Assembly: GCF_014647475.1 (NCBI RefSeq)
Contig: NZ_BMPG01000003.1
Coordinates: 1 to 64,000, forward strand
Length of the DNA stretch: 64,000 nt
Reading direction: 5' to 3'
From: Halocalculus aciditolerans
Lineage (GTDB): Archaea > Halobacteriota > Halobacteria > Halobacteriales > Halobacteriaceae
The notes below the pieces were generated by a model. The model had not been told where the DNA came from. It made no database searches and saw nothing but the letters and a program-made list of their open reading frames with translations. Position 1 is the first letter of the stretch. Each line of letters starts with the position of its first letter. The position numbers and the translations under genes are program-made. Below, piece by piece: positions 1-64,000 of this stretch.

Positions 1-60
1 TCGGACCTAGTAGTCGGAAGCGGCGGGCCTTAAGCCCATCGGCTTCCAAGGTCCGACTCG
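1..60 (-). other. Possible rRNA leader hairpin
   Basis: This stretch can fold into one interrupted hairpin: TCGGACCT (1-8) pairs with AGGTCCGA (49-56), GGAAGC (16-21) with GCTTCC (42-47), and GGGC (25-28) with GCCC (34-37). It lies just downstream, on the minus strand, of three rRNA-type promoters, so it is probably transcribed as part of the 16S leader. A role in precursor processing is inference; no rRNA sequence is inside the window. Confidence 0.45.
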
Positions 61-80
61 CCGAAGCGTGTTCGGCGCGA

Positions 81-117
81 CGTTCGCATCTCATCCGAGT
101 ACCAGGATACACTTAAG
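81..117 (-). promoter_or_regulatory. rRNA operon promoter, copy nearest the rRNA
   Basis: Read on the minus strand this 37-nt block begins with the TATA-like box CTTAAGTG and ends with ACTCGGATGAGATGCGAACG. That layout matches the repeated rRNA promoters known from Halobacterium and other haloarchaea, where transcription starts in the ATGCGAACG segment. Transcription would run leftward out of the window. Confidence 0.85.
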
Positions 118-209
118 GACATCGTTCCAAGCTCGGTTAGACCGAGCCGGCGTCGACCCCAGCCGGAATGAGTGCGTCGGTAGCGCGGGAGTAGACCCGG
201 CCACCTCAT

Positions 210-246
210 CGTTCGCAACTCATTCGAAGCGTGGGGAATACATAAG
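210..246 (-). promoter_or_regulatory. rRNA operon promoter, middle copy
   Basis: Second copy of the same 37-nt element, 129 nt from the first. The TATA-like box is CTTATGTA and the start region TTGCGAACG. The box differs slightly from the other two copies, so strength may differ. The transcribed side shares GGCCACCTCATCG (plus strand reading) with the third copy. Confidence 0.8.
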
Positions 247-339
247 GCCTCCGAACCGGCCTCGTGAGAGGCGAGTCGGAGGGGATCCCCGGAATCGGAT
301 GCATGCGTCGGTAGCACGGGGTGACCCCGGCCACCTCAT

Positions 340-376
340 CGTTCGCATTTGTTCCGAGTGCCGGGCTACACTTAAG
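340..376 (-). promoter_or_regulatory. rRNA operon promoter, distal copy
   Basis: Third copy, 130 nt from the second. It has CTTAAGTG as TATA-like box and AATGCGAACG at the expected start site. Equal spacing of about 130 nt and the shared downstream sequence indicate tandem duplication, as in other haloarchaeal rRNA operons with serial promoters. Confidence 0.85.
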
Positions 377-584
377 CCGCACGATGTGGATTTTCGGAGG
401 GCCGGAGCGAGTGATACTTATTCGTCGACGTCTACGGCGGCAAGGTCGCGAGAGGAACAGATACAGTAGATAGACGTTCACACGACTGAATGGCGATATT
501 CTGGACCTCTAGTGAGTTCCGAGACGAGTTCGTCGTGATCGATGGTTCAGAAAGCTTTCATAATTGCTGTGTCTCTCAGATAGC

Positions 585-1442
585 ATGCGTCGTCGTCAGT
601 TCCTCGCAACTGGGACAGCCCTCCTTTCGGTGTCGCTCGCCGGGTGTGCGCACCCGGCCGTCGTATTGGATATGGATGCGGCGTCGGCAGACGACATCGC
701 GCGCGAGCGCGCGACACCTGTCGATTCGGGATCGGAAGCGTACACCGTCGTCGCCAAGGCGAGAACGAACGGTTCAGCGACCCGGAGCGGGCTGCGTGGC
801 CTGTTTGACGACGGCGAGACGGTCCGAGTCAACGGGCAGTTCTACGACGTCGCGGAGACGCCGGTCGGGAGCAGCGAGGTGACAGTGTACGACGTCCTCG
901 TGGATTTCAACCCTGAAAATTCGACGGCTGAGACGGGCGAGGTCCGCTACGAGGACCTGCCGCGGGTGGATCGAAACCACCTCGAGTCGGTCTTCGCGCA
1001 CGACACTCACCAGGAGGGGGACGGATTCGACGTCGGCGTGGGCTACGGGCCCGCGGACGACCTCAAGGGTGAATCCGTGTTCGTCCCGACACAGCGATAC
1101 GATATCCTGATTCGGGACGGGAACCGGTATCGGGTCAAGGTCGAGTCGGAGACAGCGTCGAAGACGACGTACGAGTACGAGGTGACGGAAGTAGCGTCGA
1201 GCGTCGAGGCGTATGCGGAGCAGCTCCGCGAACGATACCTGTTCGAACTCACGGAACTCACCGCGGAGGAGCGGTCGGTCGTCGAGGAAGCAATCGACGG
1301 TGGCTACTTCGACGATAGTGACGCGTTCCGCTCGGTCGTCGAGACGATTCGGTCCCACGACGGGTTAGACGTCAACGAGTCCTACGGCACGTGGCTCGTA
1401 GCGTACGAAAACACCGACTACGTCACGTACACGGAGTGGTGA
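585..1442 (+). CDS. Tat-exported lipoprotein, function unknown
   Basis: The 285-residue protein starts MRRRQFLATG, a twin-arginine signal, followed by a hydrophobic stretch and the lipobox LAGC. It should therefore cross the membrane folded and stay lipid-anchored on the outer face. The mature part is acidic, as usual for haloarchaeal surface proteins, and shows no family I recognise. An in-frame start 21 nt upstream exists, but the ATG at 585 puts the Arg pair at the N terminus and is preferred. The gene is divergent from the rRNA promoters and is not in an operon. Confidence 0.8.
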   Translation: MRRRQFLATGTALLSVSLAGCAHPAVVLDMDAASADDIARERATPVDSGSEAYTVVAKARTNGSATRSGLRGLFDDGETVRVNGQFYDVAETPVGSSEVTVYDVLVDFNPENSTAETGEVRYEDLPRVDRNHLESVFAHDTHQEGDGFDVGVGYGPADDLKGESVFVPTQRYDILIRDGNRYRVKVESETASKTTYEYEVTEVASSVEAYAEQLRERYLFELTELTAEERSVVEEAIDGGYFDDSDAFRSVVETIRSHDGLDVNESYGTWLVAYENTDYVTYTEW

Positions 1443-1962
1443 CAGCAGTTCGGGCGAGTCGGTTCGGAATCAAAGCCGACAACCCGACTCGGTAATGCGG
1501 TCGCAGTCCGGATTGACGACAGTGGGGACGACTCCCACCGGACGATATCGAGTCCGCTCACCCCAGACGAGATGAACGAACCCGTGCACGCTCGCCCGCC
1601 GCGCGACGCACACTACAAGCACGCCGCCGGTGGGACGACCGGCACGTCGAACCAGTCCACTGAACCCAATACGCCATTCGTCGACAGTCAAATCGGCCCG
1701 AGTACGTAGTCGAAACCGGTATGCGCAACCGGAACGAGGAGCAGCGGTACTCGCCGTGTTTCCCTCCGAATCCCACGACAACGTCGGACAAACCACCCAG
1801 AGCCGCGCACACTGCCGAACGGATTCCAGTCGACCGCGACGGATTCGACTCAGAAAACGACGCATCCGTCGACCCCCCGGGGAAACAGGGGTACCGACGG
1901 TCGACGGAAACACCCAAGTGAAAACCGGCTGTAGGAGCGTTGAGTGCCCAGAGCCGGGCACC
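1443..1962. other. Gene-free stretch with presumed CRISPR leader
   Basis: I see no convincing coding region here; the open frames lack the acidic composition of neighbours. Because the array to the right is read on the plus strand and its degenerate end is distal, the right part of this stretch should hold the CRISPR leader and promoter. I could not pick out a clear TATA box. Confidence 0.5.
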
Positions 1963-3017
1963 GTTACAGACGAACCCTTGATGGGTTGAAGCCTCGGTGT
2001 GGCCGATGAGGAGCGCGGAGCCCTGCTTGTTACAGACGAACCCTTGATGGGTTGAAGCTACCGGGTATCGGGCCGCTGACGAGCACGCAAACGAGTTACA
2101 GACGAACCCTTGATGGGTTGAAGCCGCCCGTGAAGTGGCGCATCGGCGCACCGACCGAGTTACAGACGAACCCTTGATGGGTTGAAGCCCGTGGAAGGCC
2201 CGCCATGACACGACAAGAGTTAAGAGTTACAGACGAACCCTTGATGGGTTGAAGCCCGGTCTTTGTCACATCACTGCTGTCTCCCTCGTGTTACAGACGA
2301 ACCCTTGATGGGTTGAAGCGCCTAAGTGCTCAGACGAGCGATTTTGTCGCAGGAGTTACAGACGAACCCTTGATGGGTTGAAGCCCGGTTCGCGCGGCCG
2401 CCGTCGCTGGCGTCGTCAAAGTTACAGACGAACCCTTGATGGGTTGAAGCGCGCAGATGCCGCTCGGCAAAAGTGACGGGAGCGTGTTACAGACGAACCC
2501 TTGATGGGTTGAAGCAACGTCTAATCCCATCGGGCCAAAGTACGTCGTCAGGTTACAGACGAACCCTTGATGGGTTGAAGCGACCGCCGCGGCATCGACG
2601 TCGATATCGACGTCTTGTTACAGACGAACCCTTGATGGGTTGAAGCCCGCTCTCGACCGGAATCTCCATCACCGCGGCCTCGTTACAGACGAACCCTTGA
2701 TGGGTTGAAGCGATCTGATCCGCTCGGTAGCCGACTTTCGCCCCGCGTTACAGACGAACCCTTGATGGGTTGAATCCTTCTCGCCGCCCTTCCACGGAAC
2801 GGTCTTGGTGTTACAGACGAACCCTTGATGGGTTGAAGCCCAGCAACAGCTACGTGAGTAGAAAGGAGAGGGGTGTGTCGAGTGACACGCCCGCCTCACT
2901 CAAACCAGTTAGTCGTGAGTCTCGAAGGGACTAATCCTTTTCGCGTTACAGACGAACCCTTGATGGGTTGAAGCGTCATCGATATCGTCGCCTTCGCCGG
3001 CCTCACCGTGTTACAGA
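1963..3017 (+). CRISPR. CRISPR array, 15 full repeats plus one truncated
   Basis: A 30-bp repeat starting GTTACAGACG and ending GGGTTGAAGC occurs at 1963, 2029, 2095, 2159, 2226, 2290, 2355, 2421, 2486, 2552, 2617, 2682, 2747, 2810 and 2945, with spacers of 33-37 bp. The repeat at 2747 ends TTGAATC instead of TTGAAGC. The interval between 2840 and 2944 is 105 bp. After one more 35-bp spacer, only the first 8 bases of a repeat remain at 3010. The GTTGAAGC end corresponds to the 5' handle of haloarchaeal type I-B crRNAs, so transcription is on the plus strand. No cas gene is in the window. Confidence 0.97.
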
Positions 3018-3307
3018 TGTCGTCTCGGATGAACTCGGTCGTTTTCGAACCTGCCACCGCCCGTCAGTGTACTTCCGAATCAAACGGGTCTACGAGGGGA
3101 GGAGTCAAGGTCTAGATCCGGGTGGTACGGTTAGCGGACGGTTTGGTTTCTTAGGAAGCAGACGGTCCCGGTCGGAGAAGGGACGGACTACAGACGGCGA
3201 GTTCTGACATCGGAGCGGAGCGGAAGTGGCGTCCGTCAGACACCGTCTAGCCGAACGGTGGGAGAGACAAGGATAAACGTCTCGGCGTCGATACATACTC
3301 CCAGTAG
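3018..3307. other. Gene-free stretch after the array
   Basis: No credible gene is visible between the truncated last repeat and the start at 3308. The sequence GGATAAAC around 3270-3277 may serve as TATA box for the following gene. Short open frames here look like chance. Confidence 0.5.
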
Positions 3308-5374
3308 ATGCCGACATGTGACGGCGGCGGGAAGAGGCCGGTGCGGTTCGAGCGCGCCGACGACGGCCTGGGCGTCGTCGTCACCGATACCGTCGAGGAG
3401 CGCTCGGTGACGGTGCACACCGACCAGCCGCCGTCGTTCGCGCCGTCGGACCCCGACTCCTTCGTCGCGCCGCTCGACGACGCCGTGACGTTCTACGCGA
3501 ACGAGCTCAGCGTCGAGGGCGTGAGTTCGGTGTCGGTCTTCGACGAGCGCGGTGATCACGTCCGGGGGCTCGGAGCCGGCGGCGCGGCGTTCCCGCGCGG
3601 AACGTACTACCTGAACGTTCAGTCGGAAGTGCAACTGTACATTCGGGTGTTCGACACGGCGATAGAGACGCAAGGGGGGGATGCGGGGACTAGCCAATAT
3701 ATCGACGTCTCTGCCGGCGGGCCGACGCGCGTCGAGGTCGGCGCGCGGTCGCGCCACGAGCGCCCGGCGGCGACGATAACGGTGGGCGACGACCCGGAGG
3801 ACGCGATGGCGGCCGTGAGCTATCTGGGGTCAGGAATGAAGGAGTGGAGCGCGGAGCGGTCGTGGCCGACGATTCGCGGCCACCCGCCCGCCATCGAGCG
3901 CGGCGGGGGGTTGCACGTCCCCGACGACCTCTCGAAGCCGGAGACCGGTGTGAGGGTGTGCGTCCCCAAGTCGCACGCGGCGGTGTACCGGGTCGCGCCG
4001 CTCGCATACTATCTCGGCGCGACCGTCGAACCTGCCGACGGCGCGGCGACCGTTCTCTGTCTCGAGAACGGCTACGAGGAGCGACTCGGAACGGGGAGAA
4101 GCGTGGAGCGTCGCGTCGACGACCTGCTCGCGCGGTGTCTCTTCCTCGACTCGCTCGTGCGTATCGGCGGCTACTACGAGTTCGAGCGCTACGAGTACGA
4201 GACGGTCGGCGGCCGCCTCCCGTTCTATCCGCCGGAGCTCTACGATGCGACGCTCAGCGAGCAGTTGATGGAGTACCTCGACGTTTCGTCGGGCGATATC
4301 GAGCCCTACCTGCCGGAGTGGCCGCTCACCGCCGTGCTCCGCGACGCCCCCGCGGACGTCGAACTCCTCCCGTATCTCGTGAACGACCTCGCCCGCGTGC
4401 ACGTTACGCCGCACGGCGAGGCGACCGGGACCCCGAAATCGTCGGTCCCGCGGTCGATGATCGTGGGCGACAGCAGCACAGAATCGCCCGCGAGAACCGC
4501 CGCGCTCAGCGTCGACGCCTACGAGCGAGGGGTGGACGCCGTCATCGGGGAGCGAGCGGAGGTCGTGGTGGTTGCCGCGCCGGAGACCGTCGATCTCGTC
4601 GAGACCGTCTCGGCCGACCGCCTCGCCCAGAACCCCAGTGTCGCGTGCGTCGACGACAGAAGCCGAGCTGCCGTCGCCGACGCGCTCGAGCGCGACGCCG
4701 ACGTCGTCCTCGTCGGCGTAGCCGCGTCGAACGGCACCGTCGCCTGCCGGGACGGCGGGCTCTCCCTCACCAGCCTCGACGTCGACGCGTCGACGGTGGT
4801 CTTCACCGACGGCGATGCTGTATCCGCTCGTCGAGCCGTCGACGCCGGCGCGCTCGACGCGGTCGCACTCGCGGGCGACTCCGAACGGGCCGGGCGTGTC
4901 GCCGGCTACCTCGCCGCCGGCTGCACGCACACCGACGCGGTCCGGGCCGCGGCCGCGGACGCGCCGTGGTGGCTCGCCGGCGACCCACAGCGAGTCGTCG
5001 CGTCCGACGACGAGCAGGTCTGGATGGAGCTCCGGGTCGACTCCGTCGCCCCGGACGAACACGACGTGACGTACACCCCGCTCCCGCGGAAACACCACCG
5101 GTTAGGGAGCGTCGTCTGGGTGCAGGACGACGCGATAGCGGACGTCCACAGCCTCGTCGGCGTCACCGTGTCACTGGACGCCCCCGTCAGCACCGAGACC
5201 GTCCTCGAACTCACAGCGGGCCCCGAATACCTCCTCACGCTCAACGGCGAGCGCATCCACGACCGCTCGCGCGTGACAGAAGCACTCGTGCGCGACTCCG
5301 CGGAGCGAGCGCTCGCCGAAACGGCACCGAACGACGACGGGCCTCGAGAGGAGTCCGAATGGCGGGCGGAGTGA
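3308..5374 (+). CDS. Large protein with possible degenerate CHAT-like domain (paralogue 1)
   Basis: A 688-residue cytoplasmic protein, first of two tandem paralogues (next at 5501) that share the whole length, for example DPDSF.APLDDAVTFYA near the N terminus, SEQLMEYL in the middle and LLTLNGERIHD at the end. About residues 460-545 have the layout of a CHAT peptidase C-terminal half: a hydrophobic strand before SNG, a second strand VVFTDGD, then AVDAGALDAVAL and GYLAAGCTHTDAVRAA. The catalytic His and Cys expected after the two strands appear replaced (VGVAASNG, FTDGDA). The CHAT assignment is inference from pattern only. No signal peptide or membrane segment is seen. It could be a structural or sensor homologue of the caspase-like fold. 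Confidence 0.75.
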   Translation: MPTCDGGGKRPVRFERADDGLGVVVTDTVEERSVTVHTDQPPSFAPSDPDSFVAPLDDAVTFYANELSVEGVSSVSVFDERGDHVRGLGAGGAAFPRGTYYLNVQSEVQLYIRVFDTAIETQGGDAGTSQYIDVSAGGPTRVEVGARSRHERPAATITVGDDPEDAMAAVSYLGSGMKEWSAERSWPTIRGHPPAIERGGGLHVPDDLSKPETGVRVCVPKSHAAVYRVAPLAYYLGATVEPADGAATVLCLENGYEERLGTGRSVERRVDDLLARCLFLDSLVRIGGYYEFERYEYETVGGRLPFYPPELYDATLSEQLMEYLDVSSGDIEPYLPEWPLTAVLRDAPADVELLPYLVNDLARVHVTPHGEATGTPKSSVPRSMIVGDSSTESPARTAALSVDAYERGVDAVIGERAEVVVVAAPETVDLVETVSADRLAQNPSVACVDDRSRAAVADALERDADVVLVGVAASNGTVACRDGGLSLTSLDVDASTVVFTDGDAVSARRAVDAGALDAVALAGDSERAGRVAGYLAAGCTHTDAVRAAAADAPWWLAGDPQRVVASDDEQVWMELRVDSVAPDEHDVTYTPLPRKHHRLGSVVWVQDDAIADVHSLVGVTVSLDAPVSTETVLELTAGPEYLLTLNGERIHDRSRVTEALVRDSAERALAETAPNDDGPREESEWRAE

Positions 5375-5500
5375 CGAGGAGACCGTGACCGCGAAGCGGA
5401 CGACCGCACCCGAGCGCGCGGCCACATACCGCGATCCCCCACCCGTGCGACCGCACCACAGAAACCCGTAAACCATCCCAATGCCAAAGACACCTTCAGA

Positions 5501-7543
5501 ATGACCAGCGGGCGACACGACACGGGGAACCCCATCACCTTCGCGCGCGCCGACGACGACCACGGCATCGTCGTCACCGACGAAATCGAAGACCACTCCC
5601 TCGCCATCCACACCGACGAACCCCCCGCCATCGCCCCCTCCGACCCCGACTCCTTCATCGCCCCCCTCGACGACGCCGTCACCTTCTACGCCAGCGAACT
5701 CGAAATCGACGAAGTCAGCTCGGTCTCCGTCTTCGACGAATACGGGAATCACCTCCGAGGAATCGGAGCCGAAACAGTGGAGTTCGAACGGGGAACGTAC
5801 TATCTGAATATTCTGTCCCCGTTTGTCGGGTATATCAGGCTGTTCGAAACCGAGTTCGAGGTACGAGCTTCCAGCGGACCCGGAGGAGGGCTAGAAGTGA
5901 CTGTCGCGTGTAGAGGCTCGACGCGAATCGAGGTCGGGGCGCGCTCCGAGCATTCCCAGCCAGCAGCGACGATCACCGTATCTGACGACCTACAAGACGT
6001 CGCAGAAGCCATCTCTCATCTCGGTTCTGGAATCAAAGAGTGGAGTTGCGAACGGTCGTGGCCGACCTTACGAGGGCACTCCCCAGCAGTCGAACGTGGG
6101 GCCGAGCTACACATTCCAGGTGAGGTCACTAAACCAGATACGGGAATCACAATCGAGGTCCCGAACTCACGGCTCGCCATGTATCGAGTCGCGACGCTCG
6201 CAACGTACGTAGGTGCAGAAGTCACGATAGGCGACCGCGACGAGACGACCCTTCGCCTCGAGAACGGGTACAGCGAGTCGCTCGGAGCTGGAGTCGGTGC
6301 CGAGTCGAAAATCGACGCCTTGCTCGGAAAGACGTTCTTCCTGGATTCGCTCGTACGCATCGGTGGCTACTACAACTTCGACCGATACGAATACGAGAAA
6401 GTCGGAAGCCACCTCCCGTTTTCACCACCCGAACTCTACGATGCTACTATCAGCGAGCAGTTGATGGAATACCTCGAAGTCTCTCTCAGCGATGTCGAGC
6501 GGTATCTCCCGGAATGGCCGCTGACCGCAGTTGTTCGCGACACCCCCGAAGACGTCGGTGTTCTACCGTACCTCGCAAACGACCTCGCACGAATCCACAC
6601 GGTGAGAGGGGAGGACACGACGACCAAGGTTTCACCATCGATGAGTGTCGGATACACGGGCGCAGACGCTCCGGCCGGAATTGCTCAGATCCGTTCGGAC
6701 TCGTATGAGCGAGGAATCGATGTGCCGATGTCGACCCAGGAGGAAGCGCGGTGCATCGTCATCGGCGCACCTGAAGCGCTGGCCTCGTCGACCGCGGTAG
6801 CTGCGAGTCAAACACCGAACGACGTCGAGATATCGATAACGAGCGTTCCACCGAGCCGAGAGGAGGTTCGGTCCGCACTCGAGAGTGTCGCCGACTGCGC
6901 CGTCGTCGGTGTTCCGGCGAACGAGGGTATTCTCACCTGCAGTAACGGTTCCCTCTCTCTCAGTGAAGTCGCCATCGAAGTATCGACGGTTCTCCTCACG
7001 AATAGCGGCCGTGAGACAGCGTCACGGGCTGTCGATGCCGGCGCACTCAACGCCGTCGCAGTTGGGGGTGACGACGCTGGCACGGGAAGGATTGCCGGGT
7101 ACCTGCTCGGTGGCTGTACGCTGGCCGATTCGACGAAGCAAGCCGCCATCGAACCACAGTGGTGGTTAGTCGGAAACCCGACTCGAGCAACTATCGTTGG
7201 ACCCGCCGGACCACCTGGCCGAATCGAAGTCGAATCCGTAACGCCGGACTCGCATCGAGTTGCAGAGAACTTCCGTTACGAAGGCGCACACAGATTTGGC
7301 GGGGCCGTACTGGACCGGAATAAGTCACTCCCGGACAAACACTTCCTCATCGGCACAACTATCGACCTGGATATTCCGGTAGAGACGGAGGTGATCACCA
7401 AGATGGCCGAGAAACCGGGGACTCTCCTCACGCTCAACGGTGAGCGGATTCACGATCTGTCGCGGGTGACCGAGGAGTTCGTGCGGGCGTCGGCGAGGGA
7501 GGCGGTGGCGGAGCGGACCGAGGCGGAGCGGGAGTCGCGTTAG
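5501..7543 (+). CDS. Large protein with possible degenerate CHAT-like domain (paralogue 2)
   Basis: The 680-residue tandem paralogue of the preceding gene. Conserved blocks include SDPDSFIAPLDDAVTFYASE, VRIGGYYNFDRYEYE and NGERIHDLSRVTEEFVR. The CHAT-like region is about residues 463-550 (VVGVPANEG, VLLTNSGRE, AVDAGALNAVAVGG), again without catalytic His or Cys. A TATA-like CGTAAACC lies about 30 nt before the ATG, so it probably has its own leaderless transcript despite the 126-nt gap. The middle of this copy has a less GC-rich codon pattern than paralogue 1, suggesting the duplication is old or one copy was acquired. Confidence 0.75.
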   Translation: MTSGRHDTGNPITFARADDDHGIVVTDEIEDHSLAIHTDEPPAIAPSDPDSFIAPLDDAVTFYASELEIDEVSSVSVFDEYGNHLRGIGAETVEFERGTYYLNILSPFVGYIRLFETEFEVRASSGPGGGLEVTVACRGSTRIEVGARSEHSQPAATITVSDDLQDVAEAISHLGSGIKEWSCERSWPTLRGHSPAVERGAELHIPGEVTKPDTGITIEVPNSRLAMYRVATLATYVGAEVTIGDRDETTLRLENGYSESLGAGVGAESKIDALLGKTFFLDSLVRIGGYYNFDRYEYEKVGSHLPFSPPELYDATISEQLMEYLEVSLSDVERYLPEWPLTAVVRDTPEDVGVLPYLANDLARIHTVRGEDTTTKVSPSMSVGYTGADAPAGIAQIRSDSYERGIDVPMSTQEEARCIVIGAPEALASSTAVAASQTPNDVEISITSVPPSREEVRSALESVADCAVVGVPANEGILTCSNGSLSLSEVAIEVSTVLLTNSGRETASRAVDAGALNAVAVGGDDAGTGRIAGYLLGGCTLADSTKQAAIEPQWWLVGNPTRATIVGPAGPPGRIEVESVTPDSHRVAENFRYEGAHRFGGAVLDRNKSLPDKHFLIGTTIDLDIPVETEVITKMAEKPGTLLTLNGERIHDLSRVTEEFVRASAREAVAERTEAERESR

Positions 7544-8001
7544 TCGCGGCGGTGTTCGTCGAGGCGGACGGTGAGGACGGGGACGTGGGCTTGGCGGAGG
7601 ACGCGTTCGGTGGTGCTGCCGAGGGCGGCGCGTTCGGGGCCGCTGCGGCCGTGGGTGGCCATGACGATGAGGTCGATGTCGTTCTCGTCGGCGTAGGCGA
7701 GGATTTCGTCGTGGGGGATGCCGGTGCGGACGGCGGTGACGGCGTCGACGTCGGCGCGTTTGGCTGCGCCTTCGATGGATTTCACGGCGGTGTCGGCGTC
7801 GACGCGGATGTCGGATTGGACGTCGGGCCAGACGGCGTCTCGGACGATGCTGCGGACGCGGGTGTCGACGACGTAGAGCGCGTGGATACGGGCGTCGTGT
7901 TGGGTGGCGAGTTCGATGGCTTGGTCGAGGTAGGGCTGGGTGCCGCCGCTGCCGTCGGTGGGGACGAGGATGTCGTCGTAGGAGAGGTCGGTGTCGGGCA
8001 C
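7540..8001 (-). CDS. UspA-family universal stress protein
   Basis: About 153 residues with the UspA fold: the N-terminal strand DDILVPTDGS, then DIDLIVMATHGRSG and the nucleotide-binding end GSTTERVLRQAHVPVLTV, matching the G-2x-G-9x-G(S/T) ATP-binding pattern. There is no ATG at the family's N terminus; the GTG at 8001 gives the expected length. The end overlaps the tail of the convergent gene by 4 nt. It is divergent from the TrkH gene, a common neighbour of Usp proteins, which may gate potassium transport. Confidence 0.88.
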   Translation of the reverse strand: MPDTDLSYDDILVPTDGSGGTQPYLDQAIELATQHDARIHALYVVDTRVRSIVRDAVWPDVQSDIRVDADTAVKSIEGAAKRADVDAVTAVRTGIPHDEILAYADENDIDLIVMATHGRSGPERAALGSTTERVLRQAHVPVLTVRLDEHRRD

Positions 8002-8160
8002 ACTGTAGAGTATGCGCGGACGGGGAGTTAGGGTTTTGCGTGACGGTGTCACGGAGCGGCGAAGCCAGTAGGAATAAGCCGCGTGCTCGCGGGCGATAGG
8101 GTAGTGAACGTATCGGGAGAGAACGGAGGGGGCGGCCGGGGACGGCCGGTTGGGTCGTAG

Positions 8161-9662
8161 ATGTCGCTCCGCGTGGATTGGCGGGTGAGCGTGGCGCTGA
8201 TGGGAATGGTCGTGAAGTGGCTGTGGGTGCCGTTGTGTCTGCCGCTGGCGCTCGCGCTCTACGACGGGACGGCGGTGGTGCCGTTCGCGGTGCCGATGGT
8301 GGGGGCGGCGGTCGCGGGAGCGGGGTTGGAGCGACTGACCGGGAAGCGCGAGTTGGAGGTGCGAGAGGCGTTCTTGATGGTGGCGTTGACGTGGTTGAGC
8401 GTGGCGGTGGTGGGGGCGGTGCCGTTCGTGCTGGCGGGCGTGGGGACGATTGCTGAGCCGGTGAACGCGCTGTTCGAGAGCATGAGCGGGGTGACGACGA
8501 CGGGGGCGACGGTGCTCGTGGATTTCGACGCGCACTCGCGGGCGGTGTTGTTGTGGCGGTCGACGCTCCAGTGGCTGGGCGGGCTGGGGATCCTGGTGTT
8601 GGCGACGGCGGTGTTGAGTCAGCTCTCGGTCGGCGGGGCGCAGTTGATGGAGACGGAGACGCAGACGCAGGACGTCACGCGGTTGACGCCGAAGATCTCG
8701 GAGACGGCGGCGTTGCTGTGGAAGCTCTACATCGGGTTGACGGCGCTGCAGGTGGGCGTGCTCTACGCGCTGCATCTGGTCGGGTTCGCGCCGTCGATGA
8801 CGGCGTTCGACGCGGTGGCGCACGCGTTCACGACGATTTCGACGAGCGGGTTCTCGCCGCGCGGGGCGAGCATCGCGGCGTTCTCGCCGGCGGTGCAGTG
8901 GGTCATCATCCCCTTCATGGTGACGGGGGCGACGAGTTTCATTCTGCTCTACGCGGTGACGCGGGGCGAGTTCTCGCGGCTCCGGGAGAGCGAGGAGTTC
9001 CGGTTCTACCTCGGGGTGCTCGCGCTCTTCACGCTGGCTATCGCGGGGATTCGCGTGCTGAACGCGCCGCCGGGAGCGGAGATAGGGGTCGAGGCGACGG
9101 CGCGGCACACGCTCTTCCAGGTGGTGTCGATAGTGACGACGACGGGGTACGCGAGCACGGACTTCAATCTCTGGACGCCGGGGGCGAAGCACCTGCTCTT
9201 CCTCTGTATGTTCATCGGCGGGATGGCGGGGAGCACGACGTGTTCGATCAAGGCGTTCCGGTGGCTCGTCGTGTTGAAGACGTTCCGTCGCGACCTCCTG
9301 GTGTCGGCGTCGCCGAGCGTCGTGAAGCCGGTTCGGCTGACGGGGAGCGTCGTCGACGAGGACACGATTCGCGACATCTACTCGTACACGCTCGTCGGGC
9401 TGGTGTGTTTCGCGGCGGGTCGATTTTCGTCGTCGTGGACACGTCTCGGTCGGGGCTCGTGGTGTCGGAGTTCGAGGCGATGAGCGCGACGGCGTCGACG
9501 TTCTTCAACATCGGCCCGGCGTTCGGGCTGGCGGGCCCGCTCGCGAGCTACGAGCCGTTCCCGCGCTCGACGAAGGTCGCGATGACGCTCATGATGTGGG
9601 TGGGGCGCATCGAAATCATCCCGGTGCTCGTGTTGTTGACGCCGTCGTACTGGCGAGGGTGA
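8161..9662 (+). pseudogene. trkH: TrkH potassium transporter, frameshifted
   Basis: The sequence encodes a TrkH/KtrB-type potassium channel subunit of about 500 residues. Four pore segments are recognisable: MSGVTTTGATVL, TTISTSGFSPRG, SIVTTTGYASTDF and, after the frame change, SATASTFFNIGPAFG. The first frame runs from 8161 to a stop at 9483, but homology leaves it after VGLVCFAAG at about 9417; the remaining SIFVVVDTSRSG to SYWRG is read in the next frame to 9662. One missing G in the GGG at about 9417-9419 explains it. Either the gene is inactive, lacking the fourth pore, or this is a sequencing error. Confidence 0.88.
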
Positions 9663-9767
9663 GAGAGCACGGTCGAGTCGGCTCTTGGCGACGGAATCGG
9701 GAGCGTGTAGCAAGAGGGCGTCAGTCGGGGATGGGGAAGGCGTCAGTCAGCGGAGCACGTGCGGCCG

Positions 9768-9992
9768 TCAGTTGGGCGTGTGGTCGCGGCCGGCGACGAG
9801 GGCGAGGACGTTGGCGGCGAAGAGAGGGACGAGCGTCAGCGGGTCGGTCGTACCGGTGAGGGTGAGGGCGAGAACGGCGAACGGGAGAGCGACCGCGCTC
9901 CAGAACGCGATGGCGCGGACTGGGCGGAGTGCGACGCGGGCGGTGCGGCTCGCGTAGCGGTCGAGGACGGTCGTGGGTTGGCGGGTCGACAT
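9768..9992 (-). CDS. Small two-helix membrane protein
   Basis: A 74-residue protein with a basic N-terminal segment (MSTRQPTTVLDRYASR) and two hydrophobic stretches, AIAFWSAVALPFAVLAL and PLTLVPLFAANVLALVAG, so it is likely a small integral membrane protein. No family recognised. A longer reading from 10064 is open, but the ATG at 9992 follows a TATATGG box at about 10033-10039 and gives a compact protein. Function unknown. Confidence 0.6.
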   Translation of the reverse strand: MSTRQPTTVLDRYASRTARVALRPVRAIAFWSAVALPFAVLALTLTGTTDPLTLVPLFAANVLALVAGRDHTPN

Positions 9993-10214
9993 CTGGCGTG
10001 TGCCTCCACTTCTGTCCAGGGACCGCGACCCCATATACCCGACAGGCCCTTGAGGTGTTTTCACGGCGAGAAAGCGCGTGAACTCGGCGAGTGAGACGTT
10101 TCGAGAGATATTTAGACGCTTTACCGAGCGTTTTGCGGTCTTCTCGTGGCTGGTGCGGGTGTGGCCGTCGATTCGGGCGCGGGTTCGGTGGGGAGGGGAC
10201 GCCCACGCCGTTAA

Positions 10215-10369
10215 TCAACTAGCGTTGAACTACTGCAACTGTGGTTGGCAACTTTTATGGGTGGGCGGCGCGGACAGGAGTGTACACCCGCCGGGGCGTC
10301 GTCCCGGACGGACAGACGGTAGCGAGAGACACGAGCAGCACCGGCTATCGGAACGACGACTACGACACT
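10215..10369 (+). promoter_or_regulatory. Promoter and leader of the nrdAB operon
   Basis: CTTTTATGG at about 10251-10259 is the likely TATA box, giving a start near 10280 and a leader of about 90 nt before nrdA. Upstream lies ACTAGCGTTGAACTA, a motif that recurs as ACTAGAGTTGAATTA at 15172-15186 in the thioesterase promoter. No classic NrdR box was seen. Confidence 0.45.
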
Positions 10370-12817
10370 ATGAGCCACGCGACCACCGACAGCGACGCGA
10401 CCGTCCGGCGACTGCTGGACGACGCACGAACAGCCACCGAGATCGAGATCGAAATCGACGAGCTCGTCGAGGACGCCGAGCGCGGTCTGCCGAGCGACCC
10501 GACGCGCGAGCAGCGCTACGAGGCCGCCATCGGCGCGGCGACGGCCCGCGCGGAACGCGGCCCCGCCTACGACGACCTCGCCGCCGCGCTCCACCGACGC
10601 CAGTACGAGGAGACGCACTTCGGCGAGCCGCTCTCCGGCTTCGACCGCGATAAGGCGTATCGAGCGGCGTTCGTCGAGAACCTCCGCGAAGCCGACGAAC
10701 ACGGCCTCCTCGACGAGCGCATGCTCGACACCTTCGACCTCGACGCGCTCGCCGACGAGCTGGAACCGGAGCGCGACCACGACTTCGGCTACATGGCGCT
10801 CGACACCCTCCACCAGCGCTACTACCTCCGCGAGGGGCCGGACAGCGAGCCCTTAGAGCTCCCGCAGGCCTTCTGGATGCGGGTCGCGATGGGGCTCGCG
10901 CTCGAAGAGGACGACCCGCAAGCGCGCGCGGTCGAGTTCTACGGCGTCCTCTCCCGCTTCGAGTTCACGCCCTCGACGCCGACGCTCTTCCACGCGGGCA
11001 CCGCCCACCCTCAGCTCTCCTCGTGCTACCTCACGACGATGGAGGACGACCTGGAGGGAATCTTCGACGGCTACAAGGGCCACGCGAAGCTCTCGAAGTG
11101 GAGCGGCGGCCTCGGGAACGACTGGACGAACGTCCGCGCCGCCGGCAGCCGCATCGAATCCACCGGCGTCGAGTCGACGGGCGTCGTCCCCTTCCTCCGT
11201 ATCTCGAACGACGTCACGTCCGCCATCAATCGCTCCGGGAAGCGCCGCGGGGCCGCCGCCGCCTATCTCGCCCCGTGGCATCTCGACTACCCGGACTTCC
11301 TCGACCTCAAGCGGAACACGGGCGACGAGCGCCGCCGCACGCCGGACATGAACACCGCGGCGTGGATCCCCGACCTCTTCATGGAACGCGTCGAAGAAGG
11401 CGGCGAGTGGACGCTCTTCTCGCCGAACGAGGTGCCGGAGCTCCACGAGACCTACGGCGAGGAGTTCCGCGAGCAGTACGAGAAGTACGAGGAGAAGGCG
11501 GAGAACGGCGAACTCCGGCAGTACGAGACGCGCGACGCCGAGGCACTCTGGCGGCAGACGCTCACGCGGCTCTTCGAGACCGGCCACCCGTGGATTACGT
11601 TCAAGGACCCGTCCAACATCCGGTCGCCGCAGGACCACGAGGGCGTCGTCCACTCGTCCAATCTCTGCACGGAAATCACGCTGAACACGAGCGAGGACGA
11701 AACCGCAGTGTGCAACCTCGGGAGCGTGAACTTCGAGACGCACGTCTCTGATTCCGAGCTCGACCGCGAGCGCCTCGCGGAGACCATCGAGACGGCGATG
11801 CGGATGCTCGACAACGTCGTCGACCTCTGCTTCTACCCCACCGAAAAGGCCGAGCGCTCGAACATGCGCCATCGGCCCGTCGGCCTCGGCGTGATGGGGT
11901 TCCACGCGGCCCTGATGGCCTGCGGGATTCCGATGCGGAGCGAAGACGCCGTCGAGAAGGCGAACCGGTGGCAGGAGTTCGTCTCCTACCACGCCATCCT
12001 CGAATCCTCGAAGCTCGCGAAAGAGCGGGGGACGTACGACTCCTACGAGGGGTCGAAGTGGGACCGCGGACTCCTCCCGCAGGACACCGTCGACGTGCTG
12101 GAAGAAGAGCGGGGTCGGGAGATTCCGACGGACCGCTCGGAGTCGATGGACTGGTTCGTCGTGCGCGAGCACGTCGCCGAGCACGGGATGCGGAACTCGA
12201 ACACGATGGCGGTCGCGCCGACGGCGACCGTCTCCACCATCAACGGCACGACGCCGAGCATCGAGCCGGTGTACGCGAACCTCTACGTGAAGTCGAACAT
12301 GAGCGGCGATTTCACGATTCGGAACGACTACCTCGTCGACGACCTCGAAGAGCGCGGTCTCTGGGACGAGGACCTCCGCGACCGCCTGAAGTACCACGAC
12401 GGCTCCGTGCAGGAGATCGACCGCGTTCCCGACGACCTCCAGGAGCTCTACCGGGGGGCGTTCGAAATCGACCCGCGCCACCAGCTCCGCCTCACGGCCC
12501 ACCGGGGGACGTGGATCGACCAGTCGATTTCACATAACGTCTTCTTCCCGAGCACGGACGGGAGCCTGCTCGACGACGTCTACCGCGAAGCCTGGAAGCT
12601 CGGCGTGAAGACGACCTACTACCTGCGGACGCTCGGCGCGTCTCAGTTCGAGAAGTCCACTCTCGACATGCACGAGTACGGGAAAACCCAACATCGGGGC
12701 GACGACGCGGGAGACGGAAGCGGCGAGACCGCGGCCGACGGCGGCGAGCCGAAGGGCGAGAGCGGGGGGGACGAGCTCTGCCGGGTCGAAGACCCGACCT
12801 GTGAGGCCTGTCAATGA
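10370..12817 (+). CDS. nrdA: Ribonucleoside-diphosphate reductase, large subunit
   Basis: The catalytic alpha subunit of class I ribonucleotide reductase, reducing ribonucleoside diphosphates to deoxyribonucleotides. About 815 residues from the ATG at 10370. Active-site features: SSCYLTTMED (first redox Cys), SSNLCTEITL (Cys and Glu), AVCNLGSVN (second redox Cys), the PTATVSTINGTTPSIEP phosphate-binding segment, the radical-relay Tyr pair in TTYYLRTLGAS, and the C-terminal Cys tail CRVEDPTCEACQ that reduces the active site. I do not see a clear N-terminal ATP-cone, so allosteric activity control may be absent. The stop overlaps the nrdB start (ATGA), so the two subunits are co-translated. The longer open frame upstream is rejected because it precedes the predicted transcript start. 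Confidence 0.95.
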   Translation: MSHATTDSDATVRRLLDDARTATEIEIEIDELVEDAERGLPSDPTREQRYEAAIGAATARAERGPAYDDLAAALHRRQYEETHFGEPLSGFDRDKAYRAAFVENLREADEHGLLDERMLDTFDLDALADELEPERDHDFGYMALDTLHQRYYLREGPDSEPLELPQAFWMRVAMGLALEEDDPQARAVEFYGVLSRFEFTPSTPTLFHAGTAHPQLSSCYLTTMEDDLEGIFDGYKGHAKLSKWSGGLGNDWTNVRAAGSRIESTGVESTGVVPFLRISNDVTSAINRSGKRRGAAAAYLAPWHLDYPDFLDLKRNTGDERRRTPDMNTAAWIPDLFMERVEEGGEWTLFSPNEVPELHETYGEEFREQYEKYEEKAENGELRQYETRDAEALWRQTLTRLFETGHPWITFKDPSNIRSPQDHEGVVHSSNLCTEITLNTSEDETAVCNLGSVNFETHVSDSELDRERLAETIETAMRMLDNVVDLCFYPTEKAERSNMRHRPVGLGVMGFHAALMACGIPMRSEDAVEKANRWQEFVSYHAILESSKLAKERGTYDSYEGSKWDRGLLPQDTVDVLEEERGREIPTDRSESMDWFVVREHVAEHGMRNSNTMAVAPTATVSTINGTTPSIEPVYANLYVKSNMSGDFTIRNDYLVDDLEERGLWDEDLRDRLKYHDGSVQEIDRVPDDLQELYRGAFEIDPRHQLRLTAHRGTWIDQSISHNVFFPSTDGSLLDDVYREAWKLGVKTTYYLRTLGASQFEKSTLDMHEYGKTQHRGDDAGDGSGETAADGGEPKGESGGDELCRVEDPTCEACQ

Positions 12818-13803
12818 TTCTGGATCACGACGCCGAACACGACCCGAACAAGATACTGCCCATCGACTACGACTGGGCGCGCGAGTATTACGAGGCGGGC
12901 GTGGCGAACAACTGGGTGCCCGCCGAAGTGCCGATGGGGGACGACGTCCGCCAGTGGCAGGGCGACGAGCTCAGCGACGCGGAGCGCCAGCTCGTCGAGT
13001 GGAACCTCGGGTTCTTCTCGACGGCGGAGTCCCTCACGGCGAACAACATCGTGCTCGCGCTCTACGAGTACATCACCGCGCCCGAGTGCCGGCAGTACCT
13101 CCTGCGGCAGGCCTACGAGGAGGCGATTCACACGGACACGTTCATCTACTGCTGCGATAGCCTGGGGTTCGAGCCGGACTACCTCTACGGGATGTACGAC
13201 CGCATTCCGAGCATCGAGGCGAAAGACGAGTTCGTCGTCGACCTCACGCAGACCGTCGACGACGACGATTTCACCATCGAGACGGACGACGACCTCCGCG
13301 AGTTCCTCCGCGACCTCGTCGGGTTCTACGTCATCATGGAGGGCGTGTTCTTCTACGCGGGCTTCGCGATGATGCTCGGCCTAAAAAGACAAGGAAAGAT
13401 GGCGGGCGTGGGCCAGCAGTTCGAGTACATCATGCGCGACGAATCCCTCCACGTCGGGTTCGGCGTGGACGTCATCAATCAGATCCGCGAGGAGCACCCG
13501 GGCGTCTGGACGGACGAGTTCGAGCAGGAGATCACGGACCTCGTTACGGAGGCCGTGGAGTTAGAGCAGATTTACGCGCGGGAGGCCTGCCCGGACGGTC
13601 TCGTCGGGATGAGCGCGGACGGCTTCGCGGACTACGTCGAGTACGTCGCGGACCGCCGCCTCGGCCAGCTCGGCATCGACGAGGCCTACGGGACGGGTAA
13701 TCCGTTCCCGTGGATGAGCGAGCAGGCCGACCTGAACAAGGAGAAGAACTTCTTCGAGACGCAGGTGACGGAGTACCAGCAGGGCGGCCAGCTCGACTGG
13801 TAA
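12814..13803 (+). CDS. nrdB: Ribonucleoside-diphosphate reductase, small subunit, class Ic-like
   Basis: The radical-generating beta subunit, 329 residues. Metal ligands are visible: Glu72 in FFSTAESL, Glu103 and His106 in EEAIHTDTF, Glu in the EGVFFYAG helix, and Glu and His in RDESLHVGF. Position 110, four residues after His106, is Phe where class Ia enzymes have the radical Tyr (E. coli Tyr122), and the first ligand is Glu rather than Asp84. Both substitutions are diagnostic of the Chlamydia-type R2c subunit, which stores its oxidising equivalent in a Mn(IV)/Fe(III) cluster. That metal assignment is inferred from family knowledge. Translationally coupled to nrdA. Confidence 0.93.
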   Translation: MILDHDAEHDPNKILPIDYDWAREYYEAGVANNWVPAEVPMGDDVRQWQGDELSDAERQLVEWNLGFFSTAESLTANNIVLALYEYITAPECRQYLLRQAYEEAIHTDTFIYCCDSLGFEPDYLYGMYDRIPSIEAKDEFVVDLTQTVDDDDFTIETDDDLREFLRDLVGFYVIMEGVFFYAGFAMMLGLKRQGKMAGVGQQFEYIMRDESLHVGFGVDVINQIREEHPGVWTDEFEQEITDLVTEAVELEQIYAREACPDGLVGMSADGFADYVEYVADRRLGQLGIDEAYGTGNPFPWMSEQADLNKEKNFFETQVTEYQQGGQLDW

Positions 13804-13854
13804 GCGCTCGAAAAAGTCCGAACGTTTACGCGGTTCCGCGATGACGGACCGGAC

Positions 13855-14637
13855 GTGCCCGCCCTGAAATACGTCCTCGCTGGCGTGTTCGCCCTCCTCC
13901 TCGTCGGCGCGGCCGTCGGCGTCGCCGACCCGTTCTACGCGCCGCCGACCGCCGAGCCCGTCGACGCGAGCGACGCACCCCGCGACATGGCTGTGGACGC
14001 CCTCGACGCGACCGCGCACGGCGACTACCGCGTCGACTGGGCCGTCTCCTGCGACGACCGTGACTGGTACGAGCGCGACGGTCAGTGCGTCTTCCAGCGC
14101 TACCACGTCGAGCACAGCGAGCGCGAGTACATCGCGGACAACGGCGCGCCGTTCGGCGGCGTCGGTCCCGACGTCTACGCCAGCGAAGCCGGGTACGCCG
14201 CGTACAACGCGTCGAGCGGCGAGCACGTCGCGTCGAGCGCGGTCCTCCTCTGGGACAATCGCGTGTTCAACAAGAGCCGAATCGCCGACGCCGTCGTCGC
14301 GCTGAACGCCACGGTCACGGAAACCCGAGGGAACGGGACGGTCGTCCTCACGGTGGAGAACGACCGCCTCGTCTACGGCATCGCGTCGAACGCCCTCCCG
14401 AACCCGGAGCGACCGCCGGACGGCTTCGAGGGCGCGCTCACGCTCCGCGTCGACGCCGAGACGGGGTGGCTCCAGCGCGTCACGACGACCACCCGCTACC
14501 CGACGGAGAACGCCACCGGCTCGACGACGTACTACTACGACCGCTGGGGGAACACGACCGTCGAGCGGCCATCTGGGGCGGACCGCGCGCCGCTCGCGTG
14601 GCTGCGCGACGCCATCAACTGGGAGTACCGACCGTAG
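13855..14637 (+). CDS. Membrane-anchored extracellular protein, function unknown
   Basis: A 260-residue protein starting at GTG. The N-terminal YVLAGVFALLLVGAAVGVA is a single hydrophobic segment, a signal peptide or anchor, and the rest is acidic and probably outside the cell. It has Cys residues (SCDD, GQCVF) that may form a disulphide, and repeated Asn-x-Thr/Ser sites. It ends ...TTYYYDRWGNTTVERP. The family resembles haloarchaeal secreted proteins of unknown role. It lies 51 nt after nrdB but is probably not functionally linked. Confidence 0.65.
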   Translation: MPALKYVLAGVFALLLVGAAVGVADPFYAPPTAEPVDASDAPRDMAVDALDATAHGDYRVDWAVSCDDRDWYERDGQCVFQRYHVEHSEREYIADNGAPFGGVGPDVYASEAGYAAYNASSGEHVASSAVLLWDNRVFNKSRIADAVVALNATVTETRGNGTVVLTVENDRLVYGIASNALPNPERPPDGFEGALTLRVDAETGWLQRVTTTTRYPTENATGSTTYYYDRWGNTTVERPSGADRAPLAWLRDAINWEYRP

Positions 14638-14658
14638 CGGCGGTGAGATGCAGACGTG

Positions 14659-15135
14659 TCAGGGGGCGGCGGCGAGGGCGCGGCGGCGGTCGAGGGCTTC
14701 TTCGCGGAGGGCGGTCTGGTCGTCGGTGGGGCAGGCGAGGTCGGGGACGCTCGTGGGGTGTTCGTCGGCGTCGAGCGCGACGAAAGTGAAGAGGGAGGCG
14801 GCGGCTTCGTGGCGTTCGTTTTCGGCGGGGCGTTCGGCGTGGACGGTGACGAGGACGTCCATGCTGGTGTCGCCGGTGTCGAAGACGTAGGCGGTGACGG
14901 CGACGACGTCTCCGAGGTCGATGGGGCCGCGGAAGTCGACGTGGTCCATGGAGGCGGTGACGACCTGTTCGCGGGCGAAGCGGCGGGCGGCGATAGCGCC
15001 GGTGATGTCCATCCAGTGGAGGACGGTGCCGCCGAGGGCGCGGCCGAGGTTGTTCGTGTGGTTGGGCATGAGGATGCGCGTCGTTTCGGTGTAGGAGTCG
15101 GCGAGAGTCGTCGTGTCGTGGTCGCTAGTCGCCAT
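14659..15135 (-). CDS. Acyl-CoA thioesterase, hotdog fold
   Basis: A 158-residue acyl-CoA hydrolase of the YciA/BACH hotdog family. Seen: the motif NHTNNLGRALGGTVLHWMD, with the conserved Gly-rich helix entry, MDHVDFRGPIDLGDVVAVTA as second motif, and DTSMDVLVTVHAE. It would hydrolyse acyl-CoA to free acid and CoA in the cytoplasm. The ATG at 15135 is chosen over an upstream one at 15171 because GTTTTATCGG, a TATA box, sits 25-33 nt before it. Single gene. Confidence 0.9.
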   Translation of the reverse strand: MATSDHDTTTLADSYTETTRILMPNHTNNLGRALGGTVLHWMDITGAIAARRFAREQVVTASMDHVDFRGPIDLGDVVAVTAYVFDTGDTSMDVLVTVHAERPAENERHEAAASLFTFVALDADEHPTSVPDLACPTDDQTALREEALDRRRALAAAP

Positions 15136-15198
15136 TGGTCGAGGGCAGGCGCTCGCACCCGATAAAACCACTAGAGTTGAATTAAGTAAAGTGAACTT

Positions 15199-17235
<2,037 letters not shown>

Positions 17236-17381
17236 CTATCCCGTACTGCGTGGAGGACGCGTTTCACTATGGGGGTTCCAGCGATTCCCCGACGCGACTC
17301 TCGGGAGGGGGATAGAGACGTCCGGAGAGCGCAATACCCCTCCCGAGGAACGCTCTTGGGTGTCGCGTCCGAATCACGGGT

Positions 17382-17639
17382 ATGGGACACGCAGTTGTGC
17401 TCACCTGTCCGCGCTGTGGCGCTGAACGAGCGGTCGAGGCCGACGGGACCGCGAGCGCGAAAGCGGGACTGCTCCAGGTCGCCACCGACCACCTCGACGA
17501 CCACGCCATCCGGGAGACCAAGGCGGCGCTCACGAAGCACGCGATGGTCGGTCGCGCCGACGAGCGCGAGGTCGACGACGCGCGCTTCGGAGAGTGGCTG
17601 CCCGGCGACGCGGCGGCGGACACACCGCAGACGGCCTAA
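17382..17639 (+). CDS. Small CxxC zinc-binding protein
   Basis: An 85-residue acidic protein beginning MGHAVVLTCPRCG. One CPRC knuckle is followed by histidines in ATDHLDDHA that could complete a metal site. Small proteins of this type are common in haloarchaea with unknown function. The stop overlaps the end of the convergent gene by 4 nt. No operon partner. Confidence 0.7.
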   Translation: MGHAVVLTCPRCGAERAVEADGTASAKAGLLQVATDHLDDHAIRETKAALTKHAMVGRADEREVDDARFGEWLPGDAAADTPQTA

Positions 17640-18193
17640 TCGAGGAAGTTCCCGAGGAGGCGGTCGCCGACGGCGAGAACGATCAGGGCACCGAGGAAGT
17701 CGAAGAGCAGGTCGAACGCCGTATCCCGGGTGCCGTAGGGGACGAGAATGGGTTCGACGCCGAAGCGGTCGGCGACGGCGTGAATCGCGAACTCGATGAG
17801 TTCCCAGCCGACGCCGACGACGGCGACCGCGCCGATAACGCGTGGTCGTGGGTCCCGCCCGCGGCGGCGCGCCACGACGTGCACGATACCCGCCAGCAGC
17901 GTCGCGGAATGCGTGTGCGTCACGTGGTCCCACCACCAGACGTCGTCGTACGGGCCGAGCATCCCCGCCGAGTGCGTCAACATCGCCGCGTCGGCGTACA
18001 CGCGCTGCCACGGCCGAAACTCGACGCCGAACACCCGCTCGAAGAGCCCGGGGAGGAACGTCGCCGCGAACGCCAGCGCGGCGTTCACGACAGCGCCCGG
18101 GCTCCGACGGCGCGCCCCCAGCGCCAACACCCCGAGGATACCGAACCGAATACCGCGTTCGACCTCACGGGCCGCGTCCTCTCTCGACGTCAC
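17636..18193 (-). CDS. YjdF/DUF2238-like integral membrane protein
   Basis: A 185-residue membrane protein with about five hydrophobic segments. The motifs DHVTHTHSATLLAG, GWELIEFAIH and TAFDLLFDFLGALI match the DUF2238/YjdF group, whose members share WE and DxxxD-type residues in membrane helices. Function is unknown in the family. The gene converges on the small zinc protein and has a long upstream intergenic region. Confidence 0.75.
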   Translation of the reverse strand: MTSREDAAREVERGIRFGILGVLALGARRRSPGAVVNAALAFAATFLPGLFERVFGVEFRPWQRVYADAAMLTHSAGMLGPYDDVWWWDHVTHTHSATLLAGIVHVVARRRGRDPRPRVIGAVAVVGVGWELIEFAIHAVADRFGVEPILVPYGTRDTAFDLLFDFLGALIVLAVGDRLLGNFLD

Positions 18194-18654
18194 GTATCAC
18201 TCGAACGGAGAACTCCCGCCGAGAAATACCTTCGCGACGTATCACCACGAACGCCACAGCCGAAGACCGACGGTGAAGCGTCGACGACGAGCGAGCGAAT
18301 AGTAGTCAGTTTACTGGGTATTAGTTCTAACAGTCTGTTTCAGTATGATTCTCGGTGAGAGGAGGCGATTCACACGCCTCTGATCGAGAGTGTACTCTTC
18401 ATAGGCCTCAGTTCGGCTGTATCGGATTCTTCCTCCGTCGTCGTCAAGTGGTTATCGGCGTCGGTCAATAGCGAGAGCGAACGCTGCTGTTCGGGTTTCT
18501 AGGTCGGTTTAGCGCCGTTTTCGGTGTGCCTTCGAGGTCGAGACGTAGAAATATAGTTATATAGATAGAACAGTCGTATATACTATCTGTCTATCTGTAG
18601 TTTGTGTAGTTACCGGGTGGGAGAGGGGGGACGAGGTGGAGGCGGTGGTGAGGG
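18194..18654. other. Gene-free intergenic region with AT-rich hairpin
   Basis: No gene seen. It contains the upstream region of the YjdF-like gene on the left. At about 18549-18600 there is an AT-rich block with ATAGATAG facing CTATCTGTCTAT across a TATATA-rich loop, which can form a hairpin just beyond the stop of the symporter gene and may be its terminator. Confidence 0.45.
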
Positions 18655-20418
18655 TCAGTCGTCGCTGGAGGCGGCGGCGGTCGTTCGCGTCCCGTCGACG
18701 TCGCCGCGTTCGCGCCAGATGAGGGTGCCGAAGACGACGAAGAGCGTTTCGAGGATGACTGCGCCGAGGATGACCCAGACCCAGATGGGGAGGCCGAAGG
18801 CGGCCTGTGCGTTCCAGGATTCGGGGGCGTACCAGGGGACGAGGAGCGCGAGGACGACGGCGAGGCCGACCCAGAAGACTTTGCGCTGGGCGGGGAGGAC
18901 GTACTCGGCTTCCTGGGGTTCGCCGGGGAACTCGATGGAGTTGTACTCCAGGATGTCGCGGGCGCGTTCGGTCTCGGCGTCGCGGCCGGAGGCGTAGCTC
19001 CAGCCGACGAAGACGGCGGAGTTGAGGACGAGGCCGACGATGCCGGCGCTCAGGTCGAAGGGGATGGAGACGCCGGCGGCGTAGAGGCCGACGGCGGTCG
19101 CGCAGCCGACGAACATGCCGGCGAGCGCGGGCGTGCTCTTCACGCGGGCGGAGTAGAGGCCGAAGAGGAAGACCGGGGTGGCCTGGAGGAGGAATTCGAA
19201 CTTGAGCTTCGTCCAGCTCCAGATGGTGCTGTCGGGCGTGAAGGCGATGGCGAGGGCGAGCGCGAGGAAGACGGCGAGGAAGGCGCGGCTCATCCAGATG
19301 ACGCGAGCGTCGGAGGCGTCGGGGTTGACGAAGCGCTTGTAGGTGTCTTTCGCGACGGCCATGGAGAGGACCATGACGGCCGCGCCGGCGGTAGAGAGCG
19401 TCGCCATGATGACGCCGAGGGAGATGAGGGAGGGGAGGAGTTTCCCGCCGGCGGTGTTGACGTACGCGCCGAGGAGGTAGGGGACGAGCTGGTCGGCTTG
19501 GACGCCGGAGAGCCCGGGGAAGATGCCCGCGCCGAAGAGGCCGAGCCCCCAGAGGGTGATGGCGGCGAAGAAGAAGATGGGGGCCTGGAGGCGGAAGGTC
19601 GTCTTGAGGTCGGCGGCGTTGTCGATGCCGAGGTAGAACTGCTGGATGTGGAGGTAGGTGGGGAGGCCGAGGAGGACGAGGATGACGATGCTGTACCAGC
19701 CGCCCATCGTCGACGTCGAGGGGAGCGTGAGTTTCGACGGCGCGGTCTGCCAGATGGTCGTGATCTGCGCGGAGAACCCGCCGAGGGTGCCGACGAGGAC
19801 GAGCATGAGGAAGAGCGCGAAGAGCATGAGCGCGCCCTGGACGGCGGCGGAGAGCGCGGTGCCGCGGAACCCGCCGAGGCCGACGTAGGCGAGGATGACG
19901 AGGCCGAAGATGACGATGACGGCCTGATAGGGGACGAGGCCGCCGGACGCGACCTCGCCGAGGTAGCCCATCGCGAAGAACTGCTCGGTGAACTGGATGA
20001 ACGTCCCCCAGATCATGAAGAGGAGCGCGACGAAGGCGACCCGGGAGTCGAAGCGGTGTTCGAGGTAGTCGATGGGCGAGGTGTAGTTCCACTTCTGGCC
20101 GAGGTTGACGAGCGGCGGCGCGATGATGAGCGCGCCGATGACGCCGGCGACCATGAACTGGGGGTAGGCGAGGAACCACGCGCCCGAGCGGTAGGTCGCG
20201 GCGGAGTATCCGAGGAAGGAGTTCCCGCTGTAGGAGTCGGCGAAGATGGAGAGCGAGATGACGATGAACCCGAGCGACTTGCTCGCGGAGAAGAAGTCGT
20301 CGAGGTCAGCGCCGACGCTCTTCCGGTAGGAGTACCAGCCGATGCCGAGCATCACCGCGAGCGCGACGGCGGTGAGCGCGACGATGTACCAGCCGAGGGA
20401 GACGGTCTGTGGTTCCAT
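18655..20418 (-). CDS. Sodium:solute symporter (SSS family)
   Basis: A 587-residue transporter with about 13 membrane helices. The N-terminal block SVGADLDDFFSASKSLG, the SFLGYSAATYRSGAW segment of the sodium site and the SSS signature YVGLGGFRGTALSAAVQG identify the family. It should import an organic solute with sodium. The substrate cannot be told from sequence, but nearby HMGL-like and CoA-transferase genes suggest an organic acid. The last 20 residues are hydrophilic and acidic. A 19-codon leaderless frame ends 2 nt before its ATG, so translation may be coupled. Confidence 0.92.
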   Translation of the reverse strand: MEPQTVSLGWYIVALTAVALAVMLGIGWYSYRKSVGADLDDFFSASKSLGFIVISLSIFADSYSGNSFLGYSAATYRSGAWFLAYPQFMVAGVIGALIIAPPLVNLGQKWNYTSPIDYLEHRFDSRVAFVALLFMIWGTFIQFTEQFFAMGYLGEVASGGLVPYQAVIVIFGLVILAYVGLGGFRGTALSAAVQGALMLFALFLMLVLVGTLGGFSAQITTIWQTAPSKLTLPSTSTMGGWYSIVILVLLGLPTYLHIQQFYLGIDNAADLKTTFRLQAPIFFFAAITLWGLGLFGAGIFPGLSGVQADQLVPYLLGAYVNTAGGKLLPSLISLGVIMATLSTAGAAVMVLSMAVAKDTYKRFVNPDASDARVIWMSRAFLAVFLALALAIAFTPDSTIWSWTKLKFEFLLQATPVFLFGLYSARVKSTPALAGMFVGCATAVGLYAAGVSIPFDLSAGIVGLVLNSAVFVGWSYASGRDAETERARDILEYNSIEFPGEPQEAEYVLPAQRKVFWVGLAVVLALLVPWYAPESWNAQAAFGLPIWVWVILGAVILETLFVVFGTLIWRERGDVDGTRTTAAASSDD

Positions 20419-20420
20419 AA

Positions 20421-20480
20421 CTAGCTCTCTCTGTGCGTCGCTGTCGGTTCCGTGGCTATCGAGCCCGTGGGGTGTGCCAT
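20421..20480 (-). CDS. Leaderless 19-residue upstream open reading frame
   Basis: The minus-strand ATG at 20480 lies about 29 nt after the centre of a TATA box (TTTTTATCCC, 20504-20513), the distance typical of leaderless haloarchaeal genes. The frame encodes MAHPTGSIATEPTATHRES and stops 2 nt before the symporter ATG. It is probably a translated leader that delivers ribosomes to the symporter start. Coding status is inferred from position only. Confidence 0.4.
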   Translation of the reverse strand: MAHPTGSIATEPTATHRES

Positions 20481-20503
20481 TCCGTATCCCTCATCATCGT
20501 TCT

Positions 20504-20533
20504 GGGATAAAAACGCTGTGGTGTACTGCCACA
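20504..20533 (-). promoter_or_regulatory. Symporter promoter with 17-bp palindrome
   Basis: TTTTTATCCC (20504-20513, minus strand) is the TATA box. Directly upstream is the palindrome TGTGGTGTACTGCCACA (20517-20533), where a regulator could contact the promoter next to the BRE. Its half-site differs from the IclR-linked palindromes at 23089, 23197 and 24009 although the 6-5-6 geometry is alike. Confidence 0.5.
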
Positions 20534-20697
20534 CGACGCGGTACCACGGACCGCGGGAGCGGTCAAAGCGGAACGCGCAGAGGAAGACGGCGAGCGCGGC
20601 CAGAGCGGGGCAGCACGGCGAAAGCGGTGAGAGCGGAGCAGCGCGAGGAGTCCGAAGCGCGAGGAGGCCGGGGGAGAACGAGAGTCGGGCGGTGGGG

Positions 20698-21798
20698 TTA
20701 TTGGTCGTCGAGGAGGTCGCGGGCGTCGGCTTCGGGGAGGGGGTTGCCGCGTGCTTCGGCGGCGTCGCGGATGCGGTCGAGCGCGGCGGCGACGGCGTCC
20801 TCGGTGGGGTCGACGCCGGCGTCGCGGAGGAGGGCGCGGACGGCACCGCGGCCGGTGTCGGTGCCGAATCGGAGGTCGCGGGTCGCGCCGTAAGTGGCGG
20901 GGTCGAAGGGTTCGTAGGTGCCGGGGTCGTCGAGCATGGCGGCGGTGTGCATGCCGCTCTCGTGGCGGTAGGCGCGCTCGCCGAGGACGGGTTTCGCGGG
21001 CGGGATGTCGACGCCGAGGGCGTCGTGGACGGCGCGTCCGGCGGGGGCGAGTTCGTCGAGGGCGAGCGCGAGGTCGTCGCCGCGTTCGCGGAGGAGGACG
21101 GCGACTTCTTCGAGGGGGGCGTTCCCGGCGCGTTCGCCGATACCGCCGACGGTGGCGTCGACGCGGGTCGCGCCGGCGTCGACGCCGGCGGCGGCGTTCG
21201 CGGTGGCGACGCCCATGTCGTCGTGGGTGTGGACGGCGACCGCGGCGTCGTGGCCGACGGCGTCGGCGACGACACCGACGGTCTCCTCGACGCAGGAGGG
21301 CGTGCCCGCGCCGGTGGTGTCGGCGAGGGTGACGTGGGACGCGCCGGCGTCGACGGCGGCGCGCGCGACGTCGGGGAGGAAGTCGTGGTCGGCGCGCATC
21401 GCGTCCATCAGCGTCACGCCGACGTGGACGCCGCCGTCGAGCGCGCGTGCGACGTTCTCGACGAGCATCTCGCGGGCTTCCGCGCGCGTCTTTCCGAGGG
21501 CGTGTTCGAGCTGGCGGTCGGAGGTGCTGACGATGACTTCGACCTCGTCGGGGTCGACGGCGAGCGCGGCGTCGACGTCGCCGGGGACGGCGCGGGCGAG
21601 CGCGGCGGTGCGGAGGCCGCGGTCGTCGGCGTGCCGGAACCACTCCTCGCGGGCGTGCGCTCGCGGGAAGGAGACTTCGACGCAGTCGACGCCGAGGTCG
21701 GCGAGCCGGTCGAGGACGCGGCGGCCCGCGTCGGCCGAGATCTCCAGGCCGGGGACCTGCGAGCCCTCGCGGAGCGTGAGGTCCTTGAACGCGACCAT
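20698..21798 (-). CDS. HMGL-like aldol/Claisen enzyme (isopropylmalate/homocitrate synthase family)
   Basis: A 366-residue TIM-barrel enzyme of the HMG-CoA lyase / 2-isopropylmalate synthase superfamily. Motifs: DLTLREGSQ (metal and substrate entry), VTLADTTGAGTP, HTHDDMGVATANA (metal His-x-His), GGIGERAGNAPLEEV and HESGMHTAAML. There is no C-terminal leucine-regulatory domain, so a homocitrate-, citramalate- or lyase-type reaction is more likely than LeuA. Its start overlaps the stop of the CoA-transferase gene, so the two are co-translated. I infer a shared branched dicarboxylic acid or hydroxyacyl-CoA pathway with the symporter downstream. Confidence 0.82.
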   Translation of the reverse strand: MVAFKDLTLREGSQVPGLEISADAGRRVLDRLADLGVDCVEVSFPRAHAREEWFRHADDRGLRTAALARAVPGDVDAALAVDPDEVEVIVSTSDRQLEHALGKTRAEAREMLVENVARALDGGVHVGVTLMDAMRADHDFLPDVARAAVDAGASHVTLADTTGAGTPSCVEETVGVVADAVGHDAAVAVHTHDDMGVATANAAAGVDAGATRVDATVGGIGERAGNAPLEEVAVLLRERGDDLALALDELAPAGRAVHDALGVDIPPAKPVLGERAYRHESGMHTAAMLDDPGTYEPFDPATYGATRDLRFGTDTGRGAVRALLRDAGVDPTEDAVAAALDRIRDAAEARGNPLPEADARDLLDDQ

Positions 21799-23018
21799 CA
21801 GTCGTCCCCTCCTTCGGCGGCGAGCGTCTCCTGCTCTTCGTCCGAGAGGAGCCAGTCGCGGAGGATTTCTTCCGTGTGTTCGCCGATGTCGGGCGGGTCG
21901 CGGTACTGTTCGGGGCCGAAGCGCTCGCCGGAGACGGGGGCCATGACGGTCTGTTCGGGGACGGACTCGCCGTCGTGGGTGGCGTGGAAGCGCGCGAGGG
22001 AGCCGGCGGCGTCGAGGCCGGGGTCGTCGGCGAGGTCGGAGGGGTCGTTGACGGGTGCGGCGGGCACGCCGGCGTCGGCGAGCGCGTCGAAGAGCGCCGC
22101 GCGGTCGCCGCCGCGGAGGCGCTCTTGGACCGTTTCGAGGAGCGCCTGTTTGTTCGCTCGGCGGTCGGCGGCGGTGGCGAACCGCTCGTCGTCGCGGAGC
22201 CCGCGGAGGTCGGCGGCGTCGCAGAACGCCTCCCAGTGGCGGTCGTTCGTCACGCCGACGAAGAGCCAGCCGGCGTCCGTCTCGAAGACGTCGTAGAGCC
22301 CCCAGCTCGGGTGGGACGCGCCGAGGGGTTCGGGGTCGTCGCCGAATCGGTCGGCGTAGGTGAGCCAGTACCCCATCCAGTGGGCGGCGGATTCGAAGAG
22401 CGTGCCGTCGACGCGCTGGCCCTCGCCGGTGCGGTCGCGCTCGCGGAGGGCGACCATGACGCCGAGGACGCCGTAGATGGCCGCGCCCATGTCGGCGATG
22501 GAGGTGCCGACGCGGACGGGCTGGCGGCCGGGTTCGCCGGTGACGCTCATCAACCCGGACATCGCTTCGGCGACGACGTCCATGCCGGCGTAGTCGCCGT
22601 ACGGGCCCTCTTGAAAGCCCTTGATGGAGAGGTAGATGAGTTCGGGGTTGCGCTCGCGGAGCGTCTCCGCGCCGATACCGAGGCGTTCGGGCGTGCCGCG
22701 GCCGAGGTTCTCGACGAAGACGTCTGCGGCGTCGACGAGGTCGTAGAGCGCGTCGATGTCGTCGTCGTCCTTGAGGTCGAGGGCGATGGAGCGCTTGTTG
22801 CGGTTGATGGCGTCGAAGATGGCGTCGCCGGTGTCGCCGGACGACCGGATGGAGTCGCCGCCGTCGGGGCGTTCGATCTTGACGACTTCCGCGCCGAGGT
22901 CGGCGAGGACGGACGCCGCGAACGGCCCGGCGACGATGTTTCCGAGTTCGAGGACGCGGAGGTCGCTGAGCGGGCCGTTCCGCTCCGCTCCCGCCGCTGG
23001 CTGGCGTGAGTCAGTCAC
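21798..23018 (-). CDS. CaiB/BaiF family (class III) CoA-transferase
   Basis: About 406 residues. Motifs: LSDLRVLELGNIVAGPFA, LADLGAEVVKIERP, RNKRSIALDLK with the following VENLGRGTPERLG, and KGFQEGPYGDYAGMDVVAEAMSG with the catalytic Asp in GMD. It transfers CoA between carboxylic acids through an aspartyl-CoA anhydride. The GTG at 23018 lies 28 nt after a TATA box (TTTATG, 23043-23048), so a leaderless start there is preferred over ATGs at 23045 and 23087. The gene is divergent from iclR and has a palindromic operator at 23089-23105. Confidence 0.85.
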   Translation of the reverse strand: MTDSRQPAAGAERNGPLSDLRVLELGNIVAGPFAASVLADLGAEVVKIERPDGGDSIRSSGDTGDAIFDAINRNKRSIALDLKDDDDIDALYDLVDAADVFVENLGRGTPERLGIGAETLRERNPELIYLSIKGFQEGPYGDYAGMDVVAEAMSGLMSVTGEPGRQPVRVGTSIADMGAAIYGVLGVMVALRERDRTGEGQRVDGTLFESAAHWMGYWLTYADRFGDDPEPLGASHPSWGLYDVFETDAGWLFVGVTNDRHWEAFCDAADLRGLRDDERFATAADRRANKQALLETVQERLRGGDRAALFDALADAGVPAAPVNDPSDLADDPGLDAAGSLARFHATHDGESVPEQTVMAPVSGERFGPEQYRDPPDIGEHTEEILRDWLLSDEEQETLAAEGGDD

Positions 23019-23088
23019 ACCCCCGTCTCGGGGAGCGCCGGGCATAAACGCTCGGGAACCACACCACGTCGGCCCGAACATCCCCATC

Positions 23089-23105
23089 GTTCACGATGAG
23101 TGAAC
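23089..23105. promoter_or_regulatory. IclR-type operator 1
   Basis: GTTCACGATGAGTGAAC is a perfect 6-5-6 palindrome upstream of the CoA-transferase TATA box. It is the best-conserved of three copies around the iclR gene (others at 23197 and 24009; consensus GTYCAC-N5-GTGRAC), which strongly suggests it is the binding site of that regulator. Confidence 0.7.
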
Positions 23106-23196
23106 GCATAGGGGGGGGCGACGGAGCGGCACTCTGTGTGAACGCTACTCATTCTCGGTACCGGTGGCGCGCCGTCGCCGCGGCGCGCGGCAGACA

Positions 23197-23213
23197 GTTC
23201 ACTCATAGTGGAC
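23197..23213. promoter_or_regulatory. IclR-type operator 2, at the iclR promoter
   Basis: GTTCACTCATAGTGGAC, one mismatch from a perfect palindrome, directly abuts the TATA box TTTATG (23214-23219) that sits 28 nt before the leaderless iclR ATG. Binding here would overlap the BRE and so implies autoregulation. Confidence 0.7.
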
Positions 23214-23243
23214 TTTATGTGGTGTCACGCGCGAGTGCGTGGC

Positions 23244-24005
23244 ATGGAATCAGGGTCGAATCGAACGGTCGGAGCGGTGGAGACGGCGTTCGCGGTCGTG
23301 CGGGAGCTCGAAGCGCGGGGGCCGTGCGGCGTGACGGCGCTCGCGGACGCGATGGACCTCCCGAAGAGCACGGTGCACAAACACCTCGCGACGCTCGTCG
23401 ACGAGGGGTACGTGCGACGGCGCGACGGCCGGTACCGCGTCGGCTTCAAGTTCCTCCAGCACGGCGGCGTCGTCCGCGACCGCTGCCGGCTCTACACGTT
23501 CGGCCGGCCGAAGGTCGAATCGCTCGTCGACGACGTGAGCGAGATGGTCATCCTCTCCATCCGCGAGGGCGACCGCGGCGTCTTCCTCTTCCGGTCGAAC
23601 GACCGCTACAACCTCAAGGAGTCGCTGCCGATGGGCGCGCGCTTCAACCTCCACTCGAACGGCGCGGGGAAGGCGATGCTCGCCGCGTCGAGCGACGCGT
23701 TCGTCCGCGACCTCGCCGACGCCGGCCTCCCCGCGGAAACTCCGGAGACCATCACTGACCCGGACGTCCTCTTCGCGGAAGTCGAGCGCGTGCGAGAAGC
23801 CGGCTACGCGCTCAACCACGGCGAGCGAGACAGCGGCGTGCAGGCCGTCAGCGCGCCCATCCGGGACGCCGCGACCGGCGACGTCGGCGCGATCAGCATC
23901 TCCGTCCCGAGCGGCTCGCCCGCCGTCGACCACCTCGACGGAGAGTACGCCGAAGCCGTCCAGCGCGCCGCCAGCGAACTCACTCTCCAGCTCGAACACA
24001 GCTGA
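23244..24005 (+). CDS. IclR-family transcriptional regulator
   Basis: A 253-residue regulator. Residues 5-65 form the winged helix (ETAFAVVRELEARG, then ALADAMDLPKSTVHKHLATL and EGYVRRRDGRYRVG), and the rest is the IclR effector domain (RFNLHSNGAGKAMLA, GYALNHGERDSGVQAVSAPI, GAISISVPSG). The ATG at 23244 is chosen because it follows the TATA box by 28 nt; the longer frame from 23208 would overlap the operator. It is divergent from the CoA-transferase/HMGL operon, which it most likely controls through three matching palindromes. Confidence 0.93.
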   Translation: MESGSNRTVGAVETAFAVVRELEARGPCGVTALADAMDLPKSTVHKHLATLVDEGYVRRRDGRYRVGFKFLQHGGVVRDRCRLYTFGRPKVESLVDDVSEMVILSIREGDRGVFLFRSNDRYNLKESLPMGARFNLHSNGAGKAMLAASSDAFVRDLADAGLPAETPETITDPDVLFAEVERVREAGYALNHGERDSGVQAVSAPIRDAATGDVGAISISVPSGSPAVDHLDGEYAEAVQRAASELTLQLEHS

Positions 24006-24008
24006 GTC

Positions 24009-24025
24009 GTCCACGATGGGTGAAC
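24009..24025. promoter_or_regulatory. IclR-type operator 3, just downstream of iclR
   Basis: GTCCACGATGGGTGAAC matches the two other operators with one mismatch in symmetry. It begins 3 nt after the iclR stop codon. It could act in looping or control a transcript starting in the gene-poor stretch to its right. Confidence 0.6.
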
Positions 24026-24560
24026 GGAATCCGGCAGAAGCCGGCCCGTCAATTACGCGAGTAGGCCTGTAAAGGAGTAGTGAGTGAGGCGAGCTCTCAC
24101 CGAGTTCGCGAAACGCCCGGCAGTGAAGAATCCTCTACTGAGCAGAATACTCTGATTTGTGACCTTAACGCCGGTCAGGAGATGGCACTCCGCCTGTTTC
24201 TCGCGCCTTATACGCCTTCAGTCGTCGAGAAGCGGCGATTCGCCCGGCGTATCGAAAGAGCGCCAGATGCGTCGAGTTTCCCTTTTATAGCCGCCTACAG
24301 TCGGTTTCTTCCGGTTTCCTCCGTATAGAGTCCGACGTTGAACTCTCCGGTCAGGATTCACTTCCTATCACATGTCGTTCTTGTTCCGCTGGGCGTCCTC
24401 GGGGCGGTCGGCGCTCGCGCTCGTGGCCCCGCGTGACCGGCGTGTCGGCCGCTCAGATGAGAGATAGTGTCAGCGGGTGGTCGCCGGAGTGCTCCGTACT
24501 CGGGCGGCGAGTCGCGGCGGGGTTCGAAAGACCGACCTTCGCGGGCGGCGAAGACCGGGT
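24026..24560. other. Gene-free stretch
   Basis: No convincing gene. An 82-codon frame at 24080-24328 lacks the acidic composition and third-position GC bias of its neighbours and is probably chance. The stretch is less GC-rich than its surroundings, and TTTTATAGCC at about 24283-24292 resembles a TATA box. Confidence 0.4.
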
Positions 24561-24926
24561 ATGGATCTGTCGTCACTGCCGTCGCGGCCGCTCGCGGGGA
24601 GCGAGGTCGCGGCGCTCGGGGAGTCGGACGCGTTCGTCGCGGTGCGGCCGGTGGACCGCTTCGAGTTCGAGGCCGTGGAGGAGACGCTCGTCGTCGGCGT
24701 CGTGCTCGTCACGGAGCGCGGCGCGCGAGCGGCGCACTTCTCGCCGGCCGACGGCTGGCGCGTCGTCTACCGCGAGGACGTCGAGGGCGTCGAGGGCCTC
24801 GCGGACGTCTCGGAGGCGACAATCGGGGAGGCGCAGCGCGAGCTCCGCTCGCTGACGGACGAACTGGAGAGCGAGCGCGGGTTCGGGAGCCGGCTCGTCG
24901 ACGCCTACGAGAGCGAGCAGAATTAG
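24561..24926 (+). CDS. Small acidic haloarchaeal protein, unknown
   Basis: A 121-residue very acidic soluble protein. It begins MDLSSLPSRPLAGSEV and ends ESERGFGSRLVDAYESEQN. No domain recognised and no Cys. The start at 24561 is preferred over the upstream frame because the extra N-terminal part is Arg-rich and unlike a haloarchaeal protein. It converges with the next gene, overlapping by 4 nt. Confidence 0.65.
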   Translation: MDLSSLPSRPLAGSEVAALGESDAFVAVRPVDRFEFEAVEETLVVGVVLVTERGARAAHFSPADGWRVVYREDVEGVEGLADVSEATIGEAQRELRSLTDELESERGFGSRLVDAYESEQN

Positions 24927-25297
24927 AAGGGGAGGGCGTCGCGGACGCGGGCGAGGACGGAGCGGTCGTCGAGCGTGCTGGGGTCGGCGAGGCCGAGTTC
25001 GACGGCGAGCGCGTCGAGTTCGTCGTCGCCGAAGCGGTGGTCGTCGCGGGCGTCGGCGAGCCACGCGCGCCACTCGTCGGCCGTTTTGACGCCGGCGGAG
25101 TCGTCCCACTGGTCGGCGAGCGCGTCAGTATTAGTAAAGGGGATGTCCATGCCGCTGTCGCCCCAGTAGAGCGGGGAGAGGAGGAAGTCGTACTCGTCGT
25201 GATCGAGGGGGCGGAACCGGTAGGGGTAGCCGTCGTAGGCGAAGACGTCGTCGGGCGTCACGGTCTCCCCCGTCGGCAGGTCGAGCGTCGCAGTCAC
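24923..25297 (-). CDS. Conserved haloarchaeal hypothetical protein
   Basis: A 124-residue acidic protein rich in aromatic residues near the N terminus (FAYDGYPYRFRPLDHDEYDF, LYWGDSGMDIPF) and a C-terminal helical half (ELGLADPSTLDDRSVLARVR). No motif points to a catalytic role. It is read on its own from the minus strand. Confidence 0.65.
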   Translation of the reverse strand: MTATLDLPTGETVTPDDVFAYDGYPYRFRPLDHDEYDFLLSPLYWGDSGMDIPFTNTDALADQWDDSAGVKTADEWRAWLADARDDHRFGDDELDALAVELGLADPSTLDDRSVLARVRDALPF

Positions 25298-25348
25298 GGC
25301 TCGTTCTTGGGGCCGAACGCACTTGAGGGATGCGCGAACCGGGATGAG

Positions 25349-26497
25349 TCAGTCGAGGAGGTCGGCGGCGACGCCGCGGAGGACGTCGTAGCCGGTTTCG
25401 AGGTCGTCGAGGGCGACGTGTTCGTCGTAGGTGTGGGCCTGCGCGAGGTTCCCCGGCCCCCACGTGACCGCCTCGACGTCGGCGTCGTTGACGAGGTTGC
25501 GGACGTCGGTCGCGGCCTCGATGCCCCACGGGTCGGGGCGGCGGCCGGTCGCGGCGGCCACGCGGTCGCGGACGAGTTCGGCGAGGGCGCAGTCGACGGG
25601 GACGCGTGCGGGCTCGTAGCGCTGTATCTCCGCGACGGAGACGGGGACGTCGAGGTCGGCGGCGAGGTCGTCGACCTCCGCGCGGACAGTCGAAATGGAT
25701 TCGCCGGGGAGGACGCGGCGGTCGAGGACGACCGTCGCGTTTTCGGGGAGGACGCCGAGGTTGCCGTCGAGGCCGGCGGCGTACCGCGTGATGTTGGCGT
25801 ACGCCGTCCCGACGAGGTCGTCCGCGCGCTCGCGGAGGGCCGCGTCGTAGGTCTCGATGGCGTCGACGAGCGCGCGAGCGGCGAGCACGGCGTTCCGGCC
25901 CTGGTCGGGGCGGCTGGCGTGCGAGGGGTCGCCGTGGACGGTGAGTTCGTAGCAGACGAGGCCTTTCGCGCTCGTGGCGACGCGGAAGTCCGTGGGTTCG
26001 AGGACGAGGCCGTAGTCGCCGGTGTAGCCGGCGTCGAGGAGGGATTCCGTGCCGGGTTCGCCGGTCTCTTCGCCCATCGCGGCGTGGAAGACGACGCTGC
26101 CGCCGCGGGTGTCGGCGTCGATGGCGTCGCGGAGGTCGCGGAGCGCGAGCATCGCGAGCGCGAGGTTGCCCTTCATGTCGGCGCTCCCGCGGCCGTAGAG
26201 CCGACCGTCCTCGACGACGCCGGCGTAGGGGTCGTGCGTCCACTCGGCCTCGTCGCCGGCGGGAACGACGTCGAGGTGGCCGTTCAGCACGAGCGTCGGT
26301 CCGTCGGGGTCGCCGACGCGCGCGCCGACGCTCGGCCGGCCGGGGTCGCCGACCAGTTCGGCGTCGATGTCCTCGCTCTCGAGCCAGTCGCGGACGAACC
26401 GCGCGCACTCGCCCTCCTCGCCGGGCGGGTTCTCGGAGTCCAGTCGGACGAGGTCGCGGGCGAGCGCGACGAGTTCCTCCCGAGCGTCGGTGTCCAT
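25349..26497 (-). CDS. M20-family metallopeptidase / deacylase (ArgE/DapE-like)
   Basis: A 382-residue zinc hydrolase. The metal ligands of M20 enzymes are visible: His in LNGHLDVVPAG, Asp in YGRGSADMKGNLA, the Glu pair in GEETGEPG, and His in AQAHTYDEHV near the end; the dimerisation (lid) domain lies between about residues 180 and 290 (VCYELTVHGDPSHASRPDQG). It would hydrolyse an amide bond of an N-acyl amino acid or peptide, but the substrate is not fixed by sequence. The ATG at 26497 is chosen because the family starts shortly before RLDSENPPGEEG. It is divergent from the SDR gene. Confidence 0.92.
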   Translation of the reverse strand: MDTDAREELVALARDLVRLDSENPPGEEGECARFVRDWLESEDIDAELVGDPGRPSVGARVGDPDGPTLVLNGHLDVVPAGDEAEWTHDPYAGVVEDGRLYGRGSADMKGNLALAMLALRDLRDAIDADTRGGSVVFHAAMGEETGEPGTESLLDAGYTGDYGLVLEPTDFRVATSAKGLVCYELTVHGDPSHASRPDQGRNAVLAARALVDAIETYDAALRERADDLVGTAYANITRYAAGLDGNLGVLPENATVVLDRRVLPGESISTVRAEVDDLAADLDVPVSVAEIQRYEPARVPVDCALAELVRDRVAAATGRRPDPWGIEAATDVRNLVNDADVEAVTWGPGNLAQAHTYDEHVALDDLETGYDVLRGVAADLLD

Positions 26498-26612
26498 ACG
26501 GAGAGCATGAGGCGAGGCGGACGTAACTCCACGGATACCGCGCGGGTGGGGAGAAGCGGCAAACACCGGAGGGACACCGCGACCTATGCCGCTCGCGGCC
26601 GAGGAGTGAGGT

Positions 26613-27563
26613 ATGTCGGACAGGGATGGGTGGACGCCGGCGGCGATGGCGTCGCAGTCGGGGCGAACAGTCGTCGTGACGGGCGCGAACAGCGGCCTCG
26701 GCTTCGAGGCGACGGAGGTGTTCGCCGCGAAGGGCGCGCACGTCGTGATGGCGTGCCGGAGCGCGGAGCGCGGCGCGGACGCGAGGCGGGAGATCGAGCG
26801 CGGTCTTCCGGGGGCGTCGCTCACGGTGCGCGAACTCGACCTCGGCGACCTCGACTCGGTCGCGTCGTTCGCCGAGTGGTTCGAGTCGACGTACGACGCG
26901 CTGCACGTGCTCTGTAACAACGCGGGCGTGATGGCGATTCCGCGCTCGGAGACGACGGACGGGTTCGAGACGCAGTTCGGCGTGAACCACCTCGGGCACT
27001 TCGCGCTCACCGCGCGCCTCCTCCCCTCGTTGAAGCGGACGACGGGAGAGGCGCGCGTCGTGACGCAGTCGAGCGCGCTCCACGAGAACGGCGAAATCGA
27101 CTTCGACGACCTGCAGGGCGAGGCGTCCTACGATAAGTGGGCGGCGTACGGGCGGTCGAAGCTCGCGAACCTCCTCTTCGCGTACGAGCTCGACCGGCGG
27201 CTGCGCGCGGCGTCGGCGAGCGTGACGAGCGTCGCCTGCCACCCGGGCTACGCGTCGACGAACCTCCAGCGCCGCGGCCCCGAGGCGGAGGGGAGTCGCG
27301 TCCGCGCGCTCCTGATGCGGGCCGCGAACGCCGTGCTCGCGCAGAGCGCGGAGCGGGGCGCGTGGCCGCTGCTCTACGCCGCGACGGACCCGGACATCGA
27401 CGGCGGCGAGTACGTCGGGCCGGGCGGCTTCCGGAACATGCGCGGCCGCCCCGACGTCCAGGCGTCGAGCGAGCGCTCCGAGGACGAGGCGACCGCCCGC
27501 CGCCTCTGGTCGGTCTCCGAGGCCCTCACCGGCGTCGCCGTCGACCTCCCCGATCCGGACTAG
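26613..27563 (+). CDS. Short-chain dehydrogenase/reductase, retinol dehydrogenase-like
   Basis: A 316-residue Rossmann enzyme. TGANSGLGFE is the cofactor motif, with CRS after the second strand suggesting NADP preference, then NNAGVMAIP, QSSALHENG and the catalytic YGRSK. It belongs to the retinol-dehydrogenase-like group of classical SDRs. About 15 extra residues precede the first strand. It oxidises or reduces an alcohol/carbonyl of unknown identity. Confidence 0.92.
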   Translation: MSDRDGWTPAAMASQSGRTVVVTGANSGLGFEATEVFAAKGAHVVMACRSAERGADARREIERGLPGASLTVRELDLGDLDSVASFAEWFESTYDALHVLCNNAGVMAIPRSETTDGFETQFGVNHLGHFALTARLLPSLKRTTGEARVVTQSSALHENGEIDFDDLQGEASYDKWAAYGRSKLANLLFAYELDRRLRAASASVTSVACHPGYASTNLQRRGPEAEGSRVRALLMRAANAVLAQSAERGAWPLLYAATDPDIDGGEYVGPGGFRNMRGRPDVQASSERSEDEATARRLWSVSEALTGVAVDLPDPD

Positions 27564-27728
27564 ATACCGACGTTTCCCCTCGCGACCGGGGGACGAACCC
27601 ACCGCAGGGAACGTCGAATGATTGATGTGTCCATAAGTATTCTATTCCGACAATTAACGTAGGTGAAAGATAATGAGTGGGTACGCGGCTTCCGAACCGG
27701 CGCTGATACGGAAGGCGTGTAACTGACA

Positions 27729-28664
27729 ATGTCTAGTGAAAGCCGACGCCTGTCCGCAACCGTGGACGGGCCGACCCCGTCCGAGTCCAGCATCGCAACC
27801 ACCCTCTTCGCGACCGGGAAACGCGCGAAAGACGCGTTCGTCTACAGCTCCGCGTACCTCGCCGTCATCACGATGATCGAGGTCGCGCTCGCCTCCGTCG
27901 CGCTCTCCGTCCCCTTCACGCCCGCCGTCGCCGTCGGCGGCCTCGTCACGTTCGCCATCTACGCCCACGACCGCGTCGCCGACGCCGACACCGACGCCGT
28001 CTCGAACCCAGACCAGGCCGCGTTCGTCCGCCGCCACCAGAACGTCCTCTACAACCTCGCGTCCGCCGCCTACGGCCTCGCCGTCGCCGTCTCCATCCTC
28101 GGCGGCCCGCTCGCCCTCGCCACCACGCTCATGCCCGGCGTCTTCGCGCTCCTCTACTCCACGGACGTCCTCGGCGGCCTCGGCACGCCCGTGAAACGCC
28201 TCAAGGACGTCCTCCTCGTCAACACCGTCGTCGTCTCCCTCGCGTGGGCCGTCCTCCTCACCTTCCTCCCGCTCGCGTTCGCCGACGCCGCCTTCAGCCC
28301 TGCCGTCGCCGTCGTCTTCGCCTACTTCTTCCTCGCCACCTTCGTCAACGTCGAAATCCCGAACGTCCGCGACATCGAGGGCGACATCGCCATCGGCGTC
28401 CGCACCCTCCCCACCGTCCTCGGCGTCTCCCGCACCCGTAAGCTCCTCTACGCCGTCAACCTCGTCATGGCCGGCCTCGTCGCGTTCGCGCTCGTCTCCG
28501 GCTTCTTCGTCACCGGCATCGTCGCCGCGTTCCTCGTCAGCCTCGCCTACACCATCGGCGTCACCGCGTTCCTCGGCCGAACGACCGACGACGGCCGCCT
28601 CACCGCGTACGCCGAGTTCAAATCTATCGTCGCCGCCGCTGCCCTCGTCGTCGTCGCTCTCTGA
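27729..28664 (+). CDS. UbiA-family membrane prenyltransferase
   Basis: A 311-residue membrane protein with eight to nine hydrophobic segments. The two Asp-rich motifs of UbiA enzymes are seen: YAHDRVADADTD after the second helix and NVRDIEGDIAIG later, which bind the prenyl diphosphate through magnesium. It would transfer an isoprenoid to a lipid or quinone/carotenoid acceptor. Haloarchaea have several such enzymes (digeranylgeranylglycerol phosphate synthase, menaquinone, bacterioruberin). No crt-type genes flank this one, so the acceptor is open. Confidence 0.87.
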   Translation: MSSESRRLSATVDGPTPSESSIATTLFATGKRAKDAFVYSSAYLAVITMIEVALASVALSVPFTPAVAVGGLVTFAIYAHDRVADADTDAVSNPDQAAFVRRHQNVLYNLASAAYGLAVAVSILGGPLALATTLMPGVFALLYSTDVLGGLGTPVKRLKDVLLVNTVVVSLAWAVLLTFLPLAFADAAFSPAVAVVFAYFFLATFVNVEIPNVRDIEGDIAIGVRTLPTVLGVSRTRKLLYAVNLVMAGLVAFALVSGFFVTGIVAAFLVSLAYTIGVTAFLGRTTDDGRLTAYAEFKSIVAAAALVVVAL

Positions 28665-28784
28665 ACACGCGACGACGAATTAGACGATACATCCGTTATA
28701 GACCAGCAGACACGTCATCTGAGTGAACGGAATTCGGATGTCCCGGCGGATGTTTCATATACACCCAGCCGATTGTAACGAGTA

Positions 28785-30443
28785 TTGCCCCCCGGGATAC
28801 TGCTACTCGTCGCGCTCTTCGCCTCCATCGCCGTCGGGACGACGGCGACGTTTCTCGCGTGGCGCGAGCGGCCGGAGCCGGGCGCGCTCCCCCTCGCCGG
28901 ACTCCTCGCCGGGCAGAGCTGGTGGTCCACCTGCCTCGTCTTCCAAGTGCAGGCCGCGACGCTCGACGCGAAGCTCCTCTGGCTCCACCTCTCCTGGGTC
29001 GGTATCGCCGCTATCCCCGTCGCGTGGCTCCTCTTCGCCCTCGAATACACCGGCCACGACGAGTACACCAGCCCGCGGGTCGTCGCCCTCGTCTCCGTCG
29101 TTCCCGCCGTCACCGCCGTACTCGCGCTGACCGGGAACTACCACACCCTCCTCTACACGGACGTCTCCGTCGTCCAGCAGGGCGAGCTCACCCGGCTCGC
29201 GCGCACCCCGGGCGTCTGGTACTGGGTCGCCGGCGGCTACACCTACATCCTCGGCCTGCTCGGCGTCATCCCCCTCCTCGGACTCGTGACGAGCGACGCG
29301 ACGACGTTCCGCGGGCAGAGCGCCGCGCTCCTCGTCGGCCTCGTCGTCCCGTGGGCGACGAACGCCCTCTACCTCGCCGGCGTCCTCCCCACCGGCGGCC
29401 TCGACCCGACGCCCATCGCCTTCGCCATCTCCGGCGTCACCTACCTCGGCGCGCTCACGCGCTTTCGCCTCCTCGGCACCAGCCCCGCGCCGAACAAACG
29501 CGCGCGCCGCGTCGTCTTCGACCGCATGCAGGCCGGCGCAATCGTCGTCGACAACCACGACTACGTCGTCGACATGAACGACAGCGCCGCCGCGCTGCTC
29601 GGCGTGAATCCCCGGGAGGCGCTCGGCACGCCCGCCGCGGCGCTCCTCGCAGACTACGACCGCATCCCGGAGCGGGGCTCCCTCCAGGGCTACCTCACCA
29701 TCGACGGGCAGGCCTACGACGTCACCGTCACCAGCATCGAGAACGCCCGGGGGAGCGGCATCGGCCGCGTCGTCACCTTCCACGACGTCAGCCAGTACCT
29801 CCGACAGCAGGAGCGCCTGAAAGTCCTCAACCGCGCGCTCCGCCACAACGTCCGCACGGAGACGAACCTCATCCACGGCTACGTCGACCGCCTCGACGGC
29901 GACCCCGAGGACCGACAGACCGTCAAAGACCACGTGTTCCGCATCGCCGAGATCAGCGACAAGGCGCGCGAAGCCATCGACGTCTTCGACGAGGCGCGCG
30001 ACGGCCGCGACGCCGCCAGCCTCGACGCGCTCCTCGCGAGCGCCGTGGCGACCGTCCGCGACGACCACCCGGACGTCGCAGTCGAGTACGAGACGCCGGA
30101 CGACGACGCGCCGGTCGCCGTCATCCTCGATACGGCGTTCACGAACGTCGTCGAGAACGCCGCGGAGCACAACACGAGCGACCACCCGTGCGTCCGTGTC
30201 ACCGCCGAGTGCGACGGCGACTGGGTGCACGTCCGCGTCGCCGACAACGGCCCCGGCATCGACGACTACGAGCGCGCCGTCCTCGAAGAGGGCGACGAGA
30301 CGCCGCTCCGCCACGGCAGCGGCCTCGGCCTCTGGATCGCGAAGTGGGGCATCGACATCGCCGGCGGCGACGTCGCGTTCACCGAAGGCGACGACGGCGG
30401 CGCAGTCGTGACAATCGACGTGCCCGTGATGGAGCGCCCGTGA
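28785..30443 (+). CDS. Membrane histidine kinase, 7TM-PAS-HisKA-HATPase
   Basis: A 552-residue sensor kinase. Seven hydrophobic segments span about residues 1-225 (the 7TM sensor type), a PAS-like domain follows (GAIVVDNHDYVVDMNDSAAALLG), then the phospho-acceptor His in NRALRHNVRTETN and the ATPase boxes FTNVVENAAEHN, VADNGPGID and HGSGLGLWIAKWG. The start is TTG at 28785, about 30 nt after a TTTCATATAC box, so probably leaderless. No response regulator is adjacent, as is common for haloarchaeal kinases. Confidence 0.9.
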   Translation: MPPGILLLVALFASIAVGTTATFLAWRERPEPGALPLAGLLAGQSWWSTCLVFQVQAATLDAKLLWLHLSWVGIAAIPVAWLLFALEYTGHDEYTSPRVVALVSVVPAVTAVLALTGNYHTLLYTDVSVVQQGELTRLARTPGVWYWVAGGYTYILGLLGVIPLLGLVTSDATTFRGQSAALLVGLVVPWATNALYLAGVLPTGGLDPTPIAFAISGVTYLGALTRFRLLGTSPAPNKRARRVVFDRMQAGAIVVDNHDYVVDMNDSAAALLGVNPREALGTPAAALLADYDRIPERGSLQGYLTIDGQAYDVTVTSIENARGSGIGRVVTFHDVSQYLRQQERLKVLNRALRHNVRTETNLIHGYVDRLDGDPEDRQTVKDHVFRIAEISDKAREAIDVFDEARDGRDAASLDALLASAVATVRDDHPDVAVEYETPDDDAPVAVILDTAFTNVVENAAEHNTSDHPCVRVTAECDGDWVHVRVADNGPGIDDYERAVLEEGDETPLRHGSGLGLWIAKWGIDIAGGDVAFTEGDDGGAVVTIDVPVMERP

Positions 30444-30527
30444 CGGAGCGTCCGTGCGGAGCGCGGTTAGCCGGCGCGTGTGAACCAGTACGCGTACGCG
30501 GGCGGACGAGAGGTCGACGACAGCGAA

Positions 30528-31724
30528 TTAGTCGAGGTCGAGTCGCCAGAACGCGGGGAGGGCGACGAGAACGATGCCGGCTTCGAGGGCTGCGGCGGCG
30601 AGGAACGCGGGGCCGTAGCCGGCGGCGGCGGTGACGGCGCTGCCGACGAGGAAGCCGGCGAGGAAGCCGAGGTTGCCGAAGACGTTGAAGCCGCCCATGG
30701 CGACGCCGCGGTCGGTCTCGCCGGCGAGGTCGGAGACGAGCGCCATCGTGGCGGGGGAGACGAGCGCGCCGAAGACGCCGAGGACGACCATCGCCGCGCC
30801 GGCGAGGAAGAGCGTGGGGGCGAGGTAGACGGCGAGGACGGCCGCGCCGTAGCAGAGCGAGCCGGCGGCGACGAGGGGTTTCCGGCCGATGCGGTCGGAG
30901 AGCACGCCGAGGGGGTATTGGAGGAGTGCGAACGGCGCGAAGAAGAGGCCGAGCATGAGGCCCGCGCCGCCGGCGTCGAGGGCGAAGGTGTCGCGGAAGT
31001 AGACGGTTCCGACGAGCGCGAAGAAGCCGGCGGTGAGGCGGTCCATGAAGCCGAACGCGTAGGGGAAGCCGAGCGCGGGCGTCTCGCGGAGGCGGCGCGC
31101 GGCGTCGCGGAGGCCGGCGGCGGTGCGGTCGGGCGCGCGGTCGTCGACGCGCACCGCGAGGAGGCCGGCGCAGAGGAGCGCGCCGCCCGCGACCCAGAGC
31201 GGGACGGCCGGACCGATTTCGGTGAGCTGGCCGCCCACGGGCGCGCCGAGCGCGGTGCCGAGGCCGATGGCGATGCCGGCCGCGCCCATGTTCTTCCCGT
31301 GGCCGCCGCCGAGGTCCATGAGCATCGTCATCGCGAGCGAGAACGCGGCGATAGTGAACGCGCCCTGGAGGAAGCGGACGACGAGCACCGTCGCGAAAGC
31401 GGTGTCGCCGCGGACGCCGAGCGCGGCGAGGACGAGGTAGCCGAGCGCACCCCCGACTGCGCCCGCGGCGATGTAGGGCGCGCGCCGGCCGGTGCGGTCG
31501 CTGAGCGCGCCCCAGACGCCGGCGAAGAGCACGAACCCGAGGAATTCGGCGGCGAGGAACCACGTGCTCGGGTCGAGGTCGCCCGCGCCGCCGAGCGCGG
31601 TGACGAGGTCCGTGACGCCCGGGTAGAGGAGGACTTGCGCGAAGAGAACGACGAAGACGACGAGCGCGAGTCGCGCGCGGTCGCGGGCCGCCGCGGGTGA
31701 CTCGGTGGCCGTCGCGGTCATCAC
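30528..31724 (-). CDS. Major facilitator superfamily transporter
   Basis: A 398-residue 12-helix transporter. The A-like motif GALSDRTGRRAPY between helices 2 and 3 and its second-half counterpart GVLSDRIGRKPLV identify the MFS drug:H+ antiporter-like group. The substrate is unknown; an efflux role is probable. It is 51 nt from the next MFS gene on the same strand, which is of a different subfamily. Confidence 0.9.
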   Translation of the reverse strand: MMTATATESPAAARDRARLALVVFVVLFAQVLLYPGVTDLVTALGGAGDLDPSTWFLAAEFLGFVLFAGVWGALSDRTGRRAPYIAAGAVGGALGYLVLAALGVRGDTAFATVLVVRFLQGAFTIAAFSLAMTMLMDLGGGHGKNMGAAGIAIGLGTALGAPVGGQLTEIGPAVPLWVAGGALLCAGLLAVRVDDRAPDRTAAGLRDAARRLRETPALGFPYAFGFMDRLTAGFFALVGTVYFRDTFALDAGGAGLMLGLFFAPFALLQYPLGVLSDRIGRKPLVAAGSLCYGAAVLAVYLAPTLFLAGAAMVVLGVFGALVSPATMALVSDLAGETDRGVAMGGFNVFGNLGFLAGFLVGSAVTAAAGYGPAFLAAAALEAGIVLVALPAFWRLDLD

Positions 31725-31775
31725 TCGGAGGTATCGCGCCGCGAGGATTAGGTGTTGTGGAACGCGGAGTCGGGG

Positions 31776-32945
31776 TTAGTCGGCGCTGGCGTGTCGCGCG
31801 TCCCGGGCGAGGAGGCAGAGGGCGAGCGCGACGAGGACGAGGAGGAGGCTCCAGCCGACTCGCCAGCCGGCGGCGGTGGCGAGCGCGCCGACGGCGACGC
31901 TGCCGGACGCGCCGAGGACGCCGTAGGCCGAGCGGACCGCGCCGTAGCCGCTCGTCCGGCCGTCCTCGCCGAGCGCGGCCATGACTTTCGCGCCGACGAC
32001 GCCGCCCCAGGTCATCCCGAGGCCGACGAGGACGACGCCGGCGAGGAGGGCGAGCGGCGTGGCGGCGAGCACGGTGACGGCGACGCCGACGCCGAGGAGC
32101 ACGACGGTCGCGGCGAGGACGCGGTCGGTGCCGACGGTATCGGCGAGGCGGCCGGCGACGGGCATGCCGAGAATCCAGACGGCGAACGCGAGGCTGAACC
32201 GGGCGTTCGCGGCGGCCGGCGAGAGGCCGTGGGCGGCCTGAAGGTACGCGGGGAGGAAGGAGGTGATGGACTGAAAGCAGAAGGCGAGGCAGGCGGCGAA
32301 GAGGACGACGCGGCGGACGCGCGGGTCGAAGAACACGCGGCCGAGGGCGGCGCGGAGTTCGGCGCGGCCGGAGGACGCGGGGGACGCGGCCGTCTCGCTC
32401 GGCGCGGGGAGGGCGAGGCGGCAGCCCACGGCGGCGGCGAGCGCGAGGGCGACGCCGAGGAGCGGCGTGGCGCGCCACCCCCAGGCGGCCGTGACGGCGG
32501 TGACGGCGAGCGGGACGACGACGCCGGCGGCGTCGCCGCCGGAGATGTGGAGGCCGAGCGCGCTCCCGACGTTCTCGTTCGTCTCGGCGAGGAGCGCGGC
32601 CGCTGCGGGGAAGTAGAGCCCGGGGCCGACGCCGAGCGCGACGACGGCCGCGCCGAACGCGAGCGCGGACGGCGCGGCGGCGAGCAGGCCGGACGCGACG
32701 GCGGTGACGAGGAGGCCGGAGACGACGAGCGTCCGCGCGCCGTGCCGCGCGGCGAGCACGCCGGCGGGGAGTTGGACGAGCGCGTACGAGAGCCACATCC
32801 CCGTGAGGGCGAGGCCGAGCGCGCCCGGCGTCGTCTCGAACGCCGCCACGGCTTCGGGGACGAGCGGGCTGACGAGGAGGCGCGCGGCCATCGCCGCGAA
32901 GAACGCCCCCATCAGCGTGAGGAGGACGCGCCGACCCTGGTTCAC
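31776..32945 (-). CDS. Major facilitator superfamily transporter
   Basis: A 389-residue 12-helix MFS protein of very hydrophobic, Ala/Gly/Leu-rich composition. The loop after helix 2 reads GVLAARHGART and the half-repeat GRLADTVGTDRV, weak versions of motif A. The pattern resembles the CynX/NimT-type branch. Co-directional with the following MFS gene and separated by 51 nt, so possibly co-transcribed. Substrate unknown. Confidence 0.87.
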   Translation of the reverse strand: MNQGRRVLLTLMGAFFAAMAARLLVSPLVPEAVAAFETTPGALGLALTGMWLSYALVQLPAGVLAARHGARTLVVSGLLVTAVASGLLAAAPSALAFGAAVVALGVGPGLYFPAAAALLAETNENVGSALGLHISGGDAAGVVVPLAVTAVTAAWGWRATPLLGVALALAAAVGCRLALPAPSETAASPASSGRAELRAALGRVFFDPRVRRVVLFAACLAFCFQSITSFLPAYLQAAHGLSPAAANARFSLAFAVWILGMPVAGRLADTVGTDRVLAATVVLLGVGVAVTVLAATPLALLAGVVLVGLGMTWGGVVGAKVMAALGEDGRTSGYGAVRSAYGVLGASGSVAVGALATAAGWRVGWSLLLVLVALALCLLARDARHASAD

Positions 32946-32995
32946 GCGTCTACTCGAACGGGGCGAGCGCTAAAAGCCCGCGGAAACGGCGAGCG

Positions 32996-34006
32996 CTACT
33001 CGGAGACCTTGACGACCTGTTTGCCGATGTTGTCGCCGGCGAAGAGCCCGAGGAAGGCGTCGGGGGCGTTTTCGAGGCCGTCGACGATGCTCTCGCGGTG
33101 GTGGAGTTCGCCGGTGGCGACCCACTCGCCGAGCTGTTCGCTCGCCTGCCCGAATCGGGTGGCGTAGTCGCCGACGAGGAGGCCCTGGACTTTCGCGCGC
33201 GGCGCGATGAGCTGCGGGAGTTTCCGCGGCCCCGTGGGGACGCCTTCGTCGTTGTAGTGGGCGATCTGCCCGCAGACGGCGACGCGGGCGTCCACGTTGA
33301 GCTCGGTGAAGACGGCGTCCGTGATGGGGCCGCCGACGTTGTCGAAGTAGACGTCGACGCCGCCGGGCGCGGCGTCGTCGAGCGCCGCGCGATAGTCGTC
33401 AACGTCCTTGTAGTTTATCGCGGCGTCGAATCCGAGGTCCTCGGTGAGCCAGTCGGTCTTCTCGTCGCTCCCCGCGAAGCCGACGACGCGACAGCCGTTG
33501 AGCGACGCGATCTGGCCGACGACGGAGCCGACCGCGCCCGCCGCGCCGGAGACGACGACCGTGTCGCCGGGCTTCGGTTCGCCGACGTCGAGCAGGCCGA
33601 AGTACGCCGTGCGGCCCGGCATCCCGAGCACGCCGAGGTAGGCGGGGAGGCCGCCGACGTCGGGGTCGACGGGCGCGGTGTCGTCCGCGTCGAGCACGCA
33701 GTAGTCCGCCCACGCGCCGTTCCCGGTGACGAAGTCGCCCTCGTCGTAGCGCTCGCTCTCGGACTCGACGACCTCGCCGACGACGCCGCCCTCGAGCGTG
33801 TCGCCGACGTCCCACGGCTCCGCGTAGGATTCGACGTCCCGCATCCGCCCGCGCATGTAGGGGTCGACGGAGAGGTAACGCACGCGCACCAGCACGTCGC
33901 CGGGGTCGGGCTCGGGAACCTCGCTCTCGCGGAGTTCGAAGCAGTCCAGGTCCGGTTCGCCCTCGGGGCGCTCGACGAAGTACCACTCGCGGTTCGAATC
34001 TCGCAT
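32996..34006 (-). CDS. NADPH-dependent medium-chain reductase (LTB4DH/curcumin-reductase type)
   Basis: A 336-residue zinc-free MDR enzyme. It begins NREWYFVERPEGEP, typical of the prostaglandin/leukotriene reductase group, followed by VDPYMRGRM, the cofactor loop VVSGAAGAVGSVVGQIA, GFAGSDEKTDW and VDVYFDNVGG, and ends GKQVVKV. It reduces activated double bonds of alpha,beta-unsaturated ketones or aldehydes with NADPH. Single gene. Confidence 0.93.
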   Translation of the reverse strand: MRDSNREWYFVERPEGEPDLDCFELRESEVPEPDPGDVLVRVRYLSVDPYMRGRMRDVESYAEPWDVGDTLEGGVVGEVVESESERYDEGDFVTGNGAWADYCVLDADDTAPVDPDVGGLPAYLGVLGMPGRTAYFGLLDVGEPKPGDTVVVSGAAGAVGSVVGQIASLNGCRVVGFAGSDEKTDWLTEDLGFDAAINYKDVDDYRAALDDAAPGGVDVYFDNVGGPITDAVFTELNVDARVAVCGQIAHYNDEGVPTGPRKLPQLIAPRAKVQGLLVGDYATRFGQASEQLGEWVATGELHHRESIVDGLENAPDAFLGLFAGDNIGKQVVKVSE

Positions 34007-34101
34007 ACCCCCGCTTCACGCGCCCGCCCCCATAACGTTCCGCCTCCGGCACGCACCTCCCGAACCTGATGAACTCCCTCGACGTTTACGCGGCGTCGCC
34101 G

Positions 34102-34920
34102 TCAGAGTTCGCGCATGATGTACCGCTCGACGTCGGCGGCGAGGTCCGCGTCGAACGTCCAGAAGCCGTCCCAGAGCCCCGGGTCGTCCTCCAGCGCGAG
34201 GAGCGCGACCGGGCCGACCGCCGCGCCGTCCGGTGACGGGACGGAGGCGTCGCGCTGTCCCGCCGCGCTCGCGGACGCGTCAGGTTCCTCGTCCGGGCGG
34301 AACACCACGAACCACGAGTCAGTGAAGTCCCGCGAGTACCCGCCGTGCATCGTGACGTCGAACGACTCGGGCGGCACCCAGTCCGGCACGCCGTACACGT
34401 GGGTGTCGACCGGGGAGTCCGCGAGCGTCTGATAGACGCGACGCGTCCCGACTTCGTCTTCGAGGCGGGAGAGCGACTGGAAGGACGCCCGGATGCGGCC
34501 GCCCGCCGCGCGCCAGGCGACCTGCTCGATGTACCGCGAAATCGCGATGAGGAGGAGTTTCTCCTTGTGGGACTGCGGGTACGCTCGCAGGGAGAACCGG
34601 ACGTCGTCGAGGTGCGTGAGCACCGCCGGGAGGTCCAGCGTCTCGATGCCCTGCGTCCCCGTGCGGTAGAGGTCGGAGTTCACGAAGAGGATGGTCCGCT
34701 GGAGCGCCTCGAACGGCGACGTCGCCACCACTTCGTCGTCCTCCACGAGGAGCACGAGGTCGTCCTCGGCGTCGGGGACGTCTCGCTCCTCGATGTCCAC
34801 CGACTGGTGCTCGAACGTCGACTGCATCATCTGCGCGAGGGCGTCCGGCCCCGTGCGGTTCACGACGACCAGCGACCGCTCGGCGTCGGGCACGCGGTCG
34901 AGGAACCGCGCTAGCGACAT
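34102..34920 (-). CDS. DICT sensory-domain protein
   Basis: A 272-residue protein starting MSLARFLDRVPDAERSLVVVN, recognisable as the haloarchaeal DICT family, a sensory domain linked to light-responsive and two-component systems. Motifs include FVNSDLYRTGTQGIETLDLP, AYPQSHKEKLLLIAISRYIE and DWVPPESFDVTMHGGYSRDF. The start at 34920 avoids an Arg-rich extension. It follows the LOV kinase at 74 nt on the same strand, so the pair may form one light-signalling operon. Confidence 0.82.
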   Translation of the reverse strand: MSLARFLDRVPDAERSLVVVNRTGPDALAQMMQSTFEHQSVDIEERDVPDAEDDLVLLVEDDEVVATSPFEALQRTILFVNSDLYRTGTQGIETLDLPAVLTHLDDVRFSLRAYPQSHKEKLLLIAISRYIEQVAWRAAGGRIRASFQSLSRLEDEVGTRRVYQTLADSPVDTHVYGVPDWVPPESFDVTMHGGYSRDFTDSWFVVFRPDEEPDASASAAGQRDASVPSPDGAAVGPVALLALEDDPGLWDGFWTFDADLAADVERYIMREL

Positions 34921-34993
34921 CCGGCACCTCCGCGTCCGGCGAGCGAGCGGCCGCGAACGCGACCCGGACGAAACGACGCGGTATCGGCTCCCG

Positions 34994-36385
34994 TCATACG
35001 CGCTGGAGTTCGATGCGGACCACCGCGCCGCGCGGCTCGTTGTCCTCCACCCAGACACGGCCGCCGAACTGGTCGACGAGCTGGTCGACGAGGTAGAGCC
35101 CGAGCCCGGTCCCCGAGCTGTCGAGGCCCTGCTCGCCGTACTCGAACACCTCGCGTTTCTGCGCGTCCGAAATCCCGGGGCCGTTGTCCGCGACCGACAC
35201 CGTGCACGTCTCCTCGTCGACGGCGACGCCGACGTCGATGCGGACCTCGTCGGAGTCGTTGTGGAACACGGCGTTGTCGAGGACGTTCGTGAACACCGAG
35301 GAGAGCAGCGGCGTCCCCAGCACGCGGACCGCCGGCATCTCCTCCGGCCCCTCGACGACGAGGTCGTCCGCCTGATACTCGAACGTCGACCGCACCTGGT
35401 CGATCTCTTCGAGGAGGACCGCGCCGAGCGAGATCGGTTCGAGCGTCGGGTCCTCGTCGCCCATAATCTCCGTGAGGTCGCGGACGTCCTCCGTGAGCGC
35501 GGCGGTGTGCGCGGCGGCGTCGAGCACGCGCGTGAGTATCTCGCGCTGGTCGGCCGACAGCCCGTCGCGTAACTCCCGCCCCCACCCCTGCACGACCGTC
35601 ATGTCGTTCCGGATGTCGTGGCGGATGATCTGGTTGAGGAGCGCGTACTGGTCGCGTTCCGAGTTGAGCGCTTCCTCGGCGCGTTTCCGCGCGGTCACGT
35701 CCTGCTGGAACCCGACCCAGTTCGTCACCTCGCCGGTCGCGTCGCGGAGCGGCGCGATGGTGACGGCGTTCCAGAACTCCTCGCCGTCGGCGCGCTCGTT
35801 CCGGAGTTCGACCGTCGTCCCCTCGTTCGCGCGAATCGCCTCCCGGAACTCGGCGACCGCGTCCGGGTCCGTGTCCGCGGACTGGAGGAACCGGCAGTTC
35901 CGCCCGAGCGTGTTCACGACGTCGTAGCCGGTGATGCGCTCGAACGCGGCGTTCGCGTAGACGAGTGGGTTGCCCGGCCGCGTGTAGTCCGAAATCGTGA
36001 TGCCGACCGGCGCTTCGTCCATCGCCCGCGTCTTCAGCGGCGTCACCGTCGGAGACTCCTCGCCGACGGCGGTCAGCGTCGCGAACAGCTCGCCGTCGTG
36101 GGTGAACGGGCCGACGCGCAGCCGGTGTGAGTACGCGTCGCTGCTCGCCTGATACGGGAGCGTCAACACGACGTCGAGGTCCGACGCCGCCGTCGGCGAG
36201 CGGTCCGCGTCGAGGAGCGTCTGCAGGTACGTCGACGCCGTTCGCGTCACCGAGGGGTCGATGCCCGTCTCTTCGAGGAACGCGCGCCACGCGTCGTTCG
36301 CCGTGACGGTCGCGCCGTGCGCGTCGACGACCGCGATGCCGTCCGCGAGCGACTCGAACGCCGGCGTGGTGTACTCACCGGTCAT
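34994..36385 (-). CDS. LOV-domain blue-light histidine kinase
   Basis: A 463-residue soluble kinase. An N-terminal PAS occupies about residues 8-110. Residues 125-232 form a second PAS with all LOV hallmarks: GRNCRFLQ with photo-active Cys164, VYANAAFERITGY, ELRNERADGEEFWN and the Gln in GFQQDV. The HisKA box NQIIRHDIRND (His256) and an ATPase domain (NVLDNAVFHN, VADNGPGIS, GTGLGLYLVDQLV) follow. Blue light should form a flavin-Cys adduct that changes kinase activity. That chemistry is established for LOV proteins; action in this organism is inferred. It is followed by a DICT gene. Confidence 0.92.
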   Translation of the reverse strand: MTGEYTTPAFESLADGIAVVDAHGATVTANDAWRAFLEETGIDPSVTRTASTYLQTLLDADRSPTAASDLDVVLTLPYQASSDAYSHRLRVGPFTHDGELFATLTAVGEESPTVTPLKTRAMDEAPVGITISDYTRPGNPLVYANAAFERITGYDVVNTLGRNCRFLQSADTDPDAVAEFREAIRANEGTTVELRNERADGEEFWNAVTIAPLRDATGEVTNWVGFQQDVTARKRAEEALNSERDQYALLNQIIRHDIRNDMTVVQGWGRELRDGLSADQREILTRVLDAAAHTAALTEDVRDLTEIMGDEDPTLEPISLGAVLLEEIDQVRSTFEYQADDLVVEGPEEMPAVRVLGTPLLSSVFTNVLDNAVFHNDSDEVRIDVGVAVDEETCTVSVADNGPGISDAQKREVFEYGEQGLDSSGTGLGLYLVDQLVDQFGGRVWVEDNEPRGAVVRIELQRV

Positions 36386-36587
36386 CGTTCGGCGTGTCCG
36401 GTCGGGAACATGCTCGCGTAGGCTATACGCAGAGAGTTATTTCAATCTACCTGCGAAACCGACCGCACGACGCCTCCACGAGACATCCGGCCGAGACGAA
36501 CTCACACGCCCACGGTGAAGGAGCTACAGAAAGTCGACACGAACCGGCATCGAATCGACAGCGAGGGCGACGGGGGAGCGCCGAGCG

Positions 36588-37310
36588 TCAGTCCCCGCCC
36601 GGGCCGAGGTAGCCCCACGCCTGCAGGCGGTCGCCGTCGCCGTCGACCCAGCGCTCACCGATGTCGTCGCGGTAGTACATGTTCGGCATCACGATGTCGT
36701 CGATACGGCCGTACGCTTCCTCGCGGGCGGCCTGCATGGTGTCGCCCTTGCCGGTCACGACGATGGGCATCCCGTTGTTGCCGGCGACCCGCCACTGACC
36801 GTCGACCTTCTTCGCGTCCTCTAAGTGAATCCCCTCTCGGTCCTCGCTCTCGAAGACGACCGCGGCGTTCCGGGAGTTCTCGTCGTAGGTCTTGTCGTCG
36901 TCGAACGGGAACGGCGGGAGCACGATGCGAACGCCGATCTGGTAGCCGTTGTGGACCTTGAGCTCGGGGTCCTTCCCGTTCGCGAGGTCGGAGAAGAACG
37001 CGCCCGTGCTCGACTCGAACGACTCCTCCTGGAGCGCGATGGTCGGGTAGCCGAAACGCGGCGTGAACTCCAGCGGATAGATGCCGTTCTCGTTCACGAT
37101 GCAGTTGATGTCGATGCTGCCGACGTAGCCCTCGTCGGCGAGCCACCCCTCGAGCTTCCCGAGCGTCTCCTCGAAGAGCTCGTTGTGGCCCGCCCAGAAC
37201 ATCGACGTCCCCATCTCGCCCGTCGACGGCCCGATGTTCCCCGGGAAGAGCTTCTTGTGCTCGTATTCGCCCGATCTATTATAGAACGCCGGTCGGTCCG
37301 TTGTTAGAAA
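36588..37310 (-). pseudogene. PurD-like glycinamide ribonucleotide synthetase, 5'-truncated
   Basis: Only the C-terminal 240 or so codons of a phosphoribosylamine-glycine ligase (GARS)-like ATP-grasp protein are present: EYEHKKLFPGNIGP, SIDINCIVNENGIYPLEFTP with the metal-binding Glu, TPRFGYPTIALQ, and the GARS-C end VVTGKGDTMQAAREEAYG, MYYRDDIGERW. The frame is open up to a TAA at 37311-37313, which is also the stop of the foreign gene on its right. The N-terminal half is not found elsewhere in the window. An island junction or deletion at about 37300 removed it; if no other purD exists, purine synthesis would need another enzyme. Confidence 0.8.
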
Positions 37311-38387
37311 TTAGACAAGACCTCCAAATTGCTCCTCCCAGAATTCTTCTTGTTCCTCAAGAGCACCCTCGACTCTTTCTCGCTGGTATTCGACATTCGA
37401 TTCTTTCTCGACAAATGGTAATTCAGGACAAAACCGGGGAGCCGATATCTGAGTGTACACCCCGATACCTTCCTCCGTCCGAACCGTTCCTCGGTCGTCT
37501 CGGTTTGTGTCTGCGACCTCTTCGAGCTGCTCCCACAGACAATCCATCTCCTCTTGTCGTCCTTCTGTACCATAGAAGACATTATTGTCACAATTAACAA
37601 TCTGTAGCTTATTCAACTCATTAATTATCGCTGTATCATAAATCTCCCGCACCCCTTCCGAACTACATTCGATTTCATAACATTCCGGATCATGAAGTAG
37701 GAGATAATGGTGGCTGGTGAGTGGACAGTAGATCTGGAGTCCTCTGCTCTGCAATCCGATTTCCTGTGGATGGCCTTCCCCGAGAAAATAGGGATTGTGG
37801 CGAACAACAGGGTGGTCACTTGTCACCAGCTCGGTGCCTGTTTTATTCACAAGCAATGTCCCCCAAAGATCTGCTAGAAGTGGTGCGCAATGTAGCTGGT
37901 AGAGCATTGGGAGCAGTTGCGGACTCTGTTCATGCTCTAACCATACGTTCCCCTCTCTAACCTCTTCCAGAAGTTCCGGATCTAGCTCTCCAGCTTCAAT
38001 ACCCGCTCTGACAAACGTCTCAAACATTACTTCACCATCCTGTTCGATCTCCTCTTTCGAGAGAGCAGTACGTGCCTCCTGAAATGTCAGAAATTGAAGC
38101 ACTCGGAGCCAATCGGGTTTCAATTCCTTCTCTGTCTGGAATTGGGATACAGACTGAATTGCTAGCAGTTCTCCCAGCCCCTTTGACAGTTCACTTTCAA
38201 TCGATCCTATTTCCTTCTCAACGTCTGTCTCGTCACTATAGAAATAGTCGCGGGCACAAACCCTCGATATCGGCTCTGTGAATTCTCTGTTCGCCTGCAT
38301 ATTGTACAGCCAGATATTCTGACTATCATCAGAGAAATTCCTCAGGTAGAAGCGGGGAACATAATGTTGGTTCTTGTACTCAACCAT
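37311..38387 (-). CDS. DUF4238 protein
   Basis: A 358-residue soluble protein with the DUF4238 signature NQHYVPRFYLRNF at the N terminus, TSDHPVVRHNPYF in the middle and YCPLTSHHYLLLHD after it. The biochemical role of the family is unknown; members are frequent on mobile and defence-related islands. Its stop codon coincides with the junction to the truncated purD-like gene, so it lies at the very edge of the island. Codon use is AT-richer than in the chromosome. Confidence 0.82.
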   Translation of the reverse strand: MVEYKNQHYVPRFYLRNFSDDSQNIWLYNMQANREFTEPISRVCARDYFYSDETDVEKEIGSIESELSKGLGELLAIQSVSQFQTEKELKPDWLRVLQFLTFQEARTALSKEEIEQDGEVMFETFVRAGIEAGELDPELLEEVREGNVWLEHEQSPQLLPMLYQLHCAPLLADLWGTLLVNKTGTELVTSDHPVVRHNPYFLGEGHPQEIGLQSRGLQIYCPLTSHHYLLLHDPECYEIECSSEGVREIYDTAIINELNKLQIVNCDNNVFYGTEGRQEEMDCLWEQLEEVADTNRDDRGTVRTEEGIGVYTQISAPRFCPELPFVEKESNVEYQRERVEGALEEQEEFWEEQFGGLV

Positions 38388-38507
38388 ATGCTGGTAGCCA
38401 TCACAACCGGTTCACAAAAATCCGTCCGCTACCAACTTGTGCCAGTATCTCAAAAATGGACCACGTTCTCAAAACAACTCAGAATAATTGAAGCGATTAG
38501 TCATGTG

Positions 38508-39695
38508 TCACTGCATCTTCCCCTCATCAACATTGATACGAGTGCAGTTCGGGATGTGGTCGGAGTAGTCCGATATCGATGAACCACACCATTCGCAGGT
38601 TTGTTCTCGCTGGATTGCTGCTTCCTTGTCTATCGTCTGGCGGCAGTGGATGCAGTGGTTCATCTCTCGTGGGGTTTGTTGGTGACATCGAGGGCATTCA
38701 ACCGGAGCGGTAGCGTCGGGTTCTTCCTCCTCGTCGATCTCTAAGCCGTGGACACGAGCGACTTCTCGGCTGGTATCGTCCGCGAAGACTGAGACGTATC
38801 GGGAGGCGACGTCGCTTCCGCGAGTCCACCCGTGGTGATCCTCAATATGTGCCTGATTCAATCCGCGTGAGGCTAAGTGAGACGCGCTAGATTTGCGGAG
38901 GTTCGTGAACGTGACCGGTTTGTCCACTCCGGCTCGGTCGGCAGCGTCTTTCACAGCTGTCCGTAGCGCGTTATAACTGGGGGCCTCCGGCTCGGTCAGT
39001 TTACTCCAGAGCGGTACCTCAGGGTCGGTGCTAGGATGGGCGGCAAGCCATCGTTGGAGAAATGGGACGCTTGGGATGAGTGGGACGGTTCGCTGCCCCA
39101 TCTTCCCCTGAACGGTGATTTGGTAGCCGTGTTCGTAGTCGGTGACGTCCCCAATCGTGAGAGCGCGAAGCTCACCGGAGCGCGCACCAGCGTCCCATCC
39201 TACCGCGATGAGAGCTGCGTCACGATGGTTACGGGTAGCTTGGATTAGTGGAAGCACGTCCTCCTTCCACTGAAGCATATTGCTTGGTTCCGGAGCCGGG
39301 TCGTACGTACTCGGAGTATTCGACGGAATCCATTCAATCGATTCGGGTGGATCGTCTCCATTTTGATCGGTGGCTCGTCGCCCGAATTGCTTCAGTGCGA
39401 CTCGATAGTCACGATTGGTCTCAGCGTTGTCGTACGTACGGTGAATCCAGCGGACGATCTCCTTTGCAGCTTCCTCACTCTCAAGCGCCTCTACCGGACT
39501 ACCACCGTGCTCGGCCATTCGCACGTTGTGTCGCAAGAGTTTGAGATGTCGTTGATTCCCGACTTGACTGGGTATGAGGAAGAGTTCGTTACTGAACTCC
39601 AGGAGAGCCTCCTGATTTGCTTCATCCAACTCGCGTTCCCCATTGCGAATCTTCTCACGAAGTGTTTCGATTTGATCGTCAGCGTTTTTCGTCAT
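38508..39695 (-). CDS. Tyrosine recombinase/integrase with C-terminal zinc ribbons
   Basis: A 395-residue phage-type integrase. The catalytic core shows Arg in GWDAGARSGELRAL, Lys in TVQGKMGQRTVPL, the box II region FTNLRKSSASHLA (Arg kept, the usual His replaced), HHGWTRGSD and the nucleophile Tyr in SRYVSVF. The last 90 residues carry three Cys knuckles (CPRCHQ, CIHCRQ, CEWCGSS), common in haloarchaeal integrases. It probably integrated the island at its left boundary. It is divergent from the CARF-like operon. Confidence 0.9.
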   Translation of the reverse strand: MTKNADDQIETLREKIRNGERELDEANQEALLEFSNELFLIPSQVGNQRHLKLLRHNVRMAEHGGSPVEALESEEAAKEIVRWIHRTYDNAETNRDYRVALKQFGRRATDQNGDDPPESIEWIPSNTPSTYDPAPEPSNMLQWKEDVLPLIQATRNHRDAALIAVGWDAGARSGELRALTIGDVTDYEHGYQITVQGKMGQRTVPLIPSVPFLQRWLAAHPSTDPEVPLWSKLTEPEAPSYNALRTAVKDAADRAGVDKPVTFTNLRKSSASHLASRGLNQAHIEDHHGWTRGSDVASRYVSVFADDTSREVARVHGLEIDEEEEPDATAPVECPRCHQQTPREMNHCIHCRQTIDKEAAIQREQTCEWCGSSISDYSDHIPNCTRINVDEGKMQ

Positions 39696-39767
39696 GGACG
39701 AACCACAAGAGACTCATGGGAGACAGCGGGCGAATTTTCTGAAATCAGCATGTGACGGTTGAGATTC

Positions 39768-39800
39768 AGTCACGCGAACACTATTGATAGTGGAGTGACT
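39768..39800. promoter_or_regulatory. Nested inverted repeat before the CARF-like operon
   Basis: AGTCAC (39768-39773) pairs with GTGACT (39795-39800), and inside it CACTAT (39779-39784) pairs with ATAGTG (39787-39792). The structure ends 11 nt before the ATG at 39812 and lies between divergent genes. It may be an operator or a 5'-UTR hairpin; no protein is assigned to it. Confidence 0.55.
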
Positions 39801-39811
39801 CTTGTGTAGCA

Positions 39812-40282
39812 ATGGCTCGGATCTGGGTGACCAACGGTACTCCTACTATGCCCGGAATTCTGAATCCGGTGACCGCAGCTTGTGACCGAGGGTACGTCCC
39901 GGACGAGGTCTGGGTTCTGTCGAACCCCGGTGTCGCTGAGTACGTCGCTAAAGCCACCGACCGATTCGAAGTAATCGTTGATGCCTATGGTGGTGATACT
40001 GATGTCTCTGTTCACGACTTAGACGACGAGACTGATTTCCCCGACATAATCGAGTTCTACCGGTCTACTATCGAAGCTGCTCGGGAGACTGGTGATACGA
40101 TTGCTGTTGATGTCACGCCCGGTCGGAAGTTCATGTCTGCCATCGCGTTTCAGGCGGGTTTCAAATTCGACGCTGACCACGTCTTCTATTTCCACCGGAA
40201 AGCAGGGGGCTACTACGGGCAGTTTTACGCCGAAATCCCGCGAACGGCCACTGACCTAATCGATTTCAAGGAGGTTCTATAA
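39812..40282 (+). CDS. Stand-alone CARF-like sensor protein
   Basis: A 156-residue single-domain protein. The first strand IWVTNGTPTMPGILNPV, the strand EVWVLSNPGVAEYV and above all IAVDVTPGRKFMSAIAFQAG match the CARF Rossmann-like fold, where a D-x-T-x-G-x-K-x-M-S motif lines the cyclic-oligoadenylate pocket. No effector domain is fused. It is first of three tightly packed genes: its TAA overlaps the ATG of the PIN-like gene by 1 nt. I infer that it senses a nucleotide signal, possibly a cyclic oligonucleotide, and controls the next protein. A ring-nuclease function is the main alternative. Confidence 0.65.
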   Translation: MARIWVTNGTPTMPGILNPVTAACDRGYVPDEVWVLSNPGVAEYVAKATDRFEVIVDAYGGDTDVSVHDLDDETDFPDIIEFYRSTIEAARETGDTIAVDVTPGRKFMSAIAFQAGFKFDADHVFYFHRKAGGYYGQFYAEIPRTATDLIDFKEVL

Positions 40283-41319
40283 TGCAGATCGAACGCCAAC
40301 GGCTGATGGTTCTCCTCAACGCCCTCTACGATCAGGGCGTCGAATCAATTCGCGTCAAACATCCCTGTGAAGATATTGGCGAGCTCGTCCAGATAAAATT
40401 GGAGAACGATGGGCGAGCGACGGTCCGGTTCACGCAGGGGACAATGACGTACCAGGACAACCGTGAAACGATTCCTGCTAAGCATGGTGAACCTGCTTAC
40501 AACGACCTTCCAGATGCTGAAACATACACCCGGACGATGGTTGCCAGCGGCCATGTCCCACTTAGCAACCACGACGCCGTCGAGGAATTCATCCAACGGC
40601 ACGGTTACGCAGATCTCGAAGCCGGTCACGACCCTGTCGTGCTCGGATTAGACGCAAACATCATCTCGTGGCGACTGCCAGAAATCCTCGGGATCGACAG
40701 TGAAACGGGAGAAACCGACGACCGTGATCGACGACCAACCAACGGATACGCCCTCGCAACAGGCGTCAAAGAAGAATTAGACTGGCATTTCAAGCAATAC
40801 AACACTCACGAGTTGACGCAGGCCTTCGGTGAGGAATTCGCTCGTCTGGATAATCAGCCCGCCGGAGCCAACCGAGAAGGATTCCTCGGCCTGTACGAAT
40901 ACCGCCGTCTCCGAACCAACCGGACAGCCGATATCGTCGAGTGTGACACCGGAGACGAAGCCATCATCAAGGCCTACCACGAGTTCAACCAGAACAGTCG
41001 GAAGCAAGCCATACTCCTCAGCAACGATTACGGATTCGTCGACAGGAGCATCGACGCCGGCGTTCCAGCACAACACATCGAGTACCCAATTGACCTCCCA
41101 CGGAAAACGACAGGCTCGTGGACCGAAGCAGCTGAATTACTCTATTATCTCGCAATCCTATTCGGCGTCATTCGACTCCCGAAAGTGACAATATACGGAG
41201 TTTGGAACGGGAAGGATGGACGTCACTGGCAACACGAACAGGTCGATCTCGACTGCCGAAGCCCCAAAATCGAACCACACCTAGAGCGAGACCTCACCAT
41301 CCTCGACGCAACGAGCTAG
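40282..41319 (+). CDS. PIN-like ribonuclease, probable effector of the CARF-like protein
   Basis: A 345-residue protein. Residues about 1-120 are an unassigned domain. From about residue 122 a PIN-like core is visible: VVLGLDANIISW with the first Asp, GVKEELDWHF with a conserved-type Glu, and QAILLSNDYGFVDRSIDAGV with the next Asp, the D-E-D order of PIN RNases. The C-terminal 70 residues (LLYYLAILFGVIRLPKVTIYG) follow. It probably cuts RNA with magnesium or manganese. It is coupled to the CARF-like gene (TAATG) and followed after 1 nt by a zinc-protein gene, so the three should work together. Confidence 0.65.
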   Translation: MQIERQRLMVLLNALYDQGVESIRVKHPCEDIGELVQIKLENDGRATVRFTQGTMTYQDNRETIPAKHGEPAYNDLPDAETYTRTMVASGHVPLSNHDAVEEFIQRHGYADLEAGHDPVVLGLDANIISWRLPEILGIDSETGETDDRDRRPTNGYALATGVKEELDWHFKQYNTHELTQAFGEEFARLDNQPAGANREGFLGLYEYRRLRTNRTADIVECDTGDEAIIKAYHEFNQNSRKQAILLSNDYGFVDRSIDAGVPAQHIEYPIDLPRKTTGSWTEAAELLYYLAILFGVIRLPKVTIYGVWNGKDGRHWQHEQVDLDCRSPKIEPHLERDLTILDATS

Positions 41320-41320
41320 C

Positions 41321-42136
41321 ATGCCCTCGAAACGCCCTCGAACCCCTGAGGTCGAAGTCTCTGAGGATCCGGAGTCCGGCTTCGTAGTGAACATCTACGA
41401 TGGGAAGCACCTGATTCAGGTTAGCCCGCACGACAATGGGTACCAACTGAGTTTGTCATCAAAGACAGGGATGGGGGATGCAGCGTACCTCCGGACCTAT
41501 GATCGTCAAGAGCGGTATCGACGGCGACTTGAAGCAGAATATGAGAGGATCGATGCTGACGCTGTGTTCGCGGTGTTAGAGGAACACTTCACCAATGAAG
41601 AGTACCGCATTGTGAATCTCAAGGACGGCCCGAAAACCTTCGCTGATCGTGGTGCGCATCTCTATGTCGAGACCGGAGAGACAATCCCGACACTGACCAG
41701 TGAGAAGGACTATCGGAACGATCAGTGGAAGGCGGACACGACATACCGCCTAACGATTTGGCCAACGCACGATCTGTGGATTGAAGTCAGAGACACCGAT
41801 AGCGGTGATTTGATTGATGACTATCGGCCCCACAGCCGGTTGGAAGATATCCGGAAGGAGGAGAAGGACGACCACGAACGGGAACGAGGGCCGACGTCCG
41901 TGCCAGGTGTCCATGCGCCCGTCGTCGCTGGCACGTTAGACAATGCACCCGTCGTCCATACCCACGTGGACTGCGCTCATTTGGATCAATTGAATGAGAC
42001 GCGGTTCAATCCTGTTGGCGAAAAGCCCCCGCAACTTCCTGCTGATGAACTCGGCGAATTGCCGTTACGCTGGTGTTCCTCATGTAGGTATCGTGAACCC
42101 ACGCCTGAGAAGATTCGACAACAGTACGGTCCCTGA
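41321..42136 (+). CDS. Third gene of CARF-PIN operon, zinc-binding C terminus
   Basis: A 271-residue protein of no known family. The N-terminal 180 residues look like a beta-rich domain (GFVVNIYDGKHLIQVSPHD, YRLTIWPTHDLWIEVRD). The C terminus has His/Cys ligands in THVDCAHL and LRWCSSCRYREP, likely one zinc site. It starts 1 nt after the stop of the PIN-like gene, so it is part of the same transcript and probably of the same system, perhaps as target-recognition or regulatory subunit. That role is inference. Confidence 0.6.
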   Translation: MPSKRPRTPEVEVSEDPESGFVVNIYDGKHLIQVSPHDNGYQLSLSSKTGMGDAAYLRTYDRQERYRRRLEAEYERIDADAVFAVLEEHFTNEEYRIVNLKDGPKTFADRGAHLYVETGETIPTLTSEKDYRNDQWKADTTYRLTIWPTHDLWIEVRDTDSGDLIDDYRPHSRLEDIRKEEKDDHERERGPTSVPGVHAPVVAGTLDNAPVVHTHVDCAHLDQLNETRFNPVGEKPPQLPADELGELPLRWCSSCRYREPTPEKIRQQYGP

Positions 42137-42192
42137 ACTGCTGACTGAGTACCCCCGTGTATTTTGCCGTTGTAGTGGGACGGCGAGTTGTA

Positions 42193-42996
42193 GTGACGAG
42201 GGAACCCACCCATTTCGTCGGGGTTGATTGGGCATCTGGCGCATGGGTCACGGTCGTGTACTCCAGTAAGTCGGACAGACCCGATATCGACGTGTTCGAT
42301 ACGATTCGGGAAGTGTGGGACGAATACGGAGAGGCGAGTCATCGCATCGTTGTGGACGTCCCAATCGGTCTCTGCGAATCATTTGACGCCGACGACTGCC
42401 CTTGTGAGGTGGCTGACGGCGAGATTTTCCGAGCGTGTGACTCCCTTGCCAGGTCAGTCATTGGTGATCGGTATCGGTCGGTGTTCACATCGCCTGCTCG
42501 ACAGGCAGCGCGAATGGCCGCGGATGGAGACGCGGGTCACGCTGAGATAACGGAGAAGAACAAAGATCTCACGGGGAAGGGGCTTACCCAGCAGGCTGCT
42601 GGTATTGCCAGTGGGATTGTTGCTACTGAGGACCTCCTATTGGGCGATGGGGACTCGGACGTATTGGTCGAAGGCCATCCAGAAGTGTGCTTTCGGGCAT
42701 TCAATGGGAAGCCCCTGGAGCACAGCAAGAAAACTGCTCCAGGTGTCGATGAAAGACTATCTGCGATAAGTAGTGTACAGGAGTATACCCCCGATGACTG
42801 GCGCGTCCTCGCTAAAGACCTGCGAACGGAAGATCGGAGAGTTCAGTTGGACGACCTTCTTGACGCGCTTGTTCTGGCTCTCACAGCGTTTGCCAAGGAT
42901 GACGAGTACAAACAACTACCACCGGATCCACCGACCGACGCGAACGGATTACCGATGCAAATGGTCTACCGAAGCAGAACTGACCTAGTTGAGTGA
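42193..42996 (+). CDS. DUF429 predicted RNase H-like nuclease
   Basis: About 267 residues. FVGVDWASGAWV at the N terminus has the Asp of an RNase H-like fold; IVVDVPIGL supplies the second acidic strand, and VLVEGHPEVCFRAFNG and LDDLLDALVLALTA the later acidic positions typical of DUF429. Enzymatic activity in the family is predicted, not shown. The GTG at 42193 follows a TGTATTTTGCC box by about 30 nt and gives the usual N terminus; a longer ATG frame begins at 42157. It follows the CARF-like operon but appears separately transcribed. Confidence 0.78.
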   Translation: MTREPTHFVGVDWASGAWVTVVYSSKSDRPDIDVFDTIREVWDEYGEASHRIVVDVPIGLCESFDADDCPCEVADGEIFRACDSLARSVIGDRYRSVFTSPARQAARMAADGDAGHAEITEKNKDLTGKGLTQQAAGIASGIVATEDLLLGDGDSDVLVEGHPEVCFRAFNGKPLEHSKKTAPGVDERLSAISSVQEYTPDDWRVLAKDLRTEDRRVQLDDLLDALVLALTAFAKDDEYKQLPPDPPTDANGLPMQMVYRSRTDLVE

Positions 42997-43110
42997 AACA
43001 CCCCCAGCTCTGCTCCTCGTCAGTCATACAGCGGCAAGGAAAACTTCTAGGCGAAATGAGGTCGTCTTGGAGAAACATTCTATGTACGACTGAGCCAATG
43101 ACTTGACAAG

Positions 43111-43461
43111 ATGCCTGGGTTCGAACATGGATATGAACGAGGTGTCGGGATGATAGCTCAAACTGTTGTTGTAGCACTTCTGATCGGCAAGCTCGTTCCT
43201 GTTCTCGTTGAGGCTGGCTACCTCCCCTCTGGACTATTCTGGTGGATTATCCCCACTTCAATCGTGAGTGTCGTGATGACTGTCGATGCATCCCGATTCT
43301 GGTCCTTCGGATACCTAGCAGGTGTCTGTATCGGAATTTTCGTTGCACTTCCAATCTTCATCAAAGCGGGGCTCCTCGGCCCACTAGATCTACTAACCTA
43401 TGGTGGTCTCGCAGTTGCTGCAGTCGCTCTGCGAGTGAAGATCCACAGTTCAAGCCTTTAA
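43111..43461 (+). CDS. Small membrane protein, about four helices
   Basis: A 116-residue hydrophobic protein with segments IAQTVVVALLIGKLVPVLV, LFWWIIPTSIVSVVMTV, FGYLAGVCIGIFVALPIFI and LTYGGLAVAAVALRV. No family is recognised. It is read in the direction of its left neighbours and is followed by a convergent unknown gene. Confidence 0.55.
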   Translation: MPGFEHGYERGVGMIAQTVVVALLIGKLVPVLVEAGYLPSGLFWWIIPTSIVSVVMTVDASRFWSFGYLAGVCIGIFVALPIFIKAGLLGPLDLLTYGGLAVAAVALRVKIHSSSL

Positions 43462-43493
43462 ACCAGATCCACTGGTCGCTATCTTCCGATGGG

Positions 43494-44087
43494 TTAGAAG
43501 TCTGTAGGTGGAAGGAGGTCACAGAGCACAGGCGCTTGACTGAGAAGCGCGTCAAAGAGCTGTTCAGTATGTCGGTATAGCGCATGGTGCTCATCAACCG
43601 TATAAGTCGCGTCCTCGGCGTCCGTACGAGATAGGAACCCATTGTCGAGAAGCAGAGCCAAAACGGTATCTAATGCACGTCCTGATCGGCCGGACTCGAC
43701 TTCGAGTGTGTGACGAGGGAATCGGGAACGGAAACCACGCGTACAGCAGCTCAACACGTGGGCGCGTCGGTCAGTGAACAACTCGTTCAGTGCAGAACGG
43801 TGGGTTCGCGTCCAGTAATCATCGAGCTTAATGTAGGTCTGGACGATTGGAGACAGTTCGTTAAGACTGCCGTTGACGTGAACGATCCCAAGGTCGTTGA
43901 GTGCGTGCAGGTCCTGTGTGTCGAGAGACTCACCCAGCGGATGGAGAACGGTCTGGAACGCCTCGTGATACCGTGATGTAAGGAACTCGCCAGCGACGAC
44001 ATGCGCATTGCCGATATTCCTGGTCGGATGGATTGCCTCGTGGTGATCGGGATCACGGTGATCCACGTGGGTTCGAGGATAGGTCAT
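43494..44087 (-). CDS. Unknown protein, possible helix-turn-helix
   Basis: A 197-residue protein, rich in His at the N terminus (THVDHRDPDHHEAIH). About residues 100-165 (LNELFTDRRAHVLSCCTRG, GRSGRALDTVLALLLDNGFLSR, TYTVDEHHALY) have the spacing of a winged-helix domain, so a regulator is possible. No confident family. It converges on the small membrane gene and is divergent from the TraB-like gene. Confidence 0.5.
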   Translation of the reverse strand: MTYPRTHVDHRDPDHHEAIHPTRNIGNAHVVAGEFLTSRYHEAFQTVLHPLGESLDTQDLHALNDLGIVHVNGSLNELSPIVQTYIKLDDYWTRTHRSALNELFTDRRAHVLSCCTRGFRSRFPRHTLEVESGRSGRALDTVLALLLDNGFLSRTDAEDATYTVDEHHALYRHTEQLFDALLSQAPVLCDLLPPTDF

Positions 44088-44236
44088 GAGCCACTTCCCA
44101 CAACGCGGTATCAGGTATTAACATTCCGAGCGCACAGAACTGCGTCTGATTTCGCTGGGAGTCCCAACAGCGCCTATCCTAGATACAAAAATACGAACTG
44201 ATTCAAGTATAGTTCGTGACTATGCAATAGTGAGCT

Positions 44237-44971
44237 ATGCCGGAGGCACTGGTCAAAGGGGAGACTCACTCCTCGAAGAAGGACAAGCAGGCTCTACTTA
44301 ATCTGGATTTTACAGAGTACGATGCGGTATTCCGCGAGGGCTATGACAAGGATTACTTCCAGCGAGATATCGACTCTCTCTACGCCTTATTCGCTATCGG
44401 ACATCTTGTCTATGGTGCGACGTACAGCCGCCTGTACCACTCCGGTGATGAGTTTAAACGACAAGCAAAGCGGCAGGGTCTCCCGGTCCACGACCGGATC
44501 GACGCGGCTGTCTACGAAACCTATGAAATGGTACCACGGTGGCAACGTGGCGGACTCTTCCTCATCTCACCGCTGTTTGCAGGACTAATACTGGGTTTCG
44601 TTGTCCAGCCTGTGGATTGGGTGCTGTCCCGAGTAGCGCCTGGAATCCTGGGAGAACTGGCTTTTGCCGGTGTGGTTCTCACACTCCTGTGTTTCGGGTT
44701 TGTGTGGGCGCTCGCGTACTTCCTTCTTATCGAAAATCGAGCGATGTATGAACGAGACGAGGTGATGGCGCGTGAAATTGTACAGATCGTGGAGACAAAC
44801 GGGTACGAATCGGTTCTCATCTCGTGCGGCGGAAATCACCGATCCGGAATCAGCTCGTACCTCCGCGAAGAGAGATGGGAGGTGAAAGAAGAGGCCACAG
44901 ATAGTCTCCTTGGGAAGCTACTGCACTTTCTGTCGATCAAACGTCTCCGTCAGAAGTGGTCCGACCAGTAA
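44237..44971 (+). CDS. TraB/GumN-like membrane protein
   Basis: A 244-residue protein. The N-terminal LVKGETHSSKKDK resembles the G-x-x-H motif of the TraB/PrgY/TIKI fold, YDAVFREGYDKDYF the following acidic strand, and VLISCGGNHRSGISSYLRE the C-terminal G-x-x-H. Two membrane helices lie between (LFLISPLFAGLILGFVVQP, LAFAGVVLTLLCFGFVWALA). Relatives bind or degrade peptide signals, so a membrane peptidase-like role is possible. CGAACT and AGTTCG (44194-44216) form an inverted repeat before the gene. The family call is by motif only. Confidence 0.5.
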   Translation: MPEALVKGETHSSKKDKQALLNLDFTEYDAVFREGYDKDYFQRDIDSLYALFAIGHLVYGATYSRLYHSGDEFKRQAKRQGLPVHDRIDAAVYETYEMVPRWQRGGLFLISPLFAGLILGFVVQPVDWVLSRVAPGILGELAFAGVVLTLLCFGFVWALAYFLLIENRAMYERDEVMAREIVQIVETNGYESVLISCGGNHRSGISSYLREERWEVKEEATDSLLGKLLHFLSIKRLRQKWSDQ

Positions 44972-44972
44972 G

Positions 44973-45197
44973 TCACTCATCAGGGTCATTGTGATCCAGA
45001 AGCACGAATCCATCTTCAACACGGATCACTACTTCGTCGGTCTCTTTTGGATCGATCCCTTGCTGTTCAAGCTCTTCTGCGGTCAGGAAGATGGGAACGC
45101 CGACAGCGCCCCGTTCGCCGGTTCGGTTTACCTTCGCTCGACGGAGATGCTCACTGCTTGTTGACTCCTCGATAGTCGCATCAATATGGCGGGTCAT
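44973..45197 (-). CDS. Small AbrB-like protein, possible antitoxin
   Basis: A 74-residue protein. GAVGVPIFLTAEELEQQGIDP followed by DEVVIRVEDGFVLL resembles a SpoVT/AbrB swapped-hairpin domain, found in many archaeal antitoxins and regulators. No partner toxin is adjacent. Starts ATGACCCGCC at 45197; convergent with the TraB-like gene. Confidence 0.5.
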   Translation of the reverse strand: MTRHIDATIEESTSSEHLRRAKVNRTGERGAVGVPIFLTAEELEQQGIDPKETDEVVIRVEDGFVLLDHNDPDE

Positions 45198-45521
45198 CGG
45201 GAGTCACCCCCTGGGATGGTGTTGGCTATTCTTGTTTCAGTCATGGTTCGTTTGTTCATCATTCTCAACTCGGTAATTCGGGGTAATTCGCATCCACTTT
45301 TAAAACCTTGTACTGAACTACTCAGCGGCGATTATCTGCTCAATCTGAGACGCGTGCCTACGGGAGCGAAAACGGGCCTCTGGGTGAACTGACCCAGTGG
45401 CATGACTTCCTCATCGGCACCTCAATTGTGTGCGTAGGACCACCGACACCTGGCTGATGTCGATGAAACATTGAGAACCGATACACGCTGGGGTGATCTC
45501 TGTTGCAGTGGAGTTCTCACC

Positions 45522-45592
45522 CACAAACATCTTGGGACTCCCACGACACCAATATTCTGCGGTCAGTTTTAACCAAACATCTTGGAAATTCC
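45522..45592. repeat. Direct repeat pair
   Basis: CACAAACATCTTGGGACTCC (about 45522-45541) and CCAAACATCTTGGAAATTCC (about 45573-45592) share AAACATCTTGG and a CC end, 50 nt apart. They could be protein-binding sites of the neighbouring transposase-like protein or remnants of element ends. Confidence 0.45.
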
Positions 45593-45802
45593 GCGCAATC
45601 CAAACAAGGTAATTTAGTAAATCCGACGATTCTACTTCTGTCTTTACGAAACGTATTCGCTGGTGAGACGGCTTTAGACACCTATTGTCGCTCCATCTGT
45701 CAAATCCAATACTAGACAGACGGAATATGTTTTAGAGTGGGTTTCCGGTATAACCTATTGAGGAGCGGCTATTCGGCCTATTCAAAAAGAGTACTATTGT
45801 AG

Positions 45803-45835
45803 GTTGGAAAATCGGCCAGAGACAAAATTTCCAAC
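45803..45835. repeat. Inverted repeat upstream of the transposase-like gene
   Basis: GTTGGAAAAT (45803-45812) pairs with AATTTCCAAC (45826-45835), nine of ten positions. It lies 60 nt before the gene and mirrors a second hairpin found 35 nt after it. Confidence 0.55.
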
Positions 45836-45895
45836 GCGACTCAGTCTGAGGGCAATTCCTTATCCGTGACTGCAGACTAGTTCTATGCAGCACTC

Positions 45896-47890
45896 ATGCC
45901 CGACGGCACCCCAGTTTCGCACACCGATTATGAAAGACCCTCACAGGCACGTGGACGCGGTGAGTACTCTACTCTCATAACGTATGATGAGCATCGACAG
46001 AAAACTGGATTTGGATCGGTCGCATCTCGTTTCGACAGCGGCATTGAACTCACTCATCCCGCGCCGGACATTGAGGCACTTCGACAGACTACTCATCTAA
46101 CTGGTCAACTCCATCAGTACAACCGTGACCGATCAGATCGTGAGTGGCCCTACGCAAACGATGGCACGACGCTATACGATCTCACCGTTCTCGATGTTAT
46201 GGAGAAAGCGCTTGCTGTCGAGGATCTCTCGCCTGATTCTCTTGATGTTCCGACACGGAGATTCAAAGTTGTCTTTCTCAAGAACGCCCGTCAACCCGCG
46301 ACGCATAAAGGATTCTACGAATACATCCTTGATTCCGACCCTGTACTCACTGAACTCGGTTACTCTGGGGCGTCGGATCTGCCAGGATATGAAACGCTCC
46401 GTGTCGCCTCGGAAGACAAACTACCGAGCGAACTGAGCGATGTGGAGCAGAACGCGTTTGATGCGGCTGTCATTCGCGCGGTGTATGCCGTGTATCGAAA
46501 CGGGATTGCGGTTCCGGCAACAGTGGGCGACGCGTACGGATTCGAGGCAGTAACTCCACCATTGTCTGAGAGGTCGGTTCGTCGTACAGACAAGAAAACG
46601 GCGCTTCGGAATTGGGTTCGGTTACTGTTCGAGGAAACGACCCACCCACTCACGTTCCATCGGTCCCGACCCCGTACTGACTTTCAGCAGTACATAGGGG
46701 TCTTCGCTGCTTCTGCGCTATACGGCTGCGGTGTACAGGCCGTCGCGGACGTCGCGGACTACAACTACCCGCGAGACAACATCCCGAAGGGCAGCGGTAT
46801 TGGGAAGTACATTAGAAGCGACGCTCTCCCACTGAATGACCCTCAGGCTGCTTTAGCAAACACAGAGAATCAAACGATTACGGCACAGTTCGATGCAGTT
46901 CACCGTGCGACACTCCAACTTGCAGACAAACGCGGATTCTTCGCAGAACCACGCTCGTTAGCAGTTGATCTATACCGTATCGAATGGACCGGGGTCGAGA
47001 ACGATGTTACGATCAACCGGCCCCCGAAGTCAGAGAACGACACCCGCTCCGAATGGACGTATGCAGTTCTCGGGATTATTGACACAGAGGCTCGATTCAC
47101 ACTTGGCACGCGGTGGTTGCCGGATAAATCGAAGTACCCGAGTGCCGTCACTGAACTCACACCGGTTGTAGTCGATTTCGTTGACGTTGAAGCGTTGTAC
47201 GCCGACAGTGAGATGGTCTCAGGGGCATTGATCGATGCGTTCCGTAAGATCGCGGGCTCAAATTGGGCGGTACGTGCTCCGAACCACACCGTGATTAAGC
47301 AGCTGAAGAGCTTCACGCCCGAAAATCATACTGGGTACGTTCCAGCGGTAGCCTGGAAGACATCGCCGAAACCCGCTGCTGTTTCATACTCGTACGATAG
47401 CAGCAACCCTTCGCTCATTGAGTTCACTGCCCGGGACTTGAAACAAGCCGACCCGGGAGACATCGAAGACCAAACGAATATCTTCGACTTCACGGGGACT
47501 GAAGCGTCCGCAGAGGATCTCCCAGCAACACTTACGGAGCAGTTTGATGATCCTGCATCGCTGTCTGGGGTCGGTGATACTTCAACTCACGCCGCGTACT
47601 TGACTGACCGCTCGTTACCTGAACGTTCTGGCGGTGGAATTCACTTCCCGTACTATCAGCGCTGGGCGATTGAGGAGACAATGAATCAGATATCGAATGA
47701 TTTCATGCCCATGATCAACAGCAGCAACGAGAAACTTCGCCTCTACGGCGTGAATATCTCGATCCTCTTGCAAAACTGGCACACGCTTATCAACCGCGCC
47801 CCATCCCCGGAACTCGCGCTTCGACTCGACGTCACACATCAGGAACTACTGCGGGCCATTGAGGATGTCGCGTTCAGCGACCCTGCTTAG
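45896..47890 (+). CDS. IS4-like DDE transposase-related protein, 664 residues
   Basis: A long protein whose C-terminal half resembles IS4-type DDE transposases: first Asp in YAVLGIIDTEARF, second Asp in DVEALYADSEMVSGAL, and near residue 585 the Y-x2-R-x3-E motif YYQRWAIEETMNQI, followed by the helix KLRLYGVNISILLQNWHTLI. The Lys that ends the YREK motif appears as Ser. At 664 residues it is far longer than ordinary IS4 transposases, with an unassigned N-terminal 300 residues. It is flanked by hairpins at 45803 and 47925 and followed by a tyrosine recombinase. Either a large unusual transposase or a domesticated one. Confidence 0.65.
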   Translation: MPDGTPVSHTDYERPSQARGRGEYSTLITYDEHRQKTGFGSVASRFDSGIELTHPAPDIEALRQTTHLTGQLHQYNRDRSDREWPYANDGTTLYDLTVLDVMEKALAVEDLSPDSLDVPTRRFKVVFLKNARQPATHKGFYEYILDSDPVLTELGYSGASDLPGYETLRVASEDKLPSELSDVEQNAFDAAVIRAVYAVYRNGIAVPATVGDAYGFEAVTPPLSERSVRRTDKKTALRNWVRLLFEETTHPLTFHRSRPRTDFQQYIGVFAASALYGCGVQAVADVADYNYPRDNIPKGSGIGKYIRSDALPLNDPQAALANTENQTITAQFDAVHRATLQLADKRGFFAEPRSLAVDLYRIEWTGVENDVTINRPPKSENDTRSEWTYAVLGIIDTEARFTLGTRWLPDKSKYPSAVTELTPVVVDFVDVEALYADSEMVSGALIDAFRKIAGSNWAVRAPNHTVIKQLKSFTPENHTGYVPAVAWKTSPKPAAVSYSYDSSNPSLIEFTARDLKQADPGDIEDQTNIFDFTGTEASAEDLPATLTEQFDDPASLSGVGDTSTHAAYLTDRSLPERSGGGIHFPYYQRWAIEETMNQISNDFMPMINSSNEKLRLYGVNISILLQNWHTLINRAPSPELALRLDVTHQELLRAIEDVAFSDPA

Positions 47891-47924
47891 TACCTGTATG
47901 ACGACGGCGTTCTGACTGCCGCTC

Positions 47925-47956
47925 AACTTTGGAATCTTCTTGTAAACTCCAAAGTT
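47925..47956. repeat. Inverted repeat between transposase-like and recombinase genes
   Basis: AACTTTGGA (47925-47933) is perfectly complementary to TCCAAAGTT (47948-47956) with a 14-nt loop. It could be a terminator of the preceding gene, an element end or a recombinase-related site. Confidence 0.6.
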
Positions 47957-48001
47957 CAAAGGGGGTTGACCCACTATTGCTTATAAGAGAGGTACGTCAG
48001 A

Positions 48002-48619
48002 ATGAGTGACTACGCAAATTCCCAAGTTCGCGCGAAAGTATGGGTGGTCCCAGACCAAGTCGAGACACTCCGCTCGACTTGTTATGCTATCGGAGCCGAC
48101 TATCTGCAGCAACGCAACGAGGCCATCGTGACGACGATGTACGATACTGGACTCCGGGTCGGGGAACTCGTCCAGCTCAATGTCGAACTTCTTCGAAACA
48201 ATAACTCAGAACTCTACCTTCCAACGGAGATCCAGAAAGACTACCCGAACGAAAACTCACCACCACCTGTAACGCTTGAACTTGCGGAGGATACTGCACG
48301 ACTGCTCTCTGCGTATCTCACCAATCGTTGGAAAGACACGCCAGCACTCTTCCCCGCTCGCTCTTCTGATCGGATCTCCGAACAAGGTGTCCGAGATATG
48401 ATCCACAAAATTGCGAACGAAGCAGAGATTCGCCCATTCAAAATCGACGGGAGCAGAGGTACCCCTGACGACGTCACGCCACACGCACTGCGTCACGGTG
48501 TCGCCTACCGAATGATGAACACCGAAGATGGGCACACTCTCTACGATGTCCGCAATCGACTCCGTCACCGAAGTATCCAGACTACTGAACGAATCTACGA
48601 CCACATGCTGAAGGTGTAA
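48002..48619 (+). CDS. Catalytic-domain-only tyrosine recombinase
   Basis: A 205-residue XerC/D-like recombinase. Box I Arg in MYDTGLRVGELVQL, box II HALRHGVAYRM, then RLRHRSIQTTERIYDHM with the nucleophile Tyr. The N-terminal SAM-like core-binding domain is absent, so it may need a partner or act on simple sites. GCTTATAAG (47980-47988) is a TATA box 15-20 nt upstream. It follows the transposase-like gene, possibly as one mobile unit. Confidence 0.88.
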   Translation: MSDYANSQVRAKVWVVPDQVETLRSTCYAIGADYLQQRNEAIVTTMYDTGLRVGELVQLNVELLRNNNSELYLPTEIQKDYPNENSPPPVTLELAEDTARLLSAYLTNRWKDTPALFPARSSDRISEQGVRDMIHKIANEAEIRPFKIDGSRGTPDDVTPHALRHGVAYRMMNTEDGHTLYDVRNRLRHRSIQTTERIYDHMLKV

Positions 48620-48753
48620 CTACGACCCCGAACCTGATCTGCCGGTTCGGAACCGAGCTGCACGTTTCAACAGCCACCTGAAGCAGAAATAATTCAGCGT
48701 ACAACAGATATATGTCTCTTCGGGTGGTACGGGCCGGTGAGAGGGCCTCACGA

Positions 48754-49323
48754 ATGGACATCACGGACATCCCAGACGACGCGTACGCTGGCGACGAAGC
48801 ACCGCCAGACATCGAGGAACTGGAGTCGCCCGAATCGCTGCTCAAGGGCGGACCGATCCGCGAGCGACTTCTCGACGTCGTCACCGGACTTCGAACCCCC
48901 ACGAAGGTATCCGCCATCGCGGACCTCGCTGACTGCGATACCGAGACGGCCCGCGACTACCTGGAGTGGTTCGACGAGATGGGACTGGTCCACCGCCACG
49001 ATGGCCGCCCAGTCCGCTACGTGCGCAACGACGCGTACTTCCAGTGGCGACGCATCGACCGCATCCGCGAAGATTACTCTGAACAAGAGATCGTCGAGGC
49101 GCTTTCAGACGCCATCGACCAGATCGAGGACTACAGAGACCAATTCGACGCAGACGACCCCGGGGACGTCTCACTCATCGAAGCCAGCCAGGACATGCCC
49201 ACTGAAGACGCGTGGGCGGCGCTCTCCGAGTGGAAAACACTCGAACGCAGAGCGACCCTCCTCGATGCGGCGCGGCGCGACCACCCAACCGCTGGGAGCA
49301 CACCTGGCCACATCGATGCCTGA
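48754..49323 (+). CDS. Winged-helix regulator, haloarchaeal DUF7342-like
   Basis: A 189-residue acidic protein. RERLLDVVTGLRTPTKVSAI, then ADCDTETARDYLEWFDEMGLV and the wing HDGRPVRYVRND form a winged helix-turn-helix; a helical C terminus follows. The ATG at 48754 is chosen over one at 48712, which lies at the TATATATG box. Its end overlaps the start of the next gene by 8 nt. This pair recurs on haloarchaeal plasmids and islands, and the HTH protein may be the antitoxin or repressor; that is inference. Confidence 0.75.
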   Translation: MDITDIPDDAYAGDEAPPDIEELESPESLLKGGPIRERLLDVVTGLRTPTKVSAIADLADCDTETARDYLEWFDEMGLVHRHDGRPVRYVRNDAYFQWRRIDRIREDYSEQEIVEALSDAIDQIEDYRDQFDADDPGDVSLIEASQDMPTEDAWAALSEWKTLERRATLLDAARRDHPTAGSTPGHIDA

Positions 49324-49753
49324 CACCCCGGACGACCCGTCCGGTACGGGCCCTATCGATGCGGAGCTTCTCGACCGAATTGCCGCGCACCTCACTCGAA
49401 GCGCTCGCTTCAACGATATCCAAGCACGCCCCCCGTATGCGCCGAATTCTGTCGTTGCGGACTACGACCTCGGGTATTTCCCTGGCGGCGTGACGCGCGC
49501 GTATCTTCGGCTCCGATGGTTCGAGACAGACGACTTCAGCATCCACTACTCCGAGCAATACCAGACGGGCGCGTCGTGGGAGTGCCGTTGGGATCGTCAT
49601 CCGAACGACCACAACACCCGCGAACACTTCCACCCACCACCGGATGCAGTGACACCTGGCGACGACGCGGACTACCCCTCTGAGTGGCGGGACATACTCG
49701 CCACCGTCCTCACCCGTCTCGACGAACGGATCGAAGCGTTTTGGGACGAGTAA
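49316..49753 (+). CDS. Partner of the winged-helix protein, toxin-like or unknown
   Basis: A 145-residue protein. The segment YSEQYQTGASWECRWDRHPNDHN followed by REHFHPPPDA has many His, Trp and Arg that could form an active site. The ATG at 49316 overlaps the upstream gene by 8 nt, so the two are co-translated. The pairing of an HTH protein with a small polar partner suggests a toxin-antitoxin-like module. No catalytic family could be named. Confidence 0.65.
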   Translation: MPDTPDDPSGTGPIDAELLDRIAAHLTRSARFNDIQARPPYAPNSVVADYDLGYFPGGVTRAYLRLRWFETDDFSIHYSEQYQTGASWECRWDRHPNDHNTREHFHPPPDAVTPGDDADYPSEWRDILATVLTRLDERIEAFWDE

Positions 49754-49860
49754 CGGCCCAGCACAGCCGGTTAGTGTGTGGTTCTACGGAACACTGCCTG
49801 GCCGAATACGACTCGGATCAGGGAAACTGATTACTGGTATCCTGCTGTACCGACGTATCG

Positions 49861-50241
49861 ATGCCCCAGATATTCGATTTCTACTGTTCGAATCCGGACT
49901 GTGGGTTCGAGATGCCGTCCGGCTGGGGGTACTACATGTACGCGGTTGCGGACGACGGCGAACGCGTCCACTGCCCACATCCCGGTGAGATGAGGCGAGC
50001 GCGAGAAGTGATTGGCGAGGACGCCTCCCAGAAGGAGATTGACCGTCGCACCGGATTCAATACGCAGTGCTTCTGTATCCACTGTGCAACGCAGGTAGAC
50101 TTGGACTTGGATCGGGATGAGAAAGCGTGCCCGGAGTGCCAGTCGAACGCGGTCAAAACCATTGATGAACTCGTCGACGAGCAATGCCCGGTCTGTGAAG
50201 ATGAAACGGTCGTCGCCGAAGACACCGGCGCGATAGCATAG
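49861..50241 (+). CDS. Multi-zinc-ribbon protein
   Basis: A 126-residue protein with four Cys pairs: FYCSNPDCGFEMPSGWG, CFCIHCATQ, KACPECQSN and EQCPVCEDE, so two zinc ribbons are likely. The N-terminal part matches small haloarchaeal zinc proteins. Role unknown; protein or nucleic-acid binding is possible. Independent gene with its own upstream region. Confidence 0.7.
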   Translation: MPQIFDFYCSNPDCGFEMPSGWGYYMYAVADDGERVHCPHPGEMRRAREVIGEDASQKEIDRRTGFNTQCFCIHCATQVDLDLDRDEKACPECQSNAVKTIDELVDEQCPVCEDETVVAEDTGAIA

Positions 50242-50292
50242 CTGTCGAGCCGTGATTAACTAGTCCAGCGCAGCAATCCGAACAGAGAAACG

Positions 50293-50562
50293 ATGAGAGT
50301 CACCGGCAACACAATCTACGAACACGACGAACACGGGGAAGTGCTCGTCATCGACGTTCACCACGTCTTCGACGAGTACGACCTCGAAACCGGACGCGGG
50401 GAACTTCATTCGCGCGTCGTTCGATACGCCCCGAGCTGGGACGACTACGGACCGATGCCGGGAAGCATCCAAGTAACATCAACGGCCGACTTCCGAGAGC
50501 AGTTAGGTGAACAAGTCAGAACATTCGAACCGCTCGAACCGCAGGCTGAAACAGACGAGTAG
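50293..50562 (+). CDS. Small hypothetical protein
   Basis: An 89-residue protein with a beta-rich pattern (VTGNTIYEHDEHGEVLVIDVHHVFDEY, GELHSRVVRYAPSWDDYG). No family recognised and no Cys. It precedes the HNH endonuclease by 50 nt and may be transcribed with it. Confidence 0.55.
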   Translation: MRVTGNTIYEHDEHGEVLVIDVHHVFDEYDLETGRGELHSRVVRYAPSWDDYGPMPGSIQVTSTADFREQLGEQVRTFEPLEPQAETDE

Positions 50563-50612
50563 CGCGTATCACGCAGGCATTTATTGACTGACAGACGTAA
50601 TGACGGAGTATC

Positions 50613-51656
50613 ATGCAACACGGGTTTCGGGTTGGGCAACAATACCGCGACACCGGGAGCTACCGGAACCCGGACGACCAGTTCCTCCGGTGGATTCGCG
50701 GCCCGCTCGACAGCGGCATCAAGAACACCGGCGGTATCCGCGACCTTGGCGCCGACCGCTCCGACACACCCGCGGCGCTCGTCCTCGTCTCCAACGACAG
50801 CGGGATCTCCCAGCACGACGACCCGTGGGAGGACACGCTCGCCGTCAACGCCGGCTACGTGAGTTACTGGGGCGACGCGAAGGCCGACAACCCCTACGAC
50901 GAGTCCGCGCAGAACCGGAAGATCAAGCACGCCTTCGACGACGCGGCGGCCGGTCGCCGCGAGGACGTCCCGCCCGTGCTCGTCTTCCGGAAGCCGGAGT
51001 CCGGCGTCGTCGAGTTCTGCGGGCTCTGCGTCCCCGACCACCTCGAAGTCCGCGCGTACCGCGCCGACGACGGTACCCAGATCCCGAACTACCGGTTCCA
51101 CTTCTCGATCCTCAATACGGAGGCTGTCCCGGTCACGTGGTTGCACGAGCGCGCCCGGCAGAACGACGACAGCGCGGCCCCGGACGTCTGGCAGCAGTGG
51201 GTCCAGACCGGCGAACTCGCGCAGTGGCCGACCGGCGAGCCCCTCGACGCACAGGGACGGATTCGTCGGTACGAGACGGCCGAGACCGTCGTGAGCGACG
51301 CCTTTCGAGAGGCGACGTTCGAACGCTACGGGCACGCGTGCACGATTACGGGCATCCACGACGACTCACTCCTCGACCTCGCGCACGTCCTCCCGCGCAG
51401 TCAGCGCCCAGACCTCGCAGAACACCCCGAGAACGTCTTCGTCCTGAACGCGCTGCACCATCGGGCGTTCGACGCCGCGCTCTTCACCATCGACAGCGAC
51501 TACCGCGTCCGCACCAGCCCGTCCTTCGACCCCGCCCACCCGTTCCTCCGCGAGACCATCGTCGAACGCGAGGGCGAACGGATCGCGCTCCCACCCGACG
51601 CGCGCGTTCGAGACGCGTTCCTCGACGAACTCAACGCCGGCCTGTCTTGGCTCTAG
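50613..51656 (+). CDS. HNH restriction-type endonuclease
   Basis: A 347-residue protein with an N-terminal sensor-like domain (about residues 1-210, GFRVGQQYRDTG, GYVSYWGDAK) and a C-terminal HNH nuclease: ATFERYGHACTITGIHDDSL, LDLAHVLPRSQRPDL with the first His, PENVFVLNALHHRAFDAALF with Asn and the second His. This layout is shared with modification-dependent restriction enzymes and is probably a defence protein against modified or foreign DNA. A fragment of a second copy's 3' end is found at 53575-53650. GC-rich codon use like the chromosome. Confidence 0.82.
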   Translation: MQHGFRVGQQYRDTGSYRNPDDQFLRWIRGPLDSGIKNTGGIRDLGADRSDTPAALVLVSNDSGISQHDDPWEDTLAVNAGYVSYWGDAKADNPYDESAQNRKIKHAFDDAAAGRREDVPPVLVFRKPESGVVEFCGLCVPDHLEVRAYRADDGTQIPNYRFHFSILNTEAVPVTWLHERARQNDDSAAPDVWQQWVQTGELAQWPTGEPLDAQGRIRRYETAETVVSDAFREATFERYGHACTITGIHDDSLLDLAHVLPRSQRPDLAEHPENVFVLNALHHRAFDAALFTIDSDYRVRTSPSFDPAHPFLRETIVEREGERIALPPDARVRDAFLDELNAGLSWL

Positions 51657-51680
51657 GATCGACGCCCGTGGAGGGGAAGG

Positions 51681-52190
51681 CTACTCACGTGGGTCTGATC
51701 TGGTCTCGAAGAGTCGCTGCGCGTACCGGTAGATGGGGGCACCGAGCCAGTCGCGCTGGTCGGCAATCGTTTCGAGTGCGTCCGCGGCCACGTCCTCGCG
51801 CAAGACGTCGCGCTCGACGAGCGCGCGGAGAACGACCGGGGAGAGCGCGACGTCAGCCGTGACGAGCTGCTGGAGCTCAGGCAGTGCACGGAAGTCGTCC
51901 GTGACGAGGAACGCGGCGTCGCGCTCGCGGACCGTCCCGATGCAACTCGCCTCACCGGCGTCGATCTGACTCGTCTCCGGCCCGTGCTCGTCCGGGTCGA
52001 TGACCGTGTACTGGTCACGGAGGCCGAGCGTCGTGGTGGCTCCCTGTGCGTGGACGTCGTCGTAGTCGGCGGTCGTATCGAGCTCGTCGAGAACGGTCGC
52101 GGTCGTCAACACGTCGAACGCCTCGCAGGCCGGTTCGAGCGCGTCGCCGATGGCGAGAGAGATGAACGCGCTCGTGTCGAGAACGATCAT
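51681..52190 (-). CDS. PIN-domain toxin (VapC-like)
   Basis: A 169-residue PIN RNase. MIVLDTSAFISLA carries the first Asp, AGEASCIGTVRERDAAFLVTDDFRAL the Glu and the later Asp residues. Its start overlaps the stop of the upstream antitoxin gene by 4 nt, the normal VapBC order. It should cleave RNA, typically tRNA, when free of antitoxin. Slightly longer than most VapC proteins. Confidence 0.88.
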   Translation of the reverse strand: MIVLDTSAFISLAIGDALEPACEAFDVLTTATVLDELDTTADYDDVHAQGATTTLGLRDQYTVIDPDEHGPETSQIDAGEASCIGTVRERDAAFLVTDDFRALPELQQLVTADVALSPVVLRALVERDVLREDVAADALETIADQRDWLGAPIYRYAQRLFETRSDPRE

Positions 52191-52492
52191 TCGTCGGCAG
52201 CGAGTTTCGATGCGAGCTCGTCACCGCGGTCAAGGACGTCCCTGGACGCGCGGACGGCTTCGGCGTCTTGGCGACCGACGACGTCGGCGAGGGCGTCGAA
52301 GCTGATCTCGTCGTCGAGGTAGAGTTCCACGACGGCTTCCCGGAACCGGTCGTCGGATTCCTTCTCCGCGAGGTACTCGCGGAGCGCTTCGATGAGCACG
52401 TCCGTTCGGTTTTTCTGCGTGACCTCCGCCGCGACGTCCGCCTGTGTGAGGAGCTCTTCGGGGATCCGGAAGTTCACGCGCTTCGTGCTCAT
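52187..52492 (-). CDS. Ribbon-helix-helix antitoxin (VapB-like)
   Basis: A 101-residue protein. KRVNFRIPEELLTQADVAAE is a ribbon-helix-helix strand and helix, with the second helix NRTDVLIEALREYL. The acidic C terminus (FDALADVVGRQDAE) would bind and block the PIN toxin. Probably autorepressed by the toxin-antitoxin complex at the palindrome just upstream. Confidence 0.87.
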   Translation of the reverse strand: MSTKRVNFRIPEELLTQADVAAEVTQKNRTDVLIEALREYLAEKESDDRFREAVVELYLDDEISFDALADVVGRQDAEAVRASRDVLDRGDELASKLAADE

Positions 52493-52496
52493 GATC

Positions 52497-52520
52497 GTAT
52501 GTACGTTGTACGTACGTTCG
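52497..52520. promoter_or_regulatory. Probable VapBC operator
   Basis: GTACGTTGTACGTAC (52501-52515) is palindromic and extended by further GTAC/ACGT repeats on both sides. It lies 9-28 nt upstream of the antitoxin start, over the region where TATA box or start site should be, as expected for autorepression. Confidence 0.65.
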
Positions 52521-52798
52521 CAAAAGCGTGGTGGTCACGACGATTGGACACACGTTGCGTAGCGCGTAGAGCCTCAGGTTGTCCGTCTCCCAGTTGCAGA
52601 GTGGAACGCCGGCAGACGGGTATCTGAATGACACGTCCTCCCGTGCTCGGTACACGAACGTGCCTCAGCGTCCCCGCTCATCGGGCCACTTCGAGTACGC
52701 GAAGTCCAAAAAACGCGGCTCTGACACGCGAAGTCGCCGAATCCGCATAGAACAATCGCCCTCGATTATACTCCCCCGGAACATGGGGTCTGACAGCT

Positions 52799-52996
52799 AT
52801 GTCGGATGAACTTGGCGAGGCGATTGGAGCGATCCTCGGGCTCGGGCTCGGTGGCGTCCTCCTCCTCAAGATGGCGACGCAACTCAACAGTACCGGGCCG
52901 GTGAACTTCACGTTCTGGGGGAGTATCTTTCTTCTAGGAGCAGTACTGGGAGCCGTATTATTGGTGTACGGTCTTATCGGTTCAGTAACGCGGTGA
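52799..52996 (+). CDS. Small two-helix membrane protein
   Basis: A 65-residue protein with two hydrophobic segments (AIGAILGLGLGGVLLL and FWGSIFLLGAVLGAVLLVYGLI). It lies 10 nt before the HTH-membrane gene on the same strand, so the two are likely co-transcribed. Function unknown. Confidence 0.6.
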   Translation: MSDELGEAIGAILGLGLGGVLLLKMATQLNSTGPVNFTFWGSIFLLGAVLGAVLLVYGLIGSVTR

Positions 52997-53006
52997 ACTA
53001 GAGAGA

Positions 53007-53543
53007 ATGTCCCTTATAGACCGACTCGACAAGAGCGACGACGATTCACTCCCGGACGAGGCGATTCTGAACGTGATGCGTCGCGGGGACGAGAAGGTCC
53101 TCACGACCGCAGAAATAGCCCGTGAACTCCCCATCACACAGGATTGGACCGGGAAACGGCTCAATAAGCTTGAAACCAACGGACGGGTTCACTCGAAGTC
53201 TGCGGGGCAGGGAAGGGTATGGTGGCTAGACGAGGCCGAACCGGCCTCTCACGTGGCGGAGCATATCGGCGACCTCATGTGGTACGCTTCGACCGCCGAC
53301 CAGTCCGCGGGAAACATCTGGATTATGAGCGTGGGAATGTTCATCGTCTCCGGACTCCTTCTCATCCCGATCCTCCTGCTCGGCCTCTTTCCGGCCCTTT
53401 CAGCGATTCCCTTCACTACGACTGATTTCGCCACGGGTGCGATGCTCGGAGCCGTTGGTGGCGCGCTCTTCCTGATCGGGGGAAGTATCCTCAAACTAGC
53501 GTCCCTCTGGCTCACGCGGCGATACACGACTGTGTTGGAGTGA
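53007..53543 (+). CDS. Winged-helix protein with membrane anchor
   Basis: A 178-residue protein. Residues 15-75 form a winged helix (AILNVMRRGDEKVLTTAEIA, TQDWTGKRLNKLETNGRV, GRVWWLDEAE), and two membrane helices follow (IWIMSVGMFIVSGLLLIPI and GAMLGAVGGALFLIGGSIL). A membrane-tethered regulator of this kind is frequent in haloarchaea. It pairs with the preceding two-helix protein. Confidence 0.72.
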   Translation: MSLIDRLDKSDDDSLPDEAILNVMRRGDEKVLTTAEIARELPITQDWTGKRLNKLETNGRVHSKSAGQGRVWWLDEAEPASHVAEHIGDLMWYASTADQSAGNIWIMSVGMFIVSGLLLIPILLLGLFPALSAIPFTTTDFATGAMLGAVGGALFLIGGSILKLASLWLTRRYTTVLE

Positions 53544-53574
53544 GTGTCAACGGGATCGCAGTCCTATCGTATCT

Positions 53575-53650
53575 AGTCGCGCTCCCAGCCGATACGCGCG
53601 TCCGGGATGCGTGCCTCGACGAACTAAACGCCGGCCTCTCGCGGCTGTGA
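53575..53650 (+). pseudogene. 3' remnant of an HNH endonuclease gene
   Basis: The last 23 or so codons read ALPADTRVRDACLDELNAGL and end SRL plus stop. They are nearly identical to the C terminus of the HNH endonuclease at 50613-51656 (ALPPDARVRDAFLDELNAGL). The rest of the copy is missing, so a second gene was lost or a segment duplicated. Confidence 0.8.
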
Positions 53651-53718
53651 CAGACCGTCAAGTTCTAAGAGTGCACGTCGGCCAAATCATTATACTCGAA
53701 TCTAGCGAACTGTGCTAC

Positions 53719-53931
53719 ATGAGCGTGAACGATGACGCGGCGGTTCGAGGCGTCGTACCGACCATAACCGGAGTAGTGACTGCGCTCGTGGCGATCCTCT
53801 GGCTATTCGGCACGGGCGGTCTCAGCGACTACTCGATCAGCGCCACGCTCATGCTCTACGTCGCCGTCGCAGCAGTAGTCACTGCCATCGGAATCGGAAC
53901 CGAACAAGTCACTGAATGGTTGTCGATTTAA
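53719..53931 (+). CDS. Small two-helix membrane protein
   Basis: A 70-residue protein with hydrophobic segments VVPTITGVVTALVAILWLFG and ISATLMLYVAVAAVVTAIGIG. The ATG at 53719 follows TTATACTCG (about 53691-53699) by some 25 nt, supporting a leaderless start. No family. Confidence 0.55.
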   Translation: MSVNDDAAVRGVVPTITGVVTALVAILWLFGTGGLSDYSISATLMLYVAVAAVVTAIGIGTEQVTEWLSI

Positions 53932-54002
53932 CGACCCTCTGGCACGACAAAGCACTTAGCGGGTCAGCCTGTCGACGCGAGATAGACGAGGTCGTGACGA
54001 GT

Positions 54003-54659
54003 ATGTCGGAACCCGAAATCAGTGAAGACGAAGCGCTACTGTTCCTCTACCTGTTAGAGAAGGTCGAGGCCGACGTGGAACGCGCGTTCGAGGAGGCGTC
54101 GGAGAGCGCGTTCGGCGACGAGAACGGGACGTTCGACGAGGAGCGCTGGGGCGCGTCGGCCGGGCAGGTGTACACCGAAGCGTCGCGGCGGAAACTCCGC
54201 CAGTTCGTCACGCACGCGCATCTCGACGCCGTCGATGACCTCGACGCGCGCCTCGCCGCGATTCGTGGACCCGCAGACGCCGAACGGGTAGACGTGGCGA
54301 GCGACGAGTCAGCGGCGCTCGAACGCGCGCTCGACGGGCTGATCGCAGCGGTGGACTACGCGGAAGACATCGGGGAGAACGAACTGTCACGGCGGATCGC
54401 GTCGTGCTACCAGGCCCTTGGGGAGGCCGCCCCGGCGGATCACTGGGAGGATTCGCCGACGTGCTCGGTGTGCGGTGCGGCGAACCCGAGGTACTTCTTC
54501 GGTCGCGTTGAGCTCCCTGACCCTGAGTCGGACGGTTCGTACGAGGACACCGGCGAGCGCGTGGACGGGCATCGCGTCACGCGGTGGACTGGCGACTACG
54601 TCACGTACGACTACTGGGAATGCGCGGATTGCTACGAGTCAGAGAAGCCGAAGCAGTAG
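54003..54659 (+). CDS. Hypothetical protein with C-terminal zinc knuckles
   Basis: A 218-residue acidic protein. The N-terminal two thirds are helical (EDEALLFLYLLEKVEADVE, YTEASRRKLRQFVTHAHLDA). The C terminus has CSVCGAANPRYFFG and WECADCYES, forming one zinc site. The start at 54003 is chosen because the earlier in-frame ATG at 53916 overlaps the preceding gene. No known family. Followed 4 nt later by a small acidic protein gene, likely co-transcribed. Confidence 0.6.
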   Translation: MSEPEISEDEALLFLYLLEKVEADVERAFEEASESAFGDENGTFDEERWGASAGQVYTEASRRKLRQFVTHAHLDAVDDLDARLAAIRGPADAERVDVASDESAALERALDGLIAAVDYAEDIGENELSRRIASCYQALGEAAPADHWEDSPTCSVCGAANPRYFFGRVELPDPESDGSYEDTGERVDGHRVTRWTGDYVTYDYWECADCYESEKPKQ

Positions 54660-54663
54660 CGAC

Positions 54664-54909
54664 ATGGCCCTCACTCACGATGACATCGAGACGATTCGCC
54701 TGTACGAACGGTACGACCGCGGCGAACTCACCGAGCGCGAGGCTCGCAACGCACTCGGGAACGAGATTATCGACGGTCTCGCGGAAGAAGCGGCGGCGTT
54801 CCGCGCGGCGACGAAACGCGATACAGCCGAGCTACTCGTGGACGGTGAAGCGTTACAGAATTCCGGTGAGACCGAGCGCCCCGATCAGGATCATTCCGAG
54901 TCCGGCTAA
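54664..54909 (+). CDS. Small acidic helical protein
   Basis: An 81-residue protein, IRLYERYDRGELTEREARNALG near the N terminus followed by a helical stretch. It starts 4 nt after the preceding stop and probably shares its transcript. The segment resembles short regulatory helices of antitoxins but no family is assigned. Confidence 0.6.
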   Translation: MALTHDDIETIRLYERYDRGELTEREARNALGNEIIDGLAEEAAAFRAATKRDTAELLVDGEALQNSGETERPDQDHSESG

Positions 54910-54960
54910 CAGAATCCCGACCTGCCGCAGTCCGACGCGAGCCGTGAGGCGGTGGGTCAT
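54853..54960 (-). CDS. Single-helix micro-protein, antisense to neighbour's end
   Basis: A 35-codon minus-strand frame encodes MTHRLTARVGLRQVG then ILLAGLGMILIGALGLTGIL. The second half is one membrane helix. GTTAAGTG (54984-54991, minus strand) lies about 27 nt before the ATG, the leaderless distance. It overlaps the end of the plus-strand gene. Coding is inferred from position and hydrophobicity. Confidence 0.4.
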   Translation of the reverse strand: MTHRLTARVGLRQVGILLAGLGMILIGALGLTGIL

Positions 54961-55114
54961 ATCTTCGTTGTAGCGTCGCGCCGCACTTAACCCCGCTAGT
55001 AGAACGGGCGTAATAACCACGGGGGAGGGGGTGCGTCGAGAAAGTCACCCCCCTGTTCGGCCGGCGGCGTCTACAGGCGAACGCGGCGAGTGCTTTCGAC
55101 ACCCGACCGCTGTC

Positions 55115-56836
55115 TCACCGCAGTCGGGAAATCGCCCACCCAGCTCGGTCGCGCACTGTCTCGTCCAGATCGTTCTCTCGCACGTCCTCAAGGTCCTCGA
55201 TAGGCACGCTCACGTTCGCATTCCCGATCAGCGTACACACGTTTGCCCGGACGTCCGGACTCGGATCCTGCAACGCAGCCGTTAACCGCTCCTGTTGTGC
55301 GCGAATCGCGGCAGGATCTGCTTCACCTGCTCGCTGGAGTGCAATCGACGCGTTCACTCGTGCCTGAATATTGGTATCCTCCAACCGCGCGGCGATCTGG
55401 TCAGCGTACTCGATCACGACCGCCGGATGCTCCTGTGCGAGGTCACCGAGCAACCCGACCGCATTATTCCGAACGCGTTTCGCGTCAGCGTCCAGTACCG
55501 CCACGAGCTCGTCCACGATGGGTTCCGCGGCGTCCGGATAGTTCGACGCGATCTTCCCGAGCGCCGCTAACGCATTCGTCTGCGCCGTCTCGCCCTCGCT
55601 CTGCATCGCCTCAATCAATGTGTCGATGGCCGGCATCACTTCCTCAGGATACGTTTCTGCGATGCAGGACAACGCGTACACCGCGTAACTCTGCGTCGCG
55701 TCTGTCTCGGCCGTCGCCGCCGCTTCTAAGGCCGGAACGGCGTCGAGAACGCTCGCCGGGTCAGCTTCCGCCAGTTCCATCAAGCAGTGCGTCGCGGCTG
55801 CCTGGTACATCGAATCCTCGCTCGCGTAGGCTGCCAGGTCTCCCACGTGGCCGTTCAGCACTGCTGGGTCGTCCGTCGCGGCTTCGTGAAGTGCTTGGAG
55901 CGCCGCTCGGTCGAGTGCTGACGGCTCGTCAGCTAAAAGCGCGAACGTGGTATCTACAGCGAGCGCTCGAACGTCGTCACAGTGCTCTACCGCGATCATC
56001 GCTAGTCGGAGCGCTGCACGACGATCCACGCTCGTGGAGTCCGCTACCGCATCGGACAGCATCGTCCGGAGCGTGTCCTCGTCCACTGACGAGAGATCGT
56101 CTTGGAGTTGCTCTCGAACCGCCGCGAACGCGGCGCCCGAGAACGGCTCGGCGAGCCGGTCGTACGGCACTGGATGTAACCGCTCGATCTCCGGGAGCCG
56201 AACGGAGAACCGCTCGTCGTTCCCGGCTGTCTCGAACCAGAACGCTGGCGGCCCTTTCAGCGGCGTCATCGACGGGCGGTCCGGTTCGAAATGCGTGACC
56301 AGATGCGTCTTCTGTTCGCCGTTCGTCCGGTGTGTGAGCTCGAATACGTACCCGTCGGCAAGGACATCTCGAACTGCGTCACCGGATTCAAACCCGCCGT
56401 CCGGACTCAGATCAGTCGAGGGTGGTGCTGATACTCCGAGTTCGCCTTGTCGGACGTGCTCGACGAAGTCCCACGCGTGATAGTGGTCCCAGCCCTTGAC
56501 GTGACTCAAATCGAGGTCGTCGACGACCACGTAGCCGTCGGCGTCCGGGAACAACTCCGCGAGGATTCGGAGGCGCTCCTCGCGCTCGGGCCACCACGCG
56601 TACCGCCCGTATTCGTTTTTCTCGCCGAGCGCGTCGATGTGGCCGTCACGCCGCCGGATCGACTCGACCGTCCCCGGGATCTCCGCCTCCTCGACGAGAT
56701 CCTGGTTCCCGATGGCCCACACCTCGTGGTCGGCCTCGTGCGCCCAGTACCGCACCCACTCAATCGGCACCGTTTCTTGACGTGGATGCGGGCTCACGTC
56801 CACCGTCCAGTCCCGGTCGAATGCCAAGACGTACAT
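55115..56836 (-). CDS. HAD-like domain fused to HEAT repeats
   Basis: A 573-residue protein. The N terminus MYVLAFDRDWTVDVSPHP has the D-x-D of HAD hydrolases, VWAIGNQDLVEEA a possible motif II and GYVVVDDLDLSHV a possible acidic motif IV. A middle domain (residues about 150-260) is unassigned. From about residue 265 to the end there are alpha-helical HEAT repeats (ALAALGKIASNYPDAAEPIV, NAVGLLGDLAQEHPAVVIEY). Start and DraG-type stop overlap (TGATG), so it is translated with the ADP-ribosylglycohydrolase. The N-terminal HAD call is less sure than the repeats. Confidence 0.72.
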   Translation of the reverse strand: MYVLAFDRDWTVDVSPHPRQETVPIEWVRYWAHEADHEVWAIGNQDLVEEAEIPGTVESIRRRDGHIDALGEKNEYGRYAWWPEREERLRILAELFPDADGYVVVDDLDLSHVKGWDHYHAWDFVEHVRQGELGVSAPPSTDLSPDGGFESGDAVRDVLADGYVFELTHRTNGEQKTHLVTHFEPDRPSMTPLKGPPAFWFETAGNDERFSVRLPEIERLHPVPYDRLAEPFSGAAFAAVREQLQDDLSSVDEDTLRTMLSDAVADSTSVDRRAALRLAMIAVEHCDDVRALAVDTTFALLADEPSALDRAALQALHEAATDDPAVLNGHVGDLAAYASEDSMYQAAATHCLMELAEADPASVLDAVPALEAAATAETDATQSYAVYALSCIAETYPEEVMPAIDTLIEAMQSEGETAQTNALAALGKIASNYPDAAEPIVDELVAVLDADAKRVRNNAVGLLGDLAQEHPAVVIEYADQIAARLEDTNIQARVNASIALQRAGEADPAAIRAQQERLTAALQDPSPDVRANVCTLIGNANVSVPIEDLEDVRENDLDETVRDRAGWAISRLR

Positions 56837-57744
56837 CACGCCACCTCCACGAGTCGCTCGGTCAGCGCGTCGATTTCCCCGGTTTCGTCGATAGCGGTGA
56901 GCCATCGCTCCGGGAGCTGTGCCGCCCCGAACCGCGCGCCCGCAACCGCGCCCGCAATCGCGCCAATCGTATCCGTATCACCACCACGGTTCACCGCGGT
57001 CACAATCGCTTCCTCGGCGCTCTCCGCGACCAACCCATCGTGGAGCGCCGTCTGGAGCGAGTGCACGACATACCCCGACGTCTCTAGGGTGTCGGGCGTC
57101 TCGCCACGAGCGAGCGGTCGGAGTGCGCCAATGAGTTCGTCCGGCGCGTTCGTCTCGACGTCGTCGAGCGCCTCTCGGAGTGGCTCGTCTGCGTCGTCGA
57201 GGAGCCCGGCGATGGTGAGGTTCAGCACAGCGCAGCCGTACGTGCAACGCGGATCGGCATGTGTGATCTGGGAGGACTGCCGACTCACTTCGGTGAGTCG
57301 CTCCCAATCCGTCGCGTACGGGACGGCGAGCGGCGCACACCGCATCACGCTCCCGTTCCCCGCGTTCTGTCCTTCGAGACTGTCCTCCCACACCTGCTGG
57401 CCCGCTTCATCCCATGCGTCACCGTGTTTGAGGCGGCTGAGCGACCGCATCGTCATCCGCCCGATATCGAACGGGTCGCTGTCGTACCACGCGACGAACC
57501 GCTCCGCAACATCCGCCGGATCGAATCCCTGGCGTTCGACGAGACTACGAGCGATACAGAGCGCCTGCTCGGTGTCGTCCGTAATCGTGCCGGCCGGCTG
57601 ATTCCACGTGCCGTGCCCGACCATCTCGTCGAGCCGACCGTACTCGGCCGCGATAGCCGACGCCGACCCGAACTCCACAGGCCGCCCGAGCGCATCCCCG
57701 CACGCTAACCCAAGTAGCACTCCTCGTGCGCGTGCCAGTTCCAT
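56836..57744 (-). CDS. ADP-ribosylglycohydrolase (DraG family)
   Basis: A 302-residue enzyme. ARGVLLGLACGDALGRPVEF at the start, GTITDDTEQALCIAR with the magnesium-binding Thr-Asp-Asp, NAGNGSVMRCAPLA and VNRGGDTDTIGAIAGAVAGA with the second metal Asp pair. It removes ADP-ribose from proteins or nucleic acids. A TATA-like ATATACT lies about 30 nt before the ATG. It is coupled to the HAD-HEAT gene, which suggests a shared substrate or regulator. Confidence 0.93.
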   Translation of the reverse strand: MELARARGVLLGLACGDALGRPVEFGSASAIAAEYGRLDEMVGHGTWNQPAGTITDDTEQALCIARSLVERQGFDPADVAERFVAWYDSDPFDIGRMTMRSLSRLKHGDAWDEAGQQVWEDSLEGQNAGNGSVMRCAPLAVPYATDWERLTEVSRQSSQITHADPRCTYGCAVLNLTIAGLLDDADEPLREALDDVETNAPDELIGALRPLARGETPDTLETSGYVVHSLQTALHDGLVAESAEEAIVTAVNRGGDTDTIGAIAGAVAGARFGAAQLPERWLTAIDETGEIDALTERLVEVA

Positions 57745-57985
57745 GCCAAACCATGGGCAAAGATCCGGAAAAGTATATCTCCGAAATCAAGACCGGGGAT
57801 CCGATACTGTGCCGCCACCGAACCGGCACACACTACGGGTTTTATCCATAACCGTTCCGAACAAAGTCGCCAGCGCGAACCGAAGATGGGACACGGTATA
57901 ACCCGCTGGTGACGAGCACCCAATCAGTACAACCCGCACAGGCGATTTTCCAAGCGGAGCCGCACGTATCTACCAAGAAACACAG

Positions 57986-58648
57986 TCACGCGCCATCGAA
58001 CAGCCGTTCCCCTGTCTCAGCTGGAAGCTCCGCCACGACCACCTCGTGATAGACTCGGTCCACGTCGTAGTGCGCTCGCCGCAGCGAAATGTCTCCAGAC
58101 GCCAGGTCAAGGATTGCGTACGCCGCACGCGGATCACCATCTCTAGGCTGCCCGACGCTCCCTGGATTCACTACCACGGTTCCATCAATCTCTGAGACGT
58201 CTTGGATGTGCGTGTGCCCAAGGAGGACGCCATCGTAGGTCTCGCTCGCCTCAGCTAGCTCGCTCACATCGTCGGGAAACACGTACGCGTCCGTTCGCGT
58301 CGGATGTGAGTGCACCGCCAGATAGTTATTGTCAACGGTCGCACGCTCCGGTAAGTCACGCAACCACGCGCGTTGTTCGCTCGACAGCGCGTCTTGAGCG
58401 TACTCCAATCCGGCGTGCGCCATCTGATTACCTGCCATCCGCAGTGGCGTCTCGACGAGCCGGTCATGGTTTCCCTGCACGACCACGTCAGCGTGCTTGC
58501 GGACCAACTCAACACACGCACTCGGCATCGGATTATACCCAACGATGTCCCCCAAGCACACCACCTGTTCGACCGGCGGGAGGTCCGCGAGCACCGCTTC
58601 AAGGGCTGGCTGGTTCGCGTGGATGTCTGCCAGCAGTGCGACCCGCAT
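57986..58648 (-). CDS. Calcineurin-like metallophosphoesterase (YfcE/MJ0936 type)
   Basis: A 220-residue phosphodiesterase. ADIHANQPALEAVL, CLGDIVGYNPMP, GNHDRLVETP, HSHPTRTD and LLGHTHIQ are the five metal-binding motifs. It probably hydrolyses a small phosphodiester or nucleotide. The ATG at 58648 puts the first strand MRVALLADIHAN at the N terminus; a start 9 nt earlier is also open. Confidence 0.92.
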   Translation of the reverse strand: MRVALLADIHANQPALEAVLADLPPVEQVVCLGDIVGYNPMPSACVELVRKHADVVVQGNHDRLVETPLRMAGNQMAHAGLEYAQDALSSEQRAWLRDLPERATVDNNYLAVHSHPTRTDAYVFPDDVSELAEASETYDGVLLGHTHIQDVSEIDGTVVVNPGSVGQPRDGDPRAAYAILDLASGDISLRRAHYDVDRVYHEVVVAELPAETGERLFDGA

Positions 58649-58748
58649 TAGGCTCACACGAGGAAGGTGCGATACTTAGCCACTATGGGTGGGATTCGCA
58701 TCCGGCACGCCCAAAATGGTTAATTGGTTGACTGAATAGGGGTGGATG

Positions 58749-59105
58749 ATGGCCGAAGAGATTCTTTATCCGGCGGGTGAGGAGCAGACGGAGTGTGCGA
58801 TCTGCGGCGGCCCGCTGTACATCCCGCTGAGCTCGCCGTACGCGAACCTCGTGTGTGACGAGTGTGATCGTCGAGCCGTCACGGAAGATGGCGAGGAGCC
58901 GACGCACGGGAAGGCGTACAGAGAGAAGATGGCGGAGAAGTACGGCCCAGAGAGTGCGCAGGCGCGCTCGGGATCGGGCGACAACCCCGTGTTCATCGAC
59001 GGGCAGAAATGCTGGCGGCGGTACCGGCACGGCGGCTACGTTACCCGCCTCGACCAGTTCGATTGCGACGACATCTGGGAATTCCGCGAGACACACAATC
59101 AGTAA
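58749..59105 (+). CDS. Small zinc-binding protein
   Basis: A 118-residue protein with CAICGG and VCDECDRR, a four-Cys zinc knuckle, and aromatic, basic residues in the C-terminal part (KCWRRYRHGGYVTRLDQF). ATG at 58749; one codon earlier is also ATG. TTAATTGG at about 58720 may be the TATA box. Function unknown. Confidence 0.7.
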   Translation: MAEEILYPAGEEQTECAICGGPLYIPLSSPYANLVCDECDRRAVTEDGEEPTHGKAYREKMAEKYGPESAQARSGSGDNPVFIDGQKCWRRYRHGGYVTRLDQFDCDDIWEFRETHNQ

Positions 59106-59246
59106 GCGGGTCCTCGGGAGCACTTCCCCGTCCGGACCGGGTGAGTCGGCAATCGTGGTGGACTACTAATTCAATAAAGCGATCTAAATAAGCCAATAGA
59201 TGAGTGGCAGCCTGAGCAGCTCAGGTCCAGCAGCGATAGGGCCGCC

Positions 59247-61058
59247 TCATACTGAAGGTAACTCGGTCAGCTTAGTAATTAGCTCATCCATCGACACTAA
59301 CGTCTCCTCTCCCAAGTCTACTGTATAGAAATTGATGTCCGCATAGTCCTGCTCCCAGGGCTGGTGATTCCGCTTGAATTGCGCTATATCTTTCAAATGA
59401 AGGATGCAAGTCAGGTTATCGACCACAACGTTGACCGTCTTGATCTCATCCGCCCTCTCGTACTTCCGAACAGTATCTTGTAATTTCGAGACGACACCCT
59501 TCCCATCCCCCTCATCGAAGAACATCTCTATCTCAAATACCCTTGGTCCGTCTCGCACGTCAGGCCGGATCGAATTCTCGTCTGCCGATAACGAGGGTTC
59601 CGTCTCAATCGTTTTTTCTATTGTTCGGTAGTCTTCGATCTCAGAAATATCATCATATCTGGCGAACTCTTCGCCAGCGTCCAAAAGGTTCTCTGCGAGC
59701 CATTTCACAACGAGTACTTTCAACACGTAATGGTCGTCAGATGCCCCTTTATCACGATTAGTCGCGGAAGCAACCTTTCCATCTGCTGCCTGTAAGATCT
59801 GTTTTCGTCGCTCTTTTGCAATACCATCTGCGTCCCAATCGAAAACCTGACTGAACGTCCTCCATCTCGTCGGGTCGTCTCGGTCCAAACCCGTCCAGAA
59901 TGCGCGCGCTATCTCGATCCAGTTCGCATCCTGTACGATCTCAACCTGCGTCGGGGGATGAAACGACAGCGAGACTTTCTCTAGCTCTGGAAGCTCGCGG
60001 CGGTTAAATATGATCGCACCGAACCGCTGACCGCTAAATAACTGGTCAAGCTTGTTGTTCCAGATACTTTGCCACTCTGCCTGGTACTCTTCCGCCAATG
60101 CATCCCACTCCCCATCTGACAACTGAACCGTGAAGATCTGGCTATCAGCCGATAGCCATCGTTCTTCATTTGCTAACTGATCAGCAGTATCAAACTTTTT
60201 AAGCTCCGGCTCCCCGCCTTCGATCTCTCGATACCGGCGCTTCACCAACGTTTCAACGACCCCGACCGAATCGTCTCCGCCCACGTTCACGACTAACGGA
60301 TTTCTTGACTTGATATCGGTCCCCCCAGCGCCGAGTAGGAGTTCCAAGGGATCTGGCCAGTCGCCTTCACTCCATCCAGTTCTAGAGCCACCCTCCGTGG
60401 GACCAGTGCCCCTCTGAATAATCTGGTTCGTTTCACTCACTTCAGGTGCTTCTTCTACGGTTTCAGTTGAGCCTGCCGTTGACTCCGTATTCTCGGCTGT
60501 AATTCCAGGTACCGTTTCAACGAAGCTACTAAACGGTCGGATACTGTCCCGAGTCCCGAGTGTTACCTGTGGAATCTGCACCGTTTCCAAACGCTCGATT
60601 CCAGCTAACTGTTCATCAGCAAACTCAACTGATTTCAACCGATCCGTACTAGCAGTGGAAAACTGAGGCACACCTAATAGACCTGACTTTGAGTCTGTGA
60701 GAATAGTCGCTGTCACCTCATCAGGTGTTATTCTCTGCTTGTGGCGTGTCTCTACCTGCGGTATTTGAACCGAGTTTTCTCCAGACGGCAACTGCCCAAG
60801 AGGCTCCGTTGCATCCAGCCTTACTGGCAATTTTACTGTGATCTGCGGAATGTCAAGCCGCTCTTCACTCATCCCCTGACTGAGTTCCCTATCTTCGTCA
60901 GGACTGTCTGTTGAAGCGAAGGTATCGTCTGCCTCTGCTGTGTCCTCCGCTCCTGAATCACTCTGTTTGCTATGTCGCCGATGTTCTCTTTCTTCTCGCT
61001 CCTTTGAGCCCTCCCTTTCGTCCCCCGTCTGGTTCTGTTCGGTATCCTCGTCGCTCAT
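59247..61058 (-). CDS. Second gene of a two-gene module, PD-(D/E)XK-like C terminus
   Basis: A 603-residue protein. The first 60 residues are highly charged and disordered. Four short hydrophobic repeats with a V/I-P-Q core follow in residues 60-200 (LDIPQITVKL, VQIPQVETRH, LGVPQFSTAS, VQIPQVTLGT). The C-terminal 130 residues have HYVLKVLVVKWLAENLL, then IRPDVRDGPRVFEIEMFFDEG and VNVVVDNLTCILHLKDI, a pattern like PD-(D/E)XK nucleases with a D...E-x-E active site. Start and upstream stop overlap by 4 nt, so it is co-translated with the 482-residue partner. No known family as a whole; AT-richer than neighbours. Confidence 0.6.
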   Translation of the reverse strand: MSDEDTEQNQTGDEREGSKEREEREHRRHSKQSDSGAEDTAEADDTFASTDSPDEDRELSQGMSEERLDIPQITVKLPVRLDATEPLGQLPSGENSVQIPQVETRHKQRITPDEVTATILTDSKSGLLGVPQFSTASTDRLKSVEFADEQLAGIERLETVQIPQVTLGTRDSIRPFSSFVETVPGITAENTESTAGSTETVEEAPEVSETNQIIQRGTGPTEGGSRTGWSEGDWPDPLELLLGAGGTDIKSRNPLVVNVGGDDSVGVVETLVKRRYREIEGGEPELKKFDTADQLANEERWLSADSQIFTVQLSDGEWDALAEEYQAEWQSIWNNKLDQLFSGQRFGAIIFNRRELPELEKVSLSFHPPTQVEIVQDANWIEIARAFWTGLDRDDPTRWRTFSQVFDWDADGIAKERRKQILQAADGKVASATNRDKGASDDHYVLKVLVVKWLAENLLDAGEEFARYDDISEIEDYRTIEKTIETEPSLSADENSIRPDVRDGPRVFEIEMFFDEGDGKGVVSKLQDTVRKYERADEIKTVNVVVDNLTCILHLKDIAQFKRNHQPWEQDYADINFYTVDLGEETLVSMDELITKLTELPSV

Positions 61059-62503
61059 AACTTCTCGACCTCTAAGGATCCCTGGTCGATGTGTAATTCA
61101 TATTCAAGCCCATTCAGTAGAAAGAGGCCTGGAGAGAGTTCATCTAAAACTCGCAGCAGTGAGAGACTGCACTCCCGACTCATAGATGACCGGTTCCCAC
61201 TAGTATTGTATCCACGATACTCGTACTGGTCGAGTGTAATACCAGAAACCCGGTATTCAGCCTTCGTCGTATCTCCTCTATTACTGGAGTACTTATCGTC
61301 GCTTCCGACAAGAGTGAGGCTATCCTCTTCACTAGACAATTGAAAAGTAAGCCTCTCTGGCGTGTCCCATCCGATATTACTCAACTTAGTATGGGCCTCT
61401 TCTAAGAACTCTTCCTTGAAGTTCGGGACATCAGGGAAAACTAATCGGAGCGACTCTCGCACATCGCCGTCAAAGGCCTCCCAGACCAGTTCATAGAAGT
61501 CTACCAACCGTTCTCCTAGTGACTGACCACGATAATCGTATACTGTGTACTGCTCCTGGCGCTCCTCAACGTGCTCACCGCTCTCATCGATAGCCGGAAC
61601 GAAAATAGGCTCCAAGCCGAATGTCTCGTCCAGCCACTCCCATTGCTTTCGATCTTTCAACTTCGGATATGCAACCGAGAGATATCGGTTCGTGGTTTTT
61701 GGAAGCGTCCACACAAATAGCGCCCGTTCATTATAATTCGGTAACGGGTCTTGTAATCGGTACAGAAAATCGGATAGCATCTGAGTAAACTTACCCTGAT
61801 CAGATAGCAGGTCGTAAAAATCATACTCCGCATCTACGTCCTGGCTATACACCAGGTCATTCTCTTCGGCCTGCTGAAGTATGGCCTCGGCCGTCCTCGC
61901 TGATTCAGCTACAAAGTTAGTGAAGGGAGTGTCTTCGACAACCACCTTCGTCGACGGAGAAATGCCCTGCCGCTGTTTCTCAATCATGTCCGTCATATCA
62001 GAGAATTGGAGACCGAGCACCTCTTTATACAGCTTCGCCAAGCTCCGTTCTCGGTACTCTCCGTTCTCATCAACCCCCCCAAGCAATACTTGACTGTAAT
62101 CCCACTGTTCCTGTAGCTCATTGAAAGGTATCCCGTCACATTTTCTTATAAGCTCCTGTCGAAACTCGTGAAGCGCGATAGCCGTTTCAGCAACAGTCCG
62201 TATGCTATTGTCGAAGTAAGAGCGCCATCGGTTTTCGTCGGTGTAGTCAGAGGGAGCAGCGTTTAAGCTTTGGACCATGCCAGAGACATTAATTCCTATA
62301 CATTTACCAGTTGGGGAGGGTTTGACTTCCAAAATACGAGCCCGCCGTTTAGATACAGTGGCCAGATATACTCCTTGATACGACCCCACAGGATCTTCAG
62401 GTAGAGCCGCACAGACAGGGTCGAGGCCGGACACGCTAGCGTAGAAGAAGTGGCTCGAACCGCCCTCTATCGGTTCTGTAGGTATCATCGCGGAGGCCGG
62501 CAC
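61055..62503 (-). CDS. First gene of a two-gene module, unknown
   Basis: A 482-residue soluble protein of no recognised family. It starts at GTG 62503 or ATG 62488. The region FVWTLPKTTNRYLSVAYPKL to YDYRGQSLGERLVDFYELVWEAF may be one domain, and the C terminus (LDELSPGLFLLNGLEYELHID) another. No transmembrane segment, Cys cluster or P-loop is visible. It overlaps the nuclease-like gene by 4 nt (ATGA), so the two probably form one complex or pathway. Base composition points to horizontal transfer. Confidence 0.6.
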   Translation of the reverse strand: MPASAMIPTEPIEGGSSHFFYASVSGLDPVCAALPEDPVGSYQGVYLATVSKRRARILEVKPSPTGKCIGINVSGMVQSLNAAPSDYTDENRWRSYFDNSIRTVAETAIALHEFRQELIRKCDGIPFNELQEQWDYSQVLLGGVDENGEYRERSLAKLYKEVLGLQFSDMTDMIEKQRQGISPSTKVVVEDTPFTNFVAESARTAEAILQQAEENDLVYSQDVDAEYDFYDLLSDQGKFTQMLSDFLYRLQDPLPNYNERALFVWTLPKTTNRYLSVAYPKLKDRKQWEWLDETFGLEPIFVPAIDESGEHVEERQEQYTVYDYRGQSLGERLVDFYELVWEAFDGDVRESLRLVFPDVPNFKEEFLEEAHTKLSNIGWDTPERLTFQLSSEEDSLTLVGSDDKYSSNRGDTTKAEYRVSGITLDQYEYRGYNTSGNRSSMSRECSLSLLRVLDELSPGLFLLNGLEYELHIDQGSLEVEKL

Positions 62504-62704
62504 GATCCAAAATGCAGATCCTAGGATCCGTGCTTCACCGGTGCTGAAGTCTGCGATGAAACCTCCATAATCGCGTGGCCGTGAGTGATATCCACCACTC
62601 AGAAACGCTTGTAAAACTCTCTATAGGGACTATAAACACTCCTGAACCACTAGTTTGGCAAGGGTTTATCCGTGACTATAGAACAAAACGTGTGCCGTTC
62701 GAAC

Positions 62705-63211
62705 ATGACGGGAACACAGAACACCACCGAAACAACGGACGAGTCGGACGACAGCGTCACCCTCGTTGTTAACCTAGAGACGCTCCTCTCCGCGATGCGA
62801 CGAAACGCCCGCGACAAAGACACGCGCCAAAACTATCGGCTCCGCTTCTCCCGGCCACTGGAGGGGCGTGTCACGGCCAGTCTTCACGTCCACCAGCAAG
62901 ACACATACTGGCCGAACCCTGCCACTGATCCATTCACCCTGGTACCCGAACAGCTCATCGAAGACGATCCATCCGTGCTGACCGAATATCCGGAACCTAG
63001 GCAAGTCAGGAAAGCCGCAAAGGAGGTCGATGGCGTGGAGGCACTCGACGACGTGAGCGACGAAACACTCAACGAGTGTTGGGACGTCCACATTGAAGTC
63101 TGGGAGGGCGCCGTCCGAAAGGCGCTCAAACCAGAAGTGGACATCCACGAGCGCAGCCACGGACCAAACGTCAAGCCGCGCATACTCCCTGTCGAATACA
63201 CCTCCGAATAA
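62705..63211 (+). CDS. Hypothetical protein
   Basis: A 168-residue acidic protein. VTLVVNLETLLSAMRRNARD at the N terminus and a C-terminal helical part (EALDDVSDETLNECWDVHIE). The ATG at 62705 lies about 40 nt after GGTTTATCC (62659-62667), giving a short leader; an earlier GTG start would precede the expected transcript start. No family recognised. Confidence 0.6.
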   Translation: MTGTQNTTETTDESDDSVTLVVNLETLLSAMRRNARDKDTRQNYRLRFSRPLEGRVTASLHVHQQDTYWPNPATDPFTLVPEQLIEDDPSVLTEYPEPRQVRKAAKEVDGVEALDDVSDETLNECWDVHIEVWEGAVRKALKPEVDIHERSHGPNVKPRILPVEYTSE

Positions 63212-63313
63212 GCTCACCAGGGAGCCCCTCGGAAGAGACCGGCAGCGAACCAGGCAACGCGCACTCCATACGGCGCTCAAGCACGACGCCCCGAGAACCA
63301 GGCGGGGCGGGCG

Positions 63314-63583
63314 TCACTCGTCGGGTTTCGTCCCGGTGCGGAGCTTCTCCCGATACTCCGCCCACGCGCGATACATCGCCACCGTTTCGGCCTCCGTCAT
63401 CGTGCTGTGCTCATTCGGGTCATAGAAGGGGAGGTCCTCTTTTTCAGGCATCGCCATCACCTGCCCGAGCGGATATAGTTGCTTGTAGTAGTGTTCGAGC
63501 ACCCAGTCTTCACCGTGCTCCGCGACGGCCTGCTCGATGTACGGGGCTGCCTCTGGGTACTTGTCAGCGAGTGTCTCGGTCAT
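63314..63583 (-). CDS. Small hypothetical protein
   Basis: An 89-residue helical protein beginning MTETLADKYPEAAPYIEQAV and containing HYYKQLYPLGQVMAMP. It is rich in aromatic and acidic residues. No family; likely soluble. It follows an unrelated small gene on the same strand at 48 nt. Confidence 0.55.
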   Translation of the reverse strand: MTETLADKYPEAAPYIEQAVAEHGEDWVLEHYYKQLYPLGQVMAMPEKEDLPFYDPNEHSTMTEAETVAMYRAWAEYREKLRTGTKPDE

Positions 63584-63631
63584 TGGGGATCGTGTACTGC
63601 AGGCTGTTTCTGACCTCGGATGCTAGACGTC

Positions 63632-63988
63632 TCAGACGTCCGTGTATTCGGCGAGCGAGTGGTTCGCGCTGGGACGGGTCCACTTCCCGATCTGGATGAG
63701 CTCGAACGTGTCGAGCGGAACGTCGAGCGCGGCGGCGATCTGCGCCCGGACGGGGGCTGGGAGGCTGTCGATCCGGATCGCGGTGAGCGCGTGCTGGGTG
63801 AGGCCGTAACTAGTTGCAAGGCTCGTCGGGGCGACGATGATGACGTTCGCCCCCTCGACGGCGTCGAGTGCGAGCTGGGCATCTCGGTACTGGAGCACCG
63901 TCGCATCCAGGTCCTCGACGGGGAAGAGACAGCCAGCAGCGCCGTACGCGATACTCGCCCCCGCCGACTCGAAATGCCCTTTGAGCAT
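63632..63988 (-). CDS. Small hypothetical protein at the window edge
   Basis: A 118-residue protein, complete in the window. It has Val-rich strands (NVIIVAPTSLATSYG) and ends ...SANHSLAEYTDV. The stretch LTQHALTAIRIDSLPAPVR with AQIAAALDVPLDTFELIQIG may be DNA- or partner-binding. No assignment. Confidence 0.5.
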   Translation of the reverse strand: MLKGHFESAGASIAYGAAGCLFPVEDLDATVLQYRDAQLALDAVEGANVIIVAPTSLATSYGLTQHALTAIRIDSLPAPVRAQIAAALDVPLDTFELIQIGKWTRPSANHSLAEYTDV

Positions 63989-64000
63989 AACTAAGCAAAA

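Follow-up and report, generated by a model that had tools for sequence, protein, structure and literature searches.

Probable Pseudoproteases of a Haloarchaeal CHAT/Gingipain-Like Family Encoded in Tandem in Halocalculus aciditolerans

Introduction

Caspase-like domains of the CHAT type are known from SAVED-CHAT (PDB 8tl0) and from TPR-CHAT (Csx29; Craspase) of type III-E CRISPR systems, which has N-terminal TPR helices and Cas7-11 (gRAMP) as its partner. FLIP(L) is an animal protein whose domains are unlike those of the proteins studied here. It is a pseudo-caspase, that is, a dead paralogue of active caspases, and may serve as an analogy of mechanism (PMC7586951). Bacterial pseudo-orthocaspases have a caspase fold, have lost the His-Cys dyad and show a conserved clade structure, but they belong to the p20 type (C14), and the available part of the survey of p20-type caspase homologues gives no pseudo-variants in Archaea (PMC6426788). 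Archaea are said to be without clear caspase homologues, while caspase-like activity has been reported in Haloferax volcanii, according to the available part of that study (PMC3615174).

Here, I describe two proteins of Halocalculus aciditolerans that have the strand order of the CHAT domains and lack the catalytic dyad. Like the pseudo-orthocaspases, they belong to a distinct clade, but they are archaeal, CHAT/gingipain-like and without a C14 match in Pfam. The window means the whole analysed stretch of 64,000 nucleotides (contig NZ_BMPG01000003.1, positions 1 to 64,000).

Two Tandem Genes and Their Predicted Fold

The following features were assigned.

3308..5374, + strand: P0001, probable pseudoprotease paralogue 1, 688 aa (ORF and translation, homology)
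4490..4993, + strand: P0001, predicted inactive caspase-like domain, about residues 395-562 (alignment to intact sisters; borders approximate)
4721..4723, + strand: P0001, codon at the catalytic-His position, Ala472 (alignment to intact sisters)
4793..4813, + strand: P0001, catalytic-Cys stretch TVVFTDG, without Cys (alignment to intact sisters)
5501..7543, + strand: P0002, probable pseudoprotease paralogue 2, 680 aa (ORF and translation, AlphaFold2 model, fold matches)
6683..7186, + strand: P0002, predicted inactive caspase-like domain, about residues 395-562 (AlphaFold2 model and VIA matches, e.g. SAVED-CHAT over 409-567)
6914..6916, + strand: P0002, codon at the catalytic-His position, Pro472 (alignment to intact sisters)
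6986..7009, + strand: P0002, catalytic-Cys stretch TVLLTNSG, without Cys (alignment to intact sisters)
1963..2974, + strand: neighbouring CRISPR array, 15 repeats of 30 nt, Rfam CRISPR-DR24 (RF01337), judged functionally unlinked

The preliminary description had pointed out tandem large paralogues at 3308-7543, and both ORFs are indeed present. They start with ATG, lie on one strand with a gap of 126 bp and encode proteins of 53% identity over a nearly full-length alignment. The pair probably arose by local duplication.

The AlphaFold2 model of P0002 has a pLDDT of 91.9 and a pTM of 0.91. It resembles CHAT, separase, gingipain and caspase structures (VIA matches): DdvA 8rw5 (Z 13.1, 207 residues aligned, 4.2 Å), RgpB 4ief (Z 11.6, 225, 3.4 Å), SAVED-CHAT 8tl0 (Z 11.6, 154, 2.7 Å), separase 5fby (Z 11.1, 175, 3.5 Å) and Csx29 8eex (Z 9.6, 194, 4.2 Å). 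DdvA, the highest-Z match, is titled a transmembrane anti-sigma factor and is compared by fold only. The match to SAVED-CHAT places P0002 among CHAT-related folds, and the caspase-like fold that had been read from the sequence is borne out by a confident model of the clan CD (CHAT/separase/gingipain) type.

Gingipains R and K (C25) and separase are the best or near-best structural matches of the family, with an identity of only about 8-19%. One intact sister (L102), which retains His and Cys, gave higher values: Z 20.9 with RgpB 4ief (272 residues aligned, 9.5 Å), Z 20.5 with RgpB 1cvr (240, 2.8 Å) and Z 16.2 with SAVED-CHAT (171, 2.5 Å). Its gingipain and separase matches extend over the preceding alpha/beta subdomain. 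With a profile of the intact sisters, the only PDB sequence returned was SAVED-CHAT 8tl0 (E 0.029), whose FIGH and LNAC align with YIGH and LNAC of the sisters; thus, the His and Cys of the sisters match those of 8tl0.

Alignment to P0002 and to the intact sisters suggests that P0001 shares the same layout: a beta-rich N-terminal part, an alpha/beta middle part, the inactive CHAT/caspase-like domain and a C-terminal beta part, with borders transferred from the P0002 model. In that model, residues 12-160 form strands, so the N-terminal part is beta-rich and not TPR. The search with the whole P0002 model also gave weak matches of this N-terminal beta domain at Z 7.8-7.9 (YidC and a glucosidase). 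In summary, P0001 and P0002 differ from CHAT proteases in lacking the dyad, in having a beta plus alpha/beta N-terminal module without TPR and in falling under the Pfam CHAT cut-off.

Loss of the Catalytic Dyad

The genome also encodes three intact paralogues, in which the dyad is visible, HYIGH...LLNAC. Against these sisters, the replacement of His and Cys proposed for both proteins holds: the His position is Ala472 in P0001 and Pro472 in P0002, and neither Cys stretch contains a Cys. In P0002, a Ser is possible at the Cys site, depending on the placement of one gap. In the alignment, the motif noted in the preliminary description (AVDAGALDAVAL in P0001, AVDAGALNAVAV in P0002) falls opposite L.E.GAIGGVVTL in the intact sisters. 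Neither protein has the His-Cys dyad of active clan CD enzymes, and they presumably act without proteolysis, as judged from the sequences.

It was also suggested that homologues retaining His and Cys be sought. A search of genome contigs with P0002 alone gave 27 stretches, none of which was confirmed, while the family alignment gave 268, of which 262 were confirmed; the best 80 were kept. The family ORFs numbered 128; removal of 10 partial sequences and 11 duplicates left 107 distinct full-length members. The dyad is present in 43 of them and absent in 64. Among these 64, two have a His within 2 residues of the His site, two have a Cys within 3 residues of the Cys site, and none has both. The His site is occupied by Pro in 45 of the 64, and the residue at the Cys site varies across the clade.

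Distribution, Phylogeny and Selection

Among 293 genomes of the order (at least 90% complete), the intact type was found in 274 and the inactive type in 47 (matches of at least 130.8 bits; the next one scored 99.4). The inactive clade is spread over several families. The intact type accompanies the inactive type in 46 of 47 genomes, the exception being one genome (G178) without an intact match. Since 228 of the 246 genomes without the inactive type also have the intact type, co-occurrence is uninformative as proof of joint action. Each of the 15 Haloferax genomes searched has one intact member.

The window proteins share the N-terminal and middle module of the intact sisters and belong to this haloarchaeal caspase-fold family. 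Alignment invariants of the module include R185, S186, R191, P195, Y236, D282, R286 and G289 (P0002 numbering). In a tree of the N-terminal part only, the intact and inactive sets form the two sides of one branch, requiring one change (SH-aLRT 100). A further tree, which included 23 of the 64 inactive sequences, was rooted on an outgroup of four proteins, of which three have His and Cys. In it, the inactive clade sits within the intact ones; the forks that place it there are weakly to moderately supported (92, 62, 18 and 89), and long branches meet there. Together, the two trees point to a single ancient loss of the dyad.

At matched middle-domain identity (0.54-0.56), the identity of the caspase-like domain is 0.24 for the inactive set versus 0.55 for the intact set. 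Within the inactive clade, its mean identity is 0.285, and conservation is concentrated in the N-terminal module that is common with the intact enzymes. Nevertheless, the dN/dS of the inactive set is 0.28-0.38 across four segments and 0.38 in the caspase-like domain (29 close pairs). A dead domain that diverges fast yet remains under purifying selection looks like that of maintained pseudoproteases.

Function of the Inactive Clade

P0001 and P0002 are probably maintained pseudoproteases of a haloarchaeal clan CD family that lost its dyad once, with a regulatory or scaffolding function exerted via the shared N-terminal module. The ancestor of a separate clade probably lost His and Cys, and the clade has been kept since. 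The strongly conserved module may recognise whichever ligand, partner or substrate the intact enzymes bind, and the fast-evolving dead domain may offer a binding or regulatory surface as a decoy, a scaffold or a partner in hetero-oligomers. A scaffold or sensor role of the window pair may be supposed.

It is rather unlikely that the dead fold has instead acquired its own activity or ligand site, independent of the intact proteases. The retention of a single clade in several families would fit such a new function, as would the prevalence of Pro at the His site and the genome that has the inactive type but no intact copy. A DUF7504 gene often precedes the intact sisters but not the inactive branch; the absence of both the DUF7504 and the HalX neighbours of the intact genes at inactive loci would fit a new function as well. 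However, the poorly conserved caspase-like domain shows no obvious new invariant pocket, and what is conserved is the part held in common with the intact enzymes. A point against the regulatory reading is that, apart from Halorubrum synteny, no conserved partner gene was found at inactive-type loci in a neighbour comparison of filtered ORFs; these counts are approximate, as genes were called by filtering ORFs for acidity and length.

The patchy distribution and the fast divergence of the C-terminal half might be taken as signs of tandem copies heading for loss. This is very unlikely, as 64 distinct members have full-length open frames, the low dN/dS holds in all four segments and the P0002 model is confident and compact. 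A displaced nucleophile that keeps the proteins enzymatic, such as the Ser alignable opposite Cys in TVLLTNSG, is hardly credible, given that no His lies close to the site in P0001 or P0002, that P0001 has no such Ser and that the residue varies in the clade.

The CRISPR Array

The CRISPR array reported upstream of both genes is real. Its last full repeat stops 333 bp ahead of the P0001 gene on the same strand, and Csx29 is among the structural matches of P0002. Could the pair be an accessory of this array, as Csx29 is in type III-E? This is scarcely to be expected. The flanks of the 80 named relatives, covered over up to 10 kb, contain no array, and neither do 16 further stretches fetched around relatives, in four of which the family ORF was not called, nor the three stretches around the intact paralogues of this genome. 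The genome has other arrays, a search of it for cas1 gave a single match, on another contig (C2:203635), and the N-terminal part of P0002 is not that of a TPR-CHAT. Thus, of the initial proposal, the inactive CHAT-like reading stood on the fold, the His-Cys homologues and the single-loss tree, while the hinted co-function with the array did not hold, and the adjacency is very probably a coincidence.

The window begins at base 1 of the contig, so cas genes to the left of the array are beyond judgement from the window. Two three-copy repeat matches near relatives proved to be tandem duplications with identical inserts, not arrays. Comparison of the spacers with the window and with four stretches elsewhere in the genome gave no convincing self-target (longest exact match 16 nt; at most 24 nt aligned with mismatches).

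A Family Missed by Annotation

Pfam CHAT (PF12770; curated cut-off 24 bits) did not match P0001 or P0002 at E values up to 10. In the whole genome it matched only the three intact paralogues, at 22.2, 14.4 and 14.2 bits. It gave no match in the Haloferax volcanii control, but this blank says nothing, since the same library also misses each of the three other intact Haloferax members that were scanned. Pfam p20/Peptidase C14 matched neither the window pair (E up to 10) nor eight relatives (E up to 1), while Peptidase C25 gave a weak hit below the cut-off in one of the eight relatives scanned (E 0.091). Membership in a known anti-phage defence family was rejected: eight proteins, namely the window pair, five relatives and a DUF7504 protein from a neighbouring gene, matched no family of PADLOC-DB (E up to 1). 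No haloarchaeal CHAT or pseudo-CHAT family was found in titles and abstracts of open-licence PMC articles, though it may have been described in print.

The intact sisters may account for haloarchaeal caspase-like activity that has no assigned gene, and the family could supply a concrete candidate gene for that of Haloferax volcanii, as far as the available text of that report describes it (PMC3615174). A bolder proposal is that the intact members are the source of the zVAD-FMK-sensitive activity and the inactive clade, including the window pair, comprises FLIP-like regulators. It is improbable as a whole, and any dimerisation of P0001 or P0002 with an active paralogue, on the model of FLIP(L), is hypothetical. 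If true, it would mean an archaeal caspase/pseudocaspase system, overlooked because Pfam models miss the family. An ancient maintained pseudoenzyme branch in Archaea would in any case contrast with the p20-type survey, within its available part (PMC6426788).

Virus-borne relatives were not confirmed in any of 10 pattern stretches, and none of 25 plasmid records covers 80% of P0002. Plasmid copies of the family are mostly annotated as hypothetical; together with the failure of Pfam CHAT on the window pair and the Haloferax members, this makes a near-universal haloarchaeal caspase-fold family almost invisible to standard annotation.

Tandem paralogues with a caspase-like fold

The window is a 64-kb stretch at the start of contig 3 in a haloarchaeal genome of 3.38 Mb. 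Its two large proteins were confirmed as tandem paralogues, being encoded on one strand and 53% identical in a protein search. Neither has a match over the cut-off in Pfam or NCBIfam.

3308-5374, same strand as P0002: ORF of P0001, tandem paralogue
5501-7543, same strand as P0001: ORF of P0002, tandem paralogue

The preliminary description had proposed a CHAT/caspase-like fold. I examined this by structure prediction of P0002 from 57 aligned sequences, and the fold was borne out (pLDDT 91.9, pTM 0.91). A VIA-align Z below 8 possibly reflects just a common arrangement. The top matches are DdvA (Z 13.1), gingipain RgpB (11.6), SAVED-CHAT (11.6; 154 residues at 2.7 A) and separase (about 11), with Csx29 at 9.6. 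The top Foldseek rows are separase (1.5e-4) and Csx29 (8.7e-4). The model of an intact member (L102; pLDDT 84.6, pTM 0.86) gave Z of 20.9 for RgpB, 16.2 for SAVED-CHAT, 15.9 for separase and 13.5 for Csx29. The architecture is as follows.

Residues about 10-160: beta-rich N domain
Residues 161-375: alpha/beta middle domain
Residues 395-562: caspase-like domain
After the caspase-like domain: C-terminal part with more strands

Loss of the catalytic dyad

Three more relatives (L003, L004 and L005) lie on other contigs of the same genome. In the alignment they read ...DFLHFIGHIDGEGFKC..., then ...AFLLNACRS..., or close variants. At the same segment the window proteins have ADVVLVGVAASNGTVAC and ADCAVVGVPANEGILTC, then STVVFTDG and STVLLTNSG, so that His and Cys are replaced in both, as had been claimed. 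The His and Cys of FIGH and LNAC are the catalytic dyad of CHAT proteases. The intact paralogues match Pfam CHAT only below the cut-off (E 0.063, 0.11 and 2.1e-4). A profile built from 31 intact caspase-like domains found one PDB sequence, SAVED-CHAT 8tl0 (E 0.029), with YIGH opposite FIGH and LNAC opposite LNAC.

From the fetched loci, 128 family ORFs gave 107 distinct full-length proteins for alignment. Homologues with His-Cys were sought and found: the dyad is present in 43 of the 107 and missing from 64. None of these 64 inactive proteins has both dyad residues at or near the sites, and 45 have Pro at the His position.

The tree was built from residues N-terminal to the caspase-like domain and so leaves out the dyad trait itself. 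A single branch parts the intact from the inactive set (SH-aLRT 100). Four proteins of another family of the phylum, sharing the architecture in part or whole, served as the outgroup; three keep the dyad and one lost it separately (L153, on G355:C3, with FIGR... and FFLCTDSS). On the rooted tree the inactive clade (support 100) is nested within the intact members with one change, at forks of weak to moderate support with long branches. The dyad is therefore probably ancestral, with a single loss in the line leading to the clade of P0001 and P0002.

The dead domain is under relaxed but non-neutral selection. At matched middle-domain identity (0.54-0.56), identity of the caspase-like domain is 0.24 for inactive (883 pairs) versus 0.55 for intact proteins (636 pairs). 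Its median dN/dS is 0.38 for inactive (29 pairs) versus 0.11 for intact (8 pairs); other segments of inactive pairs give 0.28-0.31. The pairs in these comparisons are non-independent.

Distribution and gene neighbours

The census took in 293 genomes from the order, each with a completeness of 90% or more; 274 of them match the intact profile. Scores of the inactive-clade profile show a gap from 130.8 to 99.4 bits, above which lie 55 matches in 47 genomes. An intact member is present in 46 of these 47 versus 228 of the 246 others, giving no signal of co-occurrence across the 293. Tandem inactive copies, lying within about 2.5 kb of each other, occur in five of the 47 (G000, which is the window's genome, G006, G009, G104 and G171). 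In a phylum sample the intact profile matched 57 of 295 (E up to 1e-5), four of them outside the order and all in one family. Three family members in a row, spaced about 2.1-2.5 kb, were seen in two other haloarchaeal genomes, at G016:C1:418234-422993 and G104:C1:875891-881348 (intact-profile scores 167-173 and 80-87 bits).

Neighbours were counted at 80 named loci and the window. Being related to one another, these loci do not supply independent events, and the figures below are plain counts. DUF7504 (Pfam PF24336) occurs at 20 of 34 intact-member loci versus 0 of 47 inactive-member loci, and HalX response regulators at 11 of 34 versus 0 of 47. Most DUF7504 genes run into the intact gene's stop-to-stop frame or end less than 100 bp from it, with both on one strand in nearly all cases. 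Among L076-L114 the intact gene often comes straight after DUF7504 with HalX nearby (e.g., L089:8969-9844 and L089:12454-13152). This suggests a haloarchaeal signalling operon of DUF7504, an intact caspase-fold gene and a HalX response regulator. DUF7504 is absent from 15-16 kb stretches around each of the window genome's three intact genes. At inactive-member loci no partner gene is conserved beyond Halorubrum synteny.

Proposed function

The inactive proteins may act non-proteolytically via their conserved N-terminal module; the dead caspase-like domain would be a binding surface, and the intact sister a possible partner. One source reports caspase-like activity inhibited by zVAD-FMK in Haloferax volcanii and describes archaeal genomes as being without clear caspase homologues (PMC3615174). 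Each of 15 genomes searched that matching coordinates assign to Haloferax, among which H. volcanii was not identified, has one intact member, and Pfam CHAT flags none of three such members tested. That intact members are the source of the zVAD-FMK-sensitive activity in haloarchaea and the inactive clade its FLIP-like regulators is, as a joint claim, quite improbable.

CRISPR neighbourhood

1963-2974: CRISPR array of 15 repeats, one of several in the genome

The array itself is real. Co-function with the adjoining genes had also been raised, and this part fell: a check for arrays beside homologues found none at the loci of the 80 named relatives. The position beside P0001 and P0002 is taken as coincidence. 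Two three-copy hits at relatives' loci were rejected as tandem duplications. Related repeats lie at C2:270162-270647 of the same genome, and an array adjoins cas1 at C2:203635. This locus (L127, G000:C2:195000-214000) holds cas1 and a 15-repeat array with a related repeat, and its cas genes probably serve the window array in trans. One spacer (2840-2944) is 105 nt long. This is roughly the combined length of two spacers and a repeat, as would result from the loss or replacement of a repeat. At the contig end (81-376), a 37-nt direct repeat occurs three times about 130 bp apart; compared with the first copy, the other two show 68 and 84% identity.
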